A DNA stretch of 35,232 nt, taken from the NCBI GenBank assembly GCA_001002765.1, contig LCMS01000009.1:1-35232 (forward strand), read 5' to 3'. The first letter of the stretch is position 1. Each line of letters opens with the position of its first letter. The notes under the pieces are model-generated. The model searched no databases and had not been told where the DNA came from. It saw nothing but the letters and a program-made list of their open reading frames with translations. Positions 1 through 35,232 of this stretch are shown here, in pieces. The DNA is from Candidatus Uhrbacteria bacterium GW2011_GWE2_46_68 (lineage in GTDB: Bacteria; Patescibacteriota; Patescibacteriia; UBA9934; GWF2-40-263). The translations under genes and the position numbers were made by a program.

Positions 1-97
1 ATCTGTTCCTTTGTGAATGTTCTTTTGCTCATATGATAGTAGTTTAACAGAATCAAAAAGCGGACACTTTTGTGTCCACTTTTTGGGGTACGGATCA
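1..97 (-). mobile_element. Truncated IS3-family-like insertion sequence end (terminal repeat plus start of transposase reading off the left edge)
   Basis: Exact reverse complement of 35134-35230. Outward sequence TGATCCGTACCCCAAAAAGTGGACA resembles IS3/IS150-group ends; minus-strand ATG at 30-32 opens MSKRTFTKEQ. Confidence 0.8.
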
Positions 98-110
98 ATA
101 AGGACGTTTT

Positions 111-2159
111 TTGATAAGAGCTTCTTTACACTTTCTTCACGGGTGTTTTTTTATGCTGTTATCACTCTTGAAGAAAACTATGCGACATATTTATCTATTT
201 CTCCGTCAACGGAAAAAAACTGCGATACTGGTCGGTATTTTATTGTTAGGGGGAAGCATTCTCTTGGTTCGAGCTTTCGGTCCGGATACCGCACAAGTGC
301 GCTACGTTCTTGAAGTCGCAGAGCAAGGAACGCTGACCACGAGCGTTTCGGGTACCGGACAGGTTCATGGTGAAGCGGAAATCGAGGTGAAGCCGGAAGT
401 ATCTGGCAAGATTGCTCAGTTCGTCGCAAAAAACGGGCAACAACTTGAAGAAGGTGACATCATTGCTATTCTTGATGCGAAAGATGCTCAAAAATCTGTT
501 CGTGACTCTCGAATTAACCTTGAAAGTGCACAAATCGCGTACGAAAAATTACTTGCCGATCCTGATACTCTTTCACGCCTTCAAGCGGAAAATGCTCTCG
601 CACAAGCGCAGAGAACGCTTAGTGATTTGGAAAACAGTCCTACTGATGAAAATCAAAATGATGCGCAAAGTGAAATTGATAACGCTGAGCGCACTCTTGC
701 GCAGGCCAAACGTAATCTCATCAAAGTGCAGACTTCGGCGGAACAGGATCTCGAATCGGCTTCCGAAAACGGCTACAACGTCGTGGCCGAAGCGTTCGCG
801 GACATTACCGACCTTATGACTGATCTGTCTGACTTCATTGGGACAGAACAGAGCGAAGAAGAATACATTGGCTATTATAACCTCATGGCCAGCTCTTCAT
901 ATTCCAACGATGTACTGAGTAATTACGAAACGGCACAGGATTCCTATGACGACGCTTGGTCTGCATTCCAAGATTCAAGCCGAGACAGCAGCGTGGAGGA
1001 AAAAACCGAGGTTATCACGCTCACACTTCACGTTGCCGAAGACATTTCCGACGTGCTCAACAGCATTCAAATTCTTCTCAATTACATCGAGGATAACGGC
1101 TACGAAAGTTCCGCTATCGCCGACCACATTAATGAGATGATAAAAATTGTTCCTGTGAATATCGTTACCGCAAACGGCATTATCAACTCCCTGCAATCTT
1201 CAGCAAATACCATTGAAGAAACGGGCTTGAGTGCACCAAACTCGATCGCAGATGCCGAAGATGCTGTTGAAGAAGCGGAAATCGGTCTTACAACCGCGCA
1301 AGAAAACTACGACGACATTATGGATGGCGCAGATGAAAATGAGATCTCTGAAGCCAAAGAAACGGTCGCCGAACGAGAACAACAACTGGCAAATCTTACT
1401 GTAGATACTGATGGTCTTGAAGTTCGCTCCCAGAAGCTGAGTCTTGAGAGTGCTCGCAATAAATATAACGATGCTCTTGAAGAATTGGAGGAGTATACGA
1501 TTCGCGCGCCAATTGGCGGAACGTTGGCAAACGCCAATTTGCATGTGGGAGAAATGGCATCGTCGGGCAGTGCACTCGCCATAATTGTTGCTGACCAATT
1601 CACGGCACAGATGACTTTAAACGAAGTTGATGTGGCAAAAGTCAGCATCGACGACCGTGTGACACTCACATTCGATGCGATTGAAGATTTGACCACAACC
1701 GGAAGAATCGTCCAAATTGACACCATCGGTACCGTGTCTCAAGGCGTTGTGAGCTATAACGTACTCATTGCCCTTGATACCGAAGATGAACGAGTGCTCT
1801 CCGGCATGAGTACAAACATCTCTATCATTACAAATATTCGACAAAATGTCGTTGTGATTTCAAATAGTGCAGTGAAGTCATCTGGTGATTCCTTTTACGT
1901 TGAGGTTTTTGACGGTGTAATGGAAACTGCAGAAATGCAAGGTGTCACATCAAATACACCGCCGCGCCAAGTGACTGTAGAAGTGGGTCTTTCCAGTGAT
2001 ACACAAACGGAAATCGTCTCCGGCTTAAACGCAGGAGAGTATGTCATAACAAGGACGGTAACGAATACGACAACCTCAACATCCGTCTCATCTGCTCCAA
2101 GCTTATTGGATAGCGGGGGTGGCCCTTCGGGTGGATTTGGCGACTCGTTCCCTCGCTAA
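111..2159 (+). CDS. HlyD/MacA-like periplasmic adaptor (efflux membrane fusion protein); start probably 153 or 180
   Basis: N-terminal TM segment, biotinyl-lipoyl-like hairpin halves (GTGQVHGEAEIEVKPEVSGKI / IRAPIGGTLANANLHVGEMASSG), coiled coil between; followed by ABC ATPase and FtsX-like permease. Confidence 0.85.
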   Translation: MIRASLHFLHGCFFMLLSLLKKTMRHIYLFLRQRKKTAILVGILLLGGSILLVRAFGPDTAQVRYVLEVAEQGTLTTSVSGTGQVHGEAEIEVKPEVSGKIAQFVAKNGQQLEEGDIIAILDAKDAQKSVRDSRINLESAQIAYEKLLADPDTLSRLQAENALAQAQRTLSDLENSPTDENQNDAQSEIDNAERTLAQAKRNLIKVQTSAEQDLESASENGYNVVAEAFADITDLMTDLSDFIGTEQSEEEYIGYYNLMASSSYSNDVLSNYETAQDSYDDAWSAFQDSSRDSSVEEKTEVITLTLHVAEDISDVLNSIQILLNYIEDNGYESSAIADHINEMIKIVPVNIVTANGIINSLQSSANTIEETGLSAPNSIADAEDAVEEAEIGLTTAQENYDDIMDGADENEISEAKETVAEREQQLANLTVDTDGLEVRSQKLSLESARNKYNDALEELEEYTIRAPIGGTLANANLHVGEMASSGSALAIIVADQFTAQMTLNEVDVAKVSIDDRVTLTFDAIEDLTTTGRIVQIDTIGTVSQGVVSYNVLIALDTEDERVLSGMSTNISIITNIRQNVVVISNSAVKSSGDSFYVEVFDGVMETAEMQGVTSNTPPRQVTVEVGLSSDTQTEIVSGLNAGEYVITRTVTNTTTSTSVSSAPSLLDSGGGPSGGFGDSFPR

Positions 2160-2163
2160 ACGT

Positions 2164-2844
2164 ATGATTGAAGTAAAAAACGTTAGTAAAACGTATGTAA
2201 CCGGCGCGGGATCCTTTGATGCTCTTAAAGAGGTAAGCTTCACTATCCTCGACGGAGATTTTGTGGCCATCATGGGACCTTCTGGTTCGGGCAAAAGCAC
2301 GCTCATGCATATTTTGGGAGCACTTGATACGCCAACGAGCGGAACCTACGTTCTCAACGGAAAAGATGTGTCTACATTGTCGGAAGATGAATTGGCGGAC
2401 ATTCGCCGCGAGCACATTGGATTCGTCTTTCAGTCGTTCAACCTCCTGCCGCGCGCAAGCGCTCTGCGTAATGTGACGCTCCCTCTTGTTTACAAACGGA
2501 TTCCTAAAGAAGAACGTGAAAAAATTGCTACCATAGCTTTGAGGTCCGCAGGACTGGATGATCAATATTTCCACCATCTCTCCAATCAATTATCCGGCGG
2601 TCAAATTCAACGTGTAGCGATCGCTCGTGCGCTTGTAAACCAGCCGTCTCTCATTCTTGCCGATGAGCCGACGGGAAACTTGGACACACATACAGGGCAA
2701 ATTGTTCTCGAAACGTTTCGAAAACTCAATCGTGAGGAGAAACGCACAATTATTCTCATTACGCATGAGCATGATGTTGCCAAACACGCAGACCGAATCA
2801 TATTCATTCGCGATGGAAAAATCGAAAGCGACAAACCTGTATGA
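2164..2844 (+). CDS. MacB/LolD-type ABC transporter ATP-binding protein
   Basis: Walker A GPSGSGKST, signature LSGGQIQRVAIARAL, Walker B LILADEPTGNLD; ORF 2119-2844 with start at MIEVKNVSKTY. Confidence 0.93.
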   Translation: MIEVKNVSKTYVTGAGSFDALKEVSFTILDGDFVAIMGPSGSGKSTLMHILGALDTPTSGTYVLNGKDVSTLSEDELADIRREHIGFVFQSFNLLPRASALRNVTLPLVYKRIPKEEREKIATIALRSAGLDDQYFHHLSNQLSGGQIQRVAIARALVNQPSLILADEPTGNLDTHTGQIVLETFRKLNREEKRTIILITHEHDVAKHADRIIFIRDGKIESDKPV

Positions 2845-4061
2845 TTATTTCTGACTTACTCGAAGAAACATTTCTCGCGCTTTCCAGTAACAAGGTGCGC
2901 TCTGGCTTGACGACCCTCGGCATCATTATTGGCATTAGTTCTGTGATCACCATGGTATCCATCGGGCAAGGATCTCAAACATCCATTCAGACCAGCATTC
3001 AATCCATTGGTGCAAACCTCATCCAAGTTCAACCGGGATCGCAACGCTCATTTGGAGGTATTGCTACCCAGCGCGGTTCAGCGAAGTCTTTAACCACGGA
3101 AGATGCACAAGCAATCGCAGATGAAATCTCGGTAGCTCAAGCCGTCGCACCAGAGGTGAGCTCGCGGTATCAGGTGGCAGCCAAAGGAACGAATACAAAT
3201 ACGTCTATTGTCGGTACGACATCCAGCTATACGGAGGTACGAAACGTGCAGGTGGCCGAAGGAAGCTTTATTACCGATCAACAACAGTCAAGTATGGCCA
3301 AAGTGGCAGTTCTTGGCCCTACAGTGAGCACAGATCTCTTCGGGGAGGGTGTGATCCCCGTTGGCCAAACGATTCGTATCAACGGAAGCCAGTTTACCGT
3401 CATTGGAGTCACTGTCGTAAAAGGTGGAAATTCATTCTCAAGCCAAGATGACATGATCTTTATACCCCTCTCAACGGCACAGCGATACTTCTCCGGCGAC
3501 GAGTATGTGACGAATATCTCCGTACAGGCAACGAGTGAAAAAACGGTTGATCAACTGGAAACCGAGATCACTAACCTGTTATTGAGTCGTCACACGATCA
3601 GTGATTCGGCCTCTGCGGATTTCAGCCTCCTCAACCAAGCTGACATCATTGCTACGGCTTCAAGCGTTACGGAAACGTTTACGATGCTTCTTGCCGCCGT
3701 TGCTGGGATTTCTCTTGTCGTCGGAGGCATCGGTATCATGAACATGATGTTGACGAGTGTCACGGAACGCACGAAAGAAATCGGCTTGCGCAAGGCGATT
3801 GGTGCCAAACGCCAGGAAATCGAACAACAATTTCTCGTTGAATCAGTCGTACTTACACTTGCGGGCGGAATCATCGGCATCGCGCTTGGTCTTGGTATTT
3901 CCTTCGTTGTCTCCGCGATTGGAATTGTCAACACGAGCGTCTCATGGTCGTCAGTTCTCCTTGCATTCGGCGTCTCAGCCACCATCGGTATTGTCTTCGG
4001 ATACTACCCGGCCCGTCGTGCCGCAGGACTGAACCCCATCGTGGCCTTACGTTATGAATAA
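2841..4061 (+). CDS. MacB-like ABC transporter permease (FtsX/MacB periplasmic core domain)
   Basis: N-terminal TM, long extracytoplasmic domain, C-terminal GGIGIMNMMLTSVTERTKEIGLRKAIGA; overlaps ATPase by 4 nt. Confidence 0.93.
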   Translation: MIISDLLEETFLALSSNKVRSGLTTLGIIIGISSVITMVSIGQGSQTSIQTSIQSIGANLIQVQPGSQRSFGGIATQRGSAKSLTTEDAQAIADEISVAQAVAPEVSSRYQVAAKGTNTNTSIVGTTSSYTEVRNVQVAEGSFITDQQQSSMAKVAVLGPTVSTDLFGEGVIPVGQTIRINGSQFTVIGVTVVKGGNSFSSQDDMIFIPLSTAQRYFSGDEYVTNISVQATSEKTVDQLETEITNLLLSRHTISDSASADFSLLNQADIIATASSVTETFTMLLAAVAGISLVVGGIGIMNMMLTSVTERTKEIGLRKAIGAKRQEIEQQFLVESVVLTLAGGIIGIALGLGISFVVSAIGIVNTSVSWSSVLLAFGVSATIGIVFGYYPARRAAGLNPIVALRYE

Positions 4062-4548
4062 TTCTTTATCCTTTGTTCCTATGAAAAAAATTCTTCTCTG
4101 TATCATTGCTACAGCCGTCATCGTGGGTGGAGGTGCCTTCTTTGGTGGCATACAGTATGCCAAATTGCAAACCACAGATATGGGTGACATTGCGTCGCGC
4201 TTTAGCAACCTCGACGCAAGCCAGAGATCCGGGATGTCCGGAGGGCCGGGTGGTTTCACACGAAGCCAAGCTGGGGGTGGCGGGTTTGTGAGTGGAGAGA
4301 TTCTCTCGCTCGACGCCGAAAGCATGACAATCGAGTTGCCAGACGGCGGTTCCAAGCTGATCTTCTTCTCGGATGCCTCAAAGATTAACAAAATGACGGA
4401 AAGTTCCTCGGTAGATATGGCGACGGGAATGACGATCACCATCACAGGAACGAGCAACGACGACGGGAGCGTGACAGCGAGCACGATTCAGATTCTTCCA
4501 GAAGGCTCTTCGTTCAGCACTCCTCCCACAAATCCGACAACGGAATAA
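4054..4548 (+). CDS. Small membrane-anchored/secreted protein of the efflux operon (possible DUF5666-like beta domain); start may be 4081
   Basis: Signal/TM MKKILLCIIATAVIVGGGAFFGG, Gly-rich linker, overlaps macB-like stop. Confidence 0.6.
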   Translation: MNNSLSFVPMKKILLCIIATAVIVGGGAFFGGIQYAKLQTTDMGDIASRFSNLDASQRSGMSGGPGGFTRSQAGGGGFVSGEILSLDAESMTIELPDGGSKLIFFSDASKINKMTESSSVDMATGMTITITGTSNDDGSVTASTIQILPEGSSFSTPPTNPTTE

Positions 4549-4563
4549 CTCGTTCTTCGCCTA

Positions 4564-4602
4564 TATATAAAACCCAACACAAAAAGTGTTGGGTTTTATA
4601 TA
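4564..4602 (+). terminator. Rho-independent-type hairpin after efflux operon
   Basis: Perfect 17-bp stem tatataaaacccaacac / gtgttgggttttatata with loop aaaaa. Confidence 0.85.
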
Positions 4603-4818
4603 ACAATCTTATTTTGCCTAGGATGGGGATCGAACCGAAAAAATACAGCGAATTTTGAATTTCGGACGTGAAAAATTCAACTAGTTTGCGTCCCATGTGG
4701 TTCGATTTTTTAGACAGTCTGCCAAAGGTCGCTATTTGCTCAATCCTTAAACAAAAAATCGCCATTTTGAATGACGACTTTTTGACAAGGTATGTGGGTC
4801 TCCCCACAGGCCTTCTCA

Positions 4819-4892
4819 TGGTTCCCGGACAGGGATTCGAACCCCGATTGCCAGGGCCAGAACCTGGCGTCCTGCCTTTAGACGATCCGGGA
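4819..4892 (-). tRNA. tRNA-Gln (anticodon CTG), CCA encoded
   Basis: Reverse complement tcccggatcgtctaaaggcaggacgccaggttctggccctggcaatcggggttcgaatccctgtccgggaacca folds as cloverleaf; anticodon loop contains CTG. Confidence 0.93.
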
Positions 4893-4923
4893 ATGATCAT
4901 CTTCTCTGGTAAAAGATACGCGG

Positions 4924-4953
4924 AGCATAGCATCCAAAAAATCCCACTGTCAA
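4924..4953 (-). promoter_or_regulatory. Sigma70-type promoter for tRNA-Gln(CTG)
   Basis: Minus strand TTGACA - 18 nt - TATGCT about 30 nt upstream of tRNA. Confidence 0.65.
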
Positions 4954-6489
4954 TCAAACCACCGCACCCCCAAACTCTTCCAACAATTGTGAAGCAGTCT
5001 CCTCGGCTTGCGCTTGACGATACACTCCCCGCACAAAAAGCGGTTCTCCGTAAATCTGTTTCAAAATATCTCCCAGCACACGTCGATTTTTTTCTTGATT
5101 CAAAGTCTCGGCATAAAACGCATAATCAAAACTCATTTCAATTTCATTGCCTTCCACCTTTTCCAGACTTCCGGACTGAATCACCAAGGGTAAAGACCCA
5201 TGACTTGCCTTTAGTTCTTCAAAAACCCGATCCCATTTTACCTTGATCTCATCCAAAGAAAGCTTGCTGATAAAAGAAGATGAGGACTTGCTCGTTGGTG
5301 CCGGAGATTCTTCTTTTTCCTCCTCCTTCGAACCCTTAGAAACCGGCGGGGCTGAAGGTGGATCTTTTTTCTCCAGTTCTTTTTTTGAAACGTATTCTCG
5401 CTCCCCTTCTCCGCATAAACGGACAATGGCAAGCTCCACGGGAAGTTGTGGAATTTTTTCTGTTTTCAAATATCGTCGCGCCGTCAAAAACGCTTCAATG
5501 GCTGTCATCGCTTCTTGTGTTCCCAGTGCCGTCACAAGCGCATCAAACCGTTCTTTTACACTCTCCCCGCTATCCACAAGGTCTGCTTGACTTTGCCCCA
5601 TGTGCGCCAAAAGCACCTGACGCAACAAATCAATAACCTCGTCCAAAAACGCAGGAAAATCCACTCCTTGTTCAATATATTGATTGCAAAGCTCAATCGC
5701 GCGGAGTGCATTTTTTTGCGCGAGCGCATCCAAAAAATCCAAAACAAACGATTGTGTGGTGGAAGGAAGGACCAAAGAAGCCTCTTCCCATCCGATTTCT
5801 TTTTCCCCAAGTGCAAGCAATTGACCGAGTAAACTTTCTGCGTCTCGTACGCACCCTTCCGCGTGTCGTGCAATTTCATGCAACACTTCTTTGTCCACCT
5901 TTATTTTTTCCGCTTTGGTAATGGTTTCCAAACGCGCCACCATTTCCGCTGATGTCACACGTCGGAAATCAAATCGCTGACAACGGCTGATAATCGTTTG
6001 CGGCACTTTATGAATTTCAGTCGTTGCCAAAATAAAAATCACATGGGCCGGTGGTTCTTCCAAAGTTTTCAAAAGTGCATTAAATGAGGAGGTCGAAAGC
6101 ATATGCACTTCGTCGATGATATACACCTTATACTTCCACTTATTGGGAGCAAAACGAACGCTCTTGATAATATTCTCGCGAACATTTTCCACATCCGTAT
6201 GCGATGCCGCATCTATTTCAAATACATCGATCATGGATCCGCGCGAAAATTCTTCACACGCCTCACAGTTTCCGCACGGCTCTCCTTTTTTAGGATGTAT
6301 GCAATTCACTGATTTGGCGATAAGTCGCGCAATGGTGGTTTTCCCCACACCTCGAGGTCCGGTAAACACATAAGCATGCGCCACCTTGCCCTGCTGCAAC
6401 TGATTCAAAATCGTCCGCTTGATATGATCTTGCGAAATAACTTCAGCAAACGTGGATGGACGATAGGTGCGATAGAGAGCTTGAGACAT
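4954..6489 (-). CDS. dnaX: DNA polymerase III subunit gamma/tau
   Basis: MSQALYRTYRPSTFAEVISQDHIKRTILNQL, Walker A GPRGVGKTT, zinc motif CIHPKKGEPCGNCEAC, TLEEPPAHVIFILATTE; ORF 4954-6504. Confidence 0.96.
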   Translation of the reverse strand: MSQALYRTYRPSTFAEVISQDHIKRTILNQLQQGKVAHAYVFTGPRGVGKTTIARLIAKSVNCIHPKKGEPCGNCEACEEFSRGSMIDVFEIDAASHTDVENVRENIIKSVRFAPNKWKYKVYIIDEVHMLSTSSFNALLKTLEEPPAHVIFILATTEIHKVPQTIISRCQRFDFRRVTSAEMVARLETITKAEKIKVDKEVLHEIARHAEGCVRDAESLLGQLLALGEKEIGWEEASLVLPSTTQSFVLDFLDALAQKNALRAIELCNQYIEQGVDFPAFLDEVIDLLRQVLLAHMGQSQADLVDSGESVKERFDALVTALGTQEAMTAIEAFLTARRYLKTEKIPQLPVELAIVRLCGEGEREYVSKKELEKKDPPSAPPVSKGSKEEEKEESPAPTSKSSSSFISKLSLDEIKVKWDRVFEELKASHGSLPLVIQSGSLEKVEGNEIEMSFDYAFYAETLNQEKNRRVLGDILKQIYGEPLFVRGVYRQAQAEETASQLLEEFGGAVV

Positions 6490-6584
6490 AATGTAACAAC
6501 GCAAAGAGGGATAAGCATCCCCCTTTTATTTTTTTACCATGACCTAAGTTTCGACAAAGTTAGACGCCAAATACGCACAGTATA

Positions 6585-7205
6585 CTATTGTTTCTTCATG
6601 ATTGTTTCCACCGCAGCCCAACGACTGCCGCCGGATTTCGGAATCGCCAAAACAACCGGGTCTCCCACTACTCCACGATGATAGCTGATACTTGCGGGCA
6701 AGACCTGATACATCACTTCTTCCGCTGTTACGACATGAACTTGCGCCTCTTCATCATACGACAGCACCCCTACAATACGCCGCCGCTCAATCGGTCGAAT
6801 TTGTTTAAACACGTGCGTCCCATCCGCCTGTAAGGTGAGCTTTAAAATATCCCCCTCAACCAGCCGTGACTTGGACGCATAATTGGGCGGCACGGGATAC
6901 ACATGTCCATCCTCTCCCACCATATTCGTTCCATCAAACACTCCTTCCAACACGCGTGTGCCCATAGCCTCATCTTTTTGCCTCATAAAAACACTTTTTG
7001 TGGAGAGAAGTTGCGCCAACTGTTGTTTGGCGTTTGATGTCTCGTTTTGTTCCAGCAGTTCCATCACATATCCAAGACTTTCATGAACGTGACGCAGCAT
7101 GCGCAGGGCCAATTCTTGTCGGGAATACGAGGCATCCACAGCTTCTCCCTCGGCAGCTTCAGGTTCAAAAAGATTGTCTTGTGATATTTGTTCGTCTTCA
7201 AACAT
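6585..7205 (-). CDS. Conserved hypothetical protein
   Basis: 206-aa ORF with coiled-coil N-terminus and HVYPVPPNYASKSRLVEGDILKLTL region; collinear with downstream genes. Confidence 0.75.
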   Translation of the reverse strand: MFEDEQISQDNLFEPEAAEGEAVDASYSRQELALRMLRHVHESLGYVMELLEQNETSNAKQQLAQLLSTKSVFMRQKDEAMGTRVLEGVFDGTNMVGEDGHVYPVPPNYASKSRLVEGDILKLTLQADGTHVFKQIRPIERRRIVGVLSYDEEAQVHVVTAEEVMYQVLPASISYHRGVVGDPVVLAIPKSGGSRWAAVETIMKKQ

Positions 7206-7213
7206 AAAAATGA

Positions 7214-9781
7214 TTAAAAAGGTGATTCTCCCAGGGCAGGCGGTTGCGGCCCGCGTTTTTCCGCCCCCAACTGGGTACGCTCCGCAATATCAGCCTCCAC
7301 CATGGCACGATCGCGCCCATATTTTAATCGAGAAAGTTCTTTTATCGCACTTGCCAATTTCACATCACCCTTTGAAAACATATCAAAGTTTAATGTAAAC
7401 GCTTTTTGTTGCGCATTGTCCACGATCATTTTGACATACCAGGTGAAGCTATCCGAGTTGATGAGATCGTGTCCGCCAAATTCGGGCGAATATAATTTCT
7501 CAAACATTTCCACATCTTCGGGTCCAATACGCGCCACCATGGTCGTCCCCACGTTTCCAAATACGGCATCGCGGATTTCAGTTTTATTATCCTTCACAAG
7601 CTGTCCCACGTACTGGTGAGCAATGACAAGATTTAATCGATATTTACGCGCCTCGGACAAAATGGTCGCAATGGAATCCGTGATAAAGTTTTGAAACTCG
7701 TCAATGTAAAGAAAGAAGTCGTGACGTTGGTCCTCGGGCATATCGGCGCGACTCAAGGCAGCCATCTGCAACTTGGAGACGATAATGAGACCAAGCAAGT
7801 TTGCATTGACCTCACCCGTTTTCCCTTTGGAAAGATTCACGAGGAGAATGCGCTTATTGTCCATAATCTCACGGAAATCAAAAGAGGAGTTTGTTTGACC
7901 AATGATATTGCGCATCATTTCGTTTTCCACGAACCGGCCGACTTTGGAAATAAGATATCCCAACATTTCAGATTTATGGAAATCACTTGTCTTGGCCATT
8001 TCATTTTCCCAAAACGAACGCACAACGGGATCTTTTACTTTTGCGACCCACTGCTTTTGATACGCTTCATCCGAGAACATGCGTGGAATTTCAGCGATCG
8101 TTCCTAAATTTTTCGGATCACTCATAAGCGTCAACATGACATTACGCATGTTGTGCTCAAACATAGGACCGATCATCTCGGGAGGAAACAGTTTATAAAA
8201 AATCGCAATCATCTCTTGCACCATGAAATCTTTTTGCGATTCGTCCTTTGCTTCCAACATGTTGAGTCCCATGGGACGATTCAAATCGGACGGATTGAAA
8301 TAAATAACGTCGTCAATGCGCTCCTTGGGAATATTCCCGACAATTTGTTCGGTTAAATCTCCGTGCGGATCGACCACGGCCACACCGTGTCCGGCGCGAA
8401 TATCCTGCACAGCCAATCGCGCGATAAGTTGTGATTTACCCGTACCGGATTTTCCGATGATGTACATGTGACGCGCACGATCTTTCTCTTTCATCCACAC
8501 AGGCACCTTGACTCCGCGATACATATTAAACCCAAGCTCCAAAGTACCTCCATCCTCGGGACCTTGTGGAACCGAGGCGGGTGCAGGCCCGCGACGAGCA
8601 CCCAACCACTGAATATTCGGTGTTTCGGTCCAAGGAAGAGGCAGGTGCCAGAGACTGGCCATTTCCTCCGAACTCATCAGAATCTTACATTGCTCGTTAA
8701 ACATGCGATAAATAAATCGCCGAATCAAACGCCGTTGAAACGGAGGCACAACCTTGCTAAACGAATTGCCGAATTCGTAGATATTGTATTGGGCAAACGC
8801 ATTCAGCATGTTTTGCAACACACTCTGTGCTTGGGACGCACTCTTTGAAGATGCGATGAGACGAATATTGATCTCGAGACCGGCTTTGCTCACCTTTTCT
8901 TCAATTCCCTTTACAAGTTCTTCCTCTTGCGGGGAAAGACGGTGATCTTTCTCTGGCTCCTTTTGTTCTTCTTTATAAACACCCAGAGTCGAAAGAATAG
9001 AAAGTTGTTTTTTCTTTTTCCCTTTGATCGCATCGGCAAGGGTCATCCCCTGCTGCATATTGCGTGCAATTCTCACTCCACGCTGACGCCAACGCGAACG
9101 TGCCGGCCGCACCACAAACTGAAACGCGGCCCCATCCTCCTCAGGAACTTTTGCAAGCACGTTGGTGATCGCATTGAGCGGATCTTTATCCAATTTGCGA
9201 TAAGTTTTGATAGGAAGCGCAGATTCTTTTTTAAAGATAAGATAACTCCCCACAATATGACTTTGCGGTTGAAAAATATTGTAATCCTCTACGGCTTCCA
9301 AATGCGCATCAGGATAAGCGGCGGACAATTGTTGTTCCACATATCCTTGCATTTTTTGTGGAACGGCCAGAAAAAATTTTGTGACTTTTTGAGAAACGAC
9401 GATTTCAAAAGAAAGTTCGTCTGTGCGCCCCAAAAGCCACGTACGAAATCCGCGCTGTGGTTTGAGTCCTCCAATGGCAGAAAAAAATGTTTCCCCAGCG
9501 GCGATCACCTCGTGAATTTCTTCTTTGGTCGGCTGACGGTCTGTATCGGATTCTCTGCGGAATCGAGGAACTGTCACCTGAATAATCACTTGATGAAAAG
9601 TGGAAGCGCGTGCATGAGACCGAAAACGCAAAAATTGACGTAAAACCAAAAGCAACAAAAAAACGATCAAACCCATCCCAAGCCCAATCAAAATCATGGT
9701 AGGTAAAAAAAGATCGTCCGTGGATCGCATGGTTATAGGAACGGTCGCGGTTGTTTCTAAACCAAATTGCCAAAACATCAT
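7214..9781 (-). CDS. Type IV secretion/conjugation-type coupling ATPase (VirD4/TraD-like)
   Basis: N-terminal TM, Walker A IGKSGTGKSQLI, VAVVDPHGDLTEQI, Walker B-like FFLYIDEFQNFITDSIATILSEARKYRLNLVIAHQY. Confidence 0.85.
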   Translation of the reverse strand: MMFWQFGLETTATVPITMRSTDDLFLPTMILIGLGMGLIVFLLLLVLRQFLRFRSHARASTFHQVIIQVTVPRFRRESDTDRQPTKEEIHEVIAAGETFFSAIGGLKPQRGFRTWLLGRTDELSFEIVVSQKVTKFFLAVPQKMQGYVEQQLSAAYPDAHLEAVEDYNIFQPQSHIVGSYLIFKKESALPIKTYRKLDKDPLNAITNVLAKVPEEDGAAFQFVVRPARSRWRQRGVRIARNMQQGMTLADAIKGKKKKQLSILSTLGVYKEEQKEPEKDHRLSPQEEELVKGIEEKVSKAGLEINIRLIASSKSASQAQSVLQNMLNAFAQYNIYEFGNSFSKVVPPFQRRLIRRFIYRMFNEQCKILMSSEEMASLWHLPLPWTETPNIQWLGARRGPAPASVPQGPEDGGTLELGFNMYRGVKVPVWMKEKDRARHMYIIGKSGTGKSQLIARLAVQDIRAGHGVAVVDPHGDLTEQIVGNIPKERIDDVIYFNPSDLNRPMGLNMLEAKDESQKDFMVQEMIAIFYKLFPPEMIGPMFEHNMRNVMLTLMSDPKNLGTIAEIPRMFSDEAYQKQWVAKVKDPVVRSFWENEMAKTSDFHKSEMLGYLISKVGRFVENEMMRNIIGQTNSSFDFREIMDNKRILLVNLSKGKTGEVNANLLGLIIVSKLQMAALSRADMPEDQRHDFFLYIDEFQNFITDSIATILSEARKYRLNLVIAHQYVGQLVKDNKTEIRDAVFGNVGTTMVARIGPEDVEMFEKLYSPEFGGHDLINSDSFTWYVKMIVDNAQQKAFTLNFDMFSKGDVKLASAIKELSRLKYGRDRAMVEADIAERTQLGAEKRGPQPPALGESPF

Positions 9782-10320
9782 GTGATTTTCTGTTCTTTGC
9801 GCCGATCTTCTTCTTCAGCGACCAGAACGATTTTATCTGTTTTTATTTTTGCTTCCTGTTCGAGGAAGAAACGATTGACACTCGGAATCAATCGCAGCCA
9901 ACGTTTGATGAGATGAAGAATCTTTCGCGCATGTTTTTTCGCATGGGTTGCAAGAACACGAATTGCCGCTGCGGTTTTTTCCCCCTCCTCTCGGAACTCT
10001 TTTTGTTTTTCCAAGGGCAAACTTTTATACATGTCGGCCAAATCTTCTTCCAAAACCGATTCAATCTCCTTTTCTAATCGATCCTTTGGTGGTGCGACTA
10101 TAACGGTGGCAGACGTATGTTTTGTTGCGGATTCCAAAGAAGGGATAAGAGTCGCTTCCACTTGTTTGAGAGATTCTTCCGGACCCCTATGTTTTTCCGA
10201 GGTTGCTTCTTTACGTTTCGGTACCAAGACGTCATGGGATGGCCCTGTTTCTTTCCCTCGCAAAAGCTGCTCCGGAATAACGGGAGATTCTTGTTCTGTC
10301 TTCAAATTCACAGGATCCAT
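9778..10320 (-). CDS. Hypothetical charged/coiled-coil protein coupled to the VirD4-like ATPase
   Basis: ORF overlaps next ORF by ATGA (9778-9781), same strand. Confidence 0.65.
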   Translation of the reverse strand: MDPVNLKTEQESPVIPEQLLRGKETGPSHDVLVPKRKEATSEKHRGPEESLKQVEATLIPSLESATKHTSATVIVAPPKDRLEKEIESVLEEDLADMYKSLPLEKQKEFREEGEKTAAAIRVLATHAKKHARKILHLIKRWLRLIPSVNRFFLEQEAKIKTDKIVLVAEEEDRRKEQKIT

Positions 10321-10342
10321 AATGGTTTTATTGTAGCAAAAA

Positions 10343-10360
10343 ACGCGCCAAGCGGCACGT
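10343..10360 (-). terminator. Terminator downstream of cysS
   Basis: Stem acgtgcc/ggcgcgt (one G-T) followed by T run on minus strand. Confidence 0.6.
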
Positions 10361-10385
10361 TTTTTCTTTTCCCCTGTGTAAAACT

Positions 10386-11768
10386 TTATTCTATCTTTTT
10401 TTGAATCCTCTGCCCTGTGGCCATATCTTCCACTTGATATCCTAATTCTGAAATTTTATCACGAAGTTCATCAGACAAAATCCAATTCTTCTCTTGTCGA
10501 GCTTTTTGACGATCATCTGCTAATCGTTGAACTTTTTCCGAAATTTCCACAGGCTTTCCTATGACCTGATGAAGCCCAAAACCCAGTACTTGATCCATGT
10601 GAAGGAGGGTTGCGGATTTTTGTTCCGAAGACAAATTGGAGGAGAACATCTCCCACATAACCGCAAGGGCGCGCGGAGTATTGAGATCATCATTGATCGC
10701 CTCATGGAACTTAGCCTCCATTTGAGAATCGGCTTTACCTGAAGGAGATGAGAGATCGCGTGCAAGACGATATAGCTTGTGCAAAGCGGCTTGTGCGGCA
10801 TCCAAAGCTTCAAATGTAAAGTTCAATGAAGCTCGATACTGGGCACTTAAACAAAAATAGCGAAAAGCGAGCGGATCATACCCCCGATCAACAAGATGTT
10901 GGAGCTGATAGACATTCCCAAGCGATTTGCTCATCTTTCCTCCATCGATTTGTAAAAAAGCATTATGCATCCAAACATTTGCTTCCAAGACATTCTCTGC
11001 GCCTTGCGTTTGCGCTAACTCGTTTTCGTGATGAATCGGAATCAAATCCTCACCGCCTGTATGAATATCAAACGGAACTCCCAAGTATTTGGCTGACATG
11101 GCTGAACATTCCACGTGCCAACCTGGGAAACCTTTGCCCCAAGGAGATTCCCACTCCATCTCTCGCTGTGCCCCTTTTGGAGAAAACTTCCATAACGCAA
11201 AATCGGTTGGAGAACGTTTTTCCCCTTGCCCCACGCGTGCACCGGCCTTTTTTTCTTCGGATTTTTGACCGGAGAGTTTCCCATAATCAGAACATTTGCT
11301 TGTGTCAAAATAAATCCCATCCGATGTTTGATAGGTGTATCCGTTTGTTTCCATTTTTTGAATAAGCGCCATTTGCTCGGCAATATGTTCCGTGGCGCGA
11401 GGATAGACATCAAAAGGATCAATATGTACACGATCCCTGTCTTCAAAAAAAGCTTTGGTATAAAACGCGGCAATGTCCTGTGCTTTTTTCCCTTCCCGAC
11501 GCATGGCCACCAACATTTTATCATCGCCAAAATCGGCGTCGTCCGTGAGATGCCCGACATCAGTGATATTCATGACTGACATCACATCAAAACCGTTATA
11601 GCAAAGAGTTCGACGTAAAATATCTGCAAAAATATAACAACGAAGATTGCCAATGTGAACAAAACTGTAAACCGTTGGACCGCAACTGTACAAACCAACT
11701 TTACCGGGATGAATGGGGACAAATGACTCCTTTTGCCTAGTAAGTGCGTTAAAAAAAGAAAGCTGCAT
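10386..11768 (-). CDS. cysS: Cysteinyl-tRNA synthetase
   Basis: MQLSFFNALTRQKESFVPIHPGKVGLYSCGPTVYSFVHIGNLRCYIFADILRR, GWHVECSAMSAKYLG, KMSKSLGN. Confidence 0.97.
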   Translation of the reverse strand: MQLSFFNALTRQKESFVPIHPGKVGLYSCGPTVYSFVHIGNLRCYIFADILRRTLCYNGFDVMSVMNITDVGHLTDDADFGDDKMLVAMRREGKKAQDIAAFYTKAFFEDRDRVHIDPFDVYPRATEHIAEQMALIQKMETNGYTYQTSDGIYFDTSKCSDYGKLSGQKSEEKKAGARVGQGEKRSPTDFALWKFSPKGAQREMEWESPWGKGFPGWHVECSAMSAKYLGVPFDIHTGGEDLIPIHHENELAQTQGAENVLEANVWMHNAFLQIDGGKMSKSLGNVYQLQHLVDRGYDPLAFRYFCLSAQYRASLNFTFEALDAAQAALHKLYRLARDLSSPSGKADSQMEAKFHEAINDDLNTPRALAVMWEMFSSNLSSEQKSATLLHMDQVLGFGLHQVIGKPVEISEKVQRLADDRQKARQEKNWILSDELRDKISELGYQVEDMATGQRIQKKIE

Positions 11769-11882
11769 ATGAGAATATTCTACACGATGTTCTGTGAGAA
11801 CGCACTTTGGGGTCAGTAAAAATCACCGAAACAAGCGGTGGCTTAACATCCAACGAAATAAAAAATCGCTCAAGGAAAGTCG

Positions 11883-12344
11883 TTAAGAACCAAGTTCGAA
11901 ATAACGTGACAAGACTGCGCGATAGATAGCGCCACGTCCCACCATGCCAATCAACTTTCCTTCCTGTACCACAGGGACTTGATGAATACCACTGGCAACC
12001 ATGAGCGCTCCCACCTTGAGAATCGGGGTCTCGGGAGAAGCCGTTAAAAGTCGCGTGGACATCACTTCCGCAACCGTTCGCTCCACAGCCGTTATGGCAT
12101 CTTCCTCCATGCGTTCAAAATCATGATATGCATGTGGTGTCTCCATCCAATCTTTATAGAGCGGAAACAAAGCGCGGAACAAATCCTTTTCCGAAAGGAT
12201 GCCGACTAAGCGTCCTTCGGTATCCACCACCGGAAGCGCGGGAAGTTTTTCGCGCAACATGAGTTCAGCCGCATCCTTCCATGTGGTGTGTGGGGCACAG
12301 GTGTGCACTGTCACACTAGGTGACAAAATATCTGTGACCTTCAT
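11883..12344 (-). CDS. CBS-domain-pair protein
   Basis: Two CBS repeats (LPALPVVDTEGRLVGILSEKDLFRA; HQVPVVQEGKLIGMVGRGAIYRA). Confidence 0.9.
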   Translation of the reverse strand: MKVTDILSPSVTVHTCAPHTTWKDAAELMLREKLPALPVVDTEGRLVGILSEKDLFRALFPLYKDWMETPHAYHDFERMEEDAITAVERTVAEVMSTRLLTASPETPILKVGALMVASGIHQVPVVQEGKLIGMVGRGAIYRAVLSRYFELGS

Positions 12345-12427
12345 ACCTCTTTATAAAAACACGGTCTGTGTGATCTGGCAAGAAAAAAAAGAAAAGGGTG
12401 TGGAGAACAAATGATTCTTCTCATAAA

Positions 12428-12452
12428 AAAGAAGCCTCTTTTTTGAGGCTCC
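12428..12452 (-). terminator. Terminator downstream of ftsL-like gene
   Basis: Stem gcctc/gaggc around tttttt with T tract on minus strand. Confidence 0.6.
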
Positions 12453-12465
12453 TTGGAATCTTTTC

Positions 12466-12819
12466 TTATTCTGCAACCGCGAAGGAAGGCATAGTGCTTT
12501 GGATATAATCGGGTTGATCTGCCTGCACGAGCCCCATCATTTTCACGGCGTGAGTCACATGTTCCAAGGATTTTGCTTCACGCACGGCAATTTCTAATTG
12601 CTGATTGCGAAGCGTTAATACATCGATCTGATCTTCGAACTGTCGCATTTGATATCCCTTTGCCACGGCTTGATTCACTTGCACGATATACGCCCCACAT
12701 AACAGCACAATCACAACAAAACTCGTGATATTTAAGACAAACACGTGCTTTTGAACCCAGGCAACGATCGCGTGAGTTTTTTTGGCTTGGTAAAGAAGAG
12801 TCTGTGCAAATGGGGACAT
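12466..12819 (-). CDS. FtsL-like septum formation initiator protein
   Basis: Single TM plus short coiled coil (FEDQIDVLTLRNQQLEIAVREAKSLEHVT), directly after rsmH; ORF 12466-12933 with likely start MSPFAQTLL. Confidence 0.7.
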   Translation of the reverse strand: MSPFAQTLLYQAKKTHAIVAWVQKHVFVLNITSFVVIVLLCGAYIVQVNQAVAKGYQMRQFEDQIDVLTLRNQQLEIAVREAKSLEHVTHAVKMMGLVQADQPDYIQSTMPSFAVAE

Positions 12820-12821
12820 AC

Positions 12822-13703
12822 TTATTTTTTCTCGGCCACACGAAGTTTGGCACTGCGGGCACGAGGATTTTGTTTTATTTCTATTTGAGTCGCAGTGACA
12901 GGTTTTTTGGTCACCACGTTTAGTTGATTGCATTGTTGAAAAAATGTCTTGACCACGCGATCCTCCAGAGAATGAAATGAGATAATCACGATGCGTCCGC
13001 CAGGTTTAAGCAACTCAACCAGATCTGGAAGCGCTCGTTCCAATTCCCCAAGCTCATCATTCACCGCGATCCGAAGTGCTTGAAAAATCTGTGTGGCCGG
13101 ATGGATTTTTCCGCGATGTCCCACCACCTCTTCAATCAAATCCGCCAGTTGGGTCGTGGTTTCCAAGGGATGTTTTGTCCGTTCTTTCACGATCGCTTGG
13201 GCAAATCGACGCGCTTTGAGTTCTTCCCCATAGACCCGAAATATTCGTGCCAACTCATCTTCCGGCCACGTATTTACGATTTCTTCTGCCGTTAAAATTT
13301 GAGAAGAGGGGTCATAGCGCATGTCTAGAGGTCCCTCAGCCAAAAAACTAAATCCGCGGGAGGCATCTTGGAGGTGAGCAGAGCTGAAGCCAAGATCCAA
13401 TAAGATTCCATCAAAGGGGCAAAGGCCATGAGCATAAGCATGTGATTTTGCTTGAGCAAAAGAATCAGAGACAAAAATAACGGCATCAGTAAAAGCAGAA
13501 AGACGCTGCTTGGCCATGGCAAGATTTCGAGGATCTCGATCCATAGCAAGCAGACGGCTTTCTGGGAGGGCGCGCGTAAGCAAAGCTTCGCTGTGTCCTC
13601 CCAGCCCCACTGTGCCGTCTAACCAAACGGTTTTCGGCTCCGGTTTGAGATACATAAGTACCTCTTGAAGCAAGACGGGTATATGTATGAACGGTGTTGC
13701 CAT
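12822..13703 (-). CDS. rsmH: 16S rRNA (cytosine1402-N4)-methyltransferase RsmH/MraW
   Basis: HIPVLLQEVLMYLKPEPKTVWLDGTVGLGGHSEALL, DGILLDLGFSSAHLQDASRGFSF, GGRIVIISFHSLEDRVVK. Confidence 0.97.
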   Translation of the reverse strand: MATPFIHIPVLLQEVLMYLKPEPKTVWLDGTVGLGGHSEALLTRALPESRLLAMDRDPRNLAMAKQRLSAFTDAVIFVSDSFAQAKSHAYAHGLCPFDGILLDLGFSSAHLQDASRGFSFLAEGPLDMRYDPSSQILTAEEIVNTWPEDELARIFRVYGEELKARRFAQAIVKERTKHPLETTTQLADLIEEVVGHRGKIHPATQIFQALRIAVNDELGELERALPDLVELLKPGGRIVIISFHSLEDRVVKTFFQQCNQLNVVTKKPVTATQIEIKQNPRARSAKLRVAEKK

Positions 13704-13840
13704 ACATTTCTTACCTCAGGATGCCGGGTTGCAGGACTATGATGACATAGACCCCCTCTCAACGAAGAACACCTGGAAGGAAGGTTCATGACCTCCCAGA
13801 TGCCGCAACCTGACACCCTCAAGTGTCAGTACGATCAGAA

Positions 13841-14272
13841 TTAAACTCCAAGTTCGCCCAATTTTTCGGCAATCCCTCCCACATCCTGTTCGATGGATGT
13901 TTTGTAGGTTTGCCACTTTGTTGCATCCCAAATCTCTAGGCGATTATAGAGACCTGCCACCACGACTTGCTTTGACAGACTGGCATACTCCCGAAGGTAT
14001 TCCGGTAGTACGACTCTTCCCTGTTTGTCCACTTCCACGTCCATGGCACCCGCAAGCATGAGTCGGGCGAAAGCGCGGCTATTGGACTGCCCCAGGGGCA
14101 AACCGGCGAGCTTCTCGGCCAGCTTGTCCCACTCCTCCTTGGGGAACAGGAATAAAGACGTATCAAGACCTCGCGTCACCACAGCCCCCTTTGCGAGGTC
14201 TCCCCGAAATTTCATCGGGATGGCCAGTCGTCCTTTGTCGTCGATGGAATGATGGTACTCGCCAATGAACAT
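13841..14272 (-). CDS. mraZ: Transcriptional regulator MraZ
   Basis: MFIGEYHHSIDDKGRLAIPMKFRGDL; upstream of rsmH; ORF track start 14380 is too long. Confidence 0.96.
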   Translation of the reverse strand: MFIGEYHHSIDDKGRLAIPMKFRGDLAKGAVVTRGLDTSLFLFPKEEWDKLAEKLAGLPLGQSNSRAFARLMLAGAMDVEVDKQGRVVLPEYLREYASLSKQVVVAGLYNRLEIWDATKWQTYKTSIEQDVGGIAEKLGELGV

Positions 14273-14340
14273 AGGCTTGGTGAAGATGGAATAAAATGCG
14301 TTTATTAAATAAAAGTGAGCACCGAGCAGTATTGCCCGAT

Positions 14341-14406
14341 CCCCACTTTGTTCCACCTGCAACCATTTTATGCCACTCAATGGGATGGGTCAACACCATC
14401 CTCCAC
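14341..14406 (-). promoter_or_regulatory. Probable MraZ-binding operator: GTGGNN boxes phased at 10-bp intervals
   Basis: Plus-strand ccccac 14341, ttccac 14351, tgccac 14371, ctccac 14401 (degenerate aaccat 14361, caacac 14391), just upstream of mraZ. Confidence 0.7.
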
Positions 14407-14623
14407 TTTTTTCTTCGCTACATTGAGCGAAAACAAAAATGATATCCACAGCGAAAAAATTTCTCATTTCAAATTTCCAATTTTCGATGAAGATCGGGAC
14501 GCGACACTCTTTATCCACTGATAAAACTAAAACACGTGACCAAAAAGGTACGTGTTTGTGATATGAGAAGATTTATCCTTTCAAATCACACCTAACATGA
14601 TCGCTACATCATGAAAAGATGGA

Positions 14624-15160
14624 TTATGGACAGTAAAACTTTTTATTTTTGAAAGGGATGAGTGCCAAGACAACAGCTTCTGTATAGTATTTCGTTCTAT
14701 CGATTATGTTATCAGTCAAAATACCGACCACTCCATTTTCTTGTTTCGCGTTTATCCGATCAAAAACAATGTTGTCGGCCTCCCCAAGTTCTTTTCCTTG
14801 TTTGATCAGTTCCGCGATTTGCAGTGGCAAGAAAAAAGTCCCCGTCCTCCCCTTCCCAACCTCATTATCTTGATCTTTCACCACCACCCAGGCGAAAGAT
14901 TCCATACCCGAATGTTTTTCCTCCACACCTCCCTCGATGCCCACATAAAAATCTGCACCCGGCTTTTGATCTTGGGCGCGGTTGACTCTGTTCCATGCAC
15001 CTTGATATGTTTCGAGATCATTTTTGGGTTGATCGCTTACGCCAGAGGAAACAGATACCCCCTCGATCTCAAACTGCTCCTGCAAAAACATGTTCTGAAA
15101 ACCGATCAAGGTGGCATTGATTTTCACCGGATTTTTGGAAGCAATAATAATTTTTTTCAT
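14624..15160 (-). CDS. Inosine/xanthosine triphosphatase, YjjX/DUF84-type
   Basis: MKKIIIASKNPVKINATLIGFQNMF, DFYVGIEGGVEE, ILTDNIIDRTKYYTEAVVLALIPF. Confidence 0.88.
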   Translation of the reverse strand: MKKIIIASKNPVKINATLIGFQNMFLQEQFEIEGVSVSSGVSDQPKNDLETYQGAWNRVNRAQDQKPGADFYVGIEGGVEEKHSGMESFAWVVVKDQDNEVGKGRTGTFFLPLQIAELIKQGKELGEADNIVFDRINAKQENGVVGILTDNIIDRTKYYTEAVVLALIPFKNKKFYCP

Positions 15161-15173
15161 AAAACCGCATCTT

Positions 15174-15247
15174 TGGTGTCAGGTCGGACTTTGGACTTTT
15201 TTATTTTCAGCCGAGAGACGAAACTTCGAAACTCAAAATGTGACCCC
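15174..15247. repeat. Decayed REP/RAYT-end-like relic
   Basis: ggtgtcaggtcggactttggacttttttatttt resembles the RAYT left end ggggtcaggtcgtgcttcgtgctttttttatttt; ends in gtgacccc. Confidence 0.5.
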
Positions 15248-15255
15248 AGACTCCA

Positions 15256-15741
15256 CTATAACGTCTGTCGTAATTCGGATACTTTTATCTTAGCTTCTCT
15301 CGACACATTTTCAAAATCCGTTTTGATATCCTCGATCAACCAATCACGAATTTCAAGCGGATATAACAGTAATGATGACAGACCTCCTATTTCGTACCAA
15401 ATGGGATTATAAAAATTCGCATTACTTTCCGCCATATCTCTGGCTTCGTTTCCGTCGCCGAGTTTTGGCTCGCCGGAAACATAATGGCAAAGATAAAAAA
15501 ATTGCTCGGTGTTGTCATCAAGTATGTGGTGGTAAAGCATTTTTTCGATCTTGACTTCAAGCGATGTTTCCTCTTGCACTTCTCGCAAGACGGCTTGCTC
15601 AATAGTTTCTCCCCTTTCCACGCCTCCGCCAGGAAAAACATGATACTCTTTCCCGCTGCTTATTCTGTGCATCAATAAAACGTTTCCATTATTTATGATT
15701 ATGGCGGCGGCACGAATTCTTTTGATAGAATGTGTTGTCAT
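15256..15741 (-). CDS. NUDIX hydrolase
   Basis: Nudix box GGGVERGETIEQAVLREVQEETSLEV. Confidence 0.95.
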   Translation of the reverse strand: MTTHSIKRIRAAAIIINNGNVLLMHRISSGKEYHVFPGGGVERGETIEQAVLREVQEETSLEVKIEKMLYHHILDDNTEQFFYLCHYVSGEPKLGDGNEARDMAESNANFYNPIWYEIGGLSSLLLYPLEIRDWLIEDIKTDFENVSREAKIKVSELRQTL

Positions 15742-15763
15742 ACGTGTGCATGAAACCTATTTC

Positions 15764-16144
15764 TTACTCTTCTCTATCCGGCGAAAAATCAACTTGATAC
15801 TCGGGTATGCCCAACGAAATGCCATAGCGTTTTGCTTCATCGTATTGTTCTTTCTTTCTCTGATGTATGAAAAAAACTTTGTCGCGGAACATAATATAGT
15901 GATGAGTTTTATTTTTGAAATCCGCATACCAACCATGTTCGCGGTCGAGCGCTTTGCTGATTTTTTCCGCCACGCTCTTTGCTTGATCTTCTGATATTTC
16001 AACGGTGTGAAGTGTCCATTGTTTTATCCAAGGAGTTTGATGTTCCTCGATAACATGTTCAACCCTGGTCGCGGAAATATGAACTTCTTTGAGAATATCT
16101 TTATTTTCCAAGCTCTCCTCGATGATCGTACCTTTATAACTCAT
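15764..16144 (-). CDS. Conserved hypothetical protein
   Basis: 126-aa ORF collinear between NUDIX and uvrC. Confidence 0.7.
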   Translation of the reverse strand: MSYKGTIIEESLENKDILKEVHISATRVEHVIEEHQTPWIKQWTLHTVEISEDQAKSVAEKISKALDREHGWYADFKNKTHHYIMFRDKVFFIHQRKKEQYDEAKRYGISLGIPEYQVDFSPDREE

Positions 16145-16147
16145 ACA

Positions 16148-17464
16148 TTATTTTTTTAATCTTCCCCTTACCTTTCGATGATACTGTATCGCAAATCGGT
16201 GGGCTTCGTCGCGGGCGCGTTGGAAAATTTCTTTTCCCCGTTCAGCCACGGCTAATAACCGCGGATTGGTTCGATCATACACAAGCCGATCTTGTTTGCG
16301 ATCAAACCCCTTGGCAATCCCGATCAACGGAACGAAAAAACCCATTTCAGACAAAACATTTTGTGCCCGAAGCATGTGCCCTTCTCCCCCATCAATCACG
16401 ATGAGGATAGGCAAAGGCCACGCGTGCGGATGCAAATGTGCGTGTGCCAAACGCCTCCGCAACACTTCTTCTAACATCCCCACATCATTGACCCCCCGCA
16501 CGGTTTTAATTTTAAACTTACGATACTGATCTTTCGCGGGCTTCCCATTTTCAAACACCACCATAGATCCCACGGCAGAAGTTCCGGAGATGCTGCTCAT
16601 GTCATATGCCTCAATACGTCCATGGAGATCTATGCCCCCAACTTCAGTTTGCGGAACCACTTCACGATCTTCACGCTGAATCAAGGCAATGTCTTGAATA
16701 TGTTCAAGTGCGGAGATTTGATTACGATACTTTACCGCTTGTTCAAAATCTTGTGTGTGTGCCGCCTGCTTCATCGCCGTACGCACCGTGCGTAAAATTC
16801 GTCCTTTCTTCCCTTCAAAAAACCACAAGAGTTGTTGGATGATCTTTCGATACTCTTTTGGTGTGATCGCGCCCGTACAAACTCCAGGACATAATCCGAT
16901 CGAAGCGGGAAAACATGGACGCGCTTTTTCTCCATTCCTCGGCGATTCACAATCACTCCAGGGAATCATGGGGCGGACGATCTCCAATGCCTGGCGCAAA
17001 GATCGCCCACTGATGTACGGGCCATACACGGCTAAAAATTTTTTCTTGGCTTCTTTGGAAAGTTCTTTACAAAAAGGATTGATGCCAAGAACGTGTAGTT
17101 CATGTCCGCGCATCAGCACTGGTCGTGGATACACCTCTCGTGTAATGACCAAATATAAAAAGCTGCGATCATCTTGTTCTAAAATATTATACTTCGGACG
17201 ATGCGCTTTGATTTGATTGGCTTCAAGAACCAATGCCTCGATCACAGTCGGCATAACTTGATAATCAATCCGTGCGATCTGTCGCACCATTTCTCCAATC
17301 CGTCTATCGTGAGCTTTGGTGAAATAAGAGGACACCCGTCGCTTCAAAGATGTCGCTTTGCCGATATACAAAAGTTTGCCTTGCACATCATAATAAAAAT
17401 ACACGCCGGGTTCATCGGGAAGTTTTTTCTGTTTGATGATGATGGATGGAGGAATCATGAGCAT
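16148..17464 (-). CDS. uvrC: Excinuclease ABC subunit C
   Basis: GIY-YIG domain PDEPGVYFYYDVQGKLLYIGKATSLKRRVSSYF; RVSSYF..; IDGGEGHMLRAQNVL; RDEAHRFAIQYHRK. Confidence 0.96.
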   Translation of the reverse strand: MLMIPPSIIIKQKKLPDEPGVYFYYDVQGKLLYIGKATSLKRRVSSYFTKAHDRRIGEMVRQIARIDYQVMPTVIEALVLEANQIKAHRPKYNILEQDDRSFLYLVITREVYPRPVLMRGHELHVLGINPFCKELSKEAKKKFLAVYGPYISGRSLRQALEIVRPMIPWSDCESPRNGEKARPCFPASIGLCPGVCTGAITPKEYRKIIQQLLWFFEGKKGRILRTVRTAMKQAAHTQDFEQAVKYRNQISALEHIQDIALIQREDREVVPQTEVGGIDLHGRIEAYDMSSISGTSAVGSMVVFENGKPAKDQYRKFKIKTVRGVNDVGMLEEVLRRRLAHAHLHPHAWPLPILIVIDGGEGHMLRAQNVLSEMGFFVPLIGIAKGFDRKQDRLVYDRTNPRLLAVAERGKEIFQRARDEAHRFAIQYHRKVRGRLKK

Positions 17465-17466
17465 GA

Positions 17467-20010
17467 TTATGTGAGCACCCTACGTAAATACGTCCCGGTA
17501 TGACTGTCTTTTTTACGGGCAATGTCTTCGGGTGTTCCCACCCCAACGACCGCACCACCTTTATCCCCGCCTTCGGGCCCAAGATCAATCACCCAATCCG
17601 CGCATTTAATGACGTCCAAATTATGTTCGATCACTACAACCGTATTTCCTTTACTCACCAAAGATTGAAGCACCCGCAAAAGATGCTGGATGTCTTCAAA
17701 ATGCAATCCCGTGGTCGGTTCATCTAACAGATACAAAGTGCGCCCCGTGGATGGACGCGATAATTCTGCCGAAAGTTTTACTCGCTGTGCTTCTCCACCC
17801 GAGAGCGTAGGCGCGGCTTGTCCAAGGGTCAAATAACTCAACCCCACTTCGTGCAAGGTGCGCAATTTATCGTTCACCACAGGAATGTCTTTAAAAAATA
17901 TCGCCGCTTCCTCGACCGTCATCTTCAACACATCGTAAATATTTTTTCCCTTATAGACGATCTCCAACGTTTCACGATCGAACCGTCGGCCTTTACATAC
18001 ATCGCAGGTCACGTACACCGTGGGTAAAAAATGCATTTCAATCGCCAAGGTGCCATGGCCTTCGCAATGCTCGCACCGACCGCCGGGCGTATTAAAACTG
18101 AATCGTCCGGGTTTGTATCCACGCAGTCGCGCCTCTTCGGTCTCGGCAAATAATTCGCGAATGGGGCCCCACGCGCCCGTATAAGTCGCGGGATTGGATC
18201 GTGAAGTACGACCAATGGCTCCTTGATCCATCAAAATCGCCTTATCCAAATATTCAAGTCCCAAAAGAGCTTTGTGTTTTCCGGGTGTTGATTTGCTTCC
18301 GTATAATCGTTTGGAAATCGCCTTGTACATGGTCTCATACGCAAGGGTGGATTTGCCGGATCCGGAAACGCCTGTGATACACACGAATCGACGCAGAGGA
18401 ATTTCGACATCAATGTTTTTCAAATTGTTCTCATTCGCCCCTCGTATTTTTATTTTTTCGAGTCCTTCGGATCGTCGCGTCGCGGGCACTTCGATTTTTT
18501 TATCCCCGCGCAAATACGCCGCGGTCAATGATTTTTTGTCTTGAAAAATATGTGGTGTTTCTCCAGCAGCGATAATCTGTCCTCCATGAATCCCCGCTCC
18601 CGGACCAATCTCCACCATATAATCGCAGGCACGAATGGTGTCTTCATCATGCTCCACAATAATCACGGTGTTTCCGAGATCACGGAGATTTTTCAATGTC
18701 GCGATCAATTGATCATTGTCCCGTTGATGCAAACCAATCGTGGGTTCATCAAGCACATAGGTGGCGCCTACCAACCGTGAACCGACTTGAGATGCCAGAC
18801 GAATGCGTTGCGCTTCCCCACCCGAAAGTGTGCCAGCTCGGCGATCAAGCGTTAAATAATGCAAACCCACATCAAACAAAAACTGCAAACGATTTTGAAT
18901 TTCACGCAATGCAGTACCGGCGATTTCTTTTTGACGATCGGAAAATGCGGCATTTGAAAAATATGTGTGAGCCTCTGCCACCGACATGGCGGTCACATCC
19001 ACAATAGACAATCCTTCTGATCCTTTGAGTGGAGGAAGATGCACGGCTAAAGATTCAGGGCGCAAACGCGCACCTTGGCAGACAGGACACAGCTCCTCAC
19101 TAAATAATTCCTTGGTTCCAAGTCCGGTACAAGCCTGGCAGGCGCCATACGGCGAATTGAAAGAAAAAAGACGCGGCTCGATTTCGGGAAACGCAAATCC
19201 ATCATCCGGACAACTGAATTTTGAGGAAAGTGTTTGCTCGGTTTCGTCCGGATATCCGATCAATGCCGCATCACCCCCGCGATTCACCGCAGTTTCCAAT
19301 GCCTCGGCCAAACGCTGACGCGTCACTTTCTCGTCCGCCAAAAAAGCGCTATAGGGAATGGTATCTACCACAAGCTCGATCGTATGTTGTTGATAGCGCG
19401 TGAGTTTAAGCGGTTGATCCAAGCGATGAGACTTTCCGTCAATGCGCACATGGACAAACCCGGCATTATAGAGATCATACAAAAGTTGATAATACTCACC
19501 TTTGCGGCCACGCACTACCGGAGCCATAATTTTCACCTGCTTCCCTTTGGCCGCTTCAAGGGAAACAAGATCGGGGATCATCCGTTTCCATACCACATCC
19601 ACCATTTCTTCATTGGTGAGTTTTTGAATCTCACGCCCGCACGTTACACAATGAGGAGTACCCGCACGCGCATACAAGACCCGCAAATAATCATAAATTT
19701 CCGTGATCGTTGCCACGGTGGAACGCGGATTGGAAGAATGTGCTTTTTGATCGATCGAGATGGCGGGAGACAATCCTTCGATCTCGTCCACATCGGGTTT
19801 TTCCATTTGTCCCAAAAATTGTCGCGCATAGGCGGAAAGAGATTCCACATAACGCCGTTGTCCCTCGGCAAAAATCGTATCAAACGCAAGACTGGATTTT
19901 CCCGAACCGGAAACGCCGGTCACACAAATCATTTTATTACGTGGAAGACTGAGGGAAATGTTTTTGAGGTTATGTTCTCGCGCTCCTTTGATGATGATCT
20001 GGTCGTTCAT
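17467..20010 (-). CDS. uvrA: Excinuclease ABC subunit A
   Basis: [62 protein letters not shown]; two ABC signatures LSGGEAQR; 847 aa. Confidence 0.97.
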
Positions 20011-22019
20011 ATCTTTTTATGTGCCCATTCTTCTTTGAGAATTTTAATTTGATCACGCAGAAGCGCGGCCGTTTCAAAATCCAATGTTCGCGCTGCCTCG
20101 CGCATTTCCTTTTCTTTTTCTTTGATGACCTGTGCGATCTCGTGTGGTTCCGCCGTCATTTCGATCGCCAAAACATCTTTGGTGTCCATGGCTTCTCCCC
20201 CCAACATCGCTCGAATATCTCCAATTTCTTTTTGAATACTTTTCGGGGTGATGTGATGTTTTTTGTTATATGCAAGCTGGAGCGTACGACGACGTTTCGT
20301 TTCATCAACCGCACGTTTGATCGATCCGGTCATGACATCCGCATAGAGCAGCACCTGTCCATGAATGTGACGGGCGGCGCGACCGATCGTTTGAATCATC
20401 GAGGTTTCAGATCGTAAAAATCCTTCCTTGTCTGCATCCAAAATGGCGACCAAGGTGACTTCGGGCAAATCCAATCCTTCACGCAATAAGTTCACTCCCA
20501 CCAAAATGTCATACACGCCTCGACGCAGATCGGATAAAATCGTAATACGATCCAAGGTCTCCACATCACTGTGCAAATACTGCACACGAAAATTTTTTTC
20601 GCGTAAATACGATGACAAATCCTCGGACATTTTTTTCGTGAGTGTCGTAATCAACACACGCTCTTTTTTTGCAACGCGCTTCTCGATCTCTCGGATCACA
20701 TCTTCCACCTGTCCATCATACGACTCCTGTGGAGACACGGGACGTATGATGATTTCCGGGTCAACCAATCCTGTGGGACGAATGATTTGTTCCACGACCT
20801 GCGTGCTTTTTATTTTTTCATAGGCACCGGGAGTGGCGCTCATACAAATGGTCTGACCCAATCGCTCCTCAAATTCTCCAAACTTAAGCGGGCGATTGTC
20901 GCGAGCGGAAGGCAAACGGAATCCATGATCCACCAAGGTTTGCTTGCGCGAACGATCTCCTTCATACATGCCACCGATCTGCGGCACCGTGACATGAGAC
21001 TCGTCGATTACGACCAAAAAATCTTTGGGAAAATAATCAAGCAACGTATAGGCAGGTTGCCCCGAAGCACGACCGTCAAAATATCGAGAATAATTTTCGA
21101 TTCCATTGCAATACCCGATTTCTTCCATCATTTCCAAATCATAACGTGTGCGACGACTCAAACGCTCGGCTTCCAACACTTTCCCTTCCTTATCCAATTC
21201 AGCAAGACGTTCTTCAAGTTCTTGACGAATCGCGCGGATAGCTTCGCTTTTACGATCAGCATCCACCACATAATGTTTGGCCGGGAACAGCCATAAATCT
21301 TTTTCAGAAAAAAGTAATTTTTTACTCACGGCCTCGAGGCATTGAATATCTTGTACGATTTCATTTTCAAAAAGAATACGGTAGATCTTCTCTTCGCTCA
21401 CCGGCATCACTTCTACCACCTCGCCATGAGAACGAAAATGACCACGCAAGACATCGGCATTAGTACGCTCATACTGCATGGACACGAGACGACGTAATAA
21501 CGTGGCGCGATCCATTCCCTCCTCACCCGCACGAATATGGAGCACGGTTTGTTCATACTCTTGCGGAGAACCAATGTTATAAATGCAAGAAACGGATGCC
21601 ACCACAATGACATCTCGACGTGACAACAACGATTGTGTGCAGGCATGACGCAGGCGATCGATCTCTTCGTTGATCTGCGCTTCTTTTTCAATATACGTAT
21701 CCGTCCGAGGCATATAGGCCTCGGGCTGATAATAATCATAATAACTGACAAAATATTCCACAGCATTATGCGGAAAAAATTGACGAAACTCATTGCACAA
21801 TTGCGCGGCCAACGTTTTGTTGTGTGCAATGACCAAGGTCGGCCGCTGTGTTTTGGCAATAACGTTTGCCACGGTGAAAGTCTTACCCGAACCGGTCACA
21901 CCAAGAAGGGTTTGAAAACGCTGGCCTTCGCTCAGGCCTTGGGTGAGTGCGGCGATCGCTTGAGGCTGATCGCCCGCGGGTTTATAGGGTGATTCCAAAA
22001 TAAAGGGAGATAGATGCAT
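20007..22019 (-). CDS. uvrB: Excinuclease ABC subunit B
   Basis: [61 protein letters not shown]. Confidence 0.98.
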
Positions 22020-22126
22020 AAAGCAAAGTGCCTAAGGAGCTTGTATCCTTAGGGGAGTGAGAGGTATCAGGGTCTTCCCATCAACATCAAAAGGATAGCA
22101 AGGAAGAGAAAAAATTTCCACTGAAG

Positions 22127-22189
22127 TGGGGGTCAAGTCGTGAATCGTAGCGTTTGGTGAAAACGCTACGATTCACGACCTGACCCCCA
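22127..22189. repeat. REP-like/REPIN-like palindromic element
   Basis: 28-bp arms gggggtcaagtcgtgaatcgtagcgttt / aaacgctacgattcacgacctgaccccc, loop ggtga, one G-T mismatch; head shared with RAYT terminal repeats. Confidence 0.85.
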
Positions 22190-22197
22190 AAGAGTAC

Positions 22198-22226
22198 TTG
22201 CCCTCTTTTTTTCTTCTCCGTATGAT
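22198..22226 (+). promoter_or_regulatory. Sigma70-type promoter for small lipoprotein gene
   Basis: TTGCCC - 17 nt - TATGAT. Confidence 0.6.
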
Positions 22227-22235
22227 ACAAGCACT

Positions 22236-22433
22236 ATGCGTTATTTCTTTTTGATTCTTCCCTTTGCTTTCCTTATTTTTTTAGGAGCGGGATGTACGTC
22301 TCCAAAACTTGAGGATCCGGATGCCAATCGTGCGACCCCGGTCCTTCAAGACACGATTCCCATCTACAATGTGGAACTCGGTGGTTCCAATGATCAGCCC
22401 ATTGAGCTCATTGTGGAACCAGTGGAAGAATAA
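22236..22433 (+). CDS. Small putative lipoprotein
   Basis: Signal peptide with lipobox-like LGAGC; promoter upstream and terminator downstream. Confidence 0.7.
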   Translation: MRYFFLILPFAFLIFLGAGCTSPKLEDPDANRATPVLQDTIPIYNVELGGSNDQPIELIVEPVEE

Positions 22434-22441
22434 ATTTGATG

Positions 22442-22469
22442 ATCCGCCCCAAGATGGGCGGATTTTTTG
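22442..22469 (+). terminator. Rho-independent terminator
   Basis: atccgccc/gggcggat then tttttt. Confidence 0.85.
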
Positions 22470-22471
22470 AT

Positions 22472-22496
22472 AAAAAAAAAGACCGTGGAAACGGTC
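22472..22496 (-). terminator. Rho-independent terminator of orphan gene 22511-23140
   Basis: gaccgt/acggtc stem, T run on minus strand. Confidence 0.8.
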
Positions 22497-22510
22497 TCGT
22501 GTCGTATAAC

Positions 22511-23140
22511 TTACCTTTGATAAAGACGCTGGAACTCGCTGGGTTCCAAAAGCAGATAATGCCGCAAGCGATCTGTGGCTGGAACAAGGGCGAGGTCACG
22601 CACCGGAGCCTTGAAAAATGGGCATGCCTTGATTTCTTCCAAGATCTCTTGATGCTGAAGGAAAAACCTCTTTTGTACCCAATCATTCCACTCATCCGAA
22701 CTTGAACCGGTCAAAAGATCAAAAGATGCATTGAACGCATTGATACGGATCATCATCACCCAGGCGAGATGATACGCATCATTTTTCAAGATCTGTTCGC
22801 GCTCTTGTTTGGATTCTTCACTATTGAGTTTCGCCCATATCTTCTTTGATTTGTGATCACAATAGACATTAAGTAAGGACATGAGAAAAAAAATCAACAT
22901 GAAGAAAAGGAGAAAACAGGTAAAGAGCAGAAAAAACCAGTGAAGGAAAGAAGAAACTCCAACGAAAATAATAGAGAGAGAAAGGAAAATGGAATTTTTG
23001 ATCAATCGTGTTTTCGGATCTTCCACCATGCGAAGCTCGTATTCGTGATGCCTCCGAAGACATTCTTCATTGATCCACGCTTTTTCAAACGCTTCAGCAC
23101 CGGAACGGAAAGAAGGAGGAAGGTCGATTTTGGAAACCAT
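22511..23140 (-). CDS. Hypothetical membrane protein (two adjacent TM segments)
   Basis: TM FLSLSIIFVGVSSFLHWFFLLFTCFLLFFMLIFFLM; SD-like AAGGGG before ATG; promoter 23179-23207. Confidence 0.7.
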   Translation of the reverse strand: MVSKIDLPPSFRSGAEAFEKAWINEECLRRHHEYELRMVEDPKTRLIKNSIFLSLSIIFVGVSSFLHWFFLLFTCFLLFFMLIFFLMSLLNVYCDHKSKKIWAKLNSEESKQEREQILKNDAYHLAWVMMIRINAFNASFDLLTGSSSDEWNDWVQKRFFLQHQEILEEIKACPFFKAPVRDLALVPATDRLRHYLLLEPSEFQRLYQR

Positions 23141-23178
23141 GGTTGACCCCTTGGGTGGAAGTGGAAGGAACTGCGACA

Positions 23179-23207
23179 ACAGTAGAGAAACGAATGGTCG
23201 TTGTCAA
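23179..23207 (-). promoter_or_regulatory. Sigma70-type promoter
   Basis: Minus strand TTGACA - 17 nt - TACTGT. Confidence 0.6.
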
Positions 23208-23248
23208 TTCGCGGAAAATCATGTCGCAAAAAATGAAGGATACGAAAA

Positions 23249-23272
23249 AGCACCAGACCGATGTCTAGTGCT
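23249..23272 (-). terminator. Terminator overlapping stop codon of 23265-24038
   Basis: agcactagac/gtctggtgct with T run on minus strand. Confidence 0.65.
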
Positions 23273-24038
23273 GCGTGGGTTCGTCAGCGGTCTCGGGGGT
23301 AAACCCGAAGTCGATCAGAGCATTCCAAATGGCCTGCTCCACAAATGTGTATTCGAGGATCGCTCCATGTCCCCAATGGGGAAAAAAGTACACTTTCTGA
23401 TTCGGACGCTCTGGTATCTTGCGATAAAAAATATCTTTTCCACCCAGAATTGAGGCCGTAGGAACGCGAATGCTTGGAACCCTCCTTTTCATCGGAGGAA
23501 AGGCGAGCTCCAGAAGCGGGTAAATCGCGTTGAGCCCCAGATAGGTCATGACCAATTCGACTTGTCTTTCGGTCGCGTCTTGCAACCGCTCGCCTGTGAA
23601 AAACACGCGGCGCACGGCTTGCTTGGATGTAATCCGCATCCAGCCTGTAAACAAGGCGATCGTAAACGGGACAATCAGAGCACACATGCCCCGTGCATAT
23701 CCTGCCCATCCTATTCCATCATCATCCCCTTCAAACTTGATGCAATGAGTAAAAAGATCGGGACGTCGGCTGCAGGCCAAGGCCATAATCGAAACACCGA
23801 GGCTGTATCCAAATGCGATGGCGCTTGTCACCTTTTCTCTTTGAAGTTGAACAAAAGCGCCTTGTACGATTTCGTCCATGGAACTACCGCTATAGACGAT
23901 CTTGATGATCTTGATGTGGCTTCCGAAAAATCGCCGGAACGCTTTTTCCGGATTTGCCATCCAAAAATCGATATATTTGGAAGAAAGGTTGCCCCAAGCT
24001 CCCGGGAAAAGAACAACAACCTGTGGGTCAGCGTGCAT
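23265..24038 (-). CDS. Putative alpha/beta-hydrolase-like protein
   Basis: GxSxG-type FGYSLGVSI nucleophile-elbow-like motif, VVVLFPGAWG; SD aaaaggag before ATG at 24038. Confidence 0.6.
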   Translation of the reverse strand: MHADPQVVVLFPGAWGNLSSKYIDFWMANPEKAFRRFFGSHIKIIKIVYSGSSMDEIVQGAFVQLQREKVTSAIAFGYSLGVSIMALACSRRPDLFTHCIKFEGDDDGIGWAGYARGMCALIVPFTIALFTGWMRITSKQAVRRVFFTGERLQDATERQVELVMTYLGLNAIYPLLELAFPPMKRRVPSIRVPTASILGGKDIFYRKIPERPNQKVYFFPHWGHGAILEYTFVEQAIWNALIDFGFTPETADEPTQH

Positions 24039-24075
24039 GTGAAAACTCCTTTTATGCACAGGTTTTTGACACAAA

Positions 24076-24104
24076 AACGTAGCACTGTCTTGAAATTACG
24101 TCAA
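24076..24104 (-). promoter_or_regulatory. Sigma70-type promoter for 23265-24038
   Basis: Minus strand TTGACG - 17 nt - TACGTT. Confidence 0.55.
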
Positions 24105-24157
24105 CGGAGGTTATGGATGGCAATGGCTTATCTTAGCCAAAATAACCCATCTTTCCG

Positions 24158-24186
24158 TTGACAAAACATCTTTTTTGTGGTATGAT
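24158..24186 (+). promoter_or_regulatory. Sigma70-type promoter
   Basis: TTGACA - 17 nt - TATGAT. Confidence 0.75.
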
Positions 24187-24259
24187 TCTATTCGTTTGAA
24201 TCGCTCTTTCCCCACACCACGAAGGCCCCAAAAAGGCCAACCCACACCAGGAGAAGCTG

Positions 24260-24517
24260 ATGCAAAAGCTGCTGTCGCTGTCCAAAGTTCTCCGCTCCGC
24301 CGGGAACCTCGAGGAGAGGAAGCTCCTCGCCATGATCGCCACGGGGGCCTTTGTGTTCCTGTGTATGATTGGCATGGCTGCCATGCCCGTGTTCCCCGGA
24401 AGCCATATCGCGGTCTTCCTCCTGGGAGTATTCGCGGTCGTCATGGCCATCGTCTTCGGGCTTCTCCTGCCCGAAAACTCCCCACTCAATCGGTGGATCC
24501 GTCCCCCGGACGCCTAG
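24260..24517 (+). CDS. Small hypothetical two-TM membrane protein (85 aa)
   Basis: SD CAGGAG, two hydrophobic segments, flanking promoter and terminator. Confidence 0.7.
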   Translation: MQKLLSLSKVLRSAGNLEERKLLAMIATGAFVFLCMIGMAAMPVFPGSHIAVFLLGVFAVVMAIVFGLLLPENSPLNRWIRPPDA

Positions 24518-24536
24518 TCCACCCACTCACGCGCAA

Positions 24537-24565
24537 GCCGCCCCTCTCGACCAAGGGCGGCTTTT
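24537..24565 (+). terminator. Rho-independent terminator
   Basis: gccgccc/gggcggc then ttttc. Confidence 0.8.
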
Positions 24566-24611
24566 CTGTTTTGGAAAAATAGATCTTATGGGTCCCATAG
24601 GGCCTATCAAA

Positions 24612-24631
24612 AAGGACCCGCGCGGGTCCTT
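24612..24631. terminator. Bidirectional palindromic terminator
   Basis: aaggacccgcgcgggtcctt palindrome with A/T tracts either side. Confidence 0.7.
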
Positions 24632-24637
24632 ATTTTT

Positions 24638-25144
24638 TCACTTCAGTATCTTTATGCGTTTGACTCCCTCGATTTCCTTCATATACCTCGCGGCATCCTC
24701 GGGAACCAATTCTTCCCAATCCCCTCCCTCTTTCATAAGTCTCCGCACTTCAGTTGCACTGATCCCCGGTACTTCTTTGATTTTTTGTATTTCTATTCCT
24801 TTTCCTGCAAAACATTTTTCCACCTGTTCGTTCCCGGTCCAAACTTTTTCCACCCCGGGTGTTTTTTCCAAAACTTCTTGTGTCCATATTTCATCTCCTT
24901 CTTGATCGGCTACCGTCTCAAATTCCACATCAAACAGAGGAATGATGTCTTCTTCTTGCAAAGCGCGTTGAATCATTTCCTTGCGCTCGGCAAACGTAAA
25001 AGGATTCTCCTTATCTTGTGTCGAAGATCCTCCAATCACGATATAAATCTTTCGACACATTTTAACCATGCCTTGCAGTACCAAAAGATGTCCGCGATGA
25101 AACGGTTGAAACCGTCCCACAAATAATCCGACGGGTTTACTCAT
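24638..25144 (-). CDS. Nicotinamide-nucleotide adenylyltransferase-like cytidylyltransferase-fold protein
   Basis: MSKPVGLFVGRFQPFHRGHLLVLQGM, ISATEVRRLM motif; ORF 24638-25327. Confidence 0.88.
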   Translation of the reverse strand: MSKPVGLFVGRFQPFHRGHLLVLQGMVKMCRKIYIVIGGSSTQDKENPFTFAERKEMIQRALQEEDIIPLFDVEFETVADQEGDEIWTQEVLEKTPGVEKVWTGNEQVEKCFAGKGIEIQKIKEVPGISATEVRRLMKEGGDWEELVPEDAARYMKEIEGVKRIKILK

Positions 25145-25418
25145 AAGAAATATTACCTTGATAATCTTCAATGATTGATTGGATGATGGCCTCCGGAGCC
25201 TTGCCTGTGGAATCTTGAACTGATTGCTTGATCTCTCCGTAGCGAGACAAAAGAGAACGTACGATATCCGGATGCTCGGAAAGAATAAATCGTGCCAAAA
25301 CTTCTTGGGTTTCCCCGCCGGCACCATTAAGTAACGTGATCATTTGGGCAATATCCATGCTTGCCAAATCTGATTGCTGCAATTTTTTTATAGCTTGTGA
25401 AACAAGAGAGGATTCCAT
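25137..25418 (-). CDS. Hypothetical protein
   Basis: Overlaps neighbours by a few nt in same-strand operon; start MESSLVSQ. Confidence 0.6.
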   Translation of the reverse strand: MESSLVSQAIKKLQQSDLASMDIAQMITLLNGAGGETQEVLARFILSEHPDIVRSLLSRYGEIKQSVQDSTGKAPEAIIQSIIEDYQGNISYE

Positions 25419-25420
25419 AT

Positions 25421-26380
25421 CTAAGGATGTAATGGTCGGCCTTGCTCGGTGCAAACACCGTGTGCATACAGCTTCCCTTCTTTGAGAAAAAATCCGTAAT
25501 AATTTGTAGGGCTTTTTAAAACGATCGTAAATGTGTCATGACGCGCGTCTCGATAAAATCCATTTGGTTGAAGACCGGGAGCAATGACAAACACTTGGAA
25601 TGTTCCGGCTTCATCATACATGGCTATTTTCCTTCCTTCCTCACGCACACCAATGCTTGCCATATACACATCTATCTCAGTATTGGCTGTGCCGTATAAA
25701 CGGATGGAAGCTTTTTCTTCCAATATTTCCGCTCGTTCTCCTCTTCCTTTTTCTCTCAATGTTTGCGCGCGTTCCATGAGTCCTTCCACACGCTCGATTT
25801 CTTGATCCTCAAGGGTTTGAGACAACTGATCAACCAAGGCCTCTTTTTGAACAATCATTGAAATAAGATGTTGCTGACGACGAAGATTTTCTCGCAAACG
25901 CTGACGCATCACATAGGCCACATCCGGATTTTCCTCATGTCCTCGCAATGATTCTTCTTGTTCTTGAAGATGAATGAGTTCACTTCGCGCTTGTTGTAAA
26001 AAATCTTGAGCCGCTTCCAGCCGTTGATCAGGATAAATATCTATGGTCCCTCCTTCGGGTATATCAATTCCTCCCACATCAGGATAATGAATGGTGTCTG
26101 CATGAGCCTCTCGCAAACTTCCGGCTGTTCCAGCTCCCAAGGCAATGAGGAGGCTTCCGATACGTAAAAGACTGGCAGTGCGCAACGATGCGCCAGAAGA
26201 TGCACGTTCCAATAAAGTTTTCATTCCGCTTACCACCCGTGTACAACGATCTATATCTTGTTCCACTTGTGTGGAAGTTTCCGGTATTCGTACAGGGGGC
26301 TGTTCGAGCGTGCGTGTGTGTACGGACGCGGGTGCTGATTTTTCTGACGGCATATCATGAGAAAAAAATTGTTCGGACAT
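25421..26380 (-). CDS. Hypothetical protein with TM and coiled-coil region
   Basis: Long ORF in operon context; start MSEQFFSHD. Confidence 0.7.
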   Translation of the reverse strand: MSEQFFSHDMPSEKSAPASVHTRTLEQPPVRIPETSTQVEQDIDRCTRVVSGMKTLLERASSGASLRTASLLRIGSLLIALGAGTAGSLREAHADTIHYPDVGGIDIPEGGTIDIYPDQRLEAAQDFLQQARSELIHLQEQEESLRGHEENPDVAYVMRQRLRENLRRQQHLISMIVQKEALVDQLSQTLEDQEIERVEGLMERAQTLREKGRGERAEILEEKASIRLYGTANTEIDVYMASIGVREEGRKIAMYDEAGTFQVFVIAPGLQPNGFYRDARHDTFTIVLKSPTNYYGFFLKEGKLYAHGVCTEQGRPLHP

Positions 26381-26384
26381 ATCT

Positions 26385-27266
26385 CTAAGGATGTGCAAAC
26401 GGATAAATCAAAGAAGAAATATCTTGTGTTCCGAGAATCGTGATCTGCTTTTGGTCCCCTTCACCATAACCCGCTTGCGCGGCAATCGCAAGATGTCCAA
26501 TATCCCCAGGATGGATGTTCATAAGACGACAACCGATCGTGTCAACGGCAATGGTATCAACGCCCGCGAGTGCAAACCTCGTTTCTACCAAGGTTCCTCG
26601 TGTGGGGCCATCTCCTTCCATAGCATCCCAAGCGTCAATAATGGTAAGTGATGGAGAAAATGTATGAAAAATTTCCGCAAGTGTCGCGTCGCGTGCTTGC
26701 GAACCTTGGTGATGCAAATAATCAACACGCGCCCATTTGCGACCACTTGCTGTATGAGAAGGAGGAACGATGATGATTCCTGCCGCCCAATTTTTCATTC
26801 CCAGAGAGACACCTGTGTCCCGATGAGTTTTCATGACGGCAAGATTGAGACGAACATCAGCCTCTGCCGCGATTTTGGAAATGCGCAAAGGAGTACGTGT
26901 TCCATCTTGTTTGATGCCCCATCCTTCCACTGTCTCATCATCATTCAAATCTACAAGCACTACACCGGGATATTCTTCCAGAAGTCGTTCATATCCAAAA
27001 TGACGAAAAGCGGCCTTGGTTCCATGATATGAAGCGTCCCCTATGAAAATTTTTGCTTGTGTCTTTGGACGAAAAAAATCTAAAACGCCACGAACAGCAT
27101 CTACATGTGTAGAAGCCAATTGAAAAAGATGGTGAACGAGATTTATCTTTATAAGTACGGTTTTAGCCTGCTCCAAATTTTGCCAACTTTCGGGTGGGAG
27201 CAAACGCAAAACCTGCACGATATTAGTGCGACGCTGTATCCCTTTATGGAGAGCAACAAAAACCAT
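26385..27266 (-). CDS. DUF362-type protein
   Basis: KTVLIKINLVHHLFQLASTHVDAVRGVLDFF, IFIGDASYHGTKAAFRHFGYE, LAVMKTHRDTGVSLGMKNWAAGII. Confidence 0.85.
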   Translation of the reverse strand: MVFVALHKGIQRRTNIVQVLRLLPPESWQNLEQAKTVLIKINLVHHLFQLASTHVDAVRGVLDFFRPKTQAKIFIGDASYHGTKAAFRHFGYERLLEEYPGVVLVDLNDDETVEGWGIKQDGTRTPLRISKIAAEADVRLNLAVMKTHRDTGVSLGMKNWAAGIIIVPPSHTASGRKWARVDYLHHQGSQARDATLAEIFHTFSPSLTIIDAWDAMEGDGPTRGTLVETRFALAGVDTIAVDTIGCRLMNIHPGDIGHLAIAAQAGYGEGDQKQITILGTQDISSLIYPFAHP

Positions 27267-27333
27267 AACGCTTGTTATTATATCATGATCGTTTGATTTG
27301 CCTCGGATGCTGAGCTACACTAAAAACTCCTTT

Positions 27334-28152
27334 ATGCTTGGTATTTTTGATTCAGGATTTGGGGGGCTCACTGTGTTGAGAGAAATCCACCGTCGCCTTC
27401 CTCATCTTTCCACTCTTTATCTTGGTGACAATGCGCGCGCTCCCTATGGCGATCGATCGCAAGAAGAAATCTTTCAATTTGCTTTGGAAGGATTGTCTTT
27501 TTTATTTGCACAAGGATGTCCACTGGTGATCTTTGCTTGTAATACGGCGAGCGCCCACGCGTTGCGAAGAATTCAACAAACGATTTTGCCTATACGATTT
27601 CCTGATCGCCGTGTATTGGGAGTCACACGACCGACTGTGGAATATCTTGCGGGATCTGATCGTGCTCATCATTTAGGAATTTTTGCCACACAGGCGACGG
27701 TCGATTCTCGCAGTTATGAACTAGAGCTTCATAAACTTCTTGCAAAAAATTCTGTCATGCTCACTCAAGTGGCTTGTCCTGGTTTGACAAATTTGATTGA
27801 AGCGGGAAAAGAGGAAACAGAAGAAACCGCACAGTTGGTAAAACATTTTGTCTCTGACATGCTTACGCAAGATCCACATGTCCAGCGTGTGTTGTTGGCC
27901 TGCACTCATTACCCGCTTATCAAACATCTCTTTGGAAAATCGTTGCCCAAGGGGGTGGATGTGTTGACACAAGGAGAAGTAGTCGCACAAAAATTGGAAA
28001 CCTATCTTGAGCGGCACCCAGAGATGATGGGTCGATTGAATCAAAATGGAATGCGAAAATACTGCACCACATCTTCTGCTGGTATTTCGCAACTCGCCAC
28101 ACGATTTTATGGATCAGAAATCAATTTTGAACAAGTGAATATCCATGGTTGA
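27334..28152 (+). CDS. murI: Glutamate racemase
   Basis: MLGIFDSGFGGLTVLREIHRRLP, YLGDNARAPYG, FACNTASAHALR, LACTHYPLIK. Confidence 0.96.
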   Translation: MLGIFDSGFGGLTVLREIHRRLPHLSTLYLGDNARAPYGDRSQEEIFQFALEGLSFLFAQGCPLVIFACNTASAHALRRIQQTILPIRFPDRRVLGVTRPTVEYLAGSDRAHHLGIFATQATVDSRSYELELHKLLAKNSVMLTQVACPGLTNLIEAGKEETEETAQLVKHFVSDMLTQDPHVQRVLLACTHYPLIKHLFGKSLPKGVDVLTQGEVVAQKLETYLERHPEMMGRLNQNGMRKYCTTSSAGISQLATRFYGSEINFEQVNIHG

Positions 28153-28177
28153 ATAGGGACATCGGTTTTGATACGAT
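28149..28177 (+). promoter_or_regulatory. Sigma70-type promoter overlapping murI stop
   Basis: TTGAAT - 17 nt - TACGAT. Confidence 0.5.
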
Positions 28178-28220
28178 GTGCTCGCGAACATCAACCCACA
28201 CCGGACAGAGGAGTCCGTTC

Positions 28221-28532
28221 ATGAGTCAAAAACGTTCGTGTCGCAAACGCCCCCTCCTTCAAGTCAGAAACCATCAGGGGTTGTACTTCGACCTCCAAAG
28301 CCTCGATGAACTTCGTGATGGTTTGAGAAATGGTTGGCTCAGGCCGACCGATCTCGTCACTGCAGATGGAGAACATGGAATGGAAGTCGGTCAGATCGAC
28401 GGGATCGATGCTGACTACGTTGAGAGGGTGAAGGAAGCAACCGAACCGCTCCCACATCGACGCCACCCCAACCGTCTCCCTGTGGAGCATGAAGACCTTC
28501 AAGAAATCTGCAACGAAATGCCCCGGGCATAA
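28221..28532 (+). CDS. Small hypothetical protein
   Basis: SD AGAGGAG before ATG at 28221; promoter upstream, terminator at 28566. Confidence 0.65.
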   Translation: MSQKRSCRKRPLLQVRNHQGLYFDLQSLDELRDGLRNGWLRPTDLVTADGEHGMEVGQIDGIDADYVERVKEATEPLPHRRHPNRLPVEHEDLQEICNEMPRA

Positions 28533-28565
28533 TCACACGCCTCGTTTTCTTCACACGCGCACGCG

Positions 28566-28590
28566 CTGTCCATCTCGGACGGCTTTTTTG
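28566..28590 (+). terminator. Rho-independent terminator
   Basis: gctgtcc/ggacggc stem then tttttt. Confidence 0.75.
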
Positions 28591-28612
28591 TAAAGACATT
28601 GATGAGGGCGAC

Positions 28613-28640
28613 TTGATTTCCGATTTTATTTTGTTATACT
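28613..28640 (+). promoter_or_regulatory. Promoter of tRNA-Gln(TTG)
   Basis: TTGATT - 16 nt - TATACT. Confidence 0.6.
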
Positions 28641-28672
28641 TTCCACGCTACACTGCTAAAGAATATCTGCCT

Positions 28673-28746
28673 TCCCGGATCGTCTAAAGGCAGGACACCA
28701 GGTTTTGGTCCTGGGTATCGGGGTTCGAATCCCTGTCCGGGAACCA
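28673..28746 (+). tRNA. tRNA-Gln (anticodon TTG), CCA encoded
   Basis: tcccggatcgtctaaaggcaggacaccaggttttggtcctgggtatcggggttcgaatccctgtccgggaacca cloverleaf. Confidence 0.95.
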
Positions 28747-28784
28747 CATAAAAACCACAGACATGTCTGTGGTTTTTATGTGGT
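28743..28784. repeat. Perfect 42-bp palindrome that includes the tRNA-Gln discriminator and CCA
   Basis: accacataaaaaccacagaca|tgtctgtggtttttatgtggt. Confidence 0.95.
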
Positions 28785-28891
28785 AAGGAAAGCGACAGCT
28801 TTCCCAAACGGATGTCCGCATTTTGTAACATCCGTTTGCCAGACAGGGATATAGCGAGCAAAGAGAGCTTGCTCTCGAGAGTGAGCGTTCA

Positions 28892-28909
28892 TCCCTGTCC
28901 GGGAACCAA
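28892..28909 (+). repeat. 18-bp direct repeat of tRNA-Gln 3' end
   Basis: atccctgtccgggaacca identical to 28729-28746. Confidence 0.95.
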
Positions 28910-28953
28910 CAAACATCCTCAGTTTCACCTGGGGATTTTTGTTATCCCCAAAT

Positions 28954-29877
28954 TGGGGTCAGGTCGTGCTTCGTGCTTTTTTTATTTTTTTGTATACTCC
29001 TCGGCTGATTTTACTAACGACAGATCGATCTAAATGAAGAAATCTGGCTATTTCCGACGCAGAATACCCGCAAAGAAATCGAGCAAATACTATCGCCTCA
29101 TTTCGTTCGTTCTTCGTTGAAATATCTTCAAAAAGTTCTTGAAGGTTTGGTTTTCCTACTATTCTTTCTTCTCTGGAATGTTCTTTAATGTGCTCGGAAC
29201 TTTTTGTTTTTTTCCAAATCCAATGAACAAATTGTGGGGTGCCTAAAATAAAACGATGTGTCAAATCACGATAAGGATCCTCAACACAAGTTCCTTCCGA
29301 AATGAAACGATGATATTCCTTTTGAGCTTTATTTTTACTTTTTGAAAATAAGCTGAGCATCCAATTGATGGATAACCAATCAGGACAACAAACGGACCCA
29401 ACGGTTGCTCGATAGCTACTCCATTTCCAAAATCGTGGATGAGAAACCAATTTTGCACGCACTGGGTTCAATATAATGTAACGGGAAACACCAAGGAGAT
29501 AAGATTCCTTTTCGATAACAAATGCCTTATAACGACCTTGAAACAAATGTCCAATACGTCTATGGCGAGCATTAAACCATTGTGTATAGTTACCATTGAG
29601 ATCCCTCATTGCTTTGGAAAGATTTGCATCTGGCGTTTCGATAAGTAAATGGTAATGATTGTCCATAAGACAATAGGCATGACAAATAAGATGATAGGTT
29701 TCAACAGCTTTCCGCAACCAATCAAGAAATTTTTTTCTATCCTTATCATCTAGGTAGATGTCCTGAAAAGCATTACCCCTGGTTATGACATGGTAAAGAG
29801 CATTTGAATACTCGACACGGATTGGTCTGGACATATCAATCATTATAGCAAAAAGCACGAAGCACGACCTGACCCCA
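28954..29877 (-). mobile_element. RAYT-type element: Y1 transposase gene with perfect 28-bp terminal inverted repeats
   Basis: 28954-28981 tggggtcaggtcgtgcttcgtgcttttt is reverse complement of 29850-29877 aaaaagcacgaagcacgacctgacccca; encloses the Y1 transposase ORF. Confidence 0.92.
28959..29834 (-). CDS. REP-associated tyrosine transposase (Y1/HUH, IS200-like TnpA_REP) with C-terminal HTH
   Basis: MSRPIRVEYSNALYHVITRGNAFQDIYLDDKDRKKFLDWL, HUH-type MDNHYHLLIETPDANLSKAMRDLNGNYTQWFNARHRRIGHLFQGRYKA; C-terminal GYSASEIARFLHLDRSVVSKISRG. Confidence 0.95.
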   Translation of the reverse strand: MSRPIRVEYSNALYHVITRGNAFQDIYLDDKDRKKFLDWLRKAVETYHLICHAYCLMDNHYHLLIETPDANLSKAMRDLNGNYTQWFNARHRRIGHLFQGRYKAFVIEKESYLLGVSRYIILNPVRAKLVSHPRFWKWSSYRATVGSVCCPDWLSINWMLSLFSKSKNKAQKEYHRFISEGTCVEDPYRDLTHRFILGTPQFVHWIWKKTKSSEHIKEHSREERIVGKPNLQELFEDISTKNERNEAIVFARFLCGYSASEIARFLHLDRSVVSKISRGVYKKIKKARSTT

Positions 29878-29953
29878 CTTTACATTTATCCCCTCTTCCC
29901 CCAAGATACAAATTGTCCCTCATTGATATACCCCTCATCATTCGGAGGCTCTC

Positions 29954-30169
29954 ATGAACGGACAAATGCCCTTTACTTTTCGACCCTGGATGTGGATTCT
30001 GCTCTTCGTTGGAACAGCCTTGCTTCTCTTCAACTACGATCCTGTGGGAGATCTGCTCAACCAGTGGTTTGGCCCCAGGGCTGAACGATGGGCAACGAAC
30101 ATCATCCTGTGGATTGCAATCATCCTCTTCACGTTCCTTCCGAAAAAAAACCCTCCTCCACAAGAGTGA
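29954..30169 (+). CDS. Small hypothetical membrane protein (71 aa)
   Basis: SD GGAGG before ATG; two hydrophobic segments; adjacent to downstream SD-bearing ORF. Confidence 0.65.
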   Translation: MNGQMPFTFRPWMWILLFVGTALLLFNYDPVGDLLNQWFGPRAERWATNIILWIAIILFTFLPKKNPPPQE

Positions 30170-30196
30170 ATGAACACTACCCTCAAGGAGACCCTC

Positions 30197-30640
30197 ATGC
30201 CCAAACTCAGCTGGCTCGAAGCGGCGGAAAAGTATAACCGCCATTCCCCTGCTGCCAAGAAGCAGGAAGAAGATGCGCTTGTGCATCAGATCGCGAGAGA
30301 ACTTCAGCAGTTCCTCGACAGCCCTGAAGGACAAGCGGCCTTGGAGCTCCTCAAGGCAAGTGGTCGTCACATCATCCTCGCCGAGGAACGCGATGGTGCG
30401 CATGGTACGGTCTATTTCCTCGATGGTGAAGGACTGCGAAAGTCCCACGAAGCTATGGGGATGTGGACGGCCTATGCAAACCCACAGGAGGGACACGTCC
30501 GTAGCCCGCGAGTTCTGCCTCTTGAGGCAAGAGAAGCTGTGGAAGTTGTGAAGCACGACAGACAACCTCTTGTCGAACTCATCGCTTGCATCCGCCGCGA
30601 TCTCGACAACATCGCCGCCGAGGCCCCCTCTTCTCCCTGA
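30197..30640 (+). CDS. Hypothetical soluble protein
   Basis: SD AAGGAG, start MPKLSWLEAAEKY; terminator downstream. Confidence 0.7.
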   Translation: MPKLSWLEAAEKYNRHSPAAKKQEEDALVHQIARELQQFLDSPEGQAALELLKASGRHIILAEERDGAHGTVYFLDGEGLRKSHEAMGMWTAYANPQEGHVRSPRVLPLEAREAVEVVKHDRQPLVELIACIRRDLDNIAAEAPSSP

Positions 30641-30655
30641 TCCTCTTTTCACGCA

Positions 30656-30679
30656 AACGACCCTCACCGGTCGTTTTTT
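30656..30679 (+). terminator. Rho-independent terminator
   Basis: aacgacc/ggtcgtt then tttt. Confidence 0.8.
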
Positions 30680-30733
30680 CGTACAAAAATGATAGAATAA
30701 AACACATCGCCTCCGTTATCTCACTCCTCTTTT

Positions 30734-31924
30734 ATGCGCTTCTACTCTTCCTTCTCAGCAAACGAACGTCGCCTCCTTCTTTCATTTCTATTTTTCATTA
30801 TTGCCTGGCCTGTTTTTAGCGTATTCACCAATACCTTCTTGTGGCGTCACTCTCAAGATATTTTTACGGTTATTGTTTTTAACCTTGGTCTGTACCTGGG
30901 TCTCCCTCTTGGCTTTCTTATAAACTCCGCTCTTCTTCATCGCTTTCCTTCCAAAACACTTTTCTTTTTCGGATGCATTTTGCAGGGAATCGGTCCGTTA
31001 CTTCTTACTCTCATAAATCCCTCCTCTTACATAATCATCACTATCCTCGGCACCTGTCTGGGTCTTCCTATGGGTTTGTATTGGGGCAACAGAAATCTCA
31101 TAACCTTGCGTATCACCGAAGGTCAACATCGTATAAATTTTTTGAGCATGGAAAGTTTTCAAAATACGGCGGTGGGAATGATCATCCCCATTTTTGTCGG
31201 TATCTATCTTACAAGTTTTTCCGGAGGTATAAACATAAGATATCTTATTGTCACCGTTTTGGCGTTTAGTTTTCTTCTTATTGCCGGCGCCTTGATCCTT
31301 TCTCTGAAAATAAAAATCCCACACGTAAAACTTTCCTCAGCTTGGATTACCCATGCCTCTACTTTTTGGAATCATCTGCGTTGGTTTGAATTTTTTGATG
31401 GAGTCATCACAGCTAATGAAGGCTTACTCTCTTTGATGATGATCTTGGTTTTTCTTGGAATGGAAGATGCTGTGGGTGGAACAAAAAGCGGCGTTGCCAT
31501 CCTGGCCGCCGTCATGATGTATTTTTTTGGAAAACGGATTCGGACAAAAGATTATGCGCGAGTGATACAACTCTCCCTGCTGTTGATTGGAGGAAGTGCG
31601 GCGATCTTTGCCTTTTTTTTCAATGCTTGGAGTGTGATCGTCTGCTTTGCCGCTTTTGGACTTATCAATGGTTTTCGTGCAACTGCTATGATGTCGATTA
31701 TCTACCGTATAGTGGATGAAGAAGTGGCGCGCACGCAAAAAAATCGATTTGCCTATTTGCTGGATCGGGAAATCTTTCTCAATATCGGCCGCCTGACTAT
31801 CCTCTTAGCGCTTCTCGTTTCTACAATCTTTGCTCCCACCACGACGCTTCGCTACGGTCTCCTTCTCACGAGCCTCCTTCATATTCCTCTCCTTGCATCT
31901 CTTCACAAACTCAAACTCCACTAA
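30734..31924 (+). CDS. MFS-like integral membrane transporter
   Basis: About 11-12 hydrophobic segments across 396 aa. Confidence 0.75.
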   Translation: MRFYSSFSANERRLLLSFLFFIIAWPVFSVFTNTFLWRHSQDIFTVIVFNLGLYLGLPLGFLINSALLHRFPSKTLFFFGCILQGIGPLLLTLINPSSYIIITILGTCLGLPMGLYWGNRNLITLRITEGQHRINFLSMESFQNTAVGMIIPIFVGIYLTSFSGGINIRYLIVTVLAFSFLLIAGALILSLKIKIPHVKLSSAWITHASTFWNHLRWFEFFDGVITANEGLLSLMMILVFLGMEDAVGGTKSGVAILAAVMMYFFGKRIRTKDYARVIQLSLLLIGGSAAIFAFFFNAWSVIVCFAAFGLINGFRATAMMSIIYRIVDEEVARTQKNRFAYLLDREIFLNIGRLTILLALLVSTIFAPTTTLRYGLLLTSLLHIPLLASLHKLKLH

Positions 31925-31928
31925 AAAA

Positions 31929-31955
31929 AGAGGCCCTGTCAGGGCTTCTTTTTTG
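31929..31955 (+). terminator. Terminator between the MFS-like gene and convergent greA
   Basis: agaggccct gtc agggcttct then T tract. Confidence 0.8.
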
Positions 31956-31956
31956 T

Positions 31957-32463
31957 TTATGTATTTTGTATTCCCTTCACAAGAAAGGTCATCTTCTTTT
32001 TCCCCATTTCCACTTCCAGCAATTCTCCCTCTCGTTTACCCATGAGCGATGCGCCCAATGGAGAAAGATGAGAAATCCTCCCGCGCATGGGATTTGTTTC
32101 TTGCGGTCCTACGATTTGAAATGTTCGCGGTCCTCCCTCCCCTTCCAAAACAACCACAGATCCTAATTGTACACGACCATTTTCCTGCGCCTGAATCACG
32201 GTCACACGTTTCAATTTATCTTTGAGAGTAAAGATGCTCGCGTCCAGTCGCCGCATCCGAGCTTTCGCTTCTTGATACTCCGCATTTTCCGAAAAATCTC
32301 CACGCTCGGCCGTAATCTGCACGTCCACAATCGCCTGCTTGTGTTGCGCTTCCAAACGCTGCAACCGATCTTGCAACTCCTGCAACCCCTGTTTTGTCAC
32401 ATAACAAACATCTTCGCCTTGCGTTGCTTTTAATGTTTGTGATCGTCGTGTGGGAATGCGCAT
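31957..32463 (-). CDS. greA: GreA/GreB-family transcription elongation factor
   Basis: YVTKQGLQELQDRLQRLEAQ, ERGDFSENAEYQEAKARMRRLD, ISHLSPLGASLMGKREGELLEV. Confidence 0.92.
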   Translation of the reverse strand: MRIPTRRSQTLKATQGEDVCYVTKQGLQELQDRLQRLEAQHKQAIVDVQITAERGDFSENAEYQEAKARMRRLDASIFTLKDKLKRVTVIQAQENGRVQLGSVVVLEGEGGPRTFQIVGPQETNPMRGRISHLSPLGASLMGKREGELLEVEMGKKKMTFLVKGIQNT

Positions 32464-32533
32464 AAGAGAAAAGCCCCAATGGGCTTCGTGATTATGAGGT
32501 GTGATCCTGTTATGGGTCAAAAAAAATGACGAT

Positions 32534-33445
32534 CTAAATCTTTAGATACCGTCGCATGGCAAAAGTGGTCGCGATCATATTGAGCAGGGCAAGCAACAAA
32601 AACTGTCCTCCAAAAATCCACAAACCATTTTGTATAAAGTAAACGGTCAAACCTGTTACGCTTCCAAAATATGCATCCACTTTTGGCTCCACTTGAAGCA
32701 AAATGGGGTAAAGCAAAGCGCCCGCAAGGACGGTTGCCAAAAAGCTGTACAAAATCGCCTCAAGCAAAAACGGAGAACGAATAAACCAACTGGACGCTCC
32801 CACAAGACGCATGATCCCAATCTCTTCTCGATGAATAAAAATCCCCATGCGCACCGTGTTGAAAACGATCAACGCGGTAATCAACAAAAATAAACCTGAG
32901 AGTCCGTACCCAAACCAACGCACCCGATCTGTACTCGCCTCAATACTGTTGATGATGTCTTGATAATTGGAAAAATCTTTTTCGCGAATCCACTCCTCAT
33001 AATCGGGGTGATCCAAGGCGCTGATAATAAAATCGAAATCATCAACATGATAGGCCTGGACAACCAAGGTGGATCCAAACGGATTGCCTCCGTACTCGTT
33101 CAAAGACTGCAAAATTTCCTCATCTCCTTCATGTTGAGTTTGAAATCGAGCAAGGGCCTCCTGGGCTGTCACCACTTGGACATCTTTGACTTGGGTGAGG
33201 GTTCGCAGATAAGACACCACGCTGGTGAGTTGATCCTCGGTGACGGTCTCGTAAAAATAAACCGAGACATCCACCCGTTGCTCGACATACGTAATCGCAC
33301 GGTCAGTCACCACATTCAAAACAAGGAGCACATTGATACTGAGTAAGGTGAGCAACAAAATACTCACCGTCATGAGCGACAACCAAACGTTGCGCCAAAA
33401 ATTCTGCACCGCGAACTTACTTGCACGATAAAAAGCGATAAACAT
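32534..33445 (-). CDS. ftsX: Cell division protein FtsX
   Basis: Four-TM permease with FtsX ECD region; HREEIGIMRLVGASSWFIRSPFLLEAIL; adjacent ftsE. Confidence 0.95.
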   Translation of the reverse strand: MFIAFYRASKFAVQNFWRNVWLSLMTVSILLLTLLSINVLLVLNVVTDRAITYVEQRVDVSVYFYETVTEDQLTSVVSYLRTLTQVKDVQVVTAQEALARFQTQHEGDEEILQSLNEYGGNPFGSTLVVQAYHVDDFDFIISALDHPDYEEWIREKDFSNYQDIINSIEASTDRVRWFGYGLSGLFLLITALIVFNTVRMGIFIHREEIGIMRLVGASSWFIRSPFLLEAILYSFLATVLAGALLYPILLQVEPKVDAYFGSVTGLTVYFIQNGLWIFGGQFLLLALLNMIATTFAMRRYLKI

Positions 33446-33456
33446 ATCCTCCTTGG

Positions 33457-34137
33457 TTAAATGCGATAACGACCTTCCTCGACATCGGACACCACCTCGC
33501 CATGATCAATGGTGATCACGCGTTTTTTAAGCGCGTTCACGACCTCACGATTGTGAGTAACCAAAACAACGGTTGTTCCAAACTCATTGATGCGCAAAAG
33601 AAGATCGATGATTTCGCGTGTGTTGAGTGTATCAAGATTGCCGGTCGGTTCGTCTGCGACAAAAATCTTCGGACGATGAACGAGAGCGCGGGCAATGACA
33701 ACGCGTTGTTGCTCTCCGCCAGAGAGTTGATGAGGATAGCGATGTGCGCGGTCACCCAAACCTACGATACGCAATACCTGGGGTACAACTTCGGCAATGC
33801 GCTTGGGACGTTCACCCGAAACTTCAAGCGCAAAGGCAACATTTTCTCCCACAGTCTTTTTTGGCAACAATTTAAAATCCTGAAACACCACTCCGATTTG
33901 TCGGCGTAGTACAGGAATATCGCGATTGGGAATTTTGGAAATATCCCACCCTCCAATTTCAATCACTCCTTTGGTCGGACGCTCTTCGGCAAAAAGAAGT
34001 TTTGCCAAAGTGGTCTTTCCTGTTCCGCTTTGTCCGACAATGGAAACAAATTCTCCCGGTTGAATATGCAAGCTGACATTCTTGAGCGCCACGATGTCAG
34101 GATGATATATTTTGGAAATATTTTTGCATCGGATCAT
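33457..34137 (-). CDS. ftsE: Cell division ATP-binding protein FtsE
   Basis: MIRCKNISKIYHPDIVALKNVSLHIQPGEFVSIVGQSGTGKTTLAKLL, LSGGEQQRVVIARAL, FVADEPTGNLD. Confidence 0.96.
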   Translation of the reverse strand: MIRCKNISKIYHPDIVALKNVSLHIQPGEFVSIVGQSGTGKTTLAKLLFAEERPTKGVIEIGGWDISKIPNRDIPVLRRQIGVVFQDFKLLPKKTVGENVAFALEVSGERPKRIAEVVPQVLRIVGLGDRAHRYPHQLSGGEQQRVVIARALVHRPKIFVADEPTGNLDTLNTREIIDLLLRINEFGTTVVLVTHNREVVNALKKRVITIDHGEVVSDVEEGRYRI

Positions 34138-34140
34138 ATC

Positions 34141-34169
34141 TTGTCAAGGAAATCATTATTCTTTATGAT
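34141..34169 (+). promoter_or_regulatory. Promoter of tRNA-Gly
   Basis: TTGTCA - 17 nt - TATGAT. Confidence 0.7.
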
Positions 34170-34210
34170 ACCTGGCACATAGGAGAGGGACAAGTGTATA
34201 ACAAATTTTT

Positions 34211-34285
34211 GCGGGAGTAGCTCAGTGGTAGAGCGTCTGCTTCCCAAGCAGAAGGCCGCGGGTTCGATCCCCGTTTCCCGCTCCA
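34211..34285 (+). tRNA. tRNA-Gly (anticodon CCC), CCA encoded
   Basis: gcgggagtagctcagtggtagagcgtctgcttcccaagcagaaggccgcgggttcgatccccgtttcccgctcca cloverleaf. Confidence 0.96.
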
Positions 34286-34326
34286 ATTAAAAATATCTGA
34301 CCTTGGTCGGATATTTTTAATTGGAG
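34281..34326. repeat. Long hairpin starting inside the tRNA-Gly 3' end
   Basis: ctccaattaaaaatatctgacc / ggtcggatatttttaattggag, loop tt, one wobble. Confidence 0.93.
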
Positions 34327-34371
34327 GAGATAAAAAACGGGAATCGAACCCAAAAAAAATAGCTCGTACCA

Positions 34372-34400
34372 TTGACTTTTTCAAAAAAAACGCGTACATT
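34372..34400 (+). promoter_or_regulatory. Sigma70-type promoter
   Basis: TTGACT - 17 nt - TACATT. Confidence 0.6.
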
Positions 34401-34432
34401 TTTGCACGCGTTCTTTTCCCCAAGGAGACCTC

Positions 34433-34891
34433 ATGCCCAACCTGCAGCGTGACTTTGACATCCGTGACTTTGAGTGGGACCACACGAGCTTTGGATTCAC
34501 TTTTACTCGACTTCAAAGCAATCTCCTTCAGCGCATCGCGCAAGGAGAAGACCTCATCCACCCTCAACACATCGAAATCATGGGTGAACAAGATCCTTTC
34601 TTTCCCAGGCTTATACGCCTGGCTGAAGGGTTCCTCGTCGAGGTGCTCTATTCCGGAAACGGAGAGTGTCTGTTTGTCCTGCATGCCGATGAGCTCCGTA
34701 CGTCACAACACGGAACACCCTTCATCTTCCTGCGCACCGTGGCGGTGGAATTCCACACCAATGGTATGGTCTACATCAAGACCTTCAGCAAGATCGCGGA
34801 CAATGCAATCACCGAAGATTTCCTCGAGGAAAAGGAAGAACACGAGGAAGAGGAAGGTGAATTGATCGTTCTGCGCGCCACTGGCGCCTAG
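34433..34891 (+). CDS. Hypothetical soluble protein with acidic C-terminus
   Basis: SD AAGGAG before ATG; promoter and terminator flank it. Confidence 0.75.
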   Translation: MPNLQRDFDIRDFEWDHTSFGFTFTRLQSNLLQRIAQGEDLIHPQHIEIMGEQDPFFPRLIRLAEGFLVEVLYSGNGECLFVLHADELRTSQHGTPFIFLRTVAVEFHTNGMVYIKTFSKIADNAITEDFLEEKEEHEEEEGELIVLRATGA

Positions 34892-34914
34892 CCCCTCACA
34901 TCGGGGCTTTTTTG
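34891..34914 (+). terminator. Rho-independent terminator
   Basis: gcccc/ggggc then tttttt. Confidence 0.8.
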
Positions 34915-34915
34915 T

Positions 34916-34944
34916 TTGCCAACCCCTCCTTCGTTTGTTATGAT
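34916..34944 (+). promoter_or_regulatory. Promoter of tRNA-Thr
   Basis: TTGCCA - 17 nt - TATGAT. Confidence 0.65.
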
Positions 34945-34961
34945 TTTCGCGCATCCTTTGT

Positions 34962-35037
34962 GCCACTGTAGCTCAGCTGGTAGAGCAATACTTTCGTAAA
35001 GTAGAGGTCGGCGGTTCGATTCCGCCCAGTGGCTCCA
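34962..35037 (+). tRNA. tRNA-Thr (anticodon CGT), CCA encoded
   Basis: gccactgtagctcagctggtagagcaatactttcgtaaagtagaggtcggcggttcgattccgcccagtggctcca cloverleaf. Confidence 0.95.
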
Positions 35038-35133
35038 TCCATTTTATTCTCAATCCTATCTTTCCCCCTCGTTCTCTTGTAGAAAAAAACCCAAAGCCTG
35101 ACCTAACCCCCATTTAAAAAACCACGCGTTCCC

Positions 35134-35232
35134 TGATCCGTACCCCAAAAAGTGGACACAAAAGTGTCCGCTTTTTGATTCTGTTAAACTACTATCATAT
35201 GAGCAAAAGAACATTCACAAAGGAACAGATCG
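35134..35232 (+). mobile_element. Truncated IS3-family-like insertion sequence end with start of transposase (MSKRTFTKEQI from 35199)
   Basis: Inverted exact copy of 1-97; IS3/IS150-like TGATCCGTACCCCAAAAAGTGGACA end. Confidence 0.8.

Follow-up and report, generated by a model that had tools for sequence, protein, structure and literature searches.

The window analysed here is a stretch of 35,232 nucleotides (contig 9) from the 1.06-Mb, 99% complete genome of Candidatus Uhrbacteria bacterium GW2011_GWE2_46_68. It contains an intact tRNA-Gln(TTG) gene whose last 18 nt recur as an exact direct repeat behind a short hairpin-rich segment (Table 1). A preceding sequence-only reading had reported this duplication together with a series of consecutive hairpins between the two copies. 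The duplication is real, with a period of 162, and the second copy occupies 28891-28908, one position away from where that reading had placed it; the 42-bp palindrome, the two spacer hairpins and the final hairpin were all found as described. For a window of this length, about 0.009 repeats of an 18-mer would arise by chance, and ATCCCTGTCCGGGAACCA occurs elsewhere in the window once, on the minus strand at 4819, inside a tRNA-Gln(CTG) gene. The fold of the tRNA and segment (273 nt) was 10.65 s.d. beyond that of dinucleotide shuffles, none of 200 shuffles being equal to it, and in the minimum-energy fold the tail region of the tRNA was paired with the antisense arm. As a terminator-like palindrome is present directly after the tRNA in many relatives, the 42-bp palindrome is probably the terminator of the tRNA and not specific to the segment. 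A hairpin resembling the second terminator-like hairpin also lies 3′ of the tail copy in four related loci (L036, L017, L018 and L168).

Table 1. Features of the tRNA-Gln(TTG) locus (positions in the window; E-values of our home-made models R1, R2 and R3 are rough)
Feature	Position	Strand	Basis
Intact tRNA-Gln(TTG) gene that hosts the insertion	28673..28746	+	ARAGORN; Rfam RF00005, 56.3 bits
18-nt tail copy 1 (ATCCCTGTCCGGGAACCA), the tRNA 3′ end from T-loop to CCA	28729..28746	+	exact repeat
42-bp perfect palindrome, beginning at the tRNA ACCA	28743..28784	.	sequence; palindromes at tRNA-Gln in relatives
Spacer hairpin GGAAAGC-GACA-GCTTTCC	28787..28804	+	sequence; spacer hairpins at the equivalent place in relatives
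Spacer hairpin AAACGGATGT...ACATCCGTTT	28806..28838	+	sequence
Conserved structured unit, R1 match	28840..28899	+	E = 3.4e-13 (seed-alignment member); covariation
Antisense arm GACAGGGAT, reverse-complementary to the beginning of the tRNA tail	28842..28850	+	cognate match of 9 nt
Hairpin GACAGGGAT...ATCCCTGTC	28842-28899	.	sequence
18-nt tail copy 2 (ATCCCTGTCCGGGAACCA), direct repeat behind the element	28891..28908	+	exact repeat
Second terminator-like hairpin, 3′ of the tail copy	28909..28943	+	fold

There is no ORF within the 162-bp element of the window, the neighbours of which are MurI-like, Y1_Tnp and MFS genes. A search of the genome contigs with the MurI-like protein detected no close relative, the best match being a Ca. 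Uhrbacteria protein with 44% identity. The Y1_Tnp gene (IS200-like/RAYT; 28959-29858, minus strand) is situated directly behind the second terminator and is flanked on both sides by perfect inverted repeats of 22 bp, GGGGTCAGGTCGTGCTTCGTGC, the whole unit extending from 28955 to 29876. These repeats were absent from positions 28729-28908 when the sequence was read, and the gene was rejected as a mover of the element because its ends are unrelated to it.

In relatives, tRNA-Gln is followed by one to three tandem units resembling the last hairpin of the window. A covariance model, termed R1, was built from 14 units, with the window sequence among the seed, and yielded 33 matches in 12 of 96 genomes; at a stricter cut-off, 11 of the order's 73 genomes had matches. 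The genomes used here and below were mostly drafts, and their loci were sampled by similarity. Matches were also located behind tRNA-Asn, tRNA-Asp and tRNA-Ser, on the same strand as the tRNA. Covariation downstream of tRNA-Gln had been proposed as a check in the sequence-only reading, and the signal was strong: compensatory changes were detected in 8 of 11 pairs among 31 distinct sequences, with a score of 0.345 versus 0.137 for shuffled and at most 0.063 for slid controls, counts that are biased towards the structure by the fitting of the alignment to the model. The window copy belongs to R1; its 18-nt tail copy is complete and is followed by a second terminator-like hairpin. Closest to it in form is a locus of genome G056 (L036/L043), where a tRNA-Gln(CTG) is associated with an identical 18-nt repeat, a homologous 3′ hairpin and an insert encoding an 86-amino-acid GIY-YIG ORF. 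In L033 (330-425), L034 (660-752) and L035 (upstream of the unit), a conserved transcript-like sequence, GTTCTATACGACCGG...GACCGGATCGTAGAACCA, without an Rfam match and with a common upstream region, gtctcatttgtctcattt, was observed.

The 5′ arm of R1 units is the reverse complement of the tail of the adjacent tRNA, whichever tRNA this is. Its sequence is CGGACAGGGAT at tRNA-Gln; next to a tRNA-Gln(CTG) with a differing tail it is CGAGCAGGGAT, next to tRNA-Asn CGAGGGTGGGGAT, next to tRNA-Asp CCGGACGGGAT and next to a tRNA-Ser AGAGGAGAGGAT. For the 27 R1 units with a tRNA in the locus, not all of which are independent since some are in tandem at one locus, the longest match of the arm averaged 10.0 nt for the cognate tail, 5.2 nt (maximum, 7) for non-cognate tails and 5.6 nt for the unit's own 3′ arm. 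The cognate match exceeded the match to the own 3′ arm in 24 of the 27 units and was shorter in none, even with the retention of a misregistered locus (L140) that weighs against the result. In a model-free count, 32 of 269 unique tRNA loci had an antisense stretch of at least 10 nt to the tail on their downstream side, a proportion that is not a genome-wide rate because the loci were partly picked for tRNA-Gln, compared with about 2.3 expected from non-cognate tails and 3 upstream.

A second and larger type of unit, R2, contains two hairpins; one copy lies in the window genome behind tRNA-Glu(CTC) (G000:C4:6962-7074). The R2 model, built from four sequences, detected 78 matches in 31 of the 73 genomes of the order. 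Sixty of the 72 matches analysed were within 400 nt downstream of a same-strand tRNA, 58 of them at a distance of 25 to 78 nt (median, 69), and the associated tRNAs represented 14 amino acids. The R2 core is followed by a copy of the last 21 nt of the local tRNA. This cognate copy measured at least 12 nt in 46 of the 60 and was exact over at least 18 nt in 38, the mean for non-cognate tails being 5.4 nt; in 41 of the 46 it started 21 nt from the tRNA 3′ end, within the T-loop. Covariation was detected in 22 of 26 pairs (score of 0.527 versus 0.160 for shuffled and at most 0.054 for slid controls). The longest antisense match was no more than 4 to 7 nt in roughly half of the R2 copies. Several of the R2 copies that look recent duplicate the terminator too, and the tail copy is often exact while the two terminators are unrelated. 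A further model, R3, applied to 380 genomes of the phylum, gave matches in 22; among loci from genomes outside the model building, 24 of 27 were behind a same-strand tRNA, and 16 of these 24 had a cognate copy of at least 12 nt. The R2/R3 family is phylum-wide. In many R1 units the tail copy is only partial, and some of the units are located behind a terminator that is also present in an empty locus, indicating that R1 insertion may differ in detail from that of R2. At one locus (L304, 477-1618), a gene that we take to be creatininase-like, a name derived from reading of the sequence and not from a family search, is situated in a cargo-like position between tRNA-Asn and an R2 core with its tail copy.

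R2 cores group by genus, and far less by tRNA type: the nearest neighbour of a core belonged to its own genus for 33 of 61 cores (6.7 expected) and to its own amino acid type for 10 (4.2 expected; label-shuffle maximum, 17). Within genome G026, cores behind tRNA-Gly and tRNA-Ala were 97% identical, with arms and tails that differed and each fitted its own tRNA. Within a lineage, R2 cores have spread from one tRNA gene to others, with the tail and arm fitting the local tRNA. Presence or absence in relatives was another check put forward in the earlier reading, and both states were observed, the comparisons being between loci of other genomes. In genome G069, a tRNA-Gln(CTG) is directly followed by TCACGACCTGTTCCTACAGACC; in genome G060, of the same genus, TCACGACCTGTTCCTACAGACC comes only after an array of terminator, antisense arm, core and a tail copy of 21 nt, the difference between these loci (L397 versus L396) amounting to an insert of ∼180 bp plus a 21-bp duplication. 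For R1, two genomes of one genus, G003 and G035 (L023/L021), have tRNA-Gln in common and apparently also the gene downstream of it, but G035 has ∼240 extra bases, including an R1 unit. A conserved sequence, TCACGACCTGTTCCTACAGACCGG..ACAGGGGGTGACCA, was seen directly 3′ of tRNA-Gln in L392, L397, L404 and L405.

Each element consists of a conserved folded core with, upstream, a short arm antisense to the T-arm and acceptor 3′ strand of the adjacent tRNA. In R2 and in some R1 copies, including that of the window, a direct copy of the tail of the tRNA comes after the core and, hence, an intact tRNA stands in front and a tail copy behind. R1 and R2 share a common architecture, a likeness that does not imply homology. 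We consider, with a probability of about 0.72, that the segment in the window is a small ORF-less mobile element situated at the T-loop and 3′ end of tRNA-Gln and belonging to a structured group specialized for tRNA 3′ ends. The suggestion of a tiny tRNA-targeting element was supported by the occupied and empty loci in relatives, the covariation and the copies behind other tRNAs. The idea of a mere scar was not, the hairpins consisting of a conserved core and an arm antisense to the neighbouring tRNA.

With respect to mechanism, the folded core, as single-stranded DNA or RNA, may act as a recognition or recombination site, and the antisense arm would pair with the T-arm of the target tRNA gene, guiding or stabilizing insertion. 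An enzyme supplied in trans would join the element at the T-loop, and the tRNA tail would be duplicated during insertion, keeping an essential tRNA functional. The simplest reading of the window copy would be an insertion in the T-loop by an element carrying or creating a new tail, with the displaced tail staying at 28891. More tentatively, the elements may form a mobile class without protein genes in which only the folded RNA or single-stranded DNA core is conserved and both a guide-like antisense arm and a direct tail copy are acquired from each tRNA gene entered; target recognition would, therefore, be re-programmed at each jump and the tRNA kept functional.

There is no protein gene in the window copy or in nearly all R1 and R2 copies. 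The best candidate enzymes are small tRNA-associated GIY-YIG nucleases or an Xer- or integron-like tyrosine recombinase acting on the hairpin. Among the loci fetched for small GIY-YIG genes (L043-L134), 68 of 96 small GIY-YIG ORFs were within 500 bp of a tRNA, all 68 on the same strand; beyond 250 bp, the numbers were at a background of 0 to 4 per 250-bp bin. A truncated 5′ copy of the same tRNA was present upstream of the gene in 21 of the 35 cases with a downstream tRNA (controls, 1 to 3), and the copies read by eye were broken in the anticodon or D loop by perfect hairpins. The same genomes, in other words, contain another kind of insertion into tRNA loops, and for this reason the GIY-YIG nuclease is a candidate. 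A direct link between a GIY-YIG gene and an R1 unit was found at one locus only, that of G056. A search for integrases, a check also suggested by the sequence-only reading, yielded two proteins with Phage_integrase matches in the window genome; these look like Xer-type tyrosine recombinases and are encoded on other contigs, none being in or beside the element. Reverse transcriptase was also considered as a mover and rejected, RVT_1 being absent from several R2-rich genomes (G026, G049, G051 and G254) and present in some genomes without R2.

Several other explanations can be weighed against a mobile element of this group. GIY-YIG homing elements, phage T4 SegB at tRNA genes and the Allomyces atp6 ORF360-type elements, which bring a replacement gene end, resemble the present elements in the insertion into a conserved gene with a duplicated replacement part and in the GIY-YIG ORF of the G056 locus, the 18-nt repeat of which is that of the window. 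The segment could be a decayed or non-autonomous homing element, for which a nuclease cuts tRNA loops and recombination repair copies the element with a replacement part of the tRNA. The proximity of the small GIY-YIG ORFs to tRNAs and the truncated, loop-broken tRNA copies fit this proposal. We regard it as rather unlikely, as nearly all R1 and R2 copies, including that of the window, lack the nuclease gene, the GIY-YIG loci bear other hairpin families, and recombination alone leaves unexplained how a structured core moves to a different type of tRNA with a rewritten arm. The classical attL/attR scar of an integrase-type island, with its interior deleted, corresponds to one of the possibilities raised by the earlier reading. 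Islands and satellites integrated at tRNA genes by tyrosine integrases are similar in that an intact tRNA marks one end and a direct repeat of its 3′ end the other; an exact 18-nt repeat flanks the window element, and at L304 a gene separates the tRNA from the tail copy. Unlike such islands, the elements measure 160 to 200 bp, have a folded core and an antisense arm and occur behind many tRNA types in one lineage; no integrase gene was found in or beside the window element, and the two Xer-type proteins were the only tyrosine recombinases detected in the genome. The conserved small size, the core shared across many tRNAs and the arm cognate to each of them make an integrase scar highly improbable, and it is on account of the core and arms that we disfavour it.

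A different proposal is that the segment acts in cis as RNA, the arm of a read-through transcript pairing with the 3′ end of the tRNA, or the tail copy competing for it, so that maturation or decay of the tRNA is regulated and element copies are retained for this function. The better fit of R1 arms to the tRNA than to their own 3′ arms, the frequent exactness of R2 tail copies despite unrelated terminators and the pairing of tail and arm in the minimum-energy fold of the window are all consistent with such a role. It is nonetheless unlikely in view of the patchy distribution within genera, the movement of cores between tRNA types, the tandem arrays, the gene inside one element and the terminator that precedes the core in most loci. 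Group I introns occur in tRNA genes and have an internal guide sequence complementary across the insertion site, which the arm resembles; the present elements, in contrast, are too small and have an intact tRNA already in front, and no group I intron was matched in Rfam searches of the window (gathering threshold) or related loci (relaxed thresholds), which gave only tRNAs and sub-threshold noise. An intron is, like the scar, disfavoured. So is the idea that the end of the tRNA was duplicated in tandem by chance and that the hairpins are random: replication slippage can create short direct repeats, but this explanation has a negligible probability and is refuted by the recurrence of the conserved core in further genomes and at different tRNAs, the covariation and the cognate specificity.

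Two further systems share features with the elements. Integron attC sites have a comparable fold, with an outer stem, an unpaired spacer, an inner stem and a variable terminal hairpin, and integron cassettes are likewise found in tandem arrays; at one locus, L304, a gene precedes the fold. The core sites of attC are RYYYAAC and GTTRRRY, whereas the outer stem here is tRNA derived (e.g., GACAGGGAT/ATCCCTGTC) and sits at tRNA genes. Among the Phage_integrase matches of the window genome, none was identified as an integron integrase. REP/RAYT systems also consist of short palindromic repeats, and a Y1_Tnp gene adjoins the window element; in contrast to these, R1 and R2 are located at tRNA 3′ ends and contain tRNA sequence, and the Y1 gene has its own inverted ends. 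A search of viral contigs with the DNA pattern of the R1 unit gave one match, attributed to chance, in a GC-rich phage-like contig without a tRNA. The elements are apparently an undescribed kind of small mobile element in ultra-small bacteria, no earlier description having been found in the open-access literature.

Mobile DNA of bacteria docks most commonly at tRNA genes, and a protein integrase normally mediates this. In the present case, many tRNA genes across a phylum with very small genomes have been colonized by a structured nucleic acid core with tRNA-matched arms, usually without a gene. If true, this would represent a new way of target recognition, would account for a large part of the hairpin-rich sequence that follows tRNA genes in this phylum and could reveal an insertion system that is programmable. 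Two families of hairpin arrays were additionally observed between different tRNAs and GIY-YIG genes, one starting with CCGAGCTGAGCTCGG (L054, L058, L060, L061 and L067) and the other with CGTAAAAACAC...GTGTTTTTACGTG (L064, L077, L082, L087 and L090).
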